Source: Bacteroidota bacterium
Lineage (GTDB): Bacteria > Bacteroidota > Bacteroidia > Bacteroidales > Prolixibacteraceae
Reading direction: 5' to 3'
DNA: 64,000 nt
NCBI GenBank assembly: GCA_030698405.1
Contig: JAUYMU010000068.1
Span: forward strand, 1 to 64,000
The position numbers were made by a program, and so were the translations under genes. The notes beneath the pieces are model-generated. The model saw only the letters and a program-made list of their open reading frames with translations, was not told the DNA's origin and did not search any database. Positions 1 to 64,000 of the stretch are shown piece by piece (within the stretch, counting starts at the first letter, position 1; each line of letters opens with the position of its first letter).

Positions 1-196
1 AATCAAGGAATACGAAGCAGTTGTTACCAATAAAGACAACCTTTTCGTTGAACAGGCAGACTGGTACATCGGATTGTGCTATCTCCAGACCAATGAAAAC
101 AAAAAAGCAATCAAACAATTTAAGAAAATAGCCAATACCCATGGATTCTATCAGCAAAAAGCGTTAGCCATCCTTCGCAAAATGAAACGACCATGA
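1..196 (+). CDS. C-terminal end of a TPR-like protein (partial)
   Basis: The reading frame is open from base 2 to a TGA at 194-196 and its start lies left of the window. The 64 visible residues form two helix-turn-helix units with the TPR-like pattern ADWYIGLCYLQ ... KKAIKQFKKIA, followed by YQQKALAILRKM before the stop. This suits the last repeats of a tetratricopeptide protein that mediates protein contacts. The identity of the whole protein cannot be judged from this piece. The frame and stop are certain; the family call rests on helix pattern only. Confidence 0.6.
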   Translation, partial: IKEYEAVVTNKDNLFVEQADWYIGLCYLQTNENKKAIKQFKKIANTHGFYQQKALAILRKMKRP

Positions 197-426
197 GAAA
201 ACCTCTCTCTCACAGGGGAAAGATTATTTGGGAGTTCCATGTGACAAATAAAAAACAAATTATTAACACATGAAAAATAATATCTAAAAAATATACGTTC
301 TGTTCGTTCGCAATTCGGTTTTAATACTTGTTCTTAGTTATCCCTGTTCAAGCTTATCTAATCTCAAGTACGAAGACCATTCCGGTTTTTAGAATTAAAT
401 TGTATTACATATCAACTCATATCCTT

Positions 427-447
427 AGCCCGATTTTCTATCGGGCT
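427..447 (+). terminator. Rho-independent-like hairpin
   Basis: Perfect 8-bp arms AGCCCGAT and ATCGGGCT around a 5-base loop, followed by TTACTT. It lies 230 bp after the stop of the TPR-like gene and upstream of the MFS gene, so it could end the left transcript. The T-tract is weak. Confidence 0.45.
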
Positions 448-545
448 TTACTTGTTTCTAAAAAGTCCTCAGCCAATAATCTGAAAAACAATTTTGAAAT
501 TTATTTTTTTCAGATTGGCTACTGGTATATTCTGTTCTGATTTTC

Positions 546-554
546 TATATTTAC
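546..554 (+). promoter_or_regulatory. Candidate Bacteroidota -7 box of the MFS gene
   Basis: TATATTTAC resembles the Bacteroidota -7 consensus TAnnTTTG and lies about 50 bp before the chosen MFS start. The same nonamer occurs before the kinase gene at 22315-22323. No clear -33 TTTG box is seen at the expected distance. Confidence 0.4.
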
Positions 555-604
555 AAACTGACAAAACTAAATCAAAAATTATAAACCATCGAAAATCAAA
601 ACTT

Positions 605-1927
605 ATGGAAAATGTAAATCAAAAAAGACTATTTATTGCCGCCTGTCTGGCTTTGTTAGTAACTGCCATTACTTTTGCAATCAGGGCAAAAATAGAAGGC
701 GTATTTAATACTGATTATGGATTAACCAAGGAGCAAATCGGATATGCTTTTGGACCAGCCTTTTGGGGCTTTGCAGTTGCAATGTTTGCCGGAGGTTTTA
801 TTATTGACATCATAAAAACCAAGACGATTGTCTGGATGGCTTTTGGAATGCACTTTATTGGTATTGTGCTGTTACTTTTAGCAAAAGACATGACTTCATT
901 ATTTATCGCCAATGTTTTCATCGGTTTCGGTAATGGTAGTGTCGAAGCAGCATGTAATCCTCTTGTTGCATCCTTATTTCCCAATAATAAAACGAAAATG
1001 TTGAATCGGTTCCATGTTTGGTTTCCGGGTGGGATTGTAATTGGAGGTGTATTGGCGTGGTTCGTAATGGATATGCTTGATATGCGCTGGGAAGTATTGG
1101 TGAGTCTTTTATTTATTCCATTGGTAATATATGGCTTTTTGTTTTTCGGACAAAAAATTCCGGAAACTGAACGTGTGACAAGCGGTGTGAGTTATAAAGA
1201 AATGATGCGAAATATTGGAGCACCGTTTACAATTATTGCCTCGGTAATCTTGATGATTTTAGTAGCATCAGTTCCTTCATTTAGTTTGAATTTCGACAGC
1301 ATATATCCATACATCGCTGTTGGTGTAATTTTAATTTTGGTCATCGTTGAAGGAAGGGCAATCAATAAAATAAGCCTTTTGTTTCCCCTGATACTGTTTT
1401 GCATGTTATTGACCGCATCAACAGAACTGGGAACAACACAATGGATTAATGCACTGCTGGAGACAAACGGTATTAATCCAATGATTATTCTGGTGGTTGT
1501 TACGGGAATTATGGCTGTTGGACGCTATTTTGCCGGAGGTTTGATACATCGTTTAAATCCAACAGGTGTTTTATTGGGTTCATCAGTAATTGCAACTGCA
1601 GGCCTATTTTTGCTTAGTATCTCCAATGGCGCTGCCATGACTTTAATTTCAGCGGCAGTATTTGCAGTCGGTGTTTGTTATTTCTGGCCGACTATGATTG
1701 GGGTTGCATCCGAATACGTTCCAAAAAGCGGCGCTCTGGGAATGTCAATTCTTGGAGGAGCAGGTTTTGTTGCCACGTCGATGGTTTTACCGATTATGGG
1801 AAAATCAATTGAAACAGCAGGCCCTCAAACCACGCTTCGCAACATGTCTGTTTTACCCGTTATCCTTTTTGTAGCCTTTATAGTACTCTATTTTATTATT
1901 AAAACAAAATTCCCAAAAAAGGCATAA
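605..1927 (+). CDS. MFS transporter, 440 aa
   Basis: Inner-membrane permease of the major facilitator superfamily. About 12 hydrophobic segments run through the protein, with an early loop of the type GGFIIDIIKTK matching the MFS loop 2-3 signature (G-x3-D-x2-K/R). I place the start at the ATG at 605 (MENVNQKRLF), because upstream in-frame sequence reads poorly and the -7 box lies just before 605. The C-terminus is a short basic tail. It is followed 63 bp later by a nucleotidyltransferase on the same strand. The substrate cannot be read from the sequence. The position at the edge of an amino-sugar salvage island suggests a sugar or muropeptide-derived compound, but this is inference. Confidence 0.85.
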   Translation: MENVNQKRLFIAACLALLVTAITFAIRAKIEGVFNTDYGLTKEQIGYAFGPAFWGFAVAMFAGGFIIDIIKTKTIVWMAFGMHFIGIVLLLLAKDMTSLFIANVFIGFGNGSVEAACNPLVASLFPNNKTKMLNRFHVWFPGGIVIGGVLAWFVMDMLDMRWEVLVSLLFIPLVIYGFLFFGQKIPETERVTSGVSYKEMMRNIGAPFTIIASVILMILVASVPSFSLNFDSIYPYIAVGVILILVIVEGRAINKISLLFPLILFCMLLTASTELGTTQWINALLETNGINPMIILVVVTGIMAVGRYFAGGLIHRLNPTGVLLGSSVIATAGLFLLSISNGAAMTLISAAVFAVGVCYFWPTMIGVASEYVPKSGALGMSILGGAGFVATSMVLPIMGKSIETAGPQTTLRNMSVLPVILFVAFIVLYFIIKTKFPKKA

Positions 1928-1952
1928 ACTATAATTAGTAGCGATAAAAGCG

Positions 1953-1960
1953 TATTTTTG
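1953..1960 (+). promoter_or_regulatory. Candidate -7 box of the nucleotidyltransferase gene
   Basis: TATTTTTG fits TAnnTTTG exactly and lies 30 bp before the ATG at 1991, in the gap after the MFS stop. A -33 element is not obvious, so this may be a secondary promoter inside a two-gene operon. Confidence 0.4.
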
Positions 1961-1990
1961 CAGCATCTGTTAATTAAGCAAAACAAAAAT

Positions 1991-2893
1991 ATGAAACCGA
2001 CCCTTTTAATATTAGCTGCCGGAATGGGAAGCCGTTACGGAGGCCTGAAACAAATTGAACCAGTTGGACCCAGCGGGGAAACAATTCTTGAATATTCAGT
2101 ATATGACGCTATTCGCGCCGGATTTGGTAAAGTTGTATTCGTTATTCGCGAAAGCTTTGCTAAAGACTTTAAAGCCCGTTTTGAATCAAAATTGGCAGGT
2201 AAAATTGATATCGAATACGTTTATCAGGAAACAAACATGTTGCCGGAGGGTTTTACACTTCCTGAAAATCGCGAAAAACCATGGGGAACCGGTCATGCAG
2301 TGCTTATGGCCAGGGATGTGATTCACGAGCCATTTGCAGCCATCAATGCCGATGATTTTTATGGCGCTGAAGCTTATCAGGTTATAGCTGATTTTCTGAC
2401 CAAATCAGTCACGGAAAATACCTACTCGATGATTGGTTATCAGCTCGACAAAACGCTCTCTGATTTTGGAAGTGTTTCGCGTGGAATTTGTGAAACCAAC
2501 AAAAACAATTTACTGACAAAAATTACTGAAACCCATAAAATCAGGCAGGAAGGCAATACCATTCTTTGCGAATCAGAAAGTAAAGAAACTGTTGAAATGA
2601 CAGGCAAGGAAACTGTTTCAATGAATTTCTGGGGATTCCATCCGTCAGTATTCAAAAATATTGAAAATCAATTTATTGACTTTCTAAAAACCAGCATCGA
2701 AATCCCAAAATCTGAATTTTATATTCCTTTTGTGGTGTTTGAGATGATCAGAGCCGGACAAACAAAGGTTGAAGTTTTGAAAGCTGATTCACCTTGGTTT
2801 GGTGTAACTTATCAGGAAGACAAACCATTTGTAATTGATCAAATTCAGAAATTAACCGACCAGGGAGTTTATCCAGGTAAACTTTGGCAATAG
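1991..2893 (+). CDS. NDP-sugar pyrophosphorylase family nucleotidyltransferase, 300 aa
   Basis: Cytoplasmic enzyme expected to join a sugar-1-phosphate to a nucleoside triphosphate. The N-terminus has the signature LAAGMGSRYGGLKQ (residues about 6-19; nucleotide and phosphate loop with the essential Arg and Lys). Residues near 110-120 read INADDFYG, the metal-binding Asp region of the GT-A-like fold. Start ATG at 1991 (MKPTLLILAAG) puts the motif at the correct distance. At 300 residues it is longer than Pseudomonas MurU (about 220) and closer in size to UTP-glucose-1-phosphate uridylyltransferase-like proteins. Substrate unknown. Its place beside amino-sugar genes makes a hexosamine-1-phosphate plausible. 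Confidence 0.85.
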   Translation: MKPTLLILAAGMGSRYGGLKQIEPVGPSGETILEYSVYDAIRAGFGKVVFVIRESFAKDFKARFESKLAGKIDIEYVYQETNMLPEGFTLPENREKPWGTGHAVLMARDVIHEPFAAINADDFYGAEAYQVIADFLTKSVTENTYSMIGYQLDKTLSDFGSVSRGICETNKNNLLTKITETHKIRQEGNTILCESESKETVEMTGKETVSMNFWGFHPSVFKNIENQFIDFLKTSIEIPKSEFYIPFVVFEMIRAGQTKVEVLKADSPWFGVTYQEDKPFVIDQIQKLTDQGVYPGKLWQ

Positions 2894-2912
2894 GGTTGAG
2901 CAATATTACATC

Positions 2913-2941
2913 AAAAAGATACTTCTTTGGAGTATCTTTTT
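2913..2941. terminator. Bidirectional terminator between convergent genes
   Basis: Perfect 11-bp arms AAAAAGATACT / AGTATCTTTTT with a 7-base loop, so it has a T-run on both strands. It sits between the plus-strand nucleotidyltransferase (stop 2893) and the minus-strand URO-D-like gene (stop 2949). Confidence 0.85.
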
Positions 2942-2948
2942 GATCTTT

Positions 2949-3980
2949 TTAATGGTTAATTGAGTCAATCATAGCCAGATAATTATCAATGGGTACATAA
3001 GAAGGGATGCTGTTTCCTGATCCGAGTGCATAAGCTTGTGATCCGGTCAGTTCCAACATCTTTCGGCATCGTTTTCTTATTGCTTCCGGTTCACTTCGAA
3101 CCAAAAAATCCATATCGATACCGCCCAGAATTGCAATCCTTTCATGCCACAATTTCCAGGCTTGCTCGACGGCCAGAATATTATCCTCAAACGAATGTTT
3201 GGCATCGTATTTTAGTTCGTCAACGATGATATCCATTATTTCGGTAAGATTTCCGCAGGAATGCAAAATGGCGTATTTCCCATTCTGATGTATTGTTTCC
3301 ACTATCTTTTTGTGCCACGGAAAAACAAACTGGCGAAGCATATCAGGAGAAAGAATTGTTTGCGTTTTGAAACCCCAGTCGTCGTTTACTATCAATGCGC
3401 CAATTGGTTCTATGGCACTGCATATTTCATAAAAACGCAGTAATCGTGAACCAACTTCATCAAAAATAGCTTTGGTCAAATCTTCATCTTCATAAATCAT
3501 AAAACAAAGCCGCTCAAAACCAACCAGATCTATCACATTTTCGAGAACTCCCCCGGGAGCAGAAACAATGAATTTCATTCCTGAAGGGAGTTCCAATGAC
3601 AAATCTTGTAACAATTCAAAGTTGCCCTGCTCCGGATTTGGCCAGTTGTACGAATCAAATGATTTTCGATCAGTTATTGCAGAACCTTCGTTGAGAGAAA
3701 CGGTGGCCTTTTTCTCATGATCGGTATTTTCGAATGAGAACGCGTTGAAATAGCGCGAAGGAATGGTGGCATAATCGTATCCAACTTTGTGAAAAAACCT
3801 GATAATTGCCCGAATCTGATCTACCTGGTTGTCCAGCGATGCAAACGATTCGCCATTGACATACGAAATCAAATCTCCGTTGACAAAATACTCGAAAAGT
3901 ACCGGTCTGTCAGGTTTCTGACGGCGAAGTACTTTTTCGAGCTGGCCAAAATCGGCTGGATATCTTCTGGTTGAAATCAA
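2949..3980 (-). CDS. URO-D family protein (uroporphyrinogen decarboxylase-like / methyltransferase type), 343 aa
   Basis: TIM-barrel protein of the uroporphyrinogen decarboxylase superfamily. Motifs include RRQKPDRPVLFEYF near the N-terminus, IVNDDWGFKTQ mid-protein and ILHSCGNLTEIMDII near residue 240. The H-x-C pair is a zinc/substrate-methyl site in MtaA-like corrinoid methyltransferases rather than in HemE. The only start in frame after the upstream stop that gives a normal N-terminus is a TTG at 3980. No other heme genes are near. The neighbours are a sugar nucleotidyltransferase and the NamZ gene, so a heme role is unlikely. Family is sure; reaction is not. Confidence 0.8.
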   Translation of the reverse strand: MISTRRYPADFGQLEKVLRRQKPDRPVLFEYFVNGDLISYVNGESFASLDNQVDQIRAIIRFFHKVGYDYATIPSRYFNAFSFENTDHEKKATVSLNEGSAITDRKSFDSYNWPNPEQGNFELLQDLSLELPSGMKFIVSAPGGVLENVIDLVGFERLCFMIYEDEDLTKAIFDEVGSRLLRFYEICSAIEPIGALIVNDDWGFKTQTILSPDMLRQFVFPWHKKIVETIHQNGKYAILHSCGNLTEIMDIIVDELKYDAKHSFEDNILAVEQAWKLWHERIAILGGIDMDFLVRSEPEAIRKRCRKMLELTGSQAYALGSGNSIPSYVPIDNYLAMIDSINH

Positions 3981-4019
3981 TTTGGTACTCGTTAAAATGC
4001 AACTATCTGAAAATTAATT

Positions 4020-4205
4020 CAACCCCTATCAGGGTTGATATCTGGATTACTTCATTCTCCGTGGGTTATCACCCACGGTTATTCATATTTAATCCTTTCA
4101 GGATTTTTTACGCAGCGAAAGTCCTTCGGACTTTAATTTGAATAACCACCGGTAAAACCGGTGGTGGTATGGCATCTTGCCTCCTAGAACCCCGAAGCGG
4201 GTTCA
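4020..4205. repeat. REPIN-like bipartite hairpin element, copy 1
   Basis: Six hairpins in 186 bp. In order: CAACCC/GGGTTG (4020-4037), CCGTGGGT/ACCCACGG (4059-4078) followed by GGTTATTCAT, AATCCT/AGGATT (4091-4105), AAAGTCC/GGACTTT (4118-4134), then TTTGAATAACC (4137-4147) leading into ACCACCGGT/ACCGGTGGT (4145-4165), and GAACCC/GGGTTC (4187-4205). The two halves are inverted around the centre. Four further loci show the same plan with other stem sequences. Confidence 0.8.
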
Positions 4206-4218
4206 ACATCTCATTCTC

Positions 4219-5451
4219 TCATTTATACAAATAATATTTCTTCGATAGCTGTTGAAATGCCACTTCATCTTTGCGCCAATAGGGCAACATATCAGCCACT
4301 TTCATATTTTTCGACATCAGCAAACGAATCTGATCCGAGCCGCAAACTTTGTCGAACATGTCGTAACGTTTTTCAGTATCCGGACCAAAACATTTTTTAT
4401 CAGGATATAAAGCAGCCATTTCCTGCATCACGTAAAACTGAATTTCTGTCAGCCGTACTTTTTTATAATCGGTCAGGTAAAATTGCACTCCTGAATAATT
4501 CTTCCCTTGCCCAACTGCGTAAAACGGCTTCAGGAAAATGGGACGAAACAAAACTCCGGGCAATTGCAAGTCGTTCAAGCGTTTGGCCAGTGCTGAGGCA
4601 TCAATCGAATCTTTGGCAAAAATCTGGAACGGAAGCGTGTACCCCACTCCTATCGACATAAAACTAAACTCTCCTAAAATTCCTGAAGCGGCATAATAAA
4701 AAGACGAAGTGGCGTGCGGAACGTGTGGTGAGGTCAGCACCCAAGGCAAACCTGTCTGGTCAAACGTCATTTTTCGTTTCCAGCCTTTCATCGAAACAAC
4801 AGTCAATTTACATTGAGTTCCCAACATTTTTTCGCCATTCAGCAGTTTGGCCAGTTCGCCGCAAGTCAATCCGTACAGATACGGAATTTTAAACTGGCTA
4901 ACGAACGAAATAAATTTGTCTTCCGCCAGATTACCTTCAACTTTTAGTCCTCCAACGGGATTTGGACGATCGAGCACCACCATTTCAATGTTGTTTTCGG
5001 CAGCGGCTTCCATCGCCAGCCCCATCGTGCTGATATATGTGTATGAACGACAGCCAATATCCTGAATGTCATAAACCAACACATCCACATCTTTCAGCAT
5101 TTCGGCATTGGCCTTGCGGGTTTTGCCGTAAAGCGAATACACAGGAATTCCGGTTTGCTTGTCGATGGTGGTTTCCACTTTATCTCCGGCATACACATCG
5201 CCGCGAACTCCATGTTCAGGGCCATAAAGCGCCACCAGCTTCACTCCGGGCGCTTCGTTCAGAATATCGACGGTCGATTTCAACTGCGAATCGACGCCGG
5301 TTGGATTGGTAATCAGGCCAACCCGTTTGCCCTGAAGGATTTTGAAATTATTTTCCCGCAAAACTTCAATTCCGGTTTTTACCTTTGATGCGGCAAAGGC
5401 ATTCAAAATCAGGAATGAAAAAAGGGTAATTAATAAGGTTTTTGTTTTCAT
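4219..5451 (-). CDS. namZ: DUF1343 exo-beta-N-acetylmuramidase (NamZ-like, GH171), 410 aa
   Basis: NamZ enzymes release MurNAc from the non-reducing end of peptidoglycan fragments. The DUF1343 signatures are present in order: YGPEHGVRGD near residue 80, YDIQDIGCRSYTYISTM near 125-140, VLDRPNPVGG near 160 and PYLYGLTCGELAKLLNGE near 190. Start is the ATG at 5451 (MKTKTLLITLFSFLILNAFA), a clear Sec signal peptide. An upstream in-frame ATG would add residues that come only from a palindromic repeat at 5466-5500. The protein is probably periplasmic or surface-exposed. The neighbouring gene encodes a GH3-C/serine hydrolase protein, and murK-like and murQ genes lie 17 kb away, supporting a MurNAc recovery role. 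Confidence 0.88.
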   Translation of the reverse strand: MKTKTLLITLFSFLILNAFAASKVKTGIEVLRENNFKILQGKRVGLITNPTGVDSQLKSTVDILNEAPGVKLVALYGPEHGVRGDVYAGDKVETTIDKQTGIPVYSLYGKTRKANAEMLKDVDVLVYDIQDIGCRSYTYISTMGLAMEAAAENNIEMVVLDRPNPVGGLKVEGNLAEDKFISFVSQFKIPYLYGLTCGELAKLLNGEKMLGTQCKLTVVSMKGWKRKMTFDQTGLPWVLTSPHVPHATSSFYYAASGILGEFSFMSIGVGYTLPFQIFAKDSIDASALAKRLNDLQLPGVLFRPIFLKPFYAVGQGKNYSGVQFYLTDYKKVRLTEIQFYVMQEMAALYPDKKCFGPDTEKRYDMFDKVCGSDQIRLLMSKNMKVADMLPYWRKDEVAFQQLSKKYYLYK

Positions 5452-5465
5452 GTTTAAAAGTATTA

Positions 5466-5500
5466 AGCCCCCTCCAAACCTCCCCCAAAAGGGGAGGCTT
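5466..5500. repeat. GC-rich palindromic repeat in the namZ leader
   Basis: On the minus strand it reads AAGCCTCCCC, a short loop, then GGGGAGG-type sequence and a G-rich tail. The arms CCTCCCC (5479-5485) and GGGGAGG (5491-5497) pair. A near-identical copy lies at 16085-16120. Both end 14 nt upstream of a start codon (5451 and 16070). Confidence 0.75.
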
Positions 5501-5553
5501 AAAGATTGCACATTCGTCATTTAGAAATTTTCAATTTTTTCATCGTCATATCG

Positions 5554-5659
5554 CGGACGGTTTTGATATCTGATCTTTGTTCCCGGAGTTCCGTTTCACT
5601 CCACTCCGGGCTACAATCCGCCAGCTATCGGATCACCGCTAGGCGGTTTTTGGCGGATT
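5554..5659. repeat. Hairpin-rich spacer with three palindromes
   Basis: CGGACGG (5554-5560) is a half copy of the CCGTCCG...CGGACGG element found at 10.7, 11.1 and 14.6 kb. CCCGGAGT/ACTCCGGG form a stem at 5582-5609. AATCCGCCA/TGGCGGATT form a stem at 5615-5659 with an internal small hairpin. No coding potential is seen. Confidence 0.6.
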
Positions 5660-5699
5660 CAAATCTTCACCGATCTGCCACTTAATTTATCACTCACTC

Positions 5700-5735
5700 A
5701 ATCTTCTTCAATCTTCTTCAATCTTCTTCAATCTT
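5700..5735. repeat. 10-bp tandem repeat across a stop codon
   Basis: The unit ATCTTCTTCA occurs three times in a row (5701-5730) plus half a unit. It overlaps the last codons and the stop (5708-5710) of the next minus-strand gene, which therefore ends KKIEED. Because 10 is not a multiple of three, a change in copy number would alter the C-terminus. Confidence 0.8.
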
Positions 5736-7612
5736 TTATAAATCGCCGATAAAATCTCGGTTCGCACATTTAAATCGCTGATCAGGTTGTTATTTCGCGT
5801 CGGGCAAACGCGGTTCGACAGAAAAACATACATCAACCCGCATTTCGGATCCATCCAAACAAAAGTTCCGGTAAACCCGGAATGTCCAAAACTTTCGGGG
5901 CTCACTTCCGGGCATGGGTAAGCATCTGCCGGTTTCAAGGAATCCAGCTTCAGCGATGGTTTATCGAAAATCAGCCCTCGGCGGTTGTTGTTCTGCGGAA
6001 ACTGAATCCGCGTAAATTCCTTCATCGTGGCTTCACTCACGTATTGTTTTCCGCCGTAAGTTCCCATTTGCAAATACATCTGCATCAGTTTGCCCAAATC
6101 ATTTGCAGAACCAAACAAACCTGCATTTCCTGAAATTCCGCCCAACACGGCAGCAGATTCGTCGTGAACAGTTCCCTGCAATTGCTGAAAACGGTAATAA
6201 TCATCGAGTTCGGTTGGTGCAATCCTTCCACGTGTAAATTTCTGCAAAGGCAAATAAGTGAGTTCGTTGGCGCCCAGGGGACGATAAAAATTCGATTCAA
6301 GATACTGGTTAAAATCTGTTCCGGAAATATGCTCAACAATTTGAGGCGTAATCACCAGCGGTAAATCACTGTAAACATATTTGCCACGATTTTTCAAAGC
6401 TGATTTGCGGATATCGCGGTTTACTATTTTCAAAAACCGGTTGTCGAGAAAAATGCCGGGAGCCACACAAAGGGTATGTTTTTCATCGGGTTGCATCGAG
6501 TACCATTTGGACAAAAGCTTTCCGTCTTTCATCGTCTGCTTCCAAAAGCCAATAAACGGAACCAGTCCCGACTGATGGGCATACAGTTCGCGAACATTGA
6601 TATCCGCTTTGTTTGAACGATGAAACAGACGGTTTTCCCAATCCGGAAAATATTTAGCAACAGGCTTATCCAGTTCAATTTTACCTTCGTCATACAATTT
6701 CAGGATTCCGGGTAAACCTCCGCTTATTTTGGTCACAGAAGCCAAATCGTAAATATCATCTTCACGGCTTGAGCGAAGATTTTCAAAAGTATGGTAACCG
6801 TAAGCTTTCCTGAAAATGATTTTTCCGTCTTTGGCAACCAGCACATTGCAGCCCGGAAAAGCCTTTTTATCGAGTGCATTATTTACAATCGAATCAATAT
6901 CTCCGATCAGCGAAGCCGATGAGATTCCAACTTCTTCAGCCAGCGTATATTTCAGGCGGATAGGTTTTTCAATGACAATTCCCGCATCTTTTGGATAAGT
7001 TTCTCCAATATTTTCCAGTAGTTTTCCTGAAACGCCAATGCCTCCAAAAATCAGTTGGGCAGAGAGCGATTGGGTCAGGCTATCGTTATCGAATGCCAGA
7101 ATCAGTCCGTCTGGTTTTCCTGAAATTTTCAGGCTTTCAAAAATTCCAGGGTTGCAGAACCAGCTAATGACCGAAGTTTTACGGTTAAGAAAATTGATGA
7201 ATTCTGCAAATTCAGGAGCGGTTGAAACCTGATGAATTCCAGCAATAATCAAGTTAAAATCTTTCAGTTTAGCTTGCATTTCGGCCAATTCCTGTGATGT
7301 AAAATTCTCCGGAGGATTGAAGAAATCCACTTTCATATAATTGGCCAGCATGTGTTGAAATTCAGTCACACTTTCCGAGCCAACTGAAATTGCCGCAATT
7401 TTCAGGGTATCTAACCGATCCAGCGGAATCAGGTTATTTTTGTTTTCAAGCAAAGTCAACGAGGCTTCAATTTGCTGCCGCTTTTTCAGTTCGGCTTCCT
7501 GATCGTTTATTGTTCTGCACGAAACAAATGCAACACCCAAGGCTGGCAAAAAGGACCAACACAAAACCACTAACACTATTTTAAAAAGGAAACCCGACTT
7601 GCTTATCTTCAT
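5708..7612 (-). CDS. GH3 C-terminal domain fused to beta-lactamase-like serine hydrolase, 634 aa
   Basis: Exported protein; the N-terminus is a signal sequence ending near Cys34 (possible lipoprotein). Residues about 50-215 match the GH3 C-terminal alpha/beta sandwich (ASLTLLENKNNLIPL then TLKIAAISVG). Residues about 235-634 are a class C beta-lactamase/transpeptidase-like domain with the SxxK motif SVTK (about residue 292), YSD (YxN-like) near 430 and HSGFTGT as the third motif. In related Bacteroidota proteins of about 1000 aa this pair follows a GH3 barrel (NagZ-like N-acetylglucosaminidase). The barrel is absent here, so glycosidase activity is doubtful. ATG at 7612 is preferred over GTG at 7618. 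Likely acts on muropeptides with NamZ next door. Confidence 0.82.
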   Translation of the reverse strand: MKISKSGFLFKIVLVVLCWSFLPALGVAFVSCRTINDQEAELKKRQQIEASLTLLENKNNLIPLDRLDTLKIAAISVGSESVTEFQHMLANYMKVDFFNPPENFTSQELAEMQAKLKDFNLIIAGIHQVSTAPEFAEFINFLNRKTSVISWFCNPGIFESLKISGKPDGLILAFDNDSLTQSLSAQLIFGGIGVSGKLLENIGETYPKDAGIVIEKPIRLKYTLAEEVGISSASLIGDIDSIVNNALDKKAFPGCNVLVAKDGKIIFRKAYGYHTFENLRSSREDDIYDLASVTKISGGLPGILKLYDEGKIELDKPVAKYFPDWENRLFHRSNKADINVRELYAHQSGLVPFIGFWKQTMKDGKLLSKWYSMQPDEKHTLCVAPGIFLDNRFLKIVNRDIRKSALKNRGKYVYSDLPLVITPQIVEHISGTDFNQYLESNFYRPLGANELTYLPLQKFTRGRIAPTELDDYYRFQQLQGTVHDESAAVLGGISGNAGLFGSANDLGKLMQMYLQMGTYGGKQYVSEATMKEFTRIQFPQNNNRRGLIFDKPSLKLDSLKPADAYPCPEVSPESFGHSGFTGTFVWMDPKCGLMYVFLSNRVCPTRNNNLISDLNVRTEILSAIYKRLKKIEED

Positions 7613-7635
7613 ATTCACAACTTTTTAATGTTCAA

Positions 7636-8073
7636 TCATCTGCACCATTCATCCTGCTCAATTCTGGCTTCTTCGGTTGAATCAAACTTTTTGAGCGGAA
7701 TCCGATTTTTCCGGGCACCGGCAAAAAGTACCAACCGATGGTCTTCCATGGGACTTTCAAGCTCCCGGTTACCCCTGCTAAATGTTCTCCATGTTTTTCT
7801 TGATTTCAAAATTCCGATCTTCATTTCAGGTTTGATATCAACCCATTTCCCAGTTTTGACAATACCGAATAACACATCAGAATGCCTGACTTTTTTCTCG
7901 TCGAAATCAATTTCAGTGCATGAAAAGGTAAAGCCAAGAAATGCTCCGAGCAAAATATTAATGAGCGCAGATAAGGAAAACCAAAATAAAATTAAACCCG
8001 ATGCAAACAGGACGATTCCGGCAACAGAGGCGACCGGTCCAAAAGTTTTATCAAGTTTAAAGGTGGTTTTCAT
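7636..8073 (-). CDS. Small membrane protein with two TM segments, 145 aa, unknown function
   Basis: Two hydrophobic segments (about residues 12-32 and 36-52: VAGIVLFASGLILFWFSL and a second one) are followed by a soluble part rich in charged residues that could be a small beta domain (KVRHSDVLFGIVKTGKWVDI). I recognise no family with confidence. It lies 1 bp after the DUF4922 gene stop on the same strand and 23 bp before the GH3-C/hydrolase gene, so it is probably co-transcribed with them. The codon pattern and clean spacing support a real gene. Confidence 0.7.
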   Translation of the reverse strand: MKTTFKLDKTFGPVASVAGIVLFASGLILFWFSLSALINILLGAFLGFTFSCTEIDFDEKKVRHSDVLFGIVKTGKWVDIKPEMKIGILKSRKTWRTFSRGNRELESPMEDHRLVLFAGARKNRIPLKKFDSTEEARIEQDEWCR

Positions 8074-8074
8074 T

Positions 8075-9067
8075 CTACATTCCGTTTAAGTCTTGCCCGA
8101 TTTTCTCTGTTAATTCCTGAAAAGTATCTTTATTCAAACTAACCTGTTTAAAGATATCTTCAATATCTTCCTTCGTAATTTTATCAAAATCCTCTTTTCT
8201 CGGAGTGATAAAAACGCCTCCAAAATCTACCGATGCAGGTGAAATTAACAGTTGATCATTCCCTTCAGCAAAAAACTGACGTGGGCGATGAAGCTTCCGC
8301 GGAAAAAGATGGATCGTCCATTTTCCATCCGAAAAAGAGCACAGCGCATTCATCATTGGCTCCATTTTTTCAGGTTGCATCTTCTGAAAGTGAGTGTAAT
8401 ATATTCCAATAATCTTTAAGGCTTCTTCCATCGAATTGGTTTCCACCGAAATCATTTTCCGGAGATAATTGTCGAACGCCCAAACCTGGGTTTCTGCTAC
8501 GGAATAAAGTTGTCGTGCAGAAGATTTCAGTAGTCCGAACTCTGTTGTAACGGGCATAAATGAGCTCTCTCCCTCCTGAAAATGCAGGTGATCGGGAGCC
8601 GAAGCGCCACATTCCGGTCCATTGTAAAATACAGTGAACCCTTCCATTGACTGCGCCAATTCCAATAAATACTGAACATTTGCTATGAACCGCTGATCGA
8701 TATGCGAGTTGCACGAAATCGTAAAATGGTTTTTGAAAATCGGGAACGGATTCACCAGAATCAGAAACTGATTACCAAATGCGATTGCATCCTGCTCTGC
8801 CGGACGGTTTTCGCTGCACAAAAAGCATTTGCGGGCGGCAATCGACTGCTTATCAACTTTGGCTGCCGATGATCGCATCCGTTCAGGATTAAATTGAACC
8901 TTTATCTGAAACCCATCGAATTGAAACTGCTTTTCTTCCACCGACTTCAACCCATTGTAATTTGCCGCAGCCAAAGGCCAGAGGAGTTTTTCGCTTTCCA
9001 CAAATTCAACAAGAATTTGGTTAGCGGTTTTCTTGGTTTCTTTTATAATATTAAGCAACTGTGCCAT
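8075..9067 (-). CDS. DUF4922 / HIT-like nucleotidyl-transfer or phosphorylase protein, 330 aa
   Basis: Residues near 160-166 read APDHLHFQEG, giving the H-x-H-x-Q triad of GalT, GDP-hexose phosphorylases and Ap4A phosphorylases. The sequence CFLCSENRPAEQD near residue 80 has two cysteines spaced as in a zinc site. The family usually handles nucleoside-diphosphate sugars or dinucleotides. ATG at 9067 (MAQLLNIIKETKK) is chosen, since an upstream start would read through a palindrome at 9083-9115. It lies between a two-module GT2 gene and a small membrane protein gene, so a role in NDP-sugar metabolism is plausible. Substrate not established. Confidence 0.78.
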   Translation of the reverse strand: MAQLLNIIKETKKTANQILVEFVESEKLLWPLAAANYNGLKSVEEKQFQFDGFQIKVQFNPERMRSSAAKVDKQSIAARKCFLCSENRPAEQDAIAFGNQFLILVNPFPIFKNHFTISCNSHIDQRFIANVQYLLELAQSMEGFTVFYNGPECGASAPDHLHFQEGESSFMPVTTEFGLLKSSARQLYSVAETQVWAFDNYLRKMISVETNSMEEALKIIGIYYTHFQKMQPEKMEPMMNALCSFSDGKWTIHLFPRKLHRPRQFFAEGNDQLLISPASVDFGGVFITPRKEDFDKITKEDIEDIFKQVSLNKDTFQELTEKIGQDLNGM

Positions 9068-9082
9068 ATTGAATTGTTTTTC

Positions 9083-9115
9083 AATCCTGACAGGTTTTGA
9101 AAACCTGTCAGGATT
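9083..9115. repeat. Perfect 33-bp palindrome between GT2 and DUF4922 genes
   Basis: Two 16-bp arms, AATCCTGACAGGTTTT and its exact reverse complement, around a single G. It lies 15 bp upstream of the DUF4922 ATG and 9 bp after the GT2 stop. It could act as an attenuator or RNA-processing hairpin, or it could be a mobile repeat; the sequence does not decide. Confidence 0.85.
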
Positions 9116-9124
9116 TACCAATAA

Positions 9125-10582
9125 TTATTTTCCTAATCTCTTCCTTGCTTTCAACTCAATCGTCCGAATCCGGTCTTTGTACAAATTGTGCGCGTTCATT
9201 ACTTCGATGCTCAACGAAGCATCAGAATTTTCGTCCCAGCGGCGGCATAGGTAAATCGGGTTATAAATGCGGCCAATCTGATAGTGGCGCGAAATAGCCA
9301 ATCCCAACGCGTAATCTTCGCCGTAATTGACATTCGGAACCGGAATGCGGCGTAAAACCGGCGTATAAAATGCCCGTGGTGCGCCCAATCCGTTGATGCG
9401 AAGCGCATTGTTACGGCCATTTTCAGGCGTCCATTCCTTGTGATCGATGATTCCCGGAGGAATTTCTTCCAATGCAAAATTTACCATCTGGTAAGTACCA
9501 ACCACCATGGCGCAATTTTGTGCATAAAAAGCATCAACCACCTGCTGAACCGTGGTTTCATCGTAGTACATGTCGTCGCTATCGAGCTGAATAGCAAACT
9601 TTCCACAGAGTGAACTGTTCGCCGCTTCGTTCCAGCAACCGCCAATTCCGAGGTCTTGACGTTCAGGAACAATGTGAACCAACCGCGAATCGATGGCGGC
9701 ATATTTCTGAATCAGTTCAGTGGTTCCATCGGTTGAATAATTATCAACGATGATCAGGTTAAATTTGAAAGTTGCTTTTTGAGCCAGAACCGATTTAATG
9801 GCATCTTCGATGGTGCGAACGCGGTTTTTCACCGGAATAATCACCGAAGCTTCCATTGCAAATTCCTGCTCGTCAAATTTAACGGGCGTAAAAACCGGTT
9901 CCAGAAAAGCACCAATGTTTTTGAGGTGCTGGGTACAGGCTTTCTCCATCTCAATTTGCCCTGCACGATTTTTTGGATCGACGTAATCAAAGATTTTCTC
10001 GCCCGATTTGCGCAAATCCGATTCCTGCTCGGTGTATAAATTCTCTGGAATACGGAACAATTCGGCATACTGCGAAACGCCCAGACGAAGCGAATACAAT
10101 CCGGCAAAATCGAAATCTTCGGAAACCTGTCCGGCTGCTTTTTTCATGATTTCGGTGCGGAAGAACAACACCGAACCGAAGTTGAAATCGTCGCGCAAAC
10201 TACCTTCCTGACAATCGATGACCGGATTATTCTCCACCTTGCCGTTTTTTACCGCCAGATAGTTCGAATACACCATGCCGCTCTGGGTATCGTCTGCCAC
10301 CTGTGCAAAACGTTCGAGCGCCATTTGCCCCATTTGCAACGAACTCTGACGGGTATAAATCAGCGTATAACGGGTATTTGCCAAAGCAGCAATTCTCCGG
10401 ATGGTTTTTCCGCTAGTCATAGGTTCCGATTTCAGCACTTCAGCGCCATCAATCAAACAGTTTTGCTCGGCATTGCACAGCACATAAACCTGCGAAACCA
10501 GATCCGAATTTCTTAATTCCTGAACAGTTGCAAGCGTTTCCTCCTGCGAACTGTATGGGATAAAACATGTAATTTTTTTCAT
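9125..10582 (-). CDS. Glycosyltransferase family 2, two GT-A modules, 485 aa
   Basis: The C-terminal half (from about residue 235) is a normal GT2 domain: ASVIIPVKNRVRTIEDAI, then IIVDNYSTDGT, the D-x-D metal motif as QLDSDDMYY and the acceptor-side GEDYALGLAIS. The N-terminal half starts MKKITCFIPYSSQEET and looks like a second GT-A fold whose D-x-D is not clear, so it may be non-catalytic. There are no membrane segments, so the protein is likely cytoplasmic. ATG at 10582 is used, since upstream sequence belongs to an inverted repeat. It is probably co-transcribed with the DUF4922 gene. Sugar donor and acceptor are unknown. Confidence 0.85.
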   Translation of the reverse strand: MKKITCFIPYSSQEETLATVQELRNSDLVSQVYVLCNAEQNCLIDGAEVLKSEPMTSGKTIRRIAALANTRYTLIYTRQSSLQMGQMALERFAQVADDTQSGMVYSNYLAVKNGKVENNPVIDCQEGSLRDDFNFGSVLFFRTEIMKKAAGQVSEDFDFAGLYSLRLGVSQYAELFRIPENLYTEQESDLRKSGEKIFDYVDPKNRAGQIEMEKACTQHLKNIGAFLEPVFTPVKFDEQEFAMEASVIIPVKNRVRTIEDAIKSVLAQKATFKFNLIIVDNYSTDGTTELIQKYAAIDSRLVHIVPERQDLGIGGCWNEAANSSLCGKFAIQLDSDDMYYDETTVQQVVDAFYAQNCAMVVGTYQMVNFALEEIPPGIIDHKEWTPENGRNNALRINGLGAPRAFYTPVLRRIPVPNVNYGEDYALGLAISRHYQIGRIYNPIYLCRRWDENSDASLSIEVMNAHNLYKDRIRTIELKARKRLGK

Positions 10583-10598
10583 GGTATTTGTTTTTTTG

Positions 10599-10664
10599 AA
10601 CCACATAGGCACATAGGACACATAGTTAATTTACAACCTATTGTGTTCTATGTGTCTATGTGGT
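10599..10664. repeat. Large imperfect inverted repeat upstream of the GT2 gene
   Basis: The arm starting AACCACATAGGCACATAGG (10599-10625) pairs with 10638-10664, which has an extra base and two G/A changes. The arms have an internal CACATAG periodicity. It starts 16 bp upstream of the GT2 ATG. It would form a long RNA stem in the leader. Confidence 0.75.
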
Positions 10665-10700
10665 TGTTTTGTTTTTAATTCTTTTTATTTTCTTCTCTAT

Positions 10701-10757
10701 TCCGTCCGAAATATGATTTTCATTTCAAAAAACATTTGTACGCGGACGGTCTGGCTG
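10701..10757. repeat. 57-bp direct repeat, copy A
   Basis: Begins TCCGTCCGAAATAT and ends CGCGGACGGTCTGGCTG. The second copy at 11074-11130 differs by one base. Internal arms CCGTCCG and CGGACGG make each unit a hairpin with a 34-base loop. A diverged relative lies at 14621-14667. Confidence 0.85.
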
Positions 10758-10769
10758 CTTTTCATTCAT

Positions 10770-10968
10770 CCCCGGGTTTCGTTTCACTGCACCGTTCGGC
10801 AGAGCTCACGTCGAAGCCCGGGGTTATTGATATTCCACCCCTTCAGGGTGTAAAAATTAGTAACATTCAAATTTCATAACTACTAAATTTTTCAAATCGC
10901 TTGCTTTCCGTTGACCCGAAACGGGTCAAATATTAATAACCGCGGGTAAAGCGAAGCGGAACCCGTGG
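10770..10968. repeat. REPIN-like bipartite hairpin element, copy 2 (diverged)
   Basis: CCCCGGG/CCCGGGG arms span 10770-10823 and are followed by TTATTGATATT. Then come CACCC/GGGTG (10837-10850, arm edges approximate), TTGACCCG/CGGGTCAA (10911-10929), the linker TATTAATAACC and the CCGCGGGT/ACCCGTGG stem ending near 10968. The layout is the same as at 4.0, 19.5, 31.5 and 49.5 kb, with a weaker linker match. Confidence 0.6.
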
Positions 10969-11073
10969 TAAGGCAAATCAAATTGATCCAAGGCGCACTT
11001 AAAAAATTAGATTCGAAGCTTCCTTGCTGTATGCGCCGAATGAATCCTCTAATTTTAACAGAACTATCGCCGT

Positions 11074-11130
11074 TCCGTCCGAAATATTATTTTCATTTCA
11101 AAAAACATTTGTACGCGGACGGTCTGGCTG
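11074..11130. repeat. 57-bp direct repeat, copy B
   Basis: 56 of 57 bases equal copy A (the only change is ATATG to ATATT), in the same orientation and 373 bp apart. Such identity in non-coding DNA suggests recent duplication or gene conversion. Confidence 0.85.
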
Positions 11131-11274
11131 TCTCCTTTTTTATTCCCCGGATTAAAATCCGGGGCTACAATATTCTCCACCGCTACGCGGTTTTTCCTTC
11201 CAAATGCGTTCAATGGTTTTTTATCGATTCCATTGTCATGCTAATTCTTCTTTGATCTTTCAAGTTCCGGTTTT

Positions 11275-11330
11275 TCCCCCCTCCTTCGGAGAGTTTATCC
11301 CGTTTTTACGGGAGGTTGGGGGAGGCCTCC
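11275..11330. repeat. C-rich/G-rich palindromic repeat at the 3' end of the amidase-like gene
   Basis: C-run CCCCCCTCC, an inner stem CCCGT/ACGGG around 11299-11312, and GGTTGGGGGAGG follow each other. The unit resembles the leader repeats at 5466 and 16085. The stop codon of the minus-strand gene (11306-11308) lies inside it. Confidence 0.65.
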
Positions 11331-14300
11331 CAATACCTTAAAATCTGCCCCAACAATTCGCTTCGCTCTTTTTCGGTCGTGATGGTTTCAAACGGAAATC
11401 CAAGAACTACCGATTTGTAGTCTCCATCGAAACAAACTCCGGCGGTTTTGTTGTCACCCTTATAGCGGAACAAAACTTTGGCCGCTTTGCCCTTGGGCTC
11501 AATGGCATCGGGCGATTCAACCTTGTAAATGGCCGGATGGTATTCCTGAACAAATTTGAATTCTCCTGAAAATTGATCTCTCACCGCATTCACCGGATAA
11601 ATACAACCGCTTTTGCTGGCATGATTGGTCATTGGCGTAAAATGCAACACGTCAGCGGCAAACTTCTTCGCCAGCGTATCGCCGCAAAGCTCCAAGTCGG
11701 TTCCAATATATGCGCCTGACAAGAAAAGTCTGGCCTGTTCTCCGAAAGTATATTCCGCAATGGCTTGGCGCATTTCAGGAGTGAAAAGCGTAAAATCCCT
11801 CATTTTGAATCCGTAAAGCCGGCTGGTGGTTTTTTCTTCACCGAAAATAATGTCGAGCGCCGAAAAAGCGTTTTTATCCCAGTTTTTCTGTTCAAAGCTT
11901 TCGTCGCTCATCGAAATGAAACCGTATCCGTTGTTGCGGAAAGCCTGCCCGTGAACCAGCGGATAATCGAACGAATTTCCCTGAACAATACGCGTTTCCT
12001 GATCGGCATGACTGGAACCAAAACCCGAATTATCATCGTCGATCCAGGGCGATTTGCGGTTGAAATCGTATTGCTCGCCAATGTATCCCAAATCCCTTTT
12101 GTTGGCCACACCTTCATCTTCGCTCATCCGAAAACCGGCTTCTTTGCCGTTATCGAAAGCTGCTGGTCCGCAAATACGGTCGAAAGCATTCACAATCAAA
12201 ACCGGTTTTTTGTCATCGGTTGGTAAACTGCAAGCCAGTATTTCCGAAGGAAAACTCTCGCCACCCTCGTTCATCGCTGTGACCTTAAAACTGTAAATGG
12301 TTCCGGGTTTTAAATCAGTTAAAATCAGACTTGGCTCGTTTACTTTCCGTCCATTGTCGAAGCCTCCGTTTTCAATCCGGGTATAAACTTTATAGGATTT
12401 GGCAATTGCTGTTGGCTCCAGTTCGTCGGCCACCGGACTCCACGACAAACGGATATTCTTTCCTTCGAGGCTCATCTGAAAATGATCGACCGGCAACGGC
12501 TGAACGACATATTTCTGCCCGTTCTGAAAAGCCAAAAACTTCAGGATTCCTTTATAGTAAGCGCGACTGACATCAAATTTAAAACGCGGATCGTAAGCAT
12601 GAACCATGTCCGCAAAATTCTGGTGCGAAAGTAATTCCGACAAAACGACCGGCACTTTGGGTCGGGCGGCTTCTGCATATTGTTTGTTCCACATCGGGCG
12701 GCGAGTCCATTGCGGGAAATAGAGTTTCTGAAGGTCGCCAACAATCTGCGTCTGCACAATGTCAGTCAAATCGCGGCTTGCCCAACGCGACTGCCCATTG
12801 GCAAAAGTGTCCGATCCGTAAGTCGTATCGTAAATCATCAGCGTACCAATTATCGTGCTGTCGGGCGTTGTTCCGGCATCGGTATGAAAAGCCAGCGCCA
12901 TGTCCATCGGAATGCCCAGTCCTTTCGCATCAGGATTTGCCTTTGGCCCGTTTGGCGCGCCCATCAGGTAATTCACCCACTCGCCACGCGACTGATAATC
13001 ATCCTTGTAATCGTCCTTCCCGCTTTCGCGTTTGATGTAAAGCGCGGCATCCTGCCCACGGTTCGAATAATCCGATTTGGTTTTATTCAGCAGGTAAACG
13101 AGCGTATCGGGCATCCCGGCAGTTTGCAGGTAATAGCGCGAGGCTTCCTGATAACGCGGACGCTGACTGGCAAACGGCAACCACAAGGCTGAATCCATTG
13201 CAAAACCTTTTTCGTCGCGGATATGGCGGATTTTTTCGAGTTGCGCGGCCTTTCCCCTAACCACATTTCCCATTCCACCGCCCAGTTTTACCGCATCGGC
13301 AGTAATCCATTTGCCGGTTTCGTTCGATTCATTGGTCTGTTCAACACGGGCATTTTCGCGATCTGCACCTTTCTCAAACCTGAAAGTTCCCAGGTAAATC
13401 CACGTTCCGCCACCCATCGTTTGGTTCACCAAAAATTCGGTTTTCCCTCCTGAATGATAAACCGTATAATGCGCATCCGTCACATTTTCATCGTTTTGCG
13501 GGTATGAAACATACACCGCATATTCGCCTGTTTCCGGAATTTCAGGCAGATAACTGATACGCGAATCAGCCGACTTTTTTGCCTGCATTTGTCGGGTTTC
13601 GCCCATAAGAAAAGGATTTTCGCCTTCCACCAGAAACGGCACTTTCAGGCCAAAACCTTTTTCTTTTCCGGCCTGAATGGCTTCGCCTGTTTCCTGATAG
13701 GATGATCCTTTTGTTGAACCATCTGCGTCAATAATGAGTTCATATTTTTGGGTGTCTCGCTCACGGGAAAGAAACACATTTGCACCTGCATTTTCGAGCA
13801 TCGGCGTAATGTAAGGAACCACAAAATCCATTGTCCAGATATCTTCAACAGTCAGGAAAACCCGCGCGCGCTGCCATTCCCAGCGATCGAGCGTATTCTC
13901 GTAATACCAGCCATGACTGTGCCACAATGCGATGTTCCGGTTGCTCAAACCTTCCGAAAAATTCATTCCTCCTGAATTATTGCGCACAATGGGCAATTTC
14001 GGTTTGGTGGGTTGGCTTAAACGCGAAGCATCGACGGCAACCGTTTGATCGCGGTAATAATTCGGAATCAGCTCGCTGATTTCCTTTCCCATCGACTCGA
14101 TTGAAATAGAATAAGTGCGGAATTTTCGTCCAAGCGATTCTTTGTACCAGTTGTAATATTCGCTTGTATTTTCGGGCCTGAATGGGAAATAGGAAAATCC
14201 TTCTTTCATCTTCAGGTTTACCTTTTTCGATTGCGGATCAACCACAACGGTATCGAATCTGAATTTATAGACCGAGCCTTCCGAAGCCCTTTGGGCAAAT

Positions 14301-14455
14301 TCGATGGAGGCGATATTCGCCTTTTTAATCATGCGTTTGGATTGCACAAGGCATGATTGTGAACCAAGTCCAAGAATGACAATCAGAATGAGCATTTTGG
14401 GCTTTATTAGGGTCCAAAACCTCAATGGATTTCTATTTTTGTGATTCGTTTTCAA
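11306..14455 (-). CDS. Large exported amidase-like protein with golvesin-type, FN3 and C-terminal amidotransferase-like domains, about 1049 aa
   Basis: Lipoprotein signal LILIVILGLGSQSC, so outer-membrane anchored. Residues about 165-260 (LWHSHGWYYE ... NAGANVFLSRERD) and 500-660 (MALAFHTDAGTT, then PVVLSELLSHQN) resemble two halves of an N-acetylmuramoyl-L-alanine amidase-3 fold, split by a golvesin-like beta domain (about 265-410). A fibronectin-III domain (about 680-760; PTAIAKSYKVYTRIENGG) follows. The last 290 residues (KPVLIVNAFDRICGP) resemble a class I amidotransferase/ThuA-like fold. Such proteins are often labelled xanthan lyase. The start is uncertain: TTG at 14455 gives a basic n-region, ATG at 14395 does not. 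The C-terminal ASPNLP is encoded by a dispersed repeat. Role inferred: removal of stem peptides before NamZ/MurQ. Confidence 0.75.
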   Translation of the reverse strand: MKTNHKNRNPLRFWTLIKPKMLILIVILGLGSQSCLVQSKRMIKKANIASIEFAQRASEGSVYKFRFDTVVVDPQSKKVNLKMKEGFSYFPFRPENTSEYYNWYKESLGRKFRTYSISIESMGKEISELIPNYYRDQTVAVDASRLSQPTKPKLPIVRNNSGGMNFSEGLSNRNIALWHSHGWYYENTLDRWEWQRARVFLTVEDIWTMDFVVPYITPMLENAGANVFLSRERDTQKYELIIDADGSTKGSSYQETGEAIQAGKEKGFGLKVPFLVEGENPFLMGETRQMQAKKSADSRISYLPEIPETGEYAVYVSYPQNDENVTDAHYTVYHSGGKTEFLVNQTMGGGTWIYLGTFRFEKGADRENARVEQTNESNETGKWITADAVKLGGGMGNVVRGKAAQLEKIRHIRDEKGFAMDSALWLPFASQRPRYQEASRYYLQTAGMPDTLVYLLNKTKSDYSNRGQDAALYIKRESGKDDYKDDYQSRGEWVNYLMGAPNGPKANPDAKGLGIPMDMALAFHTDAGTTPDSTIIGTLMIYDTTYGSDTFANGQSRWASRDLTDIVQTQIVGDLQKLYFPQWTRRPMWNKQYAEAARPKVPVVLSELLSHQNFADMVHAYDPRFKFDVSRAYYKGILKFLAFQNGQKYVVQPLPVDHFQMSLEGKNIRLSWSPVADELEPTAIAKSYKVYTRIENGGFDNGRKVNEPSLILTDLKPGTIYSFKVTAMNEGGESFPSEILACSLPTDDKKPVLIVNAFDRICGPAAFDNGKEAGFRMSEDEGVANKRDLGYIGEQYDFNRKSPWIDDDNSGFGSSHADQETRIVQGNSFDYPLVHGQAFRNNGYGFISMSDESFEQKNWDKNAFSALDIIFGEEKTTSRLYGFKMRDFTLFTPEMRQAIAEYTFGEQARLFLSGAYIGTDLELCGDTLAKKFAADVLHFTPMTNHASKSGCIYPVNAVRDQFSGEFKFVQEYHPAIYKVESPDAIEPKGKAAKVLFRYKGDNKTAGVCFDGDYKSVVLGFPFETITTEKERSELLGQILRYWEASPNLP

Positions 14456-14505
14456 TATTATAATTGTTTTTGTTTTCTGAACATTTGTGTTTCTGTTGCA
14501 TTTAT

Positions 14506-14548
14506 CCGTTGGCTAAAGCCGAACGGCAAAGGATAATTCTTCGACTAT
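14506..14548. repeat. 43-bp repeat, copy 1 of 3
   Basis: Begins CCGTTGGCTAAAGCC and ends TTCTTCGACTAT. It is identical to 14688-14730. The first 21 bases fold as a bulged hairpin (CCGTT.GGC / GCC.GAACGG). Confidence 0.85.
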
Positions 14549-14687
14549 GATTTTTCGCTTCAATGATTCGTTTTCGTCGATATTTTTTGTTTTAAACTTC
14601 TCAACATTCATGATTCTGTTCCGTCCGAAATAAGGCTTTCTCTCTTTTGAATATTTACCGCGGACGGATTTGTTTTGCCATCCTTTA

Positions 14688-14730
14688 CCGTTGGCTAAAG
14701 CCGAACGGCAAAGGATAATTCTTCGACTAT
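14688..14730. repeat. 43-bp repeat, copy 2 of 3
   Basis: Same 43 bases as 14506-14548, in direct orientation, 182 bp apart. The CCGTCCG...CGGACGG element lies between the two copies. Confidence 0.85.
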
Positions 14731-14877
14731 CATTAACTCACATTCAACGCGCTATCCTTTGCCGTCACATTCATGTGACGGGCTCAAATTCGATTTAATT
14801 CCAGGGCTTTAGCCCATACAATACACTTTTATTCAGCCCTATGAGCTAAAGTCAACTATCTTTCTGTCATCATTTGT

Positions 14878-14907
14878 CCGTTGGCTAAAGCCGAACGGCA
14901 AAGAATA
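14878..14907. repeat. 43-bp repeat, copy 3 (partial)
   Basis: Keeps the hairpin part CCGTTGGCTAAAGCC plus GAACGGCAAAGAATA and then diverges. Confidence 0.7.
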
Positions 14908-14957
14908 GCTCTATTTTCATCTGTCCCGCCCACCGAGACTGCGACTGTCCACTGATT

Positions 14958-16070
14958 TCAAACTTTTATAAAAATCTTCTTTTTGTACAACACATATCCG
15001 ATCATCCAGAAAATGATCACATGCGAAATGGCAAACAACAACGAACCATTCAATTCGCCTGCCATTGGCAAAAAAACATCGCGGTAAAGTTTTCCTGATC
15101 CACTAATAACATTTCCGTCAGGGTCGGTAAAATAAATCATTAGACCCAATATTTTGGCCCACAATCCGGAAAGGGCAAAAATGAACAGCGGATTCATGCC
15201 GAAAACGACAAAAAAAGAAGTCCATTTCGAATAGCCTTTCAGGTCGATTACCCAGATGAGTAATGACAAAACCAGGCAAGCCCAACCAGCGGTGTAAAGC
15301 ACGTATGAATTGGTCCAAATGGGTTTGTTGATCGGGAAAACCAAGCCCCAGATCAAGCCTGCAACGATGGCGGCTGCGCCAAACAAAACCAACTTTTTCG
15401 GTACCGATTTCTTTTCCGTGTCTTTTACGACAGCGCCAATCAAATAGCCAATAATTACGGTTACAATCGCCGGAATAGTGCTCAACAATCCTTCCGGATC
15501 GAATGGAATTCCGAAGCCTTTGTAAAGATGGTTTGCGCCCAAAACAGCGGTATCGAATGGAATGGTGGCATTGCCTTCGAGCGAAAACGGATCTGCACCT
15601 CCGAAATAGGACATCATCCCCCAGTAAAACAAAAGAATGGCGCCACCGATGTACGGAAGGTATTTCCGGGGTGAAGCCAGCACAATCACAGCGCCAATTC
15701 CATAAGCCAGTGCAATACGCTGCAATACGCCCAGAATGCGCAGCTTGGAATAATCGGTCGCCCACTGCGGAAACGAATTCAGGAATAAACCGATTGCAAA
15801 AATGAGCAGGGTTCGTTTACCGATTTTCAGGAGCGATTCGGTATTTAATGAGTTGTTGTATTTCGAAAACGAAAAAAACATTGAAACGCCCACCACAAAA
15901 AGGAAGAACGGGAAAACAAGATCGGTTGGGGTGCAGCCGTGCCATTTGGCATGTTCAAGCGGGGCATAAATATGCGACCAGCTTCCGGGAGTGTTCACTA
16001 AAATCATCAGGGCGACGGTCATGCCGCGCAGCACATCAAGTGCGAGGTAGCGTTGTGTTACTTTTATCAT
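14958..16070 (-). CDS. HGSNAT-like membrane acyltransferase (DUF5009/COG4299 type), 370 aa
   Basis: Integral inner-membrane protein with about ten TM segments. The N-terminal signature RYLALDVLRGMTVALMILVN and the loop HAKWHGCTPTDLVFPFFLF (about residues 40-60, with the family His/Asp) mark the heparan-alpha-glucosaminide N-acetyltransferase superfamily. These proteins can move an acetyl group from cytosolic acetyl-CoA across the membrane to an amino sugar. ATG at 16070 (MIKVTQRYLALD) is chosen, since the upstream extension is only palindromic repeat. Position between an SSS symporter and an amidase-like gene suggests N-acetylation of glucosamine or muropeptide sugars; this is inference. Confidence 0.88.
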   Translation of the reverse strand: MIKVTQRYLALDVLRGMTVALMILVNTPGSWSHIYAPLEHAKWHGCTPTDLVFPFFLFVVGVSMFFSFSKYNNSLNTESLLKIGKRTLLIFAIGLFLNSFPQWATDYSKLRILGVLQRIALAYGIGAVIVLASPRKYLPYIGGAILLFYWGMMSYFGGADPFSLEGNATIPFDTAVLGANHLYKGFGIPFDPEGLLSTIPAIVTVIIGYLIGAVVKDTEKKSVPKKLVLFGAAAIVAGLIWGLVFPINKPIWTNSYVLYTAGWACLVLSLLIWVIDLKGYSKWTSFFVVFGMNPLFIFALSGLWAKILGLMIYFTDPDGNVISGSGKLYRDVFLPMAGELNGSLLFAISHVIIFWMIGYVLYKKKIFIKV

Positions 16071-16084
16071 GGTTTGGTTTTTTG

Positions 16085-16120
16085 AGCCCCCTCCAAACCT
16101 CCCCCACAAAGGGGAGGCTT
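16085..16120. repeat. GC-rich palindromic repeat in the acyltransferase leader
   Basis: Nearly the same sequence as 5466-5500 (one small loop change, CCCCCACAAAGGGG against CCCCCAAAAGGGG) and also ending 14 nt before the start codon. On the transcribed strand it offers a GGAGG-containing segment. Confidence 0.75.
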
Positions 16121-16175
16121 AAAAAAAGCAGGTTCGAGATTAGTCTCAATAATTATCCTACTGTGTTTGTCAATT

Positions 16176-17627
16176 TTATTCATGGCTCGTTTCATCTGAT
16201 TTAGTTAATAGCCATAATCCGACAAACATGATCAATCCGTTCAGGAGCAGTAATTCGAAACCGAATTTGTAGCCGCCAAGCCAGGCTTCCGAGTTAATAT
16301 TGATAATGTAAGTAATTACAGGTGAGAGCAATCCGAGAATTGGCACGTAGCGGTCGTGAACCTGTTTTTTAGTCAGGATTCCGAAGGCAAAAAGCCCAAG
16401 CAGCGGCCCGTAAGTGTATCCGGCTACCTTGAAAACAGCGGTAACCACACTGTCGTTGTTGATGAACCAAAACAGAAGTATCACCAAAAACATGAGTACC
16501 GAAAAGGCAATGTGCACTTTGATGCGTTTCGGTTTGCTATTCGGATTCTTCGGATCAACATTCAGGAAGTCGATGCAGAACGCGGTCGTCAGTGCGGTCA
16601 GCGCCGAGTCGGCGCTTGAATAAGCCGCTGAAACAATCCCCAATAAAAACAGGATTCCAGTGATCAGACCAAAATGCTGTAAAGCGAGCATCGGGAACAA
16701 ATCGTCGGATTTGGTTGGAAGCGCAATGCCTTTTTGTTGCGCGAAAATGTACAACATCACGCCCAGACAAAGGAAAAGCAGGTTGGCAATGATGAAGGCA
16801 AAACTAAACCAATAGATGTTTTTCTGCGCGTCCTTCCGGTTTTTGCAGGTCAAACTTTTCTGCATCATATTCTGGTCCAAGCCGTTCATCACAATTACGA
16901 TTCCCAGCCCGGCAAAAAACTGCTTGAAAAAGTTGGTCTTCGAACGCCAATCCCAGTCGAACATGTCGCTGTACGGATGCTTTTCAATGGATTTCACCAT
17001 TTCGCCCATGCTCATATTTAGCTGCGACGAAATAATATAAATGGTTAAGCCAACCGAAGTGAGGATAAAAAGCGTTTGCAGCGAATCGGTCCATACTACA
17101 GTTTTAATTCCGGCGCGGAACGTATAAACCCAGATCATAAAAATGGTGAACATGACCGTTGCCCAAAATGGGATTCCAACAGCGTCGAAAAAAGCGATTT
17201 GCAAGACTCCGGCAACCAGATACATGCGAAACGAAGCCCCGATGGTTTGCGAAACCAGAAAAAAGAACGAACCGGTTTTATAGGATCGAACGCCAAAACG
17301 CTGATCGAGGTAAGTATAAATAGAAACCAACTGCAACTTGTAATAAAGAGGTACAAGTACCAGGGCCACAATCCAGTAACCAACGAAATTACCAAGCAAA
17401 AATTGGAGATAAGTCCAGCCCGAATTACCCACTTCGCCCGGAACCGAAATAAATGTTACTCCTGAAATGGTCGTCCCGATCATGGCAAAAGCCACCAGAT
17501 ACCAGGGAGAGGTGCGGTTTCCGGTAAAAAAAGTCTCGCTGGTCACGTTTTTGGAGGTAAAATGCGAAACCGCCATCAACATGCCGAAAAAAGTCAGAAT
17601 GACAAAAAATACAATGGTAATGCTCAT
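16176..17627 (-). CDS. Sodium:solute symporter (SSS family), 483 aa
   Basis: Inner-membrane sodium-coupled permease with about 13 TM segments. The SSS hallmarks are visible: AMIGTTISGVTFISVPGEVG near residues 45-65, QRFGVRSYKTGSFF near 110, and ILFLLGIVSAAYSSADSALT near 320-340, which carries the Ser/Thr sodium site. Start ATG at 17627; the short basic tail is normal. The neighbours are an HGSNAT-like acyltransferase downstream and a transglutaminase-like lipoprotein upstream. In other oral and gut Bacteroidota an inner-membrane permease near murK-murQ imports MurNAc, so this or the MFS gene may serve that role here. The substrate is not determined by sequence. Confidence 0.9.
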   Translation of the reverse strand: MSITIVFFVILTFFGMLMAVSHFTSKNVTSETFFTGNRTSPWYLVAFAMIGTTISGVTFISVPGEVGNSGWTYLQFLLGNFVGYWIVALVLVPLYYKLQLVSIYTYLDQRFGVRSYKTGSFFFLVSQTIGASFRMYLVAGVLQIAFFDAVGIPFWATVMFTIFMIWVYTFRAGIKTVVWTDSLQTLFILTSVGLTIYIISSQLNMSMGEMVKSIEKHPYSDMFDWDWRSKTNFFKQFFAGLGIVIVMNGLDQNMMQKSLTCKNRKDAQKNIYWFSFAFIIANLLFLCLGVMLYIFAQQKGIALPTKSDDLFPMLALQHFGLITGILFLLGIVSAAYSSADSALTALTTAFCIDFLNVDPKNPNSKPKRIKVHIAFSVLMFLVILLFWFINNDSVVTAVFKVAGYTYGPLLGLFAFGILTKKQVHDRYVPILGLLSPVITYIININSEAWLGGYKFGFELLLLNGLIMFVGLWLLTKSDETSHE

Positions 17628-17632
17628 ACAAA

Positions 17633-17666
17633 AAGTTCCAAGTTTAATGTTCCAAGTTTCAAGTTT
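17633..17666. repeat. AAGTTTC-type short repeat upstream of the symporter
   Basis: Reads AAGTTCCAAGTTTAATG then TTCCAAGTTTCAAGTTT, built from 7-base AAGTTTC/AAGTTCC units. It ends 6 bp from the symporter start codon and is inverted with respect to 17853-17886. Confidence 0.65.
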
Positions 17667-17852
17667 GTCCGTTGTCGACAGCCTTTTCGATTTTTAATTT
17701 ATGTTTTCTATTTAATGAACGCTTATCGCATACAAATTTTTCTTTTTCAATTTCAAACAAAATCCGTTCGCTGAAGCGGAACTGCCTGTCCCGATCTTGT
17801 CGTAAGCAAAGGATACAGCTCTTATCACCAGATTCCTTCATTCAAAGCATTT

Positions 17853-17886
17853 CAACTTGGAACTTTGAACCTGAAACTTGAAACTT
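17853..17886. repeat. AAGTTTC-type short repeat at the end of the transglutaminase gene
   Basis: On the minus strand AAGTTTC units run in tandem (AAGTTTCAAGTTTCAGG...). The first bases of the TAA stop (17885-17887) belong to it. It pairs with 17633-17666 across about 190 bp. Confidence 0.65.
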
Positions 17887-19387
17887 ATTTGTATTCCACT
17901 TCCATATCCCAGCTCCACAGGTTAAAATAGAGGTTTCCCCCCTCCCACTCCAGTTCGCCGCGCTGAAAATCATACGGTTCGCTGCGTGGGTATTTTTTCT
18001 TAGGTGACAGTTCCCTTGCATAATCGTCGTTCACAATCAGGCGGTATGAATCTATTCCTGAACGGTAAAAATTCCGGACTTTCTCATCCTGACTATCCTG
18101 CAAGCCAAACGACTGATCGACCGGAACCCAGCCGACTCCTTCAAAGTAAACTTCGCACCAATCGTGTAAATTTACTTCACCCGGATGCAACATCCAACCG
18201 CTTTGCCATTTCGCCGGAATGCCCTGCGAACGTGCCAAAGTCATAAACAGCAAGGTCTGCATTCCACAATCGCCGTGACGGGTATCCATCACATAACCTG
18301 AAATATCTGGCATAATGCTGTATTCGAGCGCACTGGCCCAGCGAATTGAATCATTGATCCAGTTGTATATTTTCTGTACCTTTTTTAGCGGATTGGTTTC
18401 GCCAGACAAAATCTGATGGCCCAACTTTTTGATTTTCGGTGTAAAAACAATCTGCGGAGCCCGCTCACAAGTATTTTCCTTATATACAGAACTTTCGGTG
18501 TCATATGGTTTGATTTCATCAGAATTTAAATCAAAATACTGGGCTGAAGTTTCCACTTCAAATTCAATCCGGAATATGGTTGGCTGATCCTTTTTTGCCC
18601 TTTTTTCCAGATATACCGACCGCTGAAGATTTTTATTGCTTGCAATTTTGGCATTCTCCGGTTCGGTACTGATCAGTTTCAAATTTTTCTGCCGTGCATT
18701 TCCTTCCCTCGGAAAAGGCATCCAGCAACGGATCATTTCCCCATCGGGAACTGCATTTACATCCACATCAATCAAATAAGTCAATTTCATTCGCACCGGC
18801 AGCACAGTTTCTCCGGAATTTTTCGTTGCTGAAATTATTTTCCGGGTGTGATCCAAACGAAACAGATCGAGCGAATCGACCTGAAAACCGTCAACTATTT
18901 CTTTTTGCTTTCGGGCTTCATCATCAAGCCGGAACAGGTTGGCTACCGCATTTTTGAAATAGCGTTTCTCTCCGTCAATCAGCCGCATTTCCAATTTTTG
19001 TTTGGTTTCCCATTGATTAAAAAGCGTAGAGTCCAAAACCGGATAATATTTGGAGAGTTGCTTTTTTACATCAGCTTCAGTCCGTGAAAAATCAATTCTG
19101 ATGCGATTACCAATATCAACCATAGAATCGAGTTTGTACAAATTGGTGGCACCCAAAGTGCCGGTTGCCTTCAATGAATCGGCAAGCAATTCCGCCTTTT
19201 GCAGCTCACCGGAATACACCATATTTTCTATTCCTGAAAAATCGAACGACTTCTCCGGAAGAGTTTTGCAGGCACCCAAAAGCAATAGTAAAACGACAGC
19301 TTTCAGCAAACTATTTGCCTGTTTTAACAATTGGTATGACCAATATTTTCGATTCAATGGATTCATGATTTTTTTGGATCCAATCAT
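17885..19387 (-). CDS. Transglutaminase-like lipoprotein, about 500 aa
   Basis: Signal peptide ending LLLLLGAC makes it a lipoprotein; both ATG 19387 and ATG 19366 give workable n-regions. Residues about 60-190 are helical with no known family. The transglutaminase core lies in the last 180 residues: DTRHGDCGMQTLLFMTLARS (catalytic Cys), HDWCEVYFEGVGWVPVD (catalytic His and Asp). The region 205-330 is a beta-rich domain typical of DUF3857-like/transglutaminase proteins. The Cys-His-Asp triad is complete. In bacteria such proteins are often peptidases or amidases acting on peptides. Beside amidase and muramidase genes, processing of stem peptides is plausible but unproven. Confidence 0.85.
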   Translation of the reverse strand: MIGSKKIMNPLNRKYWSYQLLKQANSLLKAVVLLLLLGACKTLPEKSFDFSGIENMVYSGELQKAELLADSLKATGTLGATNLYKLDSMVDIGNRIRIDFSRTEADVKKQLSKYYPVLDSTLFNQWETKQKLEMRLIDGEKRYFKNAVANLFRLDDEARKQKEIVDGFQVDSLDLFRLDHTRKIISATKNSGETVLPVRMKLTYLIDVDVNAVPDGEMIRCWMPFPREGNARQKNLKLISTEPENAKIASNKNLQRSVYLEKRAKKDQPTIFRIEFEVETSAQYFDLNSDEIKPYDTESSVYKENTCERAPQIVFTPKIKKLGHQILSGETNPLKKVQKIYNWINDSIRWASALEYSIMPDISGYVMDTRHGDCGMQTLLFMTLARSQGIPAKWQSGWMLHPGEVNLHDWCEVYFEGVGWVPVDQSFGLQDSQDEKVRNFYRSGIDSYRLIVNDDYARELSPKKKYPRSEPYDFQRGELEWEGGNLYFNLWSWDMEVEYK

Positions 19388-19450
19388 TTTTTTTATTTAA
19401 AATCCGTTTTTGTGCCTAATCGTTGTCCAAAAAGGCAATGTCGCTAAAAC

Positions 19451-19617
19451 AAGCCCAAAGGGCTTGAATTTGAATAACCTCCGGTGTAAACCGGAGGAAG
19501 AAAGTATCCTTAATTTAAGAACCCTGAAAGGGTTCAACCCTTATAGGGTTGTGTTTTTCTACCTCTTCTTTCCGTGCGTTTCACACACGGTTATTCAAAT
19601 TTTACCCCTTTCGGGGT
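19451..19617. repeat. REPIN-like bipartite hairpin element, copy 3
   Basis: AAGCCC/GGGCTT (19451-19465), TTTGAATAACC (19469-19479), CCTCCGGT/ACCGGAGG (19478-19497), GAACCCT/AGGGTTC (19519-19535), CAACCCT/AGGGTTG (19535-19551), CCGTGCGT/ACACACGG (19572-19590), GGTTATTCAAAT, then ACCCC/GGGGT (19604-19617). Halves are inverted relative to each other. Confidence 0.8.
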
Positions 19618-19645
19618 ACTGAACACTTAAAATTGTCACCTCTTT

Positions 19646-22102
19646 CTAAAACCGTTCCGTCACATAACCCTGCCGTTTCAGGAATGTGAGCAACTCACCC
19701 AACCGGTTGTAAAACTTATCGGTACGTTCGGGAGCTGTCCCCAAATGAATCAGCATGATACAACCATTCAGCCCGTTCGGATCTTTCTTCTCAAACGCTT
19801 TGATGTCGTTCAGAATAGTTTCCGACGAACGGTAATTTTTCATATCCGGTGTGGTGTAATCGGCATTCGAACGGATTCCGGGAGTAAAATTAATGACCTT
19901 CAATCCCAACTGTCGGCTCCAGTCCACACTTTCAGCATTGTACCACTCGTAAGGCGGAAGAAATACCGAAGCTTTTTCGGGCGCAATTCCGAAACCGGCC
20001 ATCTTTTCATAGTTGGCTTTCAGATCATCTGCAAATTGTTGTTGTGTGATCAGTGTCGAATCGCGTTTGGTCCAGTCGGCATACAATAAATGAGCATCGG
20101 AATGCGCTCCCAGATAATGTCCATTGGCAATAAAATCCTGAATAAGTGATTTATTTTCAGGGTTGTTATAGAAAGTTCCGGTAAAGAAAAATGAAGCTTT
20201 TGCCTTGTTCTTTTTCAGGGTTTGAGCAATCACTTTTCCACCTTCGGCATATTCGTGGGCCGAAAAAATCAGGTAAACTTTTTTCTCTTCGGGATTCATT
20301 CTTACCACGGCACCCTGATTATCAAGCAATTCCTGTTTATCGGCTTCGGCTTCGAGCGACGAAAGCAAATAACTCAAACTGGCAGTACCGTCCATTGTTG
20401 GCTCGTTGGTTGAATAGTCGCCCATGTCGTCGTGATAGACTGCCTTTCCGTTTTGAAAAGCGGCATATTCATCAGCTTCGTGCAAGGTAATCCCGATTAA
20501 ACCGTTGTAAATGTGCGAATAAACCGGACCGTCAACCAGTCCGCCGGTAGTAGTTTCCTTCAGGATATAAGTGAGCGATGAGTGTGGTATGGCAGGATAA
20601 TCGCCGCCAGCCGGAAGTCCGCAAATCATCGACGTTCCCCACGGATTGCAGCCCAAAAGCCAGTCGGTGAGCGCCGCCTCCATTTCCTCGTAGCTGTTGT
20701 CGCCGGTAATTTTGCGATACAATTTGGCCTGGGTTGCTGCTGCAACAACCAGATTATTAGAGCACCAGATAAACGGAACGCCAATCAGGAAAGGATCATT
20801 TCCTGCATATTTTTTCAATTGTTCGAGCCCTTGTTTCATCAAACCAGAAAACTGTTTGGCAATTGCAGGATCGCCAGATTGAGCAAGCAACGCATGTCCC
20901 AGATTTACAAACGGATAAAACTGGTAATGACGACCACGGTTCAGTTCCATCCATGGTGTTACCGGTTCGAGTTCGCCCCAGTATTTGGCTTCTTTCTGAA
21001 AATCGGTCTCTTTATCAAGTGGAATAAGTGTCGCAGCCGCCAGTTCCATATCATCAACCCAATTGTCTTCTTCGTAAAAATAAGGTGAAACCATGCAGGC
21101 AGTTTGGAAATTCCCTAAATCGGATTTTGCAAAATCCCAGGCCTCACGCGACTTTTCAAGCATTTGATCTGCCAGTTTGGAATCAATATTTTTAAATATG
21201 GATGCGCCCAAAGCAAACGAAGAAGAGAATTTTGCAGCTGTTGACGAAACTCCGGTTGAGCGATTTTTGTACTTTCCCAATCCCTGTGATTTTCCGGTCA
21301 CATAATAAACCGGACGAAACAGCGGTCCCAATCCGTAACTCACGGTATCCTTGTTGGGAAGGCGATATCCGCGGTGGTCGCGGTCGTCGGCAATCTGGTT
21401 GTACATTTCGTTCTTTGCCGGATTCATTTTCAACAGCCATTCCAGTCCCCAGCGGGCTTCGTCGAGAATATCAGGAATCCCATTGCTTCCAGACTTTCCG
21501 TTGGCCTGAAATCGATCGCCAAAAGCGGTTGGATTCTGCTGATAAGCAAACAACAACTGGTAAGTTGCATTGGCCGAAGTAGTGGTATATTGCAGATAAT
21601 CAGAGGCATCGTGCCAACCTCCGGTCACATCAATCTGTTCACCGGTTCGGGTCGGATGATCGACAATGATTCCATCGTGGAGGTGACAGGAATCGTTCAG
21701 ATACGGATTGAACCCGCATCGCTGCTGGCGCATGTAATTCAGGACAAAATCGGCTGTACCTTTATATACGTCTGCATTAATCCGAAAAGAAGGAGAAACG
21801 GCATTTCCGGCTTTCAGGTAATACCCGCCTGGCTTGCTGAAGTTGCTGAAATTTAAACGGAAAGCACTTTTCTGCCCCCAAATACTCGCATCAGCAGTTT
21901 CGGTTTTACCTTCAAAAACCATTTTTCCTGAAAGGGTTTCAATTAATTGAAAGCTTGCAGGTTCGTTGCGTTGATCAGAAATAAAAACTGCAACCTTCAC
22001 TGAATTTGGCAAATAACCGAGTTGATTGATCCGGATAACTCCCGTAGCGGAAATCCCCAAAGAAATCATACAAATCATACCAATCAGGAAAAGTGTTCTC
22101 AT
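19646..22102 (-). CDS. GH9 glycosidase fused to NodB-like polysaccharide deacetylase domain, 818 aa
   Basis: Signal peptide MRTLFLIGMICMISLGISA. Residues about 20-110 form the N-terminal immunoglobulin-like domain common in GH9. The catalytic barrel (about 115-580) has GGWHDASDYLQY with the nucleophile-side Asp pair and NEPTMDGTASL with the acid Glu. Residues about 600-818 are a CE4-like domain: motif 2 is HSDAHLL, motif 3 LPPYEWYN and motif 5 IMLIHLGT, but motif 1 (normally TFDDG) reads IFSAHEY, so the usual Asp pair is missing. GH9 members include endoglucanases and exo-glucosaminidases. Next to murK/murQ on the opposite strand, an amino-sugar glycan is a reasonable guess. Divergent promoter region at 22103-22351. 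Confidence 0.88.
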   Translation of the reverse strand: MRTLFLIGMICMISLGISATGVIRINQLGYLPNSVKVAVFISDQRNEPASFQLIETLSGKMVFEGKTETADASIWGQKSAFRLNFSNFSKPGGYYLKAGNAVSPSFRINADVYKGTADFVLNYMRQQRCGFNPYLNDSCHLHDGIIVDHPTRTGEQIDVTGGWHDASDYLQYTTTSANATYQLLFAYQQNPTAFGDRFQANGKSGSNGIPDILDEARWGLEWLLKMNPAKNEMYNQIADDRDHRGYRLPNKDTVSYGLGPLFRPVYYVTGKSQGLGKYKNRSTGVSSTAAKFSSSFALGASIFKNIDSKLADQMLEKSREAWDFAKSDLGNFQTACMVSPYFYEEDNWVDDMELAAATLIPLDKETDFQKEAKYWGELEPVTPWMELNRGRHYQFYPFVNLGHALLAQSGDPAIAKQFSGLMKQGLEQLKKYAGNDPFLIGVPFIWCSNNLVVAAATQAKLYRKITGDNSYEEMEAALTDWLLGCNPWGTSMICGLPAGGDYPAIPHSSLTYILKETTTGGLVDGPVYSHIYNGLIGITLHEADEYAAFQNGKAVYHDDMGDYSTNEPTMDGTASLSYLLSSLEAEADKQELLDNQGAVVRMNPEEKKVYLIFSAHEYAEGGKVIAQTLKKNKAKASFFFTGTFYNNPENKSLIQDFIANGHYLGAHSDAHLLYADWTKRDSTLITQQQFADDLKANYEKMAGFGIAPEKASVFLPPYEWYNAESVDWSRQLGLKVINFTPGIRSNADYTTPDMKNYRSSETILNDIKAFEKKDPNGLNGCIMLIHLGTAPERTDKFYNRLGELLTFLKRQGYVTERF

Positions 22103-22351
22103 TGCATCGGTTTTTTAGGTCTGGATTCAGAAAATCAGAAAATAAAGTTACGTCCGATAAAGTTATAAATCAATTGATCAGAGTCACTTCCGAAACGGAA
22201 TTATTTACTTTCAACCTTCATTCTAAATACGAATCAAAAATAGTGTATTTAATGAATTATACAAATATTGGTAATACATGTTATATGATACATTTATTTT
22301 CAAATCTAATTCCTTATATTTACACCGTTAAAATTATAATTCAGCCCCCCG
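22103..22351. other. Divergent promoter region of the GH9 and kinase genes
   Basis: 249 bp, AT-rich, with no gene. It separates two divergently transcribed genes of the salvage island and so is a good place for shared regulation. No clear operator is visible. Confidence 0.55.
22315..22323 (+). promoter_or_regulatory. Candidate -7 box of the kinase-murQ operon
   Basis: TATATTTAC, the same nonamer as before the MFS gene (546-554), lies 28 bp upstream of the kinase ATG at 22352. It suggests that both transcripts use the same sigma factor; it is not proof of co-regulation. Confidence 0.45.
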
Positions 22352-23188
22352 ATGAAATTAATTGCAGACAGTGGATCGACCAAAACAGCATGGAAACTAA
22401 TTGAAGCTCCGGGTAAAACAAAAGACATCATAACTCACGGATTAAACCCGTTTTTCAGAACCGAAGATGAAATATTTCAGGAATTGACAAGCTCGCTTTT
22501 ACCTGAAACCGGCACAAATATTCAGGAAATTTATTTTTACGGAGCTGGTGTTGTAAATCAGGAAAAAGGAAATATTGTTAAAAATGCTCTGGCACGAATT
22601 TACACAAAAGCCTCCATCGAAACGCACAGCGACGTTTTGGGTGCAGCGCGTGCTTTGTTCGGCAACCAATCAGGAATTGCATGTATTCTGGGAACAGGAT
22701 CGAATGTGTGCCTGTACGACGGAAAAGAAATCATCGGCGGAGTTTCACCTCTTGGATTCATTTTGGGCGACGAAGGCAGTGGTGCGGTGATGGGGCGAAA
22801 ATTACTGGGCGATTATTTCAAAGAAGTGATGCCGCCGAATTTGCGCGCCGAATTTGCAAAACAATACAATCTGACTTGGGAAGAGGCATTAAACCGTGTT
22901 TATCGCAGCGAAAAACCCAATCAGTTTCTGGCGCAGTTTACCCCATTTTTATCGAAGCACGAAGATTCGGCTTACTGCCAGAAGTTTGTGCAGCGTAATT
23001 TCATGGAATTCTTCGAGCGAAATGTCAGCCATATTCCGAATTATAACAACTACCCGATTGGATTTATCGGTTCTGTGGCCTTTTATTTCAGTAAGATACT
23101 GAACAATATGGCCAGCGATTTTGGGTTTAAGGAACCAACAATCATTAAAGATCCGATTGACGGATTGGAAAAATATTATAACAACTAA
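22352..23188 (+). CDS. murK: BadF/BcrA-type amino-sugar kinase (MurNAc/GlcNAc kinase-like), 278 aa
   Basis: Cytoplasmic ASKHA-fold kinase. The phosphate-1 motif MKLIADSGSTKTAW is at the N-terminus, ILGTGSNVCLYDG near residues 112-124 is the adenosine/phosphate-2 region and LGDEGSGAVMGRKLL near 140-154 is a conserved loop of the BadF family. MurK of Clostridium and Tannerella phosphorylates MurNAc and GlcNAc at O6. This protein has the right length and lies 4 bp before murQ, which uses MurNAc-6-phosphate. The symbol is assigned from this pairing; sequence alone cannot exclude GlcNAc as the main substrate. Confidence 0.85.
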   Translation: MKLIADSGSTKTAWKLIEAPGKTKDIITHGLNPFFRTEDEIFQELTSSLLPETGTNIQEIYFYGAGVVNQEKGNIVKNALARIYTKASIETHSDVLGAARALFGNQSGIACILGTGSNVCLYDGKEIIGGVSPLGFILGDEGSGAVMGRKLLGDYFKEVMPPNLRAEFAKQYNLTWEEALNRVYRSEKPNQFLAQFTPFLSKHEDSAYCQKFVQRNFMEFFERNVSHIPNYNNYPIGFIGSVAFYFSKILNNMASDFGFKEPTIIKDPIDGLEKYYNN

Positions 23189-23192
23189 CAGA

Positions 23193-24011
23193 ATGACAAC
23201 AGAAAGTACAACCGAAGCAGATTCATTGTATAATGATTTGGAACAGAAATCGGTAAAAGAGCTTTTATTAAGCATTCACGAAGAAGACAAGAAAATTCTC
23301 CCTGCTGTTTACCAAACGATCCCCCAGATTGAAAAGTTGGTTGAACAAACCTATCAGCGCATGAAAAAAGGCGGACGCTTATTTTATATGGGCGCAGGAA
23401 CCAGCGGACGACTAGGCATATTGGATGCTTCGGAAATTCCACCAACCTTCGGAGTTGGCCACGATTTGGTTATTGGCCTTATCGCCGGTGGCGACCGTGC
23501 CATTCGGAAAGCAGTGGAAATGGCTGAAGACGACGAAAAACAAGGCTGGAAAGATCTCGAAAAATACCAGGTAAACAAGCTGGATACGATTGTTGGAATT
23601 GCAGCTTCGGGGCGCACTCCCTATGTAATTGGGGCAGTAAAGAAAGCGCGTGCCGAAGGTCTCCTGACCGGCTGCATCGTAAACAACAACGGCAGTGCAC
23701 TGGCTCAGAGTGTTGACATTGCCATTGAAGCCATCGTTGGTCCTGAATTTCTGACCGGAAGCACACGCATGAAATCGGGCACCTCACAAAAGTTAATCCT
23801 GAACATGATTACCACTTCGCTGATGATTAAACTGGGGCGCGTAAAAGGCAACAAAATGGTAAACATGCAGTTGACCAATCAAAAACTGATTAACCGCGGA
23901 ACCCGCATGATTATGGCAGAACTGGGCTACGATGAAGTGAAAGCCAAACGTTTGCTGCTGCTGCATGGATCGGTAAATGATGTTTTGCTGGCCGAAAATG
24001 ATGAAAAATAA
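23193..24011 (+). CDS. murQ: N-acetylmuramic acid 6-phosphate etherase MurQ, 272 aa
   Basis: Splits the D-lactyl ether of MurNAc-6-P to give GlcNAc-6-P and lactate. SIS-fold signatures are clear: MGAGTSGRLGILDASEIPPTF near residues 50-70, IAGGDRAIRKAVEMAEDD near 85-100 (family Glu/Asp acid-base region), GIAASGRTPYV near 125-135 and TGSTRMKSGTSQKLILN near 185-200. ATG at 23193 (MTTESTTEADS) is used; it lies 5 bases after the kinase stop. Length is a little below the usual 298-300 residues but all core motifs are present. Convergent with lgt; the space holds a transposase fragment. Confidence 0.95.
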   Translation: MTTESTTEADSLYNDLEQKSVKELLLSIHEEDKKILPAVYQTIPQIEKLVEQTYQRMKKGGRLFYMGAGTSGRLGILDASEIPPTFGVGHDLVIGLIAGGDRAIRKAVEMAEDDEKQGWKDLEKYQVNKLDTIVGIAASGRTPYVIGAVKKARAEGLLTGCIVNNNGSALAQSVDIAIEAIVGPEFLTGSTRMKSGTSQKLILNMITTSLMIKLGRVKGNKMVNMQLTNQKLINRGTRMIMAELGYDEVKAKRLLLLHGSVNDVLLAENDEK

Positions 24012-24045
24012 CTATCAACCAATTCATTTTATTTCAATATTTCGT

Positions 24046-24268
24046 TCGTGGGGATGGTAGAGACGCCCAAATTGGGCCTCTCTACAACGGATGGCGTTTC
24101 AATAACGGATGGCGGCGTTTCAACGATTGGCGTTTCATCATACCGTCCATCATCCTGTTTGTTGATTATTATTATTCCATGGATATGATTGGGCATCACA
24201 ACAAATTCGCCCAATTCAACGAAAAGGAAATGGGTTGGTATTAAATTCCAATATTGTTGAACAATTGT
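24046..24268 (-). pseudogene. RAYT fragment (223-bp copy of part of the transposase at 25.2-25.9 kb)
   Basis: This stretch equals 25554-25776 over 223 bases without gaps and with only a few substitutions. It encodes, on the minus strand, the part around FVVMPNHIHGIIII and the following ETP-rich residues, but lacks the N-terminal strand and the C-terminal catalytic part. On both sides the match ends sharply. It lies between murQ and lgt, which are convergent. It is a dead fragment of a REP-associated tyrosine transposase. Confidence 0.85.
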
Positions 24269-24328
24269 TTTAAATTCAAATTTGCTGGTTCCATTCCCAT
24301 TGTGTATTCAACGATTTCCTTCTTCCAA

Positions 24329-25174
24329 CTAAAGGCCGGGTATTTTGCTTTTATGCACAGGGGTTCTTTTCCACACGATTAATCCAATTCCAATCAAAAT
24401 AAACGGGATACTCAAAAGTTGTCCCATATTTAAAATCATTCCGTTCTCAAAATCAACTTGATTAATCTTTAAAAATTCCAACATAAATCGTACTCCAAAT
24501 AGCAAAATCAGAAACAGCCCAAAAATATAGCCATCCTGTCTTTTTGTTTTTTTGTTAGAATAGATCCAATTTAAAACAAGAAAAATTGTCAGGTACGAGA
24601 ATGCTTCGTATAGTTGAGTTGGATGTCTTGGTAATAAATCGACTCTTTGGAAAACGATTCCAAAATTTGTTCCGGTGGGTTCTCCAATGATTTCTGAGTT
24701 CATAAAATTGCCAAATCGAATAAATGCGCCCGTTAAAGGTGTCGCAATTGCAACCCTGTCTAAAACCCACAAAAAGTCAAACCGGTATCTTTTACAATAC
24801 AATGCAATAGCTGTCAATACTCCGATTGCTCCGCCATGGCTGGCTAAACCTTGAAAGCCGGTAAATTCAAATTTACCGTTTGAATCCCATTTAAAAGGCA
24901 AAATTATTTCCAAGGGATGTTTGAGATAATACTCAGATTCATAAAATAAACAGTGTCCAAATCTTGCTCCGACAATTGTCCCAATGAAAATGAAAACAGC
25001 TAGTTTCTCCAAATTTTCAATTGGCAAATTCTCTTTGATGTAAATTCGTTTCACGATGAAATAGCCCAACAACAATCCTGTCACAAACAGAAGACCGTAA
25101 TATCTGAGCGAAAAGACGCCGAATAATTTTATAATCTCGGGGTCAATGTTCCAATTTATAAATCCTGTCACCAT
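24329..25174 (-). CDS. lgt: Prolipoprotein diacylglyceryl transferase Lgt, 281 aa
   Basis: Inner-membrane enzyme that adds a diacylglyceryl group to the lipobox cysteine of lipoproteins. It has about seven TM segments, FRYYGLLFVTG-type first segment (LRYYGLLFVTGLLLG), a conserved SHGGAIG loop near residue 137, the family signature around IRFGNFMNSEIIGEPTG (about 180) and RHPTQLYEAF near 210. ATG at 25174. The stop codon of the upstream transposase reading frame (25168-25170) overlaps the first codons, so the two frames abut. The gene sits between two 223-bp direct copies of transposase sequence. The protein itself looks intact. Confidence 0.93.
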   Translation of the reverse strand: MVTGFINWNIDPEIIKLFGVFSLRYYGLLFVTGLLLGYFIVKRIYIKENLPIENLEKLAVFIFIGTIVGARFGHCLFYESEYYLKHPLEIILPFKWDSNGKFEFTGFQGLASHGGAIGVLTAIALYCKRYRFDFLWVLDRVAIATPLTGAFIRFGNFMNSEIIGEPTGTNFGIVFQRVDLLPRHPTQLYEAFSYLTIFLVLNWIYSNKKTKRQDGYIFGLFLILLFGVRFMLEFLKINQVDFENGMILNMGQLLSIPFILIGIGLIVWKRTPVHKSKIPGL

Positions 25175-25938
25175 GGTTTATATGTATCGTTAAAAAATTT
25201 ATCGTTACACCAATTTAACGGATTATTTCGGATGTATTCGGAAATACGTTGAAACGATTCGCTGTTCCGGATAATATGATCGTGAAAACGGGATTGCCAC
25301 CCATAATCTGCATGAATTTCCCGTGCATGAATGGTACAAATACGTTTATATTGGTTCAATATTACACCCAATGTTCCCGGATTCCATTTTTTAGATGCAG
25401 CGGCAGTTCGATTTGTCGGGATGATCGCGGTTGCGGGGATAATTTCATTCACGGGGATGGCGGGGATGGTTTGGTTTGCAGGGATAATTTCATTCGTGGG
25501 GATGGCGGGGAAGGTTTCGTTTGCGGGGATGGTTTTGGTCGTGGGGATGGTTTTCGTGGGGATGGTAGAGACGCCCAAATTGGGCGTCTCTACAACGGAT
25601 GGCGTTTCAATAACGGATGGCGGCGTTTCAACGATTGACGTTTCATCATACCGTCCATTATCCTGTTTGTTGATTATTATTATTCCATGGATATGATTGG
25701 GCATCACAACAAATTCGCCCAATTCAACGAAAAGGAAATGGGTTGGTATTAAATTCCAATATTGTTGAACAATTGTGCCGATTTCGGATAAAATCACTTG
25801 ATCATCAACAATTCCACCAAAATAACATTCCCTGTTTTGGGTACAAATGGTTATAAAATAGGCAGCATTCCACCCATAATCCCAATTTTGTAATCGTGCA
25901 GATGGTATCCGGTATTTATTTTAGAATTTATCCGACAT
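25168..25938 (-). pseudogene. REP-associated tyrosine transposase (RAYT) with an early nonsense codon
   Basis: Single-strand HUH-type transposase that in other bacteria moves REP elements. Reading from ATG 25938 the frame is MSDKF, then TAA (25921-25923), then NKYRIPSARLQNWDYGW and AYFITICTQNRECYF, the normal RAYT N-terminus. The HUH motif NHIHGI is at codons 81-86 and the Tyr region SEYIRNNP near codon 235. After the nonsense codon the first usual start is GTG 25797, which would lose the first beta strand, so I judge the gene inactive. Between the HUH motif and the C-terminal part lies a degenerate I-P-(T/A)-N-rich segment. Part of the gene is copied at 24046-24268. A sequencing error at the stop cannot be excluded. 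Confidence 0.82.
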
Positions 25939-25976
25939 GATGTTTATACAGCAATTTTATCCAGATTAATGTATGT

Positions 25977-26357
25977 TTAGTAAGACAACGTAATTAAAAT
26001 GGTAAGACCGGGAGAATGTGAATACCCCAAACAATACGACCATCTGCCGGTTTCGCTATAATCGTACTTAATTCCGATGGAACTCTTTAGTCCCCAGCCG
26101 CTAACGCCAAAACCGCCGCGCACCGAAAACCTTTCGTACATTTTGAGGATTCCCGAAACGCCCATGAAACCGGTAAAATTATCGAAACCGGTTCCAACAC
26201 CCAGATAAACCTTGGGATATTCATCTGGTTGATTTTCGGTAATGTTTTGTGCGTCTAACTTTATGAGCAAAAATAAGCACAGCGAAAGCAGGATGATTCT
26301 TTTTAAACCGGTTGAATAGTTGAAATGACAGTGTGGAAAGTTTTTGTGGGTTTTCAT
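25977..26357 (-). CDS. Small outer-membrane-type protein, probably truncated, 126 aa
   Basis: The N-terminus has a basic stretch and a signal segment IILLSLCLFLLIKLDAQ. The rest is made of alternating Gly/aromatic strands (VYLGVGTGFDNFTGFMGVSGI, then FSVRGGFGVSGWGLKSSIGIKYDY and WSYCLGYSHSPG), as in small beta-barrel or porin-like proteins of Bacteroidota. It ends abruptly at ITLSY, and the RAYT leader starts about 40 bp further on. Homologous barrels usually have more strands, so the 3' end was probably lost when the transposase arrived. Function not known. Confidence 0.55.
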   Translation of the reverse strand: MKTHKNFPHCHFNYSTGLKRIILLSLCLFLLIKLDAQNITENQPDEYPKVYLGVGTGFDNFTGFMGVSGILKMYERFSVRGGFGVSGWGLKSSIGIKYDYSETGRWSYCLGYSHSPGLTILITLSY

Positions 26358-26655
26358 TTGTCAGATTGTTGGTTTTGGTTTTTCAAATGTATGAAATTCA
26401 TTATTATATGCAATAGATTGTTGTTTGTTTTTTTATGATCATTTTTTTGCATTTCTAATTTTGGCACACTATTCACTTTGCACGCTCTGCATCGGATGCT
26501 GACAAGCCTGCATTTCATAGTAAAAATAATCCGGAGGCCGATCTACACTCCGTTGAGTTATTAAAATGAATATTTTGAGGGATTAAATATGTGTTAAAGC
26601 TTTCCCAAAGTTTATTTTAAAACTGAAAAAACTTTGGGAAGGCTTATGACATCTT
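26358..26655. other. Intergenic region between AsmA-like and OMP-like genes
   Basis: 298 bp with no gene. It contains the inverted repeat at 26597-26645 and otherwise unremarkable AT-rich sequence. Confidence 0.5.
26597..26645 (-). terminator. 17-bp inverted repeat after the AsmA-like gene
   Basis: Arms AAGCTTTCCCAAAGTTT (26597-26613) and AAACTTTGGGAAGGCTT (26629-26645) pair with one mismatch. It starts 11 bp after the AsmA-like stop and has the position of a terminator, but no long T-tract follows. Confidence 0.5.
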
Positions 26656-29600
26656 CTACAACTTTTGCGTAAGCGCTTCGCGAATCATTCGCCGCAGATC
26701 GAGTTGCCGGTTCTGAACCTCGCCCCTCGCCGCCGGGCGATAGAATTCGGCATAGCGGCATTTGGCCAGCCGATATTTCAAATCGTCCAGATTTCCGTTG
26801 ATATCGATGCCAAATTTCAGGGGCAAAGGACTATCAACCACCGAAATATGGTAATCGAAACTCATGTCGAGGTTATGCCTTCCCGCCACCACTCCTTTGT
26901 ATTTGTCCATCACAATCAGGAACGGATAAACATCTATCTCCTGCTTAAATACTGTAAATTCGGCAGATAAGCTGTCCACCTTGTTGTAAGTCTTTTTATT
27001 GAACTTCAGTGTTTTGGCAATTTCGCTGAATGTCTCTCCATCCATTAACACCAGGTTCTGCCCTTTTATGGATGCAGCACCGCGTATAGTTGATTTCTTT
27101 GGATTATAAAGCGAATCCGTGTAGGTTTCGGCCGCCATGTGAAACTCACCTTTTCCACTGAATGAACGCAGCATGGGCATAATCGAATCCACATCAGGAA
27201 TTATTTTCAGCAGTTCGTCAATTTCTACATCGAACATGTGAAAATCAAGCCCCATAAAAAGATGGTTTTTCCGGGGAGTGCGGTACATCGCGGTTAACTT
27301 CATTTTGGCAGCTGTTGTAACAAAATCAAAATCGTCCAGCACCATTAATCCGTCTTTTACCCGCAATTTCCCTTTGATGTCTTTAACTACATCCGGGCCA
27401 TAACTGGCCGTAGCAACATCCACATTCAACTGCAAATCCATTCCTTTCGGAACCATGTACGGCCCCGTTGAAGTTTCGCTGGTTTGTATCGTATCACCCA
27501 GTCCGTTTGTCAGTTGCATCAATTGAATCAGATCAGTTCTGTTGCTCACAAAATCGAAATTACCGCGTAACAGCGAGTCTTTCCTGAAATACGAAATCAC
27601 ATTGTTTAACTTTCCTGAAAGGCTGAAATCAGATTGATCAATTTTCAGTTTGCTTTCTTTGATGTTGAAAACTTCCGGAGTAAAATCCATCTGGATGGAA
27701 GGAATTTCGAGCGGAGATTTGAGTGCAGACATGGAAATTACACCATTGTCCACCTTCACAAATCCATTGGCCTGCCATTGCAGAAAAACATCCTTCTGAC
27801 TTTGATCATTTAGCAGATCGGCGTTCATTTCAATTTTATTCATGCGGGCAGAATCAGCTCCCATCGCCATTTTTAGGTTTGCGCCCGAATACTGAATCTT
27901 CATTTTCGGCTGAACCTTGTCGCTCATATAATAAGCTTTCAGCTTCACATTATCCATCCGGCCATTGCCCGCACCCATTGAAGCAATGAGATCGCTGCTG
28001 TCGAAAGTAACATTCACTTCAGGCTCCAGAATATTTCCTTTTCGCGGCATCATTTCGAATTGCCCGAAAGGCTTTTGTGCGGCAACCTGAATGGTGTCCA
28101 TTTGTGCCGAAACAGAATCAAGCTTAAACGTACAAACCACCTCTGGAATCCGTGTACTGTCTCTGAAATCAGAAGATTCAAGAGAAATTTGGCCGTTCTT
28201 AAAATAGGCCCTGGCTCCATTCTGCATAGCTGCAACCAAACTTTTGGTATTTACCTTTGCACTTACAAACCGCCTGTTTTTTGCTGAAGCCAAAGCATTG
28301 GGTAAACTGAAATCAACTTTCGAATCGTCGGTTTGCAGCGAAATCGTATCGTAAACCATTTTGAAATCAGACAAACTTACAGAACCGGCCAATTTCATTT
28401 TCTCCAGTTGCATCTTTTCGATCTGCAACATTGAGAACCGCGAATTCACCTGACCCGAAACACGTCCATTCAGTTTGGTTTTCATGTCGGCTGGAATCAT
28501 CGGCGCAAATTCCGACAATTCCAAATCGCCTTCGGAAGTCAGATCGCAAAGAATGTCTGTAAAAAGGTGCGTAATTTTTCCTTTGGTCTGAATGGTTGAC
28601 TTCGGTGTTTTGGCACTAAACCTGTCAATCTGTAAATACGAAATATCATCGTTGGTCAAGTCGGAATAAAAGACCACTTCGCCGTTCATCCGGCTCAACG
28701 GAACCGGAAACCCATCGTATTTCAAGGTTCCATCCTGAAGAACGATGCGCATGTCCAGCAGCGGCATTAGCGAATCGGTATATGCTCCCTTGATTTTTCC
28801 GTCAGACGACACGAAACCACCGGCAACAACTCCCTTCAGATACGATTGATAAGACGGCGGAACGAGGGCAAGCATTTCCGCCAAAGGCAGTAATTTACTT
28901 TGGTAATTTATATCGGTAATAATCTGACCGGTAAGCGTATCGTTCTGAACCCTACCATCAAACGCAAGGCCCATGTTATTCACCGACACTTCACTTTTTC
29001 CGAATACGACCATCTGTTTCGATAAAACGACACGGGCAGGCGTTTGGATCGTTACCGATGCATTCTGCAGGTAATTCTCTCCTTCATAAGTCAGCGAAAG
29101 TTTCCCTTTGCTCACGTTCATCTGTGTATCAATAGTATCAGAAATCATCTTTCCTGAAAATTGGGCAGTCAGATCCCGAACTTCAGCCTGAAGTTTCAGC
29201 GATTGATCGATGTACGAAAGCTGGATGTTTTCCAATTCAACATTCTCAATATTGATAAAGCGAAAAGCCATTTCTGATTCTTCCGGAACAGCGGCTGTAT
29301 CTGCCCTGAAAATATCAAAATTGGTGCGCCCCAAACTATCGGTAAACGCGTTTAAGTCGCCATTTCGCAATTGCAGTTCATTAAACACCAACTCATTGCG
29401 TTTCCACCAAGCCGACAAATCGACTATCCCAACAAACTGACCGGCCTGAACCAAAGTATCAAACGGAGCTCCGGAAATGGGATTGATCAGGGCAAAACGG
29501 TTTACTTTTAATCCGAACCGGGGGAAAGTGCTGAAAAAAGTTAGTTCCACTTCGCCAATTTGCGATTCGCAGGTAATATATATGGCTGCCTGTTTACGTA

Positions 29601-29718
29601 CAACCGGAGTAAGTTTTTCAGGAGTAAAAACAAACCACACTGCAACTCCTATGACAATTACAAACAGGAGTATGACCGATGCGAACGTAATAACTACCCA
29701 TTTTAAAACCTTTCGCAT
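26656..29718 (-). CDS. AsmA-family protein, 1020 aa
   Basis: N-terminal TM anchor (VVITFASVILLFVIVIGVAV) then VWFVFTPEKLTPVVRKQAAIY, the usual opening of AsmA/TamB-like proteins that span the periplasm as a lipid-binding beta-taco and support the outer membrane. The body is beta-strand repeats with many short FDI.., LELSEF, LKINQSDF-like patterns; the C-terminus (MSFDYHISVVDSPLPLKFGIDI, with GNLDDLKYRLAKCRYAEF) matches the AsmA C-terminal domain. Length is normal for Bacteroidota members. It starts 3 bp after the stop of a small lipoprotein gene, so both are probably one transcript. Confidence 0.87.
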   Translation of the reverse strand: MRKVLKWVVITFASVILLFVIVIGVAVWFVFTPEKLTPVVRKQAAIYITCESQIGEVELTFFSTFPRFGLKVNRFALINPISGAPFDTLVQAGQFVGIVDLSAWWKRNELVFNELQLRNGDLNAFTDSLGRTNFDIFRADTAAVPEESEMAFRFINIENVELENIQLSYIDQSLKLQAEVRDLTAQFSGKMISDTIDTQMNVSKGKLSLTYEGENYLQNASVTIQTPARVVLSKQMVVFGKSEVSVNNMGLAFDGRVQNDTLTGQIITDINYQSKLLPLAEMLALVPPSYQSYLKGVVAGGFVSSDGKIKGAYTDSLMPLLDMRIVLQDGTLKYDGFPVPLSRMNGEVVFYSDLTNDDISYLQIDRFSAKTPKSTIQTKGKITHLFTDILCDLTSEGDLELSEFAPMIPADMKTKLNGRVSGQVNSRFSMLQIEKMQLEKMKLAGSVSLSDFKMVYDTISLQTDDSKVDFSLPNALASAKNRRFVSAKVNTKSLVAAMQNGARAYFKNGQISLESSDFRDSTRIPEVVCTFKLDSVSAQMDTIQVAAQKPFGQFEMMPRKGNILEPEVNVTFDSSDLIASMGAGNGRMDNVKLKAYYMSDKVQPKMKIQYSGANLKMAMGADSARMNKIEMNADLLNDQSQKDVFLQWQANGFVKVDNGVISMSALKSPLEIPSIQMDFTPEVFNIKESKLKIDQSDFSLSGKLNNVISYFRKDSLLRGNFDFVSNRTDLIQLMQLTNGLGDTIQTSETSTGPYMVPKGMDLQLNVDVATASYGPDVVKDIKGKLRVKDGLMVLDDFDFVTTAAKMKLTAMYRTPRKNHLFMGLDFHMFDVEIDELLKIIPDVDSIMPMLRSFSGKGEFHMAAETYTDSLYNPKKSTIRGAASIKGQNLVLMDGETFSEIAKTLKFNKKTYNKVDSLSAEFTVFKQEIDVYPFLIVMDKYKGVVAGRHNLDMSFDYHISVVDSPLPLKFGIDINGNLDDLKYRLAKCRYAEFYRPAARGEVQNRQLDLRRMIREALTQKL

Positions 29719-29721
29719 CCC

Positions 29722-30081
29722 TTATAGTTTTGTGAACGAGAACGTTTTTCCGAAGTTGTCTTTGTATTTCAGCGAAGTGGCTGTAAGCTCAGTTACCGTA
29801 TAAACTTTGGGCACATTTCCACCCACTTCCATGATGTGAATATGGGTTAATTCCGATTGAACCAAGGTCCATGTAAATGGCTGGGCTTCTGCTTCAGTTA
29901 CATCGTCGCTTGTGTCCCAGGTTCCACCAGTGTAATTGCTCATATATTTATAGTATACTGTACCCGACACCCATTTCCCAATCAAAAACGATTCCTGAAA
30001 AGAAGATTCTTCTTCCTCGCAGGAATTAAAAAGGAGTGAGAACGACACACACACCATCAGGCAAACAATTAACTTTTTCAT
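29722..30081 (-). CDS. Small lipoprotein with a lipocalin-like beta domain, 119 aa
   Basis: Signal MKKLIVCLMVCVSFSLLFNSC is a lipoprotein type with lipobox FNSC. It is followed by an acidic EEEESS stretch that suits surface export in Bacteroidota. The rest (FLIGKWVSGTVYYKY, then FTWTLVQSELTHIHIME and YTVTELTATSLKY) looks like a lipocalin-like or DUF4923-type beta barrel: a G-K-W start followed by strands. Located directly upstream of the AsmA-like gene. Ligand unknown. Confidence 0.75.
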   Translation of the reverse strand: MKKLIVCLMVCVSFSLLFNSCEEEESSFQESFLIGKWVSGTVYYKYMSNYTGGTWDTSDDVTEAEAQPFTWTLVQSELTHIHIMEVGGNVPKVYTVTELTATSLKYKDNFGKTFSFTKL

Positions 30082-30110
30082 AAACGATCAATTTTTAAAG
30101 TAATAAAACA

Positions 30111-31388
30111 TTAGGGGCGCCTATATTTTCCCCGGTAATCTCTTTTCATCAGCGCGGACGCCTGCTTATTATCAACGATCTCATTTTTTACTGAATCCCA
30201 CTTCACCAAAGATCCTGTGTAATGCGAAATCATGGCCAACTGAACAGTGGCTGTTGACTGGAAGGCATCCTCAGGAGTACTATTGATGATACTTTTATCT
30301 TTGGTTCTTACAGCAACAATAAAATTCTCCAAATGATTTTCCTGCATGGAAACAGCGGGAACAGTTAATGTCTCAGCTTTTCCATCTTTTCCCCCTGGAT
30401 AAAGAAATAGTTTCGAATCACCGGCGAAAAGAGATGCTTTTTCCCCGTGAAAAAATATGCCGTTGTTGAACTCTTTGTTCGGATCGCCTGCACCCCAAAG
30501 CCGGTGTTGCCAAACAACCGGAGCTTTCCTGAAGGCCATATTCGCGGTAAGTGTATCAGGAGTTGTAATTTGGTTCTTCATTTCCAAAATACCACCCTTG
30601 GTATAAAATTCTGTTGGCATCGTTTCGTCCATGATCAGCCGGATACCATCAATGAGGTGAATTCCCCAATCAACAAGGTGACCATTACCGTACTCTTTTT
30701 CCAGTCGCCATGCTTTATGAGCAATGCTTGGCCGGTATTCGAGTTTCGGAGCCGGACCGCACCATTCTTCCCAGTCGAGCGAAGCGGGAGGCGCCTGTAT
30801 GGTTGTATCCTGAAGTCCGGGGATATAATTTATCTGTGCTGCTATCTGGTGAACATTTCCAATGGTTCCGTCAGCAATCAGTTCTTTCACCTTTTTGAAC
30901 GCACCACTCTGCCTGCGCTGAAAACCAATTTGTACAATATTGCCTGCCTTTTGAGCTGCCCTGACCATTGCCAAACCTTCCTGAATATCGTAGGCAAGCG
31001 GTTTTTCGCAGTAAATATCGAGTCCTTTTTCGCAGGCCGCAATAAACTGAAGAGCATGCCAGTGCGGAGGCGTTCCGATAAAAACGGCGTCCAATCCTTT
31101 TACATCAAGTAAATCCTGGTAATATTTGAATGTTTGAGGTCTGCTACCCTGAAGTTGCACCAATTCATCAGCACTGTTTTTCAAATGATCGGTATCCACA
31201 TCGCAAACGGCAATTATCTCAACTCCACCAACTTTTAAAGCCGCTTTTGTGATGACCATTCCATACCAACCGGCGCCAATCAACCCGATTTTCAATTTCC
31301 GGTCGGAGGGAAAAGCCGGAACATAAAATGTGGAAACAATCCCGGCAGAAGCAAGTGTGGTTTTTTTAATAAAATTCCTTCGTTCCAT
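30111..31388 (-). CDS. Exported Gfo/Idh/MocA-family oxidoreductase, 425 aa
   Basis: N-terminus MERRNFIKKTTLASAGIVS contains a twin-arginine motif (RRNFIKK) and a hydrophobic stretch, so export by Tat with bound NAD(P) is likely. The Rossmann fold follows with LKIGLIGAGWYGMV near residue 32; the motif YCEKPLAYD near 130 is the conserved EKP of the family. The C-terminal domain has HLVDWGIHLIDGIRLIMDE. Members oxidise or epimerise sugars and inositols or cleave glycosides; the substrate cannot be stated. It stands alone between a lipoprotein gene and a REPIN-like element. Confidence 0.88.
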   Translation of the reverse strand: MERRNFIKKTTLASAGIVSTFYVPAFPSDRKLKIGLIGAGWYGMVITKAALKVGGVEIIAVCDVDTDHLKNSADELVQLQGSRPQTFKYYQDLLDVKGLDAVFIGTPPHWHALQFIAACEKGLDIYCEKPLAYDIQEGLAMVRAAQKAGNIVQIGFQRRQSGAFKKVKELIADGTIGNVHQIAAQINYIPGLQDTTIQAPPASLDWEEWCGPAPKLEYRPSIAHKAWRLEKEYGNGHLVDWGIHLIDGIRLIMDETMPTEFYTKGGILEMKNQITTPDTLTANMAFRKAPVVWQHRLWGAGDPNKEFNNGIFFHGEKASLFAGDSKLFLYPGGKDGKAETLTVPAVSMQENHLENFIVAVRTKDKSIINSTPEDAFQSTATVQLAMISHYTGSLVKWDSVKNEIVDNKQASALMKRDYRGKYRRP

Positions 31389-31494
31389 AATTTGTTCGTT
31401 TTAGTTTAAAAACACATTGACTGCATAAATCTAATTAAAATGTCAATCTGTTTTGAAATTTAAACATCGTGTATATTCCAAAAAGTTGATTATT

Positions 31495-31686
31495 TATCCC
31501 AAAGGGATAAAATTTGAATAACCGCCCCGAGAATCGGGGTGGAAAAGAAATGAAATGGAAATCTCAACCCTGAAAGGGTTGAACTTATATTGTGCAAATA
31601 TTCAACCCTTTCAGGGGTTGCTTGTTCAACTTTCATTCTTCCATGGGTTTCACCCATGGTTATTCAAATTCAGTCCTTTCAGGACT
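31495..31686. repeat. REPIN-like bipartite hairpin element, copy 4 (clearest copy)
   Basis: TATCCC/GGGATA (31495-31509), TTTGAATAACC (31513-31523), CCGCCCCGA/TCGGGGTGG (31522-31542), CAACCCT/AGGGTTG (31565-31581), CAACCC/GGGTTG (31603-31620), CCATGGGT/ACCCATGG (31641-31659), GGTTATTCAAAT, AGTCCT/AGGACT (31672-31686). The left half and right half are inverted versions of the same plan. It fills most of the 337 bp between the thrC end and the Gfo/Idh/MocA start. Confidence 0.85.
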
Positions 31687-31725
31687 ATCTTTCGACTTTT
31701 TAACTTCTCCGATTAGACTGGAAAA

Positions 31726-33027
31726 TTACTTATTCTGCAAGAATTCTTTAAAATCAGCAAATTCAGTACTGATTTCGATCGAAAGTTTTTCGCCTTTCAT
31801 AAACTCAGCCAATTTTTCGGGAAGAGTGACAGTTCCTTTACCCAAAACACTTTCAACGGTTTCGGTAAATTTGGCCGGATGTGCTGTTTCGAGAAAAACG
31901 CCCACTTCACCGGGTTTTAAATTTTCTTCCAATGCGCGATATCCAATGGCGCCATGCGGATCGAGCATATAATTTTCATCTACAAAAACCTGCTTCATTG
32001 TTTCGCGAATTTCCTCGTTCGAATATCGGAAGCCAACAATATCGCCTGAAATTGATTTATGTGAATGTCCGTACAATTCCAGAATGCGGGCAAAGTTACT
32101 CGGATCGCCCACATCCATCGCATTGGCAATGGTAGCAACCGATGCACGGGGTTCGTACTTACCCGATTGAAGATAATTGTAAACAATGTCGTTGTCGTTG
32201 TTGGCAGCAATGAAACGTTTCACGGGGAGCCCCATGAATTTGGCAAACAGCCCGGCTGTAAGGTTTCCAAAATTACCGCTGGGAACCGAAAAAACCACAT
32301 CGCCGGTTATTCCAGCCTCCTGCAAACGCGCATAAGCATTGAAATAATAGAAAGCCTGAGGCAGGAACCGCGCCACATTGATTGAATTTGCCGAAGTCAG
32401 AACCATTGCTTTGTTCAATTCTTCATCAAGAAAAGCCGATTTTACAAGTCGCTGACAATCGTCAAAAGTCCCGTCAACTTCGAGTGCAGTTATATTATTT
32501 CCGAGGGTGGTAAATTGTTTTTCCTGAATGTCGCTCACCAGTCCTTTAGGGTAAAGCACATAAACTTTTATCCCGGGAACCTGAAAAAATCCGTTGGCAA
32601 CAGCGCTACCCGTATCTCCGGAAGTGGCTACCAAAACGTTGACTTCCTTTTCAAATCCGCGAAGAAAATACCCCAGCATCCGCGCCATGAACCGACCGCC
32701 AACATCCTTAAAAGCCATTGTTGGCCCGTGAAACAGTTCAAGCGAATAGATAGAATCGGTTACCCGTACTATCGGGCAATCGAAATTTAGCGTATCATAA
32801 ACAATGTCTTTCAAAACCTGCTCCGGTATATCTTCACCGAAAAACTTTTTTGCCACTTCAAAAGATATCTCCTGAAAACTTTTCGAATAAAGGCTTTCAA
32901 AAAATTTAGGATCAAACTCTTCAATCTGCGTGGGCATAAACAATCCATTATCGGCAGCCAAACCTTTGGTAACAGCTTCCATTAGCGAAACTTCAGGAAC
33001 GGTATGATTGGTACTAAAGTATTTCAT
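31726..33027 (-). CDS. thrC: Threonine synthase ThrC, 433 aa
   Basis: PLP enzyme that turns O-phosphohomoserine into threonine. Landmarks: KYFSTNHTVPEVSLMEAV at the start, FHGPTMAFKDVGGRFMARM near residues 103-121 with the PLP lysine, VLVATSGDTGSAVANGF near 130 and VPSGNFGNLTAG near 247 for phosphate binding. Length is typical. It starts 1 bp after the stop of the apgM-like gene and is the last gene of the threonine operon. The REPIN-like element follows its stop. Confidence 0.95.
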   Translation of the reverse strand: MKYFSTNHTVPEVSLMEAVTKGLAADNGLFMPTQIEEFDPKFFESLYSKSFQEISFEVAKKFFGEDIPEQVLKDIVYDTLNFDCPIVRVTDSIYSLELFHGPTMAFKDVGGRFMARMLGYFLRGFEKEVNVLVATSGDTGSAVANGFFQVPGIKVYVLYPKGLVSDIQEKQFTTLGNNITALEVDGTFDDCQRLVKSAFLDEELNKAMVLTSANSINVARFLPQAFYYFNAYARLQEAGITGDVVFSVPSGNFGNLTAGLFAKFMGLPVKRFIAANNDNDIVYNYLQSGKYEPRASVATIANAMDVGDPSNFARILELYGHSHKSISGDIVGFRYSNEEIRETMKQVFVDENYMLDPHGAIGYRALEENLKPGEVGVFLETAHPAKFTETVESVLGKGTVTLPEKLAEFMKGEKLSIEISTEFADFKEFLQNK

Positions 33028-33028
33028 T

Positions 33029-34246
33029 TTATATATTGTCTGTTTGCAAAAGAGTCTTCATAAACTGATCGCCTTTTAATATTCCGTAGGAACCTTTGGC
33101 AACCTCAAATTCGTCGTAAAACTGGGCATTATCCGGTGTTTCTCCCGGCCGGTAAATAATAAAAGGAACCGCATCGCGTGTGTGAATTTTTGTTGCGCAG
33201 GGCGTCGGATGATCTGGTAATACTGCAATGGTTACCGGCTCGTCCATCTTTTCAGTTTCTTCCACCAAAAACTTTACAATACGCGAATCAAGATAACTGA
33301 TGGTTTTGGTTTTCAGTTCCACATCGCCTTCATGACCGGCTTCGTCGCTCGCTTCCACATGCAGATAAACCAGATCGTGGTCTTTCAGCGCATCAATAGT
33401 CGCTTGTGCCTTTCCTTCGTAGTTGGTATCGTATAGTCCGGTTGCGCCTTCCACTTTAATAACATCCATTCCGGCATAAACGCCAATACCCTGAATCAAA
33501 TCAACTGCCGAAATTACCGCCGATTTTTCAATGCCAAACAACTCTTTCAAAGTTGGCATTTGGGGTTTATATCCCGGCGACCATGGCCAAATACTGTTGG
33601 CAACTTCTTTTCCTGCCTCTTTACGTTTCTGGTTAACCGAATGGTCGGCCAGCAAAGCCTGAGAACGCAAAATCAAATAATTCAGCAATTTGGCGGTTGC
33701 CGCAGCTTCTTCATTTTCAGGACTTATCATACAAGGGCGAAAAGGTTTTCCGGGAACATCATGAGGTGGAGTGCATTCTATTTGCTTTTTGCCTCTTTTA
33801 ATTACCAGCAAATGCCGGTACGAAACGCCCGGATAAAAGCGGATCATTTCATTTCCAAGTTTTTTATCCAGAAATTCAATCAGCTCGTAAGCTTCAGTAT
33901 TTGAAATATGTCCGGCGGAGTGATTTTTAATATTTTCATCTTCGATGGTTAGCAGGTTACAACGAAGCGCCATGTCACCTTCTTCGAGTTTTACACCAAT
34001 ACTGGCAGCTTCCAGCACTCCCCTTCCCTCGAATACCTTGTGCACATCGTAACCTAAAACCGACATATTGGCGATTTCGCTTCCGGGGTGCATATCTTCA
34101 GGAACCGTTATTAACCGGCCAGTCCGGCCTTTTTTGGCCAGACTGTCGATGAAAGGTTTTTCGGCCATCTGAAGCGGTGTTTTTCCGCCGCAATCAACCA
34201 ATGGCTCGTCGGCCATTCCATCTCCCAACACTATAATGTACTTCAT
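33029..34246 (-). CDS. ApgM-like phosphoglycerate mutase family protein, probable homoserine kinase, 405 aa
   Basis: Alkaline-phosphatase-superfamily enzyme of the archaeal-type cofactor-independent phosphoglycerate mutase family. MKYIIVLGDGMADEPL has the first metal site and catalytic segment; HVEASDEAGHEGDVELK and IAVLPDHPTPC near the end carry the other metal ligands. In Bacteroidota this protein sits between thrA and thrC and no classical GHMP-type ThrB is seen here. Proteins of this kind have been reported to phosphorylate homoserine. The operon position (4 bp from thrA, 1 bp from thrC) supports that job over glycolysis. Confidence 0.88.
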   Translation of the reverse strand: MKYIIVLGDGMADEPLVDCGGKTPLQMAEKPFIDSLAKKGRTGRLITVPEDMHPGSEIANMSVLGYDVHKVFEGRGVLEAASIGVKLEEGDMALRCNLLTIEDENIKNHSAGHISNTEAYELIEFLDKKLGNEMIRFYPGVSYRHLLVIKRGKKQIECTPPHDVPGKPFRPCMISPENEEAAATAKLLNYLILRSQALLADHSVNQKRKEAGKEVANSIWPWSPGYKPQMPTLKELFGIEKSAVISAVDLIQGIGVYAGMDVIKVEGATGLYDTNYEGKAQATIDALKDHDLVYLHVEASDEAGHEGDVELKTKTISYLDSRIVKFLVEETEKMDEPVTIAVLPDHPTPCATKIHTRDAVPFIIYRPGETPDNAQFYDEFEVAKGSYGILKGDQFMKTLLQTDNI

Positions 34247-34250
34247 ATTT

Positions 34251-36680
34251 TTAAATATTCGAAACTCTTATGATATCGGCAAATACTCCTGCGGCGGTTA
34301 CAGCGGCACCTGCTCCGTAACCCTTTATAATCATCGGAAATTCCTGGTATCTTTCGGTGGTAAACATCACCAGATTGTTCGATCCCTGAAGATCGGCAAA
34401 CGGATGCCCTGCCGAAATCTCCTGAAGTCCGCATTCTGCTTTGCCATTTTCAAATTTGGCCACAAACCGCCAGAAACGTCCTTCAGCAGCCAGCTTTTTC
34501 CTGTTGGCTTCGAATTCAGCATCAATTTCAGAAATATTTTTCCAAAAATCATCCACACTTCCTTCGAAATATTTCGCCGGAACAAATGTGTTGATTTTAA
34601 TGTCTTTCATGTCGAACTGATAACCTGATTCGCGAACCAGGATCAGTAATTTTCGCGCCACATCCACCCCGCTGAGGTCGATACGCGGATCAGGTTCAGC
34701 ATATCCCTGGTCTTTGGCCATACGAATCGTCTGGCTAAGCGAAACCTTCTCGCTAATAGTATTGAAAATAAAGTTGAGTGTTCCGGATAGAACCGCTTCG
34801 ATTTTCATAATGGTATCGCCCGAATTTACCAGATCGTTTAAGGTGGTAATAATCGGCAACCCTGCACCAACATTGGTTTCGAACAAAAATTTAACACCTT
34901 TGCGTTTGGCTGTTTTCTTCAGGAGCGAATAGTTTTCGTAGGATGAAGAGGCGGCAACTTTATTGGCTGTCACAATCGAAACGTTGGCATTGAGCAATTC
35001 TGCATACAATCCGGCAGCCTGATCGCTGGCAGTACAATCCACAAAAATAGAATTGTACATGTTCAGCGAAATTATTTCATTTTTAAACTGTTCCAGACTC
35101 GATTCATGTCCTTCAGTCAACAATTTTTCGCGGAAAGTGGTGATGTCCATTCCTTCACGGTCGAACAACATTTTTTTTGAATTCGCGACTCCGGCCAGTT
35201 TTATCTTGAGATGTTTCTCTTTCAACAATTTGGGCTGCTGTTGTTTTATTTGATTGAGCAAATTTCCACCCACCAAACCAATGCCTAAAAGGAAAACATT
35301 TAATTCAACATTTTCAGAAAGGAAAAACGATTCGTGCACCACGTTCAGTGTCTTGCGCAAATCAGACACTTTTACAACCCACGAAATATTTAATTCGGAA
35401 GCGCCCTGGGCAATGGCAATAATGTTGATCCCGTTTTTGCCGATGGTATTGAACAGCTTTCCGGCCACACCGGTAGCATGTTTCATATTCTCACCCACAA
35501 TTGCCACAATCGCCAGATTTTCCTCGATGGTTATTTTATTGATCTGATCGAGCTGTATTTCGCGTTCAAACTCCAGCCTGATAGCTGATTCTGCTTTAAC
35601 TGAACTGGCAGAGTCGATGGCAAAGCTGATTGAGTTTTCAGACGAAGCCTGAGAAATAAGGATAACATTGATATTCTGACGTGCCAATGCTCCGAAAAGC
35701 CGGGCAGAAATACCTGTAACACCAACCATTCCCAAACCCTGAATAGTGATGAGCGTAATATTTGATATAGACGAAATACCTTTGATAGGCAAATCTTTTC
35801 CGTTGAGTTTACTTTTTGTAATCAATGTTCCTTCGGCTTGCGGATCCATCGTATTTTTAATCCGTACCGGAATACCTTTCTGATAAACTGGCAAAATGGT
35901 AGGCGGATAAATTACTTTTGCACCAAAATGCGAAAGCTCCATCGCTTCAGAATAACTAAGCGTTTTTATCGTGTATGCCTTGCTGATTACACGCGGATCA
36001 GCGGTCATGAAACCATTTACATCGGTCCATATTTCGAGCGAAGAAACATCCATAGCCGCAGCCAGAATGGCTCCGGTATAATCGGAACCACCGCGCCCAA
36101 GTGTGGTATATTCGCCTGCTTCGTTACTGGCAATAAAACCGGGAACAATGGCAATACCAGAGAATGAACTGAAAGCTGTTTGAATCAATTGATTGGTCAC
36201 TGCAAAATTGACAATGGCTTTCCCAAAATCGCTGTTTGTCTGTATTAACTTGCAGGCATCGAACCAAGTAGCTGTAGGAATGTATTCCGAGATAATGAGC
36301 GAAGACAAACGTTCGCCAAAACCGCCAATTTTATCGAGTGTTTTGGGTGTAAGTTCGCCGATAAGCGAAACGCCCTGAACAATGCGTCCAAATTCATCGA
36401 GTAAAACCTGAACTTTTTCCTTTACTTCAGTTCGTTTTTCGCCATCAAAAAGCTTATCAATGGTGTCGAAGTGGCGCGTGTTGATTTCCGTTAATTCGGC
36501 CTGAAAGTAGCCGGTTCCAATCGCAGCCATTTTTGCTGCACTCAAAATCTTGTCGGTAATTCCACCCAATGCCGAGACTACAACGATCACATCATCGTCC
36601 TGACCCAACAGGATATCCTTCACCATTTGAATATTTTCAGCGCTTCCGACAGAAGTACCTCCAAATTTTAAAACCTTCAT
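34251..36680 (-). CDS. thrA: Bifunctional aspartate kinase / homoserine dehydrogenase ThrA, 809 aa
   Basis: The N-terminal kinase domain begins MKVLKFGGTSVGSAENI and keeps TLGRGGSDYTGAI and WTDVNGFMTADPR (about residues 195-240). Two ACT domains follow (about 310-460; GLGMVGVTGISARLF). The dehydrogenase starts near 465 with VFLLGIGLVGGNLLNQI and contains FVDCTASDQAAGLYAELL, TANKVAAS and GLPIITTLNDLVNSGDTI. Length and domain order equal the enterobacterial ThrA. It catalyses the first and third steps from aspartate to threonine and leads the three-gene operon. Confidence 0.95.
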   Translation of the reverse strand: MKVLKFGGTSVGSAENIQMVKDILLGQDDDVIVVVSALGGITDKILSAAKMAAIGTGYFQAELTEINTRHFDTIDKLFDGEKRTEVKEKVQVLLDEFGRIVQGVSLIGELTPKTLDKIGGFGERLSSLIISEYIPTATWFDACKLIQTNSDFGKAIVNFAVTNQLIQTAFSSFSGIAIVPGFIASNEAGEYTTLGRGGSDYTGAILAAAMDVSSLEIWTDVNGFMTADPRVISKAYTIKTLSYSEAMELSHFGAKVIYPPTILPVYQKGIPVRIKNTMDPQAEGTLITKSKLNGKDLPIKGISSISNITLITIQGLGMVGVTGISARLFGALARQNINVILISQASSENSISFAIDSASSVKAESAIRLEFEREIQLDQINKITIEENLAIVAIVGENMKHATGVAGKLFNTIGKNGINIIAIAQGASELNISWVVKVSDLRKTLNVVHESFFLSENVELNVFLLGIGLVGGNLLNQIKQQQPKLLKEKHLKIKLAGVANSKKMLFDREGMDITTFREKLLTEGHESSLEQFKNEIISLNMYNSIFVDCTASDQAAGLYAELLNANVSIVTANKVAASSSYENYSLLKKTAKRKGVKFLFETNVGAGLPIITTLNDLVNSGDTIMKIEAVLSGTLNFIFNTISEKVSLSQTIRMAKDQGYAEPDPRIDLSGVDVARKLLILVRESGYQFDMKDIKINTFVPAKYFEGSVDDFWKNISEIDAEFEANRKKLAAEGRFWRFVAKFENGKAECGLQEISAGHPFADLQGSNNLVMFTTERYQEFPMIIKGYGAGAAVTAAGVFADIIRVSNI

Positions 36681-36803
36681 AACCTAATTTATTAACGGAA
36701 ACCTTATAATTTACAAGCGAACAAGACTCCCCAATTGTGAATCATTACAAATAAACCACGAATTTCGACAATATGCCAGAATTCGGGGCAAAAGATAACA
36801 CAT

Positions 36804-36842
36804 AAAAAAAGCCGGATGAAACAGCACAGCTATCACATCCGG
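36804..36842 (-). terminator. recA terminator
   Basis: On the minus strand CCGGATG and CATCCGG pair around a loop of 17 bases and are followed by CTTTTTTTA. It lies 26 bp after the recA stop, before the thrA leader. Confidence 0.85.
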
Positions 36843-36867
36843 ACATTACTGTATTTTTAATCTTTAT

Positions 36868-37893
36868 TTAATTTACCGTTGATGCTGTGGTAATGGTCTC
36901 CAATATTTTTGCTTCCAACTCCTGAGCCAATTCAGGATTGTCGCGAAGTATATTTTTGACCCCTTCGCGTCCCTGTCCAAGTTTTGTTTCGCCGTAACTG
37001 AACCATGATCCAGCCTTTTTAATGATATTTAGTTCAACTCCCAAATCAACGATTTCACCGGTTTTTGAAATTCCTTCGCCATACATAATGTCGAATTCGG
37101 CTTTTTTAAACGGTGGAGCAACTTTATTTTTCACCACTTTAACACGTGTATGGTTTCCCTGTGCATCTTCACCATCTTTTATCTGACCAATTCGCCGGAT
37201 GTCCAAACGTACAGAAGCATAAAATTTTAGTGCATTTCCACCGGTTGTAGTTTCAGGATTACCGAACATTACGCCGATTTTTTCGCGTAGCTGGTTGATG
37301 AAAATGACACATGTTTTGGTTTTACTGATATTTCCGGTGAGTTTGCGCAACGCCTGCGACATCAAACGTGCATGAAGACCCATTTTCGAGTCGCCCATTT
37401 CGCCTTCAATTTCGGCTTTTGGGGTCAATGCTGCAACAGAGTCGATTACAATGATATCGACCGCACCCGAACGAATCAGGTTGTCAGCAATTTCGAGGGC
37501 CTGTTCACCATTATCCGGTTGAGAAATCAACAATTCGTTGATATTGACACCCAGTTTTGTGGCGTAGCCCGGATCGAAAGCATGTTCAGCATCAATAACG
37601 GCTGCAATTCCACCGGCTTTCTGAGCTTCGGCAATTGCATGTATTGCAAGCGTGGTTTTACCCGATGATTCAGGTCCGTAGATTTCGATTATCCTGCCTT
37701 TCGGATAACCACCAACACCCATTGCGATGTCCAAACCAATTGATCCTGATGAAATTGACGGAACATCTTCGACCGCACGGTCACCTAATTTCATAATCGA
37801 GCCTTTGCCATAGCTTTTCTCGATTTTATCCATCGTCAGTTGCAGTGCCTTGAGCTTTTCCTTATTCTGATTGCTTTTTTCTTCGTTTGCCAT
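36868..37893 (-). CDS. recA: Recombinase RecA, 341 aa
   Basis: ATP-dependent strand-exchange protein for recombination and repair. The Walker A loop [13 protein letters not shown] is near residue 74, the catalytic-side EHAFDPGYA near 105, Walker [13 protein letters not shown] near 150, loop L1 region [19 protein letters not shown] and L2 [21 protein letters not shown]. Length is normal and the acidic C-tail is short. It lies 1 bp after bcp on the same strand, an uncommon but simple two-gene arrangement. Confidence 0.98.
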
Positions 37894-37894
37894 T

Positions 37895-38362
37895 TTATTT
37901 TATATCTAATACTTTGGTTAATTGATCGGTATGATTTTTTGTATCTACTTTGTCGAATATTTCTTCAATAATTCCGTCTTCGCTGATCACAAAAGTGGTG
38001 CGCACAACTCCCATGTATTTCTTTCCGTACATGCTTTTTTCAGCCCAAACTCCGTATGCCTGCAAAATTTCCTTTTCCGTATCAGCAATTAAATTAAACC
38101 CGAATTGAAATTTATCGGCAAACTTTTTATGCGATGCAACACTATCGGGACTAACTCCTATTACTTCGTAACCCTTTGAAAGCCACATCCGGTAATTATC
38201 ATTCAGGTTGCATGATTCGGCGGTACAACCCGGAGTGTTGTCTTTTGGATAAAAATAAAGAATTACTTTTTTTCCCCTGAATGCATCCAAAGAAATCAGC
38301 TCGCCTGATTGGTTCAGTCCTGCAAATTCAGGAGCTTTCGCACCCTTGGTTAAAGTTGTCAT
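37895..38362 (-). CDS. bcp: Thiol peroxidase Bcp (peroxiredoxin Q type), 155 aa
   Basis: Reduces hydroperoxides using thioredoxin. It shows the peroxidatic Cys in [17 protein letters not shown] (about residues 33-50), with the second Cys five residues later as in BCP-type enzymes that form an intramolecular disulfide. The C-terminal part has [19 protein letters not shown]. Cytoplasmic and single-domain. It lies directly upstream of recA, so both may share a transcript. Confidence 0.95.
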
Positions 38363-38514
38363 TTTTGAATGTTTTTAAGATAGGCAAATATACTTGAAAA
38401 ATTGATATTAAGCAGCCACGTTAATCCTTTGTTCATAAAATAAACTATCAGTTTTATGCATCGCTCATGGTACATTTTTTGTAATTTTAGACCCGAATCA
38501 ATCAGGACTTGAAT

Positions 38515-39408
38515 ATGTTAATCTTATTAAAACAAAGTATAAAAACAATCTGTATTCTACTAACGCTTATGGCTGGCGGCACATTGCTGCAAGCTGAAAA
38601 TACACTTTCACCTGACAGTACCTTACAGAAAGAGAAATTCAAAATTCCAGATCGGCTGGCAAAAACACAAATCAATTTCCGGATCAATTCATCGGTCAGC
38701 TATCTGAACTTTGATCATTTCAGGAAAAATGAAGCCAAAAAATTGTTTTATCAGGCCTGGATAAAGGAAAATGAACTCCGCAGACTTTCGATTGAAACCG
38801 ATAGTTTACGAAAAGCTTATTCGGATGCAGCTTCATGGCAAAGGGAAGAAATTGCAAAACTGATTTTAAGCGCTGAAGAAAAATCGACCAACTTAAGTCA
38901 GGATATTCCGGCACTGTATGAAAAAGCAAGAGAAACAGAAGACCAATACTGGCAATCGGCAACTGCTGTTGAAATGGATGCTTTTCAGGAAAAAATACAG
39001 CTATATAAAGATAGTATCCTTCAAATTTCAGAAATAAAAAAAGCACAGAGAGCAACAATTTCTGATACCATTGTTTTCTACCAAACAGCTCCGCAAAAAA
39101 TTGAAAATAAAACTGTAGCAACAGGAGGGGTCTTCTATAAAATCCAGATTGGAGCTTACAAAGGGAAAATACCAGATCCTGCAAATAAGCTGATCAAAAA
39201 ACTATCACTAATCAGGAATGTTGAAAACTATGTTGATGATAATGGTGTTAAAATATTCACCACCGGCAACCTGAGAATTTACAACGAGGCTGTAACGATG
39301 CAAAATCAGGTGAAGCAGGAAGGAATTAAGAATGCAATCATTGCCGCTTACCACAATGGGAAAAGAATTACAGTGAATGAAGCCAGAAAATTAAACAATG
39401 AATTATGA
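38515..39408 (+). CDS. Exported SPOR-like domain protein, 297 aa
   Basis: Signal peptide near the start (ICILLTLMAGGTLLQA). Residues about 60-190 are mainly helical with charged coiled-coil character (RKNEAKKLFYQAWIKENEL). The last 80 residues (FYKIQIGAYKGKIPDPANKL ... GVKIFTTGNLRIYNEAVTMQ) have the SPOR-domain pattern that binds denuded peptidoglycan glycan. ATG at 38515 is chosen over TTG at 38509. Its stop overlaps the clpS start by 4 bp (ATGA), so the two are translationally coupled. Full family not identified. Confidence 0.75.
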   Translation: MLILLKQSIKTICILLTLMAGGTLLQAENTLSPDSTLQKEKFKIPDRLAKTQINFRINSSVSYLNFDHFRKNEAKKLFYQAWIKENELRRLSIETDSLRKAYSDAASWQREEIAKLILSAEEKSTNLSQDIPALYEKARETEDQYWQSATAVEMDAFQEKIQLYKDSILQISEIKKAQRATISDTIVFYQTAPQKIENKTVATGGVFYKIQIGAYKGKIPDPANKLIKKLSLIRNVENYVDDNGVKIFTTGNLRIYNEAVTMQNQVKQEGIKNAIIAAYHNGKRITVNEARKLNNEL

Positions 39409-39686
39409 CCGCAAAAGAACATCCACAGAAGGAAGTTGGCGAAGAAAACAGCCGGCAAAACAGAAAAGACAGGTTCCTTATTTTGCACAACGACGACTAT
39501 CATACATTCGATTATGTGATTGATGCATTGGTCAAAATTTGCGAACACGACGAGCAGCAAGCCGAACAATGTACATTACTGATACATTATAAAGGAAAAT
39601 GCGATGTTAAAAAAGGAAGTTTTTCTTATCTTAGACCGTTGAAAAAAGCATTGATTCAAAAAGAGTTAAAAGCAACCATTGATTAA
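39405..39686 (+). CDS. clpS: Clp protease adaptor ClpS, 93 aa
   Basis: Small adaptor that gives N-end-rule substrates to ClpAP-type proteases. The core LILHNDDYHTFDYVIDALVKI (positions about 25-45) carries the conserved N-D-D pair that binds the substrate N-terminal amine, and the C-terminal half has CTLLIHYKGKCDVKKG. Length is normal. It begins inside the stop of the SPOR-like gene and is followed 9 bp later by the nfeD-like gene. Confidence 0.9.
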   Translation: MTAKEHPQKEVGEENSRQNRKDRFLILHNDDYHTFDYVIDALVKICEHDEQQAEQCTLLIHYKGKCDVKKGSFSYLRPLKKALIQKELKATID

Positions 39687-39695
39687 CCAAAATCT

Positions 39696-40163
39696 ATGAA
39701 CATCCTGATCATTATCTTCTTAATATTTCTGGGCATCGTGTTGTTACTGATTGAGTTCACTATACTTCCGGGAATTACAATTGCCGGCGTTGGCGGTTTT
39801 TTATTATTCGCATACAGCATTTATCTGGCCTTTACCAGCTACGGCACACTTGCAGGATTTTTAACCCTCGGGTTTGTAATGATCGCCGCACCAACGATTG
39901 TAGTGTTTTTTTTCAAAGGAAAAACCGGTAAAAAGCTGGTTTTGGATGCCATTATCACCGGAGTTGCCAATCAGATTGACGATAAAATTAAAGTCGGGGA
40001 CATTGGTATAACCATTGGCCGGCTGGCCCCCATGGGCAAAATAAAAGTAAACAACGAAGTTGTTGAAGTAAAATCGACCGGAAGTTTTGTTGATCCGGGA
40101 GAAAAAGTAAGAATTATTGAAATTGAAAAATCACTTATCACAGTTGAACCTTTAAATTTATAA
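39696..40163 (+). CDS. NfeD-like membrane protein, 155 aa
   Basis: Two to three TM helices at the N-terminus ([40 protein letters not shown]) followed by a soluble OB-fold domain ([40 protein letters not shown]). This is the NfeD layout that accompanies flotillin-like proteins in membrane microdomains. Its stop overlaps the next gene start (TAATG), and that gene is a flotillin-like FloA, so the pair is translationally linked. Confidence 0.9.
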
Positions 40164-41152
40164 TGATGGAACAAATTCAAGGCCTTGGAGTTTTTGGTAT
40201 GATCGCGGGAATATTCGTTCTCCTGATTATTATTTTGTATTACATTCCGGTTGGACTTTGGTTTTCAGCCCTTGTTTCCGATGTGCGTATATCGCTTCTA
40301 CAGTTATTTCTGATGCGTTTCCGGAAAGTACCGCCTTCGGTAATCGTTCGTGCTTTGATCGAAGGAACCAAAGCAGGTTTGATACTCAACCGTAATGATC
40401 TTGAAGCCCATTACCTGGCTGGTGGTCATGTTGAGAAAGTAGTTCATGCTTTGGTATCGGCTCAAAAAGCCAATATTGAACTTTCGTTTAAAATGGCTAC
40501 TGCCATCGACCTTGCCGGACGTGATGTATTTCAGGCAGTGCAGATGTCGGTAAACCCAAAAGTAATTGATACACCACCGGTTGCTGCCGTTGCAAAAGAT
40601 GGTATTCAGCTGATTTGTAAAGCCAGGGTTACAGTTCGTGCCAACATCAAACAATTGGTTGGGGGAGCTGGCGAAGAAACAGTTCTTGCCCGTGTAGGCG
40701 AAGGTATTGTATCATCCATCGGATCGTCTCACACCCACAAAGCAGTGCTCGAAAATCCGGATTCTATCTCGAAAGTAGTACTTGGGAAAGGCCTTGATGC
40801 AGGTACTGCCTTTGAAATCCTCTCGATCGACATCGCTGACATTGATATCGGCAAAAATATTGGCGCCGGATTACAAATGGATCAGGCAGAGGCTGACAAA
40901 AACATCGCACAGGCAAAAGCTGAGGAACGCCGTGCAATGGCTGTTGCCCTCGAACAGGAAATGAAAGCAAAAGCGCAGGAAGCCCGTGCAAAGGTTATTG
41001 ATGCCGAAGCTCAAATTCCGATGGCAATTGCTGAAGCGTTCAGGAATGGCAACCTTGGAATCATGGATTACATGAAATACAAGAACATCATGGCCGACAC
41101 ATCCATGCGCGAATCTATTTCAGCAGAAGAACAGAACAAAAAGAAGAAATAG
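40163..41152 (+). CDS. floA: Flotillin-like protein FloA, 329 aa
   Basis: Membrane-associated scaffold of the UPF0365/FloA family. It has an N-terminal membrane hairpin ([21 protein letters not shown]), a SPFH-like central part ([25 protein letters not shown]) and a helical C-terminal part rich in Ala/Glu ([19 protein letters not shown]). The first ATG overlaps the nfeD stop; ATG 40166 is an alternative. A terminator follows at 41213-41249. A short diverged copy of codons 285-300 lies downstream at 41427-41474. Confidence 0.93.
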
Positions 41153-41177
41153 AAACGCCTGTAAAAAACGTTCATTT

Positions 41178-41206
41178 GTAGAGACAGGGCAATAGCCTGT
41201 CTCTAC
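41178..41206. repeat. Hairpin GTAGAGACAGG / CCTGTCTCTAC
   Basis: About 11-bp arms with a short loop, 26 bp after the floA stop. The same kind of GTAGAGAC...GTCTCTAC sequence occurs in the RAYT gene (around 25566-25590), so it may be part of a dispersed repeat. Confidence 0.6.
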
Positions 41207-41212
41207 CCATAA

Positions 41213-41249
41213 AAAAAAACCTTGTCGTGCGAAACGGCAAGGTTTTTTT
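41213..41249 (+). terminator. floA operon terminator
   Basis: Arms AAAAAAACCTTG and CAAGGTTTTTTT extended by three inner pairs, loop TGCGAAA. T-runs are on both strands, so it works in both directions. Confidence 0.9.
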
Positions 41250-41426
41250 ATGCATACAATTCAAGGGAACATGTCATCAAGTTATCTGAATTCCATATTT
41301 CTGGATCTCACTCAAAAAGCCCCCGTTATCATTATCTCTTTCAATTAAAACAGGTTCTATCCTGTCATCAATTTGCCTGCGTAACTTCCATAACAATGGA
41401 TGAATTGAAAAGTAATTATTTTCAAC

Positions 41427-41474
41427 ATTCCGATGGCAATTGCAGAAGCTTTCAGAAACGGCAACCTTGGAATC
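41427..41474 (+). pseudogene. Relic fragment of a second floA-like gene
   Basis: 48 bases match floA 41015-41062 with four differences. All four fall in third codon positions and leave the amino acids unchanged (Ala, Ala, Arg, Asn). Flanks show no clear match. This pattern is expected from a paralog that was under selection before it was lost, or from a fragment arriving from a related strain, rather than from a fresh duplication that decayed. Confidence 0.6.
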
Positions 41475-41608
41475 TTTGTTTGAATGTCATAAATATTACA
41501 CGTTTAGAACGATTTGTAATTGTAACTTCTTCAGTGGATAAGAGAACAATGATTATATTTACAGGTTTAGGAGATCAACCAGTCTAAACACAAACAAAAA
41601 AAGCCAGG

Positions 41609-42508
41609 ATGATAAAATATCTATTTTCAGCAATAACTACTCTGATTTTGAGCTTCTTTTTTATTGCCTTCTCTGCTTTTGCGCAGAAAGAATCGGTTGT
41701 TTATATTGGTACAAACGGAAAGCTGACCACCCTTGATCAGGCGATCTTCATGCAGAAAACACTCAAAAAATCATCCAAAGTCACTACTGTCCTAACCTAT
41801 CAGTTAACTGATGCAAAATGGGCGAAGCTCTATACCGAAAAATATAAAACACTGAATGATTCGACCTTCCAGATCAACGGAAACCGCGAAAACTATAAAG
41901 GAACTACTTTCCGCACATTCACAAAGCAAGCGGATGGATCATTCAAATTCAGGGATGTGGCAAAAGACCAGCTTTTGAGATCAGGATCTGCAAAATCGGT
42001 TGTTCCATTGCTGGTGCATGGTCAGGTAACCGAATACTATCCGGGAGGAAATAAAAAGTCGGTTTCAGAATACAATGAAAATGAGCTGGTATCGAACGAA
42101 AACTGGAGAGAAAATGGAGATAAATACATCGATACTATTTTTTATTCCGTCGATTCAGATCCTACATTCAATCCGGGAATAAAAGTGATGCATCAGCATA
42201 TCCTGAAAGGGTTCAAAGAGGCAGGCATTGATATTTCTTCCATCTCAGGTTCGCTCATCCTTGGTTTTGTGGTGATGGAAAACGGCGCCATCGACGGCAT
42301 AAAAATCATCAAAGGTTTGGCATCAAATATCAACAGTATTGCGTTCGAATCTTTTACCACCCTCCAGGGAAGCTGGACACCTGCAAAACTCAACGGCAAA
42401 ACAGTTCGCTACTTTCAGATCTTCCCGATCAACTTTATTTACAAGCAACAATCATTTGAGTTTGCTGAACTTGGCAAGGGCGGTATCCTGCACTGGGGAG
42501 CTTATTAG
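41609..42508 (+). CDS. Exported protein with TonB C-terminal-like domain, 299 aa
   Basis: Signal peptide ending FIAFSAFAQ, then a long region with MORN-like antitoxin-type strands around VHGQVTEYYPGGNKKSVSEYN. The C-terminal 85 residues (ISSISGSLILGFVVMENGAID ... IAFESFTTLQGSWTPAKLNGK) have the TonB-C pattern (G-x-V-x-V-x-F-x-V followed by W-x-P-A). Such proteins are frequent in Bacteroidota and mostly uncharacterised. Convergent with rhaB, stops only 8 bp apart. Confidence 0.78.
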   Translation: MIKYLFSAITTLILSFFFIAFSAFAQKESVVYIGTNGKLTTLDQAIFMQKTLKKSSKVTTVLTYQLTDAKWAKLYTEKYKTLNDSTFQINGNRENYKGTTFRTFTKQADGSFKFRDVAKDQLLRSGSAKSVVPLLVHGQVTEYYPGGNKKSVSEYNENELVSNENWRENGDKYIDTIFYSVDSDPTFNPGIKVMHQHILKGFKEAGIDISSISGSLILGFVVMENGAIDGIKIIKGLASNINSIAFESFTTLQGSWTPAKLNGKTVRYFQIFPINFIYKQQSFEFAELGKGGILHWGAY

Positions 42509-42516
42509 TTTCTTGT

Positions 42517-43992
42517 TTAGAGCATGATTCCGAGGTACCGGTCGTAAGCTGCATCCCAATCAAGTTCTGTTGACGGGATAAATTTCACCAGTCCAAATGA
42601 GTTCGCAATGATCTCTCTGATTTCTTTCACCGAACCAACATAACCGAGCGCTTTTGCCTGAATCAGGATATTTCCAATTGCCGTAGCTTCGGTAGGACCG
42701 GCAACAACCAGCAAACCGGTTGCATCGGCAGTCAACTGATTCAGAAAATGATTGTTTGCTCCTCCGCCAATAATATGTACAACTTCAATCGGCTGATCGG
42801 AAACTTCACGGATTTGTTCGAGTGTGTAACGGTATTTCAAGGCCAGACTGTCGTAAATACAGCGAATTGTTTCGCCATGGTTTTGCGGTGTTCCCTGTGC
42901 GGTCTGATAACAAAAATCACGGACAGCCTGAACCATATTTCTCGGATTCAGAAACATGGAATCATCAGGATTGATCAGAAACTTAAAAGGTTCCGTTCCA
43001 CGTGCCAGCTCTACCATTTCAGGCCAGGCATATACGGTTCCCTCTTCCGACCAGATCCGCTGAACTTCCTGTATCAACCACATTCCCATGATGTTTTTCA
43101 GGAAACGGGTGGTTCCGTCAACGCCACCTTCATTGGTGAAATTCATTTCGCGGATCTTATCAGAAATGAGCGGTTGCGGACTTTCGATACCCATCAGCGA
43201 CCAGGTTCCGGAGCTGATGTAGGCAAAATTATTCAGGGTACTTGGCATCGAAACAATGGCAGAACCGGTATCGTGACCAGCCACCGCAATTACAGGAACT
43301 GATTTGCTGCCGGTTTCACGGGCAACCTCTTCTTTAATCTTTCCGATAATGGTTCCGGGAAGAATAATGTCTTCCAAAATATTGGTTGGAATCCCAACTT
43401 TCTCCAGCAATTCGTAATTCCAGTCGCAGGTTCCTGGCACAATCATCTGACTGGTGCTTGCAATGGAAAATTCGCTCTTTTTCACTCCTGAAAAAAGGTA
43501 ATTCAGCGCGTCGGGCATAAAAAGAATTGAATCGGTGATTTCGAGCAGCGAGGATTGATCTTTCACCATCGAGAACAACTGGAACAAACTGTTGAACTGC
43601 ATAAACTGAATGCCGGTTTGGGCATAAACTTCTTCCTCCGGAACAAGCTTAAATAAATCGTCCATGGAAGTATTGGTGCGCGAATCGCGGTAGGCAAAAG
43701 GAAGTGAAAGGATCAATCCTTCCTTGGTAAGGTGCACAAAATCAACACCCCAGGTATCCACTCCGATTGATTCAGGCTGAATACCATACTCTTTGATACA
43801 CATTTTCAAACCGGTCTTCAATTCGTTGAACAAACTGAAAATATTCCAGAAATAATGACCGTTGATCAACTGCATTTGATTCGTAAAACGATGAACTTCT
43901 GTCAGTTCAAGTTTACCATCTACCAAAATTCCAAGAATTGCACGTCCGCTTGAAGCGCCAAGATCAAAGGCTAAAAAATATTTTCTGTTCAT
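42517..43992 (-). CDS. rhaB: Rhamnulokinase RhaB-like, 491 aa
   Basis: FGGY-family sugar kinase. MNRKYFLAFDLGASSGRAILG is the N-terminal phosphate-1 motif; SIGVDTWGVDFVHL near residue 75 is characteristic of rhamnulokinase; the C-terminal VVHIIGGGANNHFLNQLTAD is the adenosine motif. ATG at 43992 is preferred over upstream starts. It turns L-rhamnulose into L-rhamnulose-1-phosphate in the cytoplasm and fits the GH78 alpha-rhamnosidase 8 kb away. No RhaA or RhaD is in the window. Confidence 0.88.
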   Translation of the reverse strand: MNRKYFLAFDLGASSGRAILGILVDGKLELTEVHRFTNQMQLINGHYFWNIFSLFNELKTGLKMCIKEYGIQPESIGVDTWGVDFVHLTKEGLILSLPFAYRDSRTNTSMDDLFKLVPEEEVYAQTGIQFMQFNSLFQLFSMVKDQSSLLEITDSILFMPDALNYLFSGVKKSEFSIASTSQMIVPGTCDWNYELLEKVGIPTNILEDIILPGTIIGKIKEEVARETGSKSVPVIAVAGHDTGSAIVSMPSTLNNFAYISSGTWSLMGIESPQPLISDKIREMNFTNEGGVDGTTRFLKNIMGMWLIQEVQRIWSEEGTVYAWPEMVELARGTEPFKFLINPDDSMFLNPRNMVQAVRDFCYQTAQGTPQNHGETIRCIYDSLALKYRYTLEQIREVSDQPIEVVHIIGGGANNHFLNQLTADATGLLVVAGPTEATAIGNILIQAKALGYVGSVKEIREIIANSFGLVKFIPSTELDWDAAYDRYLGIML

Positions 43993-44531
43993 CGTTTCAG
44001 GTTTATTTAAATTCAATTCAAACAAAGAAAACAAAATTCAGGGCAAGTGGTATCCTGTGCAATCCTGAAGAAGATAATTTGGGGATGTGGGGATGTGGAA
44101 ATTTGAGATTGAAAAAATTGAAAATCGTCAATTCTTTAGGCTCAATAATACATAGTGTGGGTTAGAGCTTTTATTCGCAAATTGAACCTTTTCATTTCCT
44201 TATTTAAATTAAGGTAATAAGGTTGTGTTCGTATGGTTAGTATTATTACTAAGGTTAATTTCTCAAAATAAGGTTTCAGGAAACATAATTGATTAATTGT
44301 CTGTATAAGAGGCTTATTAATCGGAAAATAACCTTATTTCTGTTTTGCAAACCTTAGTAGAACATATCGCACCCCACCGACTTTAACCTTATTAATCATC
44401 AATGAATTTGAAAAATAATTACCCGCACCAACCGAAATAGAACCATTTTTCTCATCTTCAAATTTTCATATTTTATCAGTTTTACATCTTCAAATTCCTA
44501 CATCTTCTCATCTTCACATCATCTCATTTTC
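43993..44531. other. Intergenic region with a cluster of AAGGT(T) motifs
   Basis: 539 bp without a gene. Between 44211 and 44392 the core AAGGT or its complement ACCTT occurs about seven times (for example 44211, 44219, 44251, 44269 in one direction and 44330, 44350, 44384 in the other), often as TAAGGTT/AACCTTA. It could be a regulator-binding array upstream of rhaB. The end (about 44460-44530) is low-complexity CTTCTCATTTTC-like sequence. Confidence 0.5.
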
Positions 44532-45809
44532 TCATTTTCCTCTATAGTGCTTATCTGCAAACTGAACATACTGCTGCCAGTCGTAAAGTGTCAGGTCGTG
44601 CTTTCCGGAGCGGATATGGTAGCCAATGGTTCCCATTACCGGTTGGTTTAATTCGGGCATTTCTTTAGCCGGAAGTCCTTCCACTCCGAGCAATTCATAT
44701 GCAGCCGACGCATATTTTGCAGCTAAAAATTCGCCCCTCGGATCGGCCCATTTATCATCTTCAGCACTTGCCACGTACAACGGACGGGGAGCAATCAGGG
44801 CTAGCAGCATGTGCTGATCAACCGGAAGCTTATCTTCATTGTCATTGTATTTCAGGAAATTATCGCAAAACCAATGTGGAAAAGAAGTATTGATTATCCT
44901 GACAGTTTCGCCAATTCTCCGGCGTGAAAGAGCAGCCCCACCACAGCCAGACTCATTGGAAATGACCATTGCAAAACGCGGATCATTTGCTCCTGCCCAT
45001 AATGCAGCTTTGCCCAGTCGGGAATGACCCAGTACTGCCACTTTTTTCGCATCAACCAAAGGTTCCTGCTCCAGATAATCCATTACTTTACTCAAGCCCC
45101 ACGCCCATGCGGCAACCGATCCCCACTCGTTGTGCTTTGGATTTAATTGATTTTCCTGGTAAAAAAACGGATGAATTCCATCTGAGAAGTCGTTTTTATC
45201 GGGGTCGATATCGCCGTAACAAATGGTAACCAGTCCATATCCGGCTTTGATGATCTCCTCAACCGGCCAGCTATCTTCATCAGAAGCCCTTGATTGTTCG
45301 GTTACCTGATTGTTAATGATTCCAACAGAAGGATTGTTGTTCACCCATGATTCTGTCAACCGGATTGCAGGATCATTTATAACTGTATGATTGCCGGTAA
45401 AATTATACCCTACGAAAACAGGTACATTTTCCTTGTCTTTTGGCAGATACATCAGCACATTCACTTCCAGATGATGTTCATTTTTATTAAAAAACAGGGA
45501 AAGCTGTTTACGATGAGCCAATCCATTTAATGCATTGTCAGAGCTTTCCCAAATCTTGACTTCTGAAATCCCCAATTCACGGGGAACTTTTCCGTAAACC
45601 TCGTTGGTAAAAAGTTCAAGGATTTCAGGCCTTTGCTTTTTTAGCCATACTTTTTCAGATTTAACCTTTCGTCCGTTGAAACGGGTTAAAACATCAGGCA
45701 ATTTATATTCAGGAATTTTTGATTCTTCGTAATTAACGTTTTCGCGCTGTGCATTTGCGTATCCCAACATCAGGAAAGAAAAAAGCAGTAAAAGAGTAAA
45801 ATTCTTCAT
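44532..45809 (-). CDS. CE15-like glucuronoyl esterase / alpha-beta hydrolase, 425 aa
   Basis: Exported (signal MKNFTLLLLFSFLMLGYANA). Alpha/beta hydrolase with the nucleophile elbow VLGHSRLGKAALWAGAND (family form G-x-S-R-x-G-K), GCGGAALSRRRIGE near residue 290 and YHIRSGKHDLTLYDW near the C-terminus, which supplies the His. This is the CE15 pattern; CE15 enzymes cleave 4-O-methyl-glucuronoyl esters in lignin-carbohydrate complexes, and marine members may act on other uronate esters. Linked to sulfatases and rhamnose genes here. Confidence 0.88.
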   Translation of the reverse strand: MKNFTLLLLFSFLMLGYANAQRENVNYEESKIPEYKLPDVLTRFNGRKVKSEKVWLKKQRPEILELFTNEVYGKVPRELGISEVKIWESSDNALNGLAHRKQLSLFFNKNEHHLEVNVLMYLPKDKENVPVFVGYNFTGNHTVINDPAIRLTESWVNNNPSVGIINNQVTEQSRASDEDSWPVEEIIKAGYGLVTICYGDIDPDKNDFSDGIHPFFYQENQLNPKHNEWGSVAAWAWGLSKVMDYLEQEPLVDAKKVAVLGHSRLGKAALWAGANDPRFAMVISNESGCGGAALSRRRIGETVRIINTSFPHWFCDNFLKYNDNEDKLPVDQHMLLALIAPRPLYVASAEDDKWADPRGEFLAAKYASAAYELLGVEGLPAKEMPELNQPVMGTIGYHIRSGKHDLTLYDWQQYVQFADKHYRGK

Positions 45810-46242
45810 GGTTTGAATAAAAACAGGTTAGTGCATAAAGATAATAAACAAAATATAGAAGTAAGGCGTTATCACTCCAAATATGCAACACACAACTCAA
45901 AGTATCTGATGAAAAAATATAAAAAACTGTTTGATCGTGCTGACCTTAACATCACTTCCGGGATGTCAAAACATGGTCTTTTAATTGATCGCAGTTTATC
46001 CGAATTTCAATGATTGAATTACGTTCTTTGCCTGAAGCCTGCCATTCTTTAGGCGATGCTTTATCGAAGCGGACACCTTTGGTGCGCACATCGCAATAGC
46101 AATTATTGTCTGAATTGATTTTCACCTGACTCCAGCGGCTAACGGACAAACTTCCGGAGTTAAACCAAACGATACCAGCTCCGGCGTACAAAGTCGTACA
46201 ACTTTAAATTTTCTGACTTTTATCGGTATTGCAAAACCTAAA
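45810..46242. other. Intergenic region with a possible remnant
   Basis: 433 bp between the CE15-like gene and sulfatase A. Apart from the 79-codon remnant nothing clear is seen. Confidence 0.4.
45952..46191 (-). pseudogene. Possible gene remnant, 79-codon frame
   Basis: The frame has protein-like sequence (VWFNSGSLSVSRWSQVKINSD, then KGVRFDKASPKEWQASG and NSIIEIRINCDQ) resembling the end of a glycan-active enzyme or a beta-sandwich domain. It has no signal peptide, lies between CE15 and sulfatase genes, and is too short for a full domain. I cannot name a family. It may be an eroded end of a lost neighbour. Confidence 0.3.
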
Positions 46243-47937
46243 CTACTTTATTTCAAATGTTCCTGAAATCTCTCCGCTGTCTTCGTAACCGTATCTTACC
46301 GCTTTTATCCTGATGGAGTTGGTGCCTTTTGCCAATCGCAGCGGGCCGCTGTACAGTTTCCAGGCAGGTTTATTGCCTGTTTCTGTGGTATAAACAATGG
46401 AAGCTCCGTGTGTCGGACAGTAAAAAGCAAGCGTCATGGGCGCGGAGAATGTTCCTCCTGTCTGGTAATTTTTCGAGCCACGATCTTCAGGGGCGTTCAC
46501 AATGAAATACGGTTTGTCTGTCACCGGTTGTTTGCCGCCCGGCCACATCATTTCGATCATTTCCGGCTCGTTCATCCGTCCCAAATCATTGATGGTTACT
46601 GCCCAGTTGTCCTGCTGAAGGCGCATTTCTGCCAGCATTGTTTTGTATTTCAGGTTGTCAGCCAGGTTGTTCAACTGAAAAGGATCGGCTTTCACATCGT
46701 ATAATTCTTCCGGCGGACGAGTACTGGCCATCCAGCTTTTTTGAGCCGGATTCAATTTTCCTTCCGCATCTAAACGCATCATTTCCTGCATAATGGGCAT
46801 CTTGTTCAGATAAGGGACCCAAATGTGGAATGGTTCATTGGGATAAAAATTTCGGATGTAGAGGTAATCTTTCGACCGAACGGAGCGGATCATGTCGTAC
46901 GATTCGTCCACCCTGTCGCGGGTTCCAAAAACATACTGACGCGGTTCGGCGGTCTGGTTGCCCAAAAATGCACGGCCCTGCATGTGCGAAGGTACTTTCA
47001 CCCCAGCCATCGAAAGTACAGTTGGCCCAAAATCAATGGAGCTGATCAACTGATCGTTCACCGTATTGGGTTTTACGGCGCCCGGCCAGCGAATGATCAG
47101 CGGGATATTCAGGCCGGAATCATACAACCACCGTTTTCCACGTGGAAGTCCGTCGCCATGATCGCCCCAGAAAAAGACAATCGTATTTTCAACTTCGCCT
47201 TCGCGATCCAGTTCTGCCAGCAAACTGGCAACTGCCGAATCGAGCCGGGCCGTGTTGTCGTATGATTTGGCCAGATTGCGGCGCACAATTTCTGTGTCAG
47301 CATAATACGGTGGAACCTTTACTTTTTTCGGGTCGGTTTTCACGTTGCTGATGTCCCAGTTCTGGCTTTCGTGCGTGCCAAGATGATTGAACACCGCGAA
47401 GAACGGCTGATTCTTATCCGGGCGGTTTTTGTAATGGGCCGTTTTGCTGCAATCGTCCCAAATACTCGCCGGAACCGGATCTTTGGCAAACTGGTAGTCG
47501 GTTTTGTTGTTGTTGGTGCAGTAATATCCGGCAACGCGCAAATATTCGGTAAAAGCTTTCACGTAGTGTGGCGGGACTGCGGTAAACTCCACCGGATTTT
47601 CAACCAAACGGCGGTAGCTGGTGGTGCGCATGTGCATACAGCCAATCGAGTTTTGGTACATCCCGGTGATGATTCCGGCACGGCAGGGTGCACATATCGC
47701 TGCCGTGGTAAACGCATTGGTAAACCGCACTCCCTGGGTAGCCAGTTTGTCGATATTCGGAGTTTGCGCCACCTTATCGCCGTAACAACCCAGGTGCGGG
47801 CTGAAATCTTCGGTCGATATCCAGATGATGTTGGGGCGTTGCTGATTGGTTTGTGTCTGCGCTGTGTGCGGTATAATTCCACCGACAATGGCTGGAAGAA
47901 TTCCTGCCAGCAGTTTGGTTTGATTTTTAAGGTTCAT
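46243..47937 (-). CDS. Sulfatase A with C-terminal beta-sandwich domain, 564 aa
   Basis: Exported type I sulfatase. The active-site motif is C82-A-P-C-R86 with the formylglycine Cys at 82. The first metal site reads STEDFSPHLG (Glu-Asp instead of Asp-Asp), typical of N-sulfoglucosamine sulfohydrolase-like members. GDHGDGLPRGKRW near residue 258 holds the second metal site. The last 75 residues (PMTLAFYCPTHGASIVYTTE ... GTNSIRIKAVRYGYEDSG) form a chitobiase-C-like beta-sandwich. Follows sulfatase B by 6 bp. Its glycan target is unknown. Confidence 0.92.
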   Translation of the reverse strand: MNLKNQTKLLAGILPAIVGGIIPHTAQTQTNQQRPNIIWISTEDFSPHLGCYGDKVAQTPNIDKLATQGVRFTNAFTTAAICAPCRAGIITGMYQNSIGCMHMRTTSYRRLVENPVEFTAVPPHYVKAFTEYLRVAGYYCTNNNKTDYQFAKDPVPASIWDDCSKTAHYKNRPDKNQPFFAVFNHLGTHESQNWDISNVKTDPKKVKVPPYYADTEIVRRNLAKSYDNTARLDSAVASLLAELDREGEVENTIVFFWGDHGDGLPRGKRWLYDSGLNIPLIIRWPGAVKPNTVNDQLISSIDFGPTVLSMAGVKVPSHMQGRAFLGNQTAEPRQYVFGTRDRVDESYDMIRSVRSKDYLYIRNFYPNEPFHIWVPYLNKMPIMQEMMRLDAEGKLNPAQKSWMASTRPPEELYDVKADPFQLNNLADNLKYKTMLAEMRLQQDNWAVTINDLGRMNEPEMIEMMWPGGKQPVTDKPYFIVNAPEDRGSKNYQTGGTFSAPMTLAFYCPTHGASIVYTTETGNKPAWKLYSGPLRLAKGTNSIRIKAVRYGYEDSGEISGTFEIK

Positions 47938-47943
47938 TGGTAT

Positions 47944-49371
47944 TTATGGAATAAGTTTAAAATGTTCATTTTCGGTTCGGCTGTTTTTCATCAGCGCCAG
48001 CAGTTCTTCCAATTTTTCAGGATTTTGTTCTGCCAGATTGTTTTGTTCCTGAATATCTTCCTTCAAGTTGTAAAGTTCAACTGTGGTCTTTTCAGAATTT
48101 TTCACATTCAAGCGGATACATTTCCAGCCATCTTTCAGGATAGCCTGTTTTCCGCCTTGTTCGTGAAATTCGAAATAAAGCGATTCATGTTTAGATTGTG
48201 TTTCACCTATCAATTCAGGCAGATAAGAAATACCATCTGTTTGGGGAGAAGGCACCCCGGCCAATTCGCAGGCAGTTGGCATGAAATCCCAAAAGGCCGA
48301 CTCGTGATTGCTCTCACGTCCCGGAGCTATGGTGCCCGTCCAACGGGCGATAAAAGGGATCCGGATACCACCTTCATACAAATCGCGCTTGTGGCCACGG
48401 AACGGAACATTGTTTTCAGCATAAAACCCATCGGGGCCATCGCCGCCATTATCGCTGGTGAAAACAATCAGTGTATTTTCGTCGAGCCCCAACGATTTTA
48501 GTTGGTTCATGATTTTACCTACTTCATTGTCGAGGTAAGTAACCATTGTAGCATAGCCTTTTTCACTTTCGGTCCAGGCTTCATTTTCGTAAGGCGCAAA
48601 CGACGGAATATCGGAATACTTTTTCCCTTCGGGCGCTTCTCCATTATCGTGCGGAATTACAACAGAGAAATAAAGAAAAAATGGGTTCGCCTTGTTCTCT
48701 TCGATGTATCCGAGCGCCTTTTTGGTAAATAATTCCTGCGAAAACTGCTTTCGCTCAATTGGATAGCTTCCCAATCCTGCTGTCCAGTGCGTCGAATCCA
48801 TGTAAACCACCTTGTTTTCGAGCATCACTTTTTTTCCGTTTTCCATCAGGAATTCCGGGCAGTGATTGTGTGCCAGCACCTGGCAGAGGTAGCCAAACGA
48901 ATAATCGAACCCCTGCCTAAGCGGGTCGCCCGAAGTTCCTTCCACCCCAAGTCCCCATTTGCCAATGAGGGCAGTTTTGTAACCGGCCTCCTTCAGTTTT
49001 GAAGCTACCGTAATGGTATTATCTGCCAGCGGCAGTTGGCCATACGGTTCCCATTGAAGATTGCCGCGCACCTGGCAATGGCCAGTGGTCAAGCCGGTCA
49101 TCAGCGAACAGCGCGATGGGGCACAAACCGAAGTCCCCGCATAATGATTGGTAAACCGTATGCCTTCGGCAGCCATGCGATCGAGGTTGGGCGTTTTTAT
49201 CCGTTGGACACCGTAGCAGCCCAAATCGGCATAACCCAAATCGTCGGCCATGATATAGATAATATTGGGTTTGCGCACTTCCTGCTTTTTTTGTGTGCAG
49301 GAACTCATTGCAATCAATCCGCTTCCGGCTATTGATGCCAGGAATAATTTGTTGGTTAGAAAATTTTGCAT
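47944..49371 (-). CDS. Sulfatase B, lipoprotein type, 475 aa
   Basis: Signal peptide with lipobox AMSSC (Cys25). Metal residues in MADDLGYADLGCYG (Asp43, Asp44) and the modification motif C83-A-P-S-R87 followed by CSLMTGLTTGHCQVRGN. FTSDNGGDGPDGFYAEN near residue 310 and HKRDLYEGGIRIPFIARW complete the arylsulfatase signature. It precedes sulfatase A by 6 bp on the same strand, and a REPIN-like element lies upstream (49465-49646), which may mark an operon boundary. Confidence 0.92.
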   Translation of the reverse strand: MQNFLTNKLFLASIAGSGLIAMSSCTQKKQEVRKPNIIYIMADDLGYADLGCYGVQRIKTPNLDRMAAEGIRFTNHYAGTSVCAPSRCSLMTGLTTGHCQVRGNLQWEPYGQLPLADNTITVASKLKEAGYKTALIGKWGLGVEGTSGDPLRQGFDYSFGYLCQVLAHNHCPEFLMENGKKVMLENKVVYMDSTHWTAGLGSYPIERKQFSQELFTKKALGYIEENKANPFFLYFSVVIPHDNGEAPEGKKYSDIPSFAPYENEAWTESEKGYATMVTYLDNEVGKIMNQLKSLGLDENTLIVFTSDNGGDGPDGFYAENNVPFRGHKRDLYEGGIRIPFIARWTGTIAPGRESNHESAFWDFMPTACELAGVPSPQTDGISYLPELIGETQSKHESLYFEFHEQGGKQAILKDGWKCIRLNVKNSEKTTVELYNLKEDIQEQNNLAEQNPEKLEELLALMKNSRTENEHFKLIP

Positions 49372-49464
49372 GAACTATTTGTTTAAAGGATAATATATTA
49401 TGCGAATTAAGAGTTAAAAACTGTATTAAAATGATTTTATTATTCTAATAATAAGCACTTTATT

Positions 49465-49646
49465 GAACCCACTTCGGGGTTCTTATTGTACTTTATTGTC
49501 TTACCCCGCACTTCGTACGGGGTTATTCAAATTAAACCACTTTCGTGGTTTCGAAGAGAAAATCCTGAAAGGATTTAATATGAATAACCGCGGGTGTAAA
49601 CCCGTGGTAAATAGAACGATGTGATTCGGAACCCCAAAGTGGTTTC
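49465..49646. repeat. REPIN-like bipartite hairpin element, copy 5
   Basis: GAACCC/GGGTTC (49465-49482), ACCCCG/CGGGGT (49503-49523), GGTTATTCAAATT, AAACCAC/GTGGTTT (49534-49551), AAATCCT/AGGATTT (49560-49576), TATGAATAACC, CCGCGGGT/ACCCGTGG (about 49588-49607), GAACC/GGTTTC (about 49629-49646). It fills most of the 334 bp between two sulfatase genes. Confidence 0.8.
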
Positions 49647-49705
49647 AATTAGAAACCGTATCTCAATCCTTAATTCGCATATATTAGTTGTAAATGTTTT
49701 AATGC

Positions 49706-51316
49706 TTATTGTTTATCCAGCTTTTCTTTGGAAACCACTCCTACCCGACCGGCCCAATTTTCGTAAACCTGAATCATCTGTTCTTTTCGGTCGGTTTGTT
49801 CAGCACTTAAATCGTTCAGTTCCGAACGGTCGGTTTTCAGGTTGTAAAGTTCCCAGCCCATAAATTTCTTTTGGCCGTAATTGTATTGCGAAACCAACTT
49901 CCAATCTGCATCACGCATGGCGCGGTTTCCTTCGTGCTCCCAGAAAATGGGCTGTTGCCGTTTCATTTTCTTTCCTGAAAAAGCAGCTTTCAGACTAACA
50001 CCTTCCATCGGAGTGATTGGGTTTCCGTTGAATGTTTCCGGGTATTTTCCACCGGCATAGTCAATAAAAGTGGTCATCAGGTCGGTAATGTGACCGGGTT
50101 GATGAACCAGCTTTCCCCCTCTAATTTGTTCAGGATAAAAGGCGATGAACGGGGTAGAAATACCGCCCTCGTGTACCCAGTGTTTGTGCATCCTGAAAGG
50201 CGTATTGCTCACGTTCGCCCAGGGGAATTCGTAGGCATCAAACGAATCGGAAGTACCTGTTTCGCCCGTCGTGCGGATGTAATTGCCCTTGTTTTTGGTG
50301 CCTTCGTGGCAGCCACCATTATCCGAAAGGAAAATGATCAGCGTGTTATTGAGTTCGCCCATACTTTCGAGTTGCGCCACCATCCGGCCAATGTTTTGAT
50401 CGAGACGATCGATCATAGCCGCATAAACAGCCATGCGCAAATCCCACATTTTCTGATCTTCCGGGCTTAACGAATCCCATTCCGGTGAATTGACATCGCG
50501 CGGAGAAAGCTGGCACGAGGCTTCGATCAAACCCATTTTTTTCATTCGTTCGAAACGCTCTTTGCGCAACACATCCCAGCCTTTCATGTATTTTCCGCGG
50601 TATTTGGCAATGTCGTCGGGTAAAGCATGAAGCGGCCAGTGCGGAGCGGTGTACGCCAGGTACATAAAGAACGGCTCTTTCTTTTGCTTTTCCTCTTCCA
50701 GAAACTGAAGGGCATAATCGGTAATGGCATTGGTAAAGTAGAAACCCTGTTTTGGCGGATCGTAATCGGCATCATCGAGCATCATGCGCGGTGCCTGCTG
50801 ATTGGTTCTGTACGGAATTCGCTCAAAGTAACTTCCGGCGCCGTCGATGAGGCCAAAATAACGGTCGAAACCACGTTTGCGGGGCAATGTTTCCGGTCGG
50901 TTGCCAACATGCCATTTGCCCGACATATAAGTGTTGTAGCCATTCATTTTCATGACTTCGCCCATTGTTACCGAAGTGGTATTGAGGTAACCCTGGTAAG
51001 CCGGTACGCCCAAATCGTTGACCATATCGCCCACTCCCGCCTGATGTTGGTACAAGCCGGTTAACAGCGACGCCCTTGTCGGACAACATCGTGATGCGTT
51101 GTAAAACTGCGAAAAACGAACTCCCTGTTGTGCCAGTTTATCCAGATTGGGCGTTTTAATTTCCGAGCCAAAACAACCAATGTCGGAGTAGCCCATGTCA
51201 TCGGCCATAATCAGGAGAATGTTGGGCCGGATTGCCGGTTTTGCAGGTTCCGCTGCCTGGGCCGGTTGAAGTACCAAACCCGTCAGGCCGATACCAATAA
51301 GTTTTTTTATCTGCAT
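49706..51316 (-). CDS. Arylsulfatase C (AtsA-like), 536 aa
   Basis: Signal peptide MQIKKLIGIGLTGLVLQPAQA. Metal site MADDMGYSDIGCFG (Asp39/Asp40), modification motif C77-C-P-T-R81 followed by ASLLTGLYQHQAGVG, which is the classical arylsulfatase form. FLSDNGGCHEGTKNKGNYI near residue 320 and KHWVHEGGISTPFIAFYP follow. Periplasmic. It ends the closely spaced gene run that starts beyond the window and is 8 bp from the GH78 gene. Confidence 0.93.
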   Translation of the reverse strand: MQIKKLIGIGLTGLVLQPAQAAEPAKPAIRPNILLIMADDMGYSDIGCFGSEIKTPNLDKLAQQGVRFSQFYNASRCCPTRASLLTGLYQHQAGVGDMVNDLGVPAYQGYLNTTSVTMGEVMKMNGYNTYMSGKWHVGNRPETLPRKRGFDRYFGLIDGAGSYFERIPYRTNQQAPRMMLDDADYDPPKQGFYFTNAITDYALQFLEEEKQKKEPFFMYLAYTAPHWPLHALPDDIAKYRGKYMKGWDVLRKERFERMKKMGLIEASCQLSPRDVNSPEWDSLSPEDQKMWDLRMAVYAAMIDRLDQNIGRMVAQLESMGELNNTLIIFLSDNGGCHEGTKNKGNYIRTTGETGTSDSFDAYEFPWANVSNTPFRMHKHWVHEGGISTPFIAFYPEQIRGGKLVHQPGHITDLMTTFIDYAGGKYPETFNGNPITPMEGVSLKAAFSGKKMKRQQPIFWEHEGNRAMRDADWKLVSQYNYGQKKFMGWELYNLKTDRSELNDLSAEQTDRKEQMIQVYENWAGRVGVVSKEKLDKQ

Positions 51317-51324
51317 GTCGTTTT

Positions 51325-54060
51325 TTATCTTGATACAAATTCATATTTTCCGCTTTTAACCATAAATACCTGATAACCTTCTTCTTCCTTGAGAAATTTC
51401 ACCTCTTTCGAATCGGTAATTGAACGTCCGTTTTCCGTAATCACTTTCCCTTTCATCACCGGCACATAAACTGTTGCCTGGCAGCCAACAGGAACAGATA
51501 TTTTCGCTGAAAATGTCCCGTTCTCTTTTTTCCACTCAATTCCAGCTTCGCCATAAACCGTTTGATTGTAATATTTTACAAATGACAGATCAGCAACAGG
51601 CTGGGGATGGAAAACAATGTGCTTGTACCCGGGTTTTTCAGGATCGGCATTCATTCCGGCCAGTTTGCGGTAAAACCAAACCAGTCCGCCGCCAAACATC
51701 GGGTGATTGTGCGAACCTTCTTCACTCCATTGCTCGCGGGTTGTGGTCGAACCCAATTCAAGCCAGCGGCCAAAGCCGGGTTCTTCTTTTTTGTTAATTG
51801 CTTCGTAAGCCATATCGTGCATCCCATTTTCCGACATTACTTCGAAGAAAAACTGGGTGCCGAAAATACCAGTATCCAAATGGCCTTTATTGGCTTTGAT
51901 GTCGGCTTTCAACGCGCTGATCACCCGGCTGTACTGATTGGTTGGCACGCCCATTTTCAGTGCAAAAATATTTCCGCCTGATTTTCCGTAGCTGCCATTT
52001 GTTTCGTCGTAAAAACGCTTCCAGAAAGCTTTCCGGGTTTGTTCGGCCAGATCAGCATATTTTTTTGCCTCATCAGATTTGCCCAAAACCTTTGCTGTTT
52101 GTGCTGTAAGGTCGGCACAGCGCCAGAAGTAAAACGTGTGCACCATTTCATCGGCTGGCAAATCGCCCGGAGTGACCCAATCGCCCAGGTTGTACCATTT
52201 CAGGATATTGCCATCATTTCCAGTCCGCTTCGAAAACATGATCCCATCCTGATCGACCCAGGTTTGCATATAACGGATGTATTCCTTCATGCCTTCGAAA
52301 TTGTCGGTCAGCATATCTTTGGCGCCGGTGTGCAGGTAAAACTCCCAGGGCATAATGCAGATAGCCGCTCCCCAGGCCACGCCACCACCACAACCGGGTT
52401 GCCACGGCGCTCCGTTGGGAACATAACCTGTTGTTAAATCCTGTGCCCCCAGCATGTCGGCAATCCATTTCTGGTAAAAGGCTTTCGAATCGAAATTGTG
52501 CATCACGGTTACGCAGGCCACTTGTCCGTCGCCGGTGTAGCCATTGCGCTCGCGGTGCGGACAGTCGCTGGCAATTGCACCGTGCATATTATCCTGCTGG
52601 CTGGTACGCCATATATCGTTGATGCGGTTGAACAGCGGGTTGGAGGTTTCGAAAACAGAAGAGATGGGGACTTCAGTATAAACCGATTCGGCCACAATGT
52701 TTTCAGGCTTTAACTCACCATGCCAATTCTTAATTTCCACGCCGCTAAAAACAAACCAATTGAAACGGGGCGCGTAATTTTCGGGTCCATTGCCGCTAAA
52801 AATGTAGGTATTATCGCCTGAATATTGGTTGCTGTTAAACGCAATGTCGATGCGATGTCCGGCAGGCGCGACCACATTCTTCAGACACACCCAACCCGAA
52901 ATTTCTTTGCCAAAATCAACTTTGTAATTGCCGTTCGCCAATTTTTCAATTTTTACAGGCTGAAGTTGCTCCATCACTTTATCAGAAGGCGAAGTTTGTG
53001 CTACCAGCTTGCCAAAAGGCGCTTTTTTAACCGCCGCGTTTTCCCAGACTTCAGCATTAAAAATTGGGTTGCACCAATCGGGCTGTTCCATTCGGGCATC
53101 GTAGGTTTCACCATAATACACCATATTTTTTAGGATCGGACTTTTGGCAGCTTTCCAACTTTCGTCGCTTGCCACGATTTCTTCGGAACCATCGGTATAT
53201 ATGATATGCAGCTGGCCAATAAAACGAGGCGTTCCGTAACCTTCGCACCAAAACATTCGCGGATTGTAAAAACCATTTCCCAAAATGGCGCCAATTGCGT
53301 TTTCGCCTTTCGAAAGCAGCGATGTAACATCGTAAGCCAGGTACATTACTTTGTATTCCTTAAAGTTGTCTTCCACATTAATCAGCATTTGCCCCAGCAG
53401 CGGGCGTTTGCCGTAGTTGGTAATGTTGGGAACCAGCACATCGCCGCCAGCTTTACGGCCATTCACGTAAAATTCGAAATAGCCCAACCCGGTTACAAAA
53501 GCCACAGCGCTTTTTACCTGTTTTTCAATCCTGAATGATTTCCGGAGCATGGGTGCAGCAGGGCCAAAATCTTCAAACTGCTGGCCGGGGAAATTAGGGC
53601 GCTGAAAATGTTCTTCGCCTTCCCAGGGTGCACCTATCCATTTGGCTTTCCATTCCGAAGCAGTAAGGACACCCATTCGCCAGAAAGCAGGTTCGCTCCA
53701 TGACGATGCTTTTCCGTTTTTATCCCAAACACGCACCTGCCACCAACATTCGGTGCGCGATTGCAGCGGTTTCCCTGCATAAATCACCCGGTTATTTTGC
53801 TCTCCCGATTGTTTTTGGCTATCCCACAAATCAGCTTTTTTCAGCTTCTTTTTAGAAGTTGCCACCCTTATTTGCCAGGCCGTTTGCACTTGTCCGCGTT
53901 CACCTTTGCCGGCAATGTTCACCCATGCCAGCCGCGGTTGGGAAACATCGACCACCGAGGGATTTTGCAGGTATTCGCAGGTAAGTTTTTCGGGATTGAT
54001 TTTGGCTAAAGCAGCAATACCCGGAACAAAAAGAAAAACTAGAAAAAATAATCGTTTCAT
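51325..54060 (-). CDS. GH78 alpha-L-rhamnosidase, 911 aa
   Basis: Exported (signal MKRLFFLVFLFVPGIAALA). The N-terminal beta domains begin with LTCEYLQNPSVVDVSQPRLAW (Bac_rhamnosid_N), and WWQVRVWDKNGKASSWS is the usual fibronectin-like start. The (alpha/alpha)6 catalytic domain holds SDCPHRERNGYTGDGQ near residue 500 (catalytic Asp and the conserved R-E pair) and the late Glu in LGSTTTREQWSEEGSHNHPMF. Removes terminal alpha-L-rhamnose; the product would feed RhaB. Flanked by sulfatases, so desulfation probably precedes or follows its action. Confidence 0.93.
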   Translation of the reverse strand: MKRLFFLVFLFVPGIAALAKINPEKLTCEYLQNPSVVDVSQPRLAWVNIAGKGERGQVQTAWQIRVATSKKKLKKADLWDSQKQSGEQNNRVIYAGKPLQSRTECWWQVRVWDKNGKASSWSEPAFWRMGVLTASEWKAKWIGAPWEGEEHFQRPNFPGQQFEDFGPAAPMLRKSFRIEKQVKSAVAFVTGLGYFEFYVNGRKAGGDVLVPNITNYGKRPLLGQMLINVEDNFKEYKVMYLAYDVTSLLSKGENAIGAILGNGFYNPRMFWCEGYGTPRFIGQLHIIYTDGSEEIVASDESWKAAKSPILKNMVYYGETYDARMEQPDWCNPIFNAEVWENAAVKKAPFGKLVAQTSPSDKVMEQLQPVKIEKLANGNYKVDFGKEISGWVCLKNVVAPAGHRIDIAFNSNQYSGDNTYIFSGNGPENYAPRFNWFVFSGVEIKNWHGELKPENIVAESVYTEVPISSVFETSNPLFNRINDIWRTSQQDNMHGAIASDCPHRERNGYTGDGQVACVTVMHNFDSKAFYQKWIADMLGAQDLTTGYVPNGAPWQPGCGGGVAWGAAICIMPWEFYLHTGAKDMLTDNFEGMKEYIRYMQTWVDQDGIMFSKRTGNDGNILKWYNLGDWVTPGDLPADEMVHTFYFWRCADLTAQTAKVLGKSDEAKKYADLAEQTRKAFWKRFYDETNGSYGKSGGNIFALKMGVPTNQYSRVISALKADIKANKGHLDTGIFGTQFFFEVMSENGMHDMAYEAINKKEEPGFGRWLELGSTTTREQWSEEGSHNHPMFGGGLVWFYRKLAGMNADPEKPGYKHIVFHPQPVADLSFVKYYNQTVYGEAGIEWKKENGTFSAKISVPVGCQATVYVPVMKGKVITENGRSITDSKEVKFLKEEEGYQVFMVKSGKYEFVSR

Positions 54061-54077
54061 CGTTTGGTTTATTTGGT

Positions 54078-55832
54078 TTATAATTTTATCAGCCGGATGG
54101 CTTTTATCATTCCGGCATTTTGATTCTGCTTTTCAAGAAGTTTTATGCCCAGAATCAGCTCGCCCGAATCAACCCTCCCTGTTGCAATTGGCATCCACGA
54201 CCAGGTGCGCTCGACCGATTCGGTGCGGGGAACATAGTCGCGATCGGGTAAAATTTCGGAATCGAAAGGTTTGTCGATATAAAATGGCATCTTAACCGAA
54301 TTCATCCGAACCTGAAATTCGCTGCCAACTTCTGAAACCGGACAGCCATATTGAATTTCGAACCGGTAATTTCCGGCATTTTTCATGTTCAGCTTCCAAT
54401 AAATCGAATCGCCGTTTTGTACCCAGTTTTCGGTGTGCGACTGGTTGGGATGAATACTCGAATATTTCACTTTTCCTGATAAAATCGTATCCTGAACCGG
54501 CAGGGTAATGCTCTTTTCACCGGCAAATCCGGCTTCGATGGTTGTTTCCGGTTGATACTGGGCAACCAGTTCGCGCTCCCATTTCAGGTACGCAGCTACC
54601 AGTTTTTTCCTGATGTCGGGTTGAGTTTTGGAAACATCCACCTTTTGAGACGGATCTTTCTGCATGTCAAACAACAAGGTATCTTTTGCCGTTGCAACCA
54701 TTCGGAACCGATTGTTCCTGACCGAACCTGCACACTTATTGAGCGGATAAAAACCCTGCCTCGAAAAGATTAACCGGTCAAACGTATCTGCATTTTTCAG
54801 GATAACAAGCGAAAGATTTTTCCCATCAACCGGAAGTTCCGGATTGAAACTAATTTTGCACAGATCGAGCAGTGTTGGCAGCAGATCAATATTTTGTGCC
54901 AGTTGATCGGTAGCGCCGGGTTTTATTTTGCCGGGCCACGAAATGTAAAAAGGCACGCGCACGCCACCTTCGTCAACCGAACCTTTTTTACCTTTCATCT
55001 CTCCGTTATACCGAAAAGTGTTCGGGCCATTGTCCGACAAAAAAATGACGATGGTATTCTCACGCAATTTCAGTTCTTCCAGATGGGTCAAAATCCGTCC
55101 AATGTTTTCATCCATGTTTTCGACCATGCCGTAAATGCAGGCCAATTCGTTGTCGAGCCCTTTCGCTTTGTATTTCCTGAAGTATTTTTCGGGAACCTGA
55201 AACGGTGAATGCGGCACATTGTAAGGTACATAGCAGAAGAACGGCTGGTCTTTGTTCTGCTGGATAAAACCAAGCGCCTGATCGGTAAAATAATCGATTG
55301 CGTAACCGTTTGACTTTACATCCTGATCGTTGTGCTGATAAATGGCGTCGTAGTAATAGCCGAGATGCCCCATTAAAAAGCCTGTAAATTCGTCAAATCC
55401 CTTACGGTTGGGGTGCTGCTGAAAATAGGCTCCATTGTGCCACTTGCCAAAGCCACCCGTGGAATAACCGTTTGCTTTCAGGATTTCGGCGATGGTGGTT
55501 TCATTTGGCCGCATGTTTTCGTAGCCCTGCGAAACCGATGAGACCCCGGTACGCAAAAAATAGCGGCCTGTCAGAATTTCGGAGCGGGTTGGCGCACAAA
55601 GCGGACAAGCATAAAAGCGGTTAAAACTCATGCTTTGTTGAGCCAGTCGGTTCAGAACAGGTGTATCAATCAGCGGGTTCCCGTTGGCGTTGATGTCGCC
55701 CCAGCCCATATCGTCGGCTAGAATGAGGACGATGTTGGGCTGACTTTGCTTGTTTTGCGAACTGACCGTCAGTGTCATTAAAGCCAGGGATGGAATAAAA
55801 AGCGAAGATTTTATGAATTGAAAAGTGCTCAT
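54078..55832 (-). CDS. Sulfatase D with C-terminal beta-sandwich, 584 aa
   Basis: Signal peptide (SLFIPSLALMTLTVSS). Asp40/Asp41 in LADDMGWGDINANGNP and modification motif C79-A-P-T-R83. FLSDNGPNTFRYNGEMKGKKG and DEGGVRVPFYISWPG are the second-half signatures. Residues about 445-584 (NAGNYRFEIQYGCP ... GMIKAIRLIKL) are a carbohydrate-binding-like beta-sandwich. The neighbour 12 bp upstream (sulfatase E) has the same N- and C-terminal layout, so the two are probably diverged tandem duplicates. Confidence 0.92.
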   Translation of the reverse strand: MSTFQFIKSSLFIPSLALMTLTVSSQNKQSQPNIVLILADDMGWGDINANGNPLIDTPVLNRLAQQSMSFNRFYACPLCAPTRSEILTGRYFLRTGVSSVSQGYENMRPNETTIAEILKANGYSTGGFGKWHNGAYFQQHPNRKGFDEFTGFLMGHLGYYYDAIYQHNDQDVKSNGYAIDYFTDQALGFIQQNKDQPFFCYVPYNVPHSPFQVPEKYFRKYKAKGLDNELACIYGMVENMDENIGRILTHLEELKLRENTIVIFLSDNGPNTFRYNGEMKGKKGSVDEGGVRVPFYISWPGKIKPGATDQLAQNIDLLPTLLDLCKISFNPELPVDGKNLSLVILKNADTFDRLIFSRQGFYPLNKCAGSVRNNRFRMVATAKDTLLFDMQKDPSQKVDVSKTQPDIRKKLVAAYLKWERELVAQYQPETTIEAGFAGEKSITLPVQDTILSGKVKYSSIHPNQSHTENWVQNGDSIYWKLNMKNAGNYRFEIQYGCPVSEVGSEFQVRMNSVKMPFYIDKPFDSEILPDRDYVPRTESVERTWSWMPIATGRVDSGELILGIKLLEKQNQNAGMIKAIRLIKL

Positions 55833-55844
55833 AGTGGAATTCTT

Positions 55845-57614
55845 TCAATCTAATTTCAAAATGCTGGTGAACAGGGGGAAAATCATTTTTCCTGATTTTG
55901 TTTGAAAATAGATTTCGAGCCGGTAATCGCCTTTGTCGAGAAAAGCTTCAGGAATACTTATTACGCTGGTCATTCCCTGTGAGTTTGCCGCATATTGGTA
56001 GGGATTCATTTTAAGATACAGCGTACCTGGCTCTTTTAACTCTTTGATAAAGTTTGCCTTAACGGTATATTTACCAGGGGCGGCAATCCGAACATCCCAA
56101 TAGCCGAAAATCTCTTCCTGTTCCCAAATTCCGGGGCTACCCTTGGCATCGTTCCGGTTTAAAACAACCGGATTTTCATGTTTTGTTCCGGCAATGGCCG
56201 GATAAACCCTTCGGTTGTTCGGGTGAGAAACCGTTTTAAAATACCATTTGTCGAGTTCGTCTTTTATGATTTGAGCTTTTTCCCGGTTTTCTGTTATAAT
56301 ATTCTTCGATTCGTCAGGGGTGGCGGACAAATCGAAAAGTTCAAATCCTTCAAGTCCAGACTGCTGATCGGTATTTCCAACTAATTTGTATCCGCCTTTC
56401 ATCGCAGCAAAGTTCCGGTATGGAATTGGGAAACCCCTTCCCCATTCGAAAAACAGTGTCCGATTCCTAAATTCCTGATCAAACCCTTCAAGCAAAGGAA
56501 TCAAACTACGACCTTCAATTTGGGAATTTTCAGGTGCGTGGATATTACATAAATCGAGAATAGTGGGCAAAAGGTCAATGTGAGCAGCTGTTGTGGCGAT
56601 TTCCCTGTTCTCAGGAAGTGTACCGGGAAAATGAATGAGGCACGGTGTTTTTATCCCGCCCTGATACACCGAGCCCTTTAAAGCGCGAAGCCCCATTTTG
56701 TATCGGTTTTGCTTGGGTCCATTGTCCGACAGGAAAATAACGATGGTATTATCGATCAAATCCTGATCTTTGAGTTCCTTCAATAATCGGCCAATATTAT
56801 CATCAACATTGGTCATCATGCCATAAACCTTCCGGGCGGCATCCAGGTCTTTTTCATTCATGTTTGGGGGACTACCTGGCAATTTACTGAAATCACCGGA
56901 ATTCAGGTTTTTATAGATCGATTCATATTTTTCGGGAACCTGTAATGGTGTGTGTGGCGCATTAAAAGACAGATAGACAAAGAATGGTTTATTTTTACCG
57001 GTTCGGATAAAACGCAAAGCTTCATTGGTAAAAACATCGGAACAGTACCCTTCGGTGGTAACCTTTTTCTCGTTTAAGTACATCACCGGGTTGAAATACG
57101 CGCTATCGAACTTAAAATAGTTGTCGTGATCGCCAGGCTGACCAATGCCGCCACCTTTAAAAACAAACGATTCCGAAAACCCCTGATCTATTGGCCGGTA
57201 AGGGTAATTGTCGCCCAAATGCCATTTGCCAAATATTCCGGTTTGGTAACCATTGTCACGCAGGATTTCGGCCAAAGTAATTTCCTCGGTGGCCATTACC
57301 GCACCACCATTGTATGTGTCGTAAACTCCGGTTGTCTGCGAGAATTTTCCGGTAAGCAAACTAGAACGGGTTGGAGCACAAACGGGTGAAACAAAAAAGT
57401 TGGTAAACCGGGTACTCCGGGCAGCCAGCTGATCAAGGTTTGGTGTTTTAATCAGTGGGTTGCCGTTGAACCCGAAGTCGCCAATGCCTGCATCATCGGT
57501 CAGGATTAAAATAACATTGGGCTGTTTCGTTTTTTCAGCACGAAGGTTAGCCGCTTGTAACGATCCTGAAATCAGGCAAAGGGATGCGGTTCCTAAAATT
57601 GCAAACTTGCTCAT
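55845..57614 (-). CDS. Sulfatase E with C-terminal beta-sandwich, 589 aa
   Basis: Signal peptide SLCLISGSLQAA. Metal residues Asp40/Asp41 in LTDDAGIGDFGFNGNP; formylglycine motif C79-A-P-T-R83 followed by SSLLTGKFSQTTGVYD. FLSDNGPKQNRYKMGLRALKG and YQGGIKTPCLIHFPG follow. The last 95 residues (WDVRIAAPGKYTVKANFIKEL ... DYRLEIYFQTKSGKM) form a beta-sandwich like that of sulfatase D. Predicted periplasmic; substrate not known. Confidence 0.92.
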   Translation of the reverse strand: MSKFAILGTASLCLISGSLQAANLRAEKTKQPNVILILTDDAGIGDFGFNGNPLIKTPNLDQLAARSTRFTNFFVSPVCAPTRSSLLTGKFSQTTGVYDTYNGGAVMATEEITLAEILRDNGYQTGIFGKWHLGDNYPYRPIDQGFSESFVFKGGGIGQPGDHDNYFKFDSAYFNPVMYLNEKKVTTEGYCSDVFTNEALRFIRTGKNKPFFVYLSFNAPHTPLQVPEKYESIYKNLNSGDFSKLPGSPPNMNEKDLDAARKVYGMMTNVDDNIGRLLKELKDQDLIDNTIVIFLSDNGPKQNRYKMGLRALKGSVYQGGIKTPCLIHFPGTLPENREIATTAAHIDLLPTILDLCNIHAPENSQIEGRSLIPLLEGFDQEFRNRTLFFEWGRGFPIPYRNFAAMKGGYKLVGNTDQQSGLEGFELFDLSATPDESKNIITENREKAQIIKDELDKWYFKTVSHPNNRRVYPAIAGTKHENPVVLNRNDAKGSPGIWEQEEIFGYWDVRIAAPGKYTVKANFIKELKEPGTLYLKMNPYQYAANSQGMTSVISIPEAFLDKGDYRLEIYFQTKSGKMIFPLFTSILKLD

Positions 57615-57643
57615 AGCTGTTCTTTACGATTGATTTTTGTAAT

Positions 57644-58924
57644 CTAATCTTTCGGCAAACGTCCGCGCCACCAGATAGCCAGCGAAGATCCGGTAATGTT
57701 CATCATTGGCCCAAAAACAGCCGGTGCCAGTCCAACCGTTGCAATTTTGCCCATCTGCATGGCCAGTCCCGAGGCCAGCCCACCATTTTGCATACCTACT
57801 TCGAGGGCAATAGTGCGGCAATCGCGTTCGCTCATGCGTAACACATATTTACTTATGGCATAGCCCAGTCCGTAGCCAATTGTGTTGTGAAGGAAGCATG
57901 CCAGTATCAGAAGTAACCCCACATCGAGCAGACTTTCGCGTCCGGCGGCGGTAATAATGGTAATGATGATACCAATTCCCAGCATCGAAATAAATGCCAG
58001 CGATTTGTTAAGCCATTCCTGGTTGCCCCGGGCAAAATGCCTGAATAAATATGCGCCGGCAATGGGAAGCAGCGTAAACAAAAAAACATCTTTCCCAAAC
58101 CTGATAACCATTTCCTGAAGGCCTGTTCCGGCAGTAAAAAGAGTGATGAAGTTTTTTAGTAAAATGATGAGCAGGTAGGCTGCAATCTGCAAAACAACTT
58201 GCCTGACAGCCTTCTTTTCGCCGGAAAAGAGATTAAATGTTAGCCCGGCTGCAATGGGCAGGATCACCATATTGAAAATATCGGTCATCATTTTCCAGAA
58301 GTCCACTTCCACCATTTCACCGGCCAGCATTTTCATAAGCAGCGGGGTGAGCAGTGGCGACAGCAAAGTTGCAATGGCCGTGAGTGTGACCGAAAGCGCC
58401 AGATTTGCCCGCGCAAGGAACGACATCACGTTGGAAGCCAGTCCGCTGGGCGATGAACCCACCAATACAATTCCGGCGGCAATTTCAGGAGGGAAATTAA
58501 ACGCGATAGCAATGGTTACACCAACGAAGGGCATAATGGTAAATTGACAGATAATGCCGGCAATAACCCCTTTTGGCATTTTTATTACTCCCGAAAGATC
58601 GGATAGCGCCATTTGCGAACCCATACCAAACATGATGATTTGCAGCAAGGGTATGATCAGTTTTTTTAACTCGAAATCGCCCAGTGTGAGAAAATATTGC
58701 GGGTAAAACATCGACAAGGTTACCGCAGTAAAAATCCAAAGCGAATAGGAAAATCCTTTCACAGAGGGGAATCCTCTCACCCCGATAGCCATTGCCATAA
58801 ATCCTGAAATAAGGAATGGCCCTGAGGTCTGAGGGTTTCCGGTTATCCAGAAAAATGCTGCGAGTGACAACAAAACAGTAGCCACCAGCAGCACTCCCTG
58901 CCAAATTCTTTTGTTTTCGGTCAT
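57644..58924 (-). CDS. Bile acid:sodium symporter (BASS) family transporter, 426 aa
   Basis: Inner-membrane protein with about ten or more TM segments. The BASS hallmark is VLVGSSPSGLASNVMSFLARANLALS near residues 150-180 (shown here in two parts, SSPSGLASNVMSF and LARANLALSVTLTAIA), with the sodium-binding Ser/Asn/Glu set; EVGMQNGGLASGLAMQMGK near 380 is the second crossover region. Relatives import bile acids, pyruvate, pantoate and other organic anions with sodium. Its place directly after the MR/MLE and RraA genes suggests uptake of a sugar-acid breakdown product. Substrate is inference. Confidence 0.9.
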   Translation of the reverse strand: MTENKRIWQGVLLVATVLLSLAAFFWITGNPQTSGPFLISGFMAMAIGVRGFPSVKGFSYSLWIFTAVTLSMFYPQYFLTLGDFELKKLIIPLLQIIMFGMGSQMALSDLSGVIKMPKGVIAGIICQFTIMPFVGVTIAIAFNFPPEIAAGIVLVGSSPSGLASNVMSFLARANLALSVTLTAIATLLSPLLTPLLMKMLAGEMVEVDFWKMMTDIFNMVILPIAAGLTFNLFSGEKKAVRQVVLQIAAYLLIILLKNFITLFTAGTGLQEMVIRFGKDVFLFTLLPIAGAYLFRHFARGNQEWLNKSLAFISMLGIGIIITIITAAGRESLLDVGLLLILACFLHNTIGYGLGYAISKYVLRMSERDCRTIALEVGMQNGGLASGLAMQMGKIATVGLAPAVFGPMMNITGSSLAIWWRGRLPKD

Positions 58925-58958
58925 AAAAAATTGAGTTTACTGATTATTCTGCCAACGA

Positions 58959-60440
58959 TCAGCTCCATATCCTGTCGTGTGCCCGTTTTTCGTTCCATTC
59001 AGGAGTTGGTTCAAAATATCCCTTCGAATTCGGGTGCAGGTATTTCTTCATCTCGTCGTCGTTCAATTCAATTCCCAGTCCCGGCGCATCAAGCGGCACA
59101 TTTGCAAAACCTTTGGTTATCATTGGCGCTTTTCCAACCATTTTCACCAATCCTTCCCACCACGGAACGTCCACATCGTGGTGCTCGAGGGCCAGAAAAT
59201 TTTGAGTAGCGGCAGCACAATGTACATTCGCCATAAAACAAACCGGCGATCCGGCCATGTGCATGGCCATTGCTACCCCATTTTCCTCGGCATAATCGCC
59301 AATCTTTTTAGTTTCCAGCAATCCGCCCGAAGTACCCAAATCGGGATGGACAATGTCTACCGCCCGGGCATCGATGAGGGCTTTAAAACCATTCAGCAGA
59401 TAAATATCTTCTCCGGTGCAGGTTGGCGTTTCAAGCGCATCGGAAACTGTTCGCCATTGTTCGGTATAAAACCACGGAACCATGTCTTCGAGCCAGGCCA
59501 GCCGGAATTTTTCCATTGCCCGTCCAAAGCGGATGGAGTTGTTGATGTCGAAATGTCCGAAATGATCGGCGGCCAGCGGAATTTCGTAGCCCACAGTATT
59601 TCTTACAGCTTCTACGTATCTACCCAGTTCTTCGAGTCCTTTTTCGGTTACCTGAACCTGGGTGAACGGATGCAGTGTGCTACCGTAGTTCATATAATCG
59701 CGGGTATCGTACTGCCCGCGGCCTTCCCATATCTTCGAGTTTACTATGTTCCCTGGTTCTTTCTCTACCAAATGAATTCCCAAATCCATTTTCAGCCAGG
59801 TAAAACCCTGATCTTCGGTGCGCTTTTTCATCACTTCAGCAAAAAGCTGAGGGCTGGCGGCATTGGGCGTGTCGGCATACAACCGCACTTTATCGCGGTA
59901 ACGACCGCCCAGCAATTGCCAGGCAGGTACGCCGTAAGCTTTGCCACACAAATCCCAAAGTGCCATTTCAACCGCACAAACGCCTCCGCCCTGGCGGCCA
60001 TGGTGTCCGAACTGTTTGATTATTTTGAACAACATTTCCACATTACACGGGTTCAAGCCCAAAATGCGACTTTTCAGGAATAGGGCATAGCGTTCGTCGG
60101 CGCCATCGCGCACTTCGCCAAGACCATAAATTCCCTGGTTGGTATCGATACGGATAATCGGGCGACGGAAACCCTTGCCAATGACTGCCACCCGCATATC
60201 CGTTATTTTTAGTTCCGATGGACTGGACGCCCTGTTTACCTGCGAAGTGGTGTGCGCAATAGTATCTTCTATTGACGAGAACATAAATCCACCCAACGCA
60301 ACTCCGCCAAGCGCCGCCTTTTTGAAAAAACTACGCCTTCCGTTTCCATTAACAGGAGCAGCCGGTTGTTCCTGAACAGAAGCTTTCCGGGCTTCTTTCG
60401 CTTCCAAACCGGCAACGATTTCTTTTAAGCTGTTTTTCAT
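58959..60440 (-). CDS. Exported enolase-superfamily (MR/MLE) sugar-acid dehydratase-like enzyme, 493 aa
   Basis: Residues 33-60 contain a twin-arginine signal (NGRRSFFKKAALGGVALGG). The enolase-superfamily lid and barrel follow: GGVCAVEMALWDLCGKAYGVP near 155, GFTWLKMDLG with a candidate Lys base, and three metal ligands in LAADHFGHFD, WLEDMVPWF and TGEDIYL. A late His in MAMHMAGSPVC would be the acid/base of the dehydratase type. Such enzymes dehydrate aldonic or aldaric acids in the cytosol; an exported one is unusual. Same strand as the BASS gene (34 bp) and the RraA-like gene (19 bp). Confidence 0.88.
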   Translation of the reverse strand: MKNSLKEIVAGLEAKEARKASVQEQPAAPVNGNGRRSFFKKAALGGVALGGFMFSSIEDTIAHTTSQVNRASSPSELKITDMRVAVIGKGFRRPIIRIDTNQGIYGLGEVRDGADERYALFLKSRILGLNPCNVEMLFKIIKQFGHHGRQGGGVCAVEMALWDLCGKAYGVPAWQLLGGRYRDKVRLYADTPNAASPQLFAEVMKKRTEDQGFTWLKMDLGIHLVEKEPGNIVNSKIWEGRGQYDTRDYMNYGSTLHPFTQVQVTEKGLEELGRYVEAVRNTVGYEIPLAADHFGHFDINNSIRFGRAMEKFRLAWLEDMVPWFYTEQWRTVSDALETPTCTGEDIYLLNGFKALIDARAVDIVHPDLGTSGGLLETKKIGDYAEENGVAMAMHMAGSPVCFMANVHCAAATQNFLALEHHDVDVPWWEGLVKMVGKAPMITKGFANVPLDAPGLGIELNDDEMKKYLHPNSKGYFEPTPEWNEKRAHDRIWS

Positions 60441-60459
60441 GATATTCCGAATTTAGGTT

Positions 60460-61392
60460 TTACCAGTTTCTTTCCTTGAAATAATTATCCAGTTCGGTTT
60501 TGCTCATGGGCAATTTTCCGGGGTAGTTATTCAGCCAGTTGATAAAATCCGTTTTGATCGCTTCGCTCCATTGGCTATCGATTTCGCCGGGCTTGTATTT
60601 ACCTTCTTTCAGGCGCAGGTGCCCAAACTGATCGCGCAGAGCGGTTACTTCGGCATTAATCAGCACTTCTTCGACCAAGTGGGCAGGGAAAAATATCACG
60701 CCCCATTTCTTTGCAAGTACCACATCGCCTGGCATTACAATGGCCCGTCCGATCCGGATGGGGGTATTGATAGATGTAAGCATCGTTTGATTAATGTACG
60801 ACGGATCGTGCCCTTTTACCCAGGCATTAAAACCGTCAATGGCGCTAAGTCCTTCCATGTCGCGAACCGATCCGTAGAAAATTACGCCCCGTTTAGATTT
60901 GGAATAGATTGAGTTTCCGAGATTGTCGCCAATCAGGGTTCCGTCAACAATTTTGCCGTAGCTGTCGGCCACGTAGACATCGCCTTCCTGAAGCATATCA
61001 ATCGGCCACGAATTGGTTCCGCCCTGTTGTGCGCGATTTTCCCTGATTCCCTGTTCCTTCACGTAGTTTTGTAAATCGGGGCGTAACGGCATGTATTGCG
61101 CAGTAACAACGCGCCCGGTCATTGCACTTTCGTTGTCAAGGATTGTCCAGTCGCCTTCAAATTGATTCAGGTAGCCCTTGTTGCGCAAACCTGCCCAGGC
61201 TTCTTCCATCGAAACATTTTTCAACCTTTCAAGAATACCGTCCGAAACTTTTGGGCGTCCGTCGGGAAACCGCTCGCCTTTCCATTCGGCAGTTAATGCT
61301 TTTACATACTCGGGCGAAGCCCCAACCCCTTGTCCAAACGATACCAGGCTGAAGCAAAAGATGGACAAAATGCAAAGGATTTGTTTTTTCAT
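60460..61392 (-). CDS. Exported RraA-like (HMG/CHA aldolase family) protein, 310 aa
   Basis: Signal peptide MKKQILCILSIFCFSLVSFG. The RraA fold is shown by LQEGDVYVADSYGKI near residue 140 and by GDNLGNSIYSKSKRG followed by GVIFYGSVRDMEGL with the conserved R-D pair that binds metal and the keto-acid carboxylate in 4-hydroxy-4-methyl-2-oxoglutarate aldolases. An N-terminal helical extension and a C-terminal tail make it longer than the 160-240 residue cytosolic forms. Signal peptides on this family are not usual. Its pairing with the dehydratase suggests a two-step periplasmic conversion of a sugar acid; activity is not shown. Confidence 0.86.
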   Translation of the reverse strand: MKKQILCILSIFCFSLVSFGQGVGASPEYVKALTAEWKGERFPDGRPKVSDGILERLKNVSMEEAWAGLRNKGYLNQFEGDWTILDNESAMTGRVVTAQYMPLRPDLQNYVKEQGIRENRAQQGGTNSWPIDMLQEGDVYVADSYGKIVDGTLIGDNLGNSIYSKSKRGVIFYGSVRDMEGLSAIDGFNAWVKGHDPSYINQTMLTSINTPIRIGRAIVMPGDVVLAKKWGVIFFPAHLVEEVLINAEVTALRDQFGHLRLKEGKYKPGEIDSQWSEAIKTDFINWLNNYPGKLPMSKTELDNYFKERNW

Positions 61393-61467
61393 GTCTAGTG
61401 GTTTTAGTTTGTTACGAATTATTAGTGTGTTTATTTTATTTTCATTTGAACACCATTTCTTCGAGAT

Positions 61468-62928
61468 TTATCGGGTAAATAACTCTTCGTGTACCACATT
61501 TCCATCGACATCGCAATGCTCCAGTTTTAGCCAGCTTTTGTTTTCGGCCTGATAAACCGAGCCTTTCAGGAAACCGCCCTTCACCCTCAAAAACCGGTGC
61601 TCCGGCCTTACATCCTCCTGGTTCCAGCCTTCTGCATGTTTATCGGAACCCGCGCCAGTGCTGAATTCCCAAAGATTTGTTCCAGGTAAGTTGGTCACAT
61701 ATTGCCAGTGGCGATCGCCATTGCAGATATACACATTGTCGAATTGGTTCAGGAATTCCCGGATTTGGTTGCCTTCGTAACTGAATTCCTTGTTGGCGTA
61801 ATTGTCTCCTTTATTGTCGCGGTCAGGACCTAAAATCGGGTCGGGAGTTATCAGGAGTTTAAATGTCGCGTCCGACTCTTTCATGGTTCGGAAAAGCCAT
61901 TCTTTTTGCTCACTGCCCCAAATGGTTTTTGCAGGGCCATCGGGGTCATCGTTTTTACTCCTGAAATTGCGTCCTTCCACCATCCAAATCTGCAAATCTT
62001 TTCCCCAGCGAACGGTTTTATAGGGTTTATCGTTCGACGGAAATTGTTCCTTGTCAAATATTTCCAATCCCCGTTCCCACGAAACGGTTCCGTATTTCAT
62101 TCCGGGATAAGCATCATTGGTGAGCGCATCGTGGTCGTCTTTCATCCAATAGGTGGTCACCTGCTTATAGAAATCACGCTGATAGGGTAGGGCGAAAATT
62201 CTGTCCCATTTAAACCGCATCAATTCTTCAGTCAGGGCATAGGGGGCTGGTTTGTCGTAGTATTCAATATCGCCGGTGTGGACAAAAAAGTCGGGAAACA
62301 TGCGGAGCATGGCCTTGTACATTTTATGGCCGTTTTCGGGATCGTCGCGGCGCGAATAGTCGTGGCAGGTAACGATGCAGAAGTTAAGGTCGCTGCGGCT
62401 TGCTGATTCGGGCGGTGTGCGGAATGCGCCTTCAATCCGGGCGGTTACACCTGATTTTTTATTTCTCCGGGCTTCGAGCTCTACCACGTATTTGGTATCG
62501 GCATTTAAATTAACGATCTTCCACTGATGTGTGAAATTTTTGCCTGGATCAACAGCAGACCATTCCGTTTCAACGCGACTATCAGGCTGATTTAATGGAT
62601 AATAAATCATGCGGACCTCACCTTTTATCCCCGGACATGCCCCTTCCATTTGGTCGAGCGTAAAACCTTGCGGGATTTGAGCATTAAAAATCGAATCAGG
62701 ATTTGCTTCCGCATCGAGCCTGCGGTGGTCTTTTGCTGAAGGAACCAAAAACTTTTCCCCGGCGAGATTGAGTTCAGGATTTTTGGTCAGGCGCGTCCAG
62801 ATGACTATTGAATTTTGGTCGGCCCAGCCGTTGTGAAAACCATTGCCGAAATAAGGGCCTGCCTCTTTGGTTTTGGTGCACCCGGAAAATAAAAAAAGTA
62901 TAAATAAAAAGAGTAGCGTTTGTTTCAT
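61468..62928 (-). CDS. PhoD-like alkaline phosphatase lipoprotein, 486 aa
   Basis: Lipoprotein signal MKQTLLFLFILFLFSGC. The PhoD-like N-terminal beta domain includes WADQNSIVIWTRLTKNPELN. The metallophosphatase core has VTCHDYSRRDDPENG, DFFVHTGDIEYYD near residue 220, YWMKDDHDALTNDAYPG near 260 and ICNGDRHWQYVTNLPG near 410, which supply the metal ligands. It may remove phosphate from glycans or related esters. Sits between a sulfatase (10 bp) and the RraA-like gene (75 bp). The exact substrate is unknown. Confidence 0.88.
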   Translation of the reverse strand: MKQTLLFLFILFLFSGCTKTKEAGPYFGNGFHNGWADQNSIVIWTRLTKNPELNLAGEKFLVPSAKDHRRLDAEANPDSIFNAQIPQGFTLDQMEGACPGIKGEVRMIYYPLNQPDSRVETEWSAVDPGKNFTHQWKIVNLNADTKYVVELEARRNKKSGVTARIEGAFRTPPESASRSDLNFCIVTCHDYSRRDDPENGHKMYKAMLRMFPDFFVHTGDIEYYDKPAPYALTEELMRFKWDRIFALPYQRDFYKQVTTYWMKDDHDALTNDAYPGMKYGTVSWERGLEIFDKEQFPSNDKPYKTVRWGKDLQIWMVEGRNFRSKNDDPDGPAKTIWGSEQKEWLFRTMKESDATFKLLITPDPILGPDRDNKGDNYANKEFSYEGNQIREFLNQFDNVYICNGDRHWQYVTNLPGTNLWEFSTGAGSDKHAEGWNQEDVRPEHRFLRVKGGFLKGSVYQAENKSWLKLEHCDVDGNVVHEELFTR

Positions 62929-62938
62929 AGTTGACAGG

Positions 62939-64000
62939 TTAATTTTTGGTTTCGGTTGGGAATTTACGAATTTCTCCTTTTAATCGGGGATACTTTTCCC
63001 AGATTTCAGGATTTAATCCCACTTCGCGCGGGTCGCCGGTTGCCTTTAAATGACTGACCAATTGCTTATTCAACTCTTTCTGAAAAGCGCTAAACTCCGG
63101 TTTCCCGGCCAGGTTGTTCATGCAATCGGGGTCTTTCTGAACGTCGTACAATTCTTCTGCAGGTCGTTTGGCCGTGGCTGCAAGAAAAAGCGGGGCAAAT
63201 TCAGGATCGGTCACATTCATTTTTTTGTAGTACTGAAGTGTTGGGCCGTCGTCAATGTCCATGTAAGCGCCGTGCATTTCGCTCAGCGAGCCATCTTTCA
63301 GGTAAACCTGCGGGTCGCCCGATGGCCAGTATTCAGGATGATAATTTTTGATGTACAAATAGTTGTTGGTACGGATGATGCGTTGCGGATATCCACGGTT
63401 TTCGTAGCGCGCCGATGAATGCCGCTCGCGCCCGGCAAAAATGGTTTGCTTTTCCGAATTCCAGCTTTTTTCGTTGGCCGATTTCAAGCGGGCAAGCATA
63501 CTTTTTCCGGCCATCGGAAATTGTCCATCGAACTTCAATCCGGCTGCGTCTAAAATGGTTGGCGCCAGATCTACGGAGCTGGTTGGCGTATTAATCGTCC
63601 GACCTTTCGGAATTTGGTTGCCCCAGCAAATTGCCAGTGGAACATGGATTCCGGGATCGTAACAATTGGCTTTGGCCCGTGGGAATGCCATCCCGTTATC
63701 GGCAGTCACAATGATGAGCGTGTTTTCCAATTCGCCGATGGCTGCCAGTTTTTCGAGCGCCAAACCTAAATGGCGATCAAACCATTCAATTTCCACGGCA
63801 TAATCGAGCAGGTCGTTTTTTACGATCGGATGGTCGGGCAGAAATCCCGGCACTTTGGCGTCCGATTCAGTTTTACCAGCATTTACGCCTGAACCTTCCT
63901 CGAAAACGCGGTGTGGTTCATTGGTTCCGAGCCAGAAAAAGAAAGGCTGACCGGATTGCCTCTGCTCCAAAAACAGGTCGAAATTTCCGGCGTAATCGAT
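62939..64000 (-). CDS. Sulfatase F, C-terminal part (start beyond window)
   Basis: The frame is open to the right edge. The visible part has FFFWLGTNEPHRVFEEGSGVN, IVTADNGMAFPRAKANCYDPG near the metal site and IHVPLAICWGNQIPKG, which are the second-half signatures of type I sulfatases of the N-sulfoglucosamine-sulfohydrolase type, like sulfatase A. RRERHSSARYENRGYPQRII-like residues (GRERHSSARYENRGYPQR) and EELYDVQKDPDCMNNLAG are also typical. The formylglycine motif would lie outside the window, so it cannot be checked. Confidence 0.9.
   Translation of the reverse strand: MDYAGNFDLFLEQRQSGQPFFFWLGTNEPHRVFEEGSGVNAGKTESDAKVPGFLPDHPIVKNDLLDYAVEIEWFDRHLGLALEKLAAIGELENTLIIVTADNGMAFPRAKANCYDPGIHVPLAICWGNQIPKGRTINTPTSSVDLAPTILDAAGLKFDGQFPMAGKSMLARLKSANEKSWNSEKQTIFAGRERHSSARYENRGYPQRIIRTNNYLYIKNYHPEYWPSGDPQVYLKDGSLSEMHGAYMDIDDGPTLQYYKKMNVTDPEFAPLFLAATAKRPAEELYDVQKDPDCMNNLAGKPEFSAFQKELNKQLVSHLKATGDPREVGLNPEIWEKYPRLKGEIRKFPTETKN

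Follow-up and report, generated by a model that had tools for sequence, protein, structure and literature searches.

The region around position 31495 holds two facing clusters of hairpins between genes, and the question it raises is what these structures are and what has spread them. The region lies within a stretch of 64,000 nucleotides (the window) at the start of contig JAUYMU010000068.1 of a Prolixibacteraceae genome. An earlier note, made from the sequence alone, had described one hairpin plan at five loci of this window and had likened it to REPINs or to an RNA or DNA structure under selection.

A three-hairpin unit recurs throughout the genome

The repeating unit is a half of ~89 nt. 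It consists of hairpin 1 (for example ATCCC-GAA-GGGAT), the linker TTTGAATAA, hairpin 2, which starts with CC (for example CCACCGGT-GAA-ACCGGTGG), a spacer of ~20 nt and hairpin 3 (for example CAACCCT-GAA-AGGGTTG). Between hairpins 1 and 2 a half reads AAATTTGAATAA, and the conserved pattern of the linker is xTGAATA[AG] before CC (TGAATARCC). We built a covariance model (R1) from a seed of 40 halves taken from this genome, using dispersed copies only. Searching the 5.49-Mb genome with it gave 116 halves at E ≤ 0.01, spread over about 60 loci; seed halves match the model by construction, but 116 is far above the 40 seeds. The five loci thus have many relatives, and the family that the earlier note had proposed extends genome-wide. 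Across the genome there are 51 occurrences of the exact linker TTTGAATAACC, compared with nine of the reversed control.

Neighbouring halves formed 32 convergent and 14 divergent pairs genome-wide, and 16 halves were singles, some of them cut by contig ends; copies at contig ends (C44, C75, C77, C101, C114) were not counted as true singles. Exactly 11 nt separated the halves in 24 of the 32 convergent pairs, one of which encloses a tnpA gene. Of 57 copies examined across the genome, only one fell within a mechanically called ORF of 110 aa or more. Rfam gave no match at its gathering thresholds. We found no prior description of these units in the open-access literature; one may exist elsewhere.

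Within the window, the recurring plan is real, with corrections, and its described parts were seen at all five loci. R1 detected ten halves there at E < 0.1, eight scoring 60–88 bits and the other two, both at 10770, scoring weakly (Table 1). The linker had been described at every locus. We found it exactly as TTTGAATAACC or its inverse at 4137+, 19469+, 31513+, 19589−, 31658−, and 49521−, that is, at the 4020, 19451, 31495, and 49465 loci, whereas the 10770 locus carries only the degenerate forms GGTTATTGATA and TATTAATAACC. Similarly, the AACCC/GGGTT hairpin is the outer one, as stated, in the divergent pairs at 4020, 10770, and 49465, whereas the halves converge at 19451 and 31495, with hairpin 1 outside and the AACCC hairpins inside. 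All five loci lie between same-strand ORFs and are therefore intergenic, as had been noted.

Table 1. Positions of the hairpin units and composite elements in the window (scores are for covariance model R1).
Positions	Strand	Feature	Score or remark
4015–4104	−	half of divergent pair	75.4 bits
4120–4209	+	half of divergent pair	67.5 bits
10762–10849	−	weak, degenerate half of divergent pair	21 bits, E 0.08
10914–11005	+	weak half of divergent pair	30.6 bits, E 0.0012
19452–19540	+	half of convergent pair, overlapping partner	81.6 bits
19530–19616	−	half of convergent pair	76 bits
31468–31722	.	whole composite, subfamily A1, ~255 bp: convergent three-hairpin halves, diverged outer inverted repeats	
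31496–31586	+	left three-hairpin half	87.5 bits, seed member
31493–31511	+	hairpin 1, left half, TTTATCCC-AAA-GGGATAAA	
31513–31523	+	linker TTTGAATAACC, left half	
31522–31542	+	hairpin 2, left half, CCGCCCCGA...TCGGGGTGG	arms covary
31564–31582	+	hairpin 3, left half, TCAACCCT-GAA-AGGGTTGA	
31598–31685	−	right three-hairpin half	84.8 bits, seed member
31601–31620	−	hairpin 3, right half	
31641–31659	−	hairpin 2, right half, + strand CCATGGGT-TTC-ACCCATGG	
31658–31668	−	linker, right half	
31672–31686	−	hairpin 1, right half	
49400–49680	.	subfamily B composite, 281 bp (L232), divergent pair inside	TIR ATGCGAATTAAG, 5-bp duplication ATATT
49460–49549	−	half of divergent pair	76.5 bits
49562–49651	+	half of divergent pair	60.4 bits

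Pairing is retained while stem sequences vary

The 31495 composite was aligned with 13 other copies of its subfamily. Its TIRs are diverged, with seven mismatches each, and no target duplication was detectable there. When folded as ssDNA, the element gave −58.8 kcal/mol (z = −10.2), and its two linkers paired together. In the congener G158, 30 bp stand in place of 31467–31724.

The earlier note had also claimed that the stems change together with their partner strands. Among 40 halves, we found 13 distinct hairpin-2 5′ arms. These paired with their own partner at 6.62 of 7 positions, compared with 4.52 of 7 when partners were swapped, and 0 of 2000 permutations reached the observed value. Hairpin-2 pairing is thus kept, and the stems covary beyond chance. 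As the copies are related, the covariation represents retained pairing and not 40 independent events. In a MAFFT alignment the register of hairpins 1 and 2 shifts, so that RNAalifold recovered hairpin 3 alone, and pairing was therefore tested by swapping arms. On the linker strand, the loop of most hairpins is the GNA triloop GAA. GNA triloops are unusually stable in DNA.

Y1/HUH transposase genes lie beside and between the units

The genome contains Y1 genes that match PF01797 over the cut-off, and two of them lie beside or inside the repeats (C33:15854-16297 and C80:3329-3772, 69% identical). On NF033573, for which the cut-off is 55, P0001 scored 57.4 bits and P0002 scored 51, below the cut-off. 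In sequence, the TnpA profile matched the structures of IS608 TnpA, ISDra2, and other related Y1 transposases, and the aligned 148-aa proteins have the motifs HxH, WQ, and Y---Q--HH. Subclass 1.2 was characterized by Y---Q--HH, WQ, a length of ~148 aa, and low copy number in Bacteroidetes and Cyanobacteria, and was reported to lack REPs and, in general, terminal structures (Quentin et al, 2018; PMC6006769). On its signature, rather than on a published profile, the enzyme is a putative member of “TnpA-Y1 subclass 1.2”.

The C80 locus is arranged as hp1-linker-hp2-hp3-[tnpA]-hp3′-hp2′-linker′-hp1′, so that the halves are inverted and read inward; R1 matched both ends of this gene (E 6.8e-7 and 5.2e-9). 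At C33, units flank the tnpA on a single side. Two gene-free pairs (L223 and L224) are 74–76% identical to the left end of C80 over 92–94 bp. No tnpB was seen in the tnpA loci inspected. The frame of the C80 tnpA (L033 1312-1854) does not stop before the hairpin 3 of its own unit but reads through it, giving 180 aa rather than 148. Another, more distant clade of tnpA (MANTYTQ..., with about 40% identity; L083, L084, L086–L088) has short flanking hairpins of a different, simpler design, for example GTCCCGTAGGGAC.

The linkage to tnpA extends across genera and phyla

We measured the linkage with a sequence-free descriptor that requires three ordered hairpins toward the gene, with a total stem of at least 19 bp, within 300 nt. 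The sample comprised 101 tnpA loci, this genome included, with 195 flanks. The descriptor held in 45.6% of the flanks, and more than half therefore fail it; among the controls, it held in 0.2% of dinucleotide-shuffled sequences, in 1.1% of stretches lying 1.2 kb off, and in 2.2% of the flanks that border other ORFs. In the opposite orientation, away from the gene, it was found in 20.5% of flanks, often from whole pairs nearby. Both sides qualified at 26 of the 101 loci, and hairpin 3 often lay 6–30 nt from tnpA in many genera and several phyla. Left and right linkers were more alike within a locus (identity 0.59) than between loci (0.48; 0 of 5000 permutations). The loops are strand-specific: Read toward tnpA, those of hairpins 1 and 3 were GAA in 79 cases and TTC in three.

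Convincing units were found at loci labelled Bacteroidota, Chlorobiota, Balneolaceae, Verrucomicrobia (among them the isolate Brevifollis gellanilyticus), Planctomycetes, and Cloacimonadota, most of the non-Bacteroidota loci coming from MAGs, where binning error is possible. At the order level, R1 matches occurred in 10 of 10 genomes that have a tnpA of ≥60% identity vs 8 of 36 others (Fisher, 1e-5), and in six other genera (G132, G145, G098, G090, G103, G089) the matches adjoin or sit near tnpA. All 22 congeners have the repeat, with 1 to 44 halves each; within the genus as a whole the number of halves per genome ranges from 1 to 102. In congeners with 89–92% identical tnpA, pairwise similarity is mostly limited to the gene and its repeats. 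Two genomes (G035 with 85 R1 matches and G158 with 41 halves) have no close tnpA of this type, which may reflect other movers or gene loss.

Part of the family lies inside TIR-bounded MITEs

Alignment of the flanks of the copies revealed longer, TIR-bounded elements in three subfamilies (A1, A2, and B). All have a near-fixed length, short target duplications and, as their interior, an inverted pair of Y1-associated units. A1 (~255 bp), which includes 31495, has the TIR TGAGTCCACTCCGAAAAGTC and a 4-bp target duplication, perfect in 7 of 13 copies (null 0.5%) and in all six copies in which both TIRs have at most four mismatches. B (281 bp), which includes 49465, has the TIR ATGCGAATTAAG and perfect 5-bp duplications in three copies. 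For A2, which has the TIR GGGTGTACKACAAAATTCC, 8-bp target duplications were found in degraded form only. In C114, the A2 TIR is also found at the ends of a 1118-bp IS with the duplication GATCGCTT and a 335-aa ISKra4-like ORF, which scores below the curated ISKra4 cut-off. A search for an autonomous partner with the A1 TIR found none.

The A1 TIR also bounds MITEs without three-hairpin units. The congener G152 has seven near-identical 112-bp MITEs of this kind (L413–L419), most with perfect 4-bp duplications; this family was probably recently active, and its transposase was not found. The same TIR occurs around unrelated palindromes of the CACCAAG, CATTGCGAGG, and TCATCCGATGAAT types, in some places on one side only (L376, L377, L379, L378, L383, L384, L412; contigs C43, C10, C23, C17, C103, and C118 of this genome and C156 of G152). 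Palindromes may thus repeatedly nest at the centre of an A1-TIR MITE. We abandoned the view that every copy is a Y1-derived MITE: The conserved flanks are TIRs, and these are present elsewhere without the hairpins.

As the A1, A2, and B units lie inside MITEs, the probable movers of these copies are DDE transposases, the Y1 units having travelled as passengers, and part of the family's dispersal was probably not the work of the Y1 enzyme. With the abundant subfamilies explained by DDE movement, the direct evidence for Y1-driven spread is the plain singles and the pairs without TIRs, both of which are present in the genome. The earlier note had called for comparison with related genomes. We searched for empty sites with the joined flanks of 16 copies from this genome against four congeners, taking two-sided matches, and several sites lacked the element in congeners; few clean ones were obtained for singles and TIR-less pairs. 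At several empty sites (31495, L243, L247), 30–60 bp of unrelated sequence were left. Absence at a congener site is by itself compatible with gain and with loss.

These observations also bear on an alternative that treats the units as no more than passengers or components of DDE MITEs or of other repeats between genes, beside which the Y1 gene inserted because hairpins are its targets. The TIRs and target duplications of A1, A2, and B fit such a history, as do the unrelated palindromes enclosed by the A1 TIR, and insertion of ISs into REPs is known, as for ISPpu9 (PMC8450116). However, it would not lead one to expect inward-facing units on both sides of tnpA, with hairpin 3 so close to the gene in many genera, nor left and right linkers matched within a locus, nor singles and pairs without TIRs. 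We consider this alternative unlikely.

A possible role in transcripts

Another possibility is that selection keeps the hairpins at gene ends as transcribed structures, such as terminators or mRNA-stabilising or regulatory RNA hairpins. The units are indeed intergenic and often 3′ of a gene, and in this genome 10 of 11 single halves (L242–L256), a small sample, are co-oriented with the flanking genes. This co-orientation could reflect transcription or replication-strand bias, and a transcript-level side role is thus possible. As the main explanation, however, selection on transcripts sits poorly with inverted pairs, in which both strands look alike, with absence of the element at orthologous sites, with the wide range of halves per genome within one genus, and with the lack of an Rfam match. 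We found no direct evidence for an RNA function and regard this explanation as very improbable.

Candidate ssDNA ends of a subclass 1.2 transposase

We favour the reading, to which we give a probability of about 0.68, that the units are REP-like recognition ends of a subclass 1.2 Y1/HUH transposase, and that the A1, A2, and B pairs lie additionally inside DDE MITEs. The Y1 enzyme would recognize the three-hairpin units, and presumably bind and cut them, as folded ssDNA ends. By analogy with IS608 and TnpA-REP (PMC8266576), the linker at the foot of hairpin 2 would probably be the guide or cleavage region. In the autonomous form, two units would face inward, one on each side of tnpA. The dispersed forms, in which the gene is missing and the units stand alone or as inverted pairs, would be non-autonomous Y1 products spread in trans. 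Some inverted pairs would have joined MITEs and multiplied there, if the order of nesting is as we infer.

A broader proposal, which we hold tentatively and at somewhat less than even odds, is that subclass 1.2 Y1 enzymes form a new REP-like system in Bacteroidota and several phyla, built on inward-facing pairs of three-hairpin units with the TGAATARCC linker and GNA triloops and mobile as ssDNA with or without the gene, whose units have come to lie in at least three unrelated MITE families. The units perhaps entered the MITE centres because hairpin apices are preferred as landing places.

A widespread Y1 group published as an orphan without recognizable ends or REPs now has candidate ends. 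Together with the guide-like linker and the gene-free repeats, these make the biochemistry of subclass 1.2 testable with short oligonucleotides. The Y1 units would account for a large class of the hairpins found between genes in Bacteroidota, and their nesting in three different MITE families offers a concrete case of one repeat common to two transposition systems.

Comparison with known systems

The likeness to REP/REPIN-RAYT systems (“REPtrons”) lies in the many extragenic hairpin units, present as singles and inverted pairs, and in a low-copy Y1/HUH gene in cis. The differences lie in the hairpin foot, where GT[AG]G is absent and hairpin 2 has the linker end ATA[AG]CC; in the unit, which has three hairpins with a TGAATARCC linker and not one hairpin; and in the enzyme, which belongs by its signature to class 1 (subclass 1.2, Y---Q--HH), whereas RAYT is class 2 (Y---NP). 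A REPIN/RAYT system of the canonical kind whose motif had drifted would share the extragenic singles, the inverted pairs, and the Y1 gene in cis, but is contradicted by the signature of the linked enzyme as well as by the foot and the number of hairpins, and is the least probable of the explanations weighed here. The units would work like a REP/RAYT system but fall outside it, on both foot and enzyme. The REPIN-like reading of the earlier note was therefore right in kind but incomplete: It is partly supported by the dispersed, intergenic, covarying singles and inverted pairs with a Y1/HUH gene in cis, whereas we found neither the GT[AG]G foot nor a RAYT-class protein. Moreover, since the 31495 element, like the other high-copy subfamilies, is enclosed in TIR-bounded MITEs, much of the spread need not have been REPIN-style.

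IS200/IS605 elements (IS608, ISDra2) have a TnpA of the same Y1 family and hairpin-bearing ends. Their hairpins, however, have the same orientation and there are no TIRs, whereas the ends described here are inverted, face the gene, and carry three hairpins each; the tnpA genes here are low in number and have diverged, and do not form sets of near-identical copies. The subclass 1.2 TnpA-Y1 proteins of the published survey (PMC6006769) agree in Y---Q--HH, WQ, the length of 148 aa, and the occurrence in Bacteroidetes; the survey gives no REPs and, as a rule, no terminal structures, whereas we found such structures here. Finally, A1, A2, and B share TIRs, near-fixed length, and short target duplications with DDE MITEs (ISKra4-type for A2), but differ from them in having as their interior an inverted pair of hairpin units associated with a Y1 gene.
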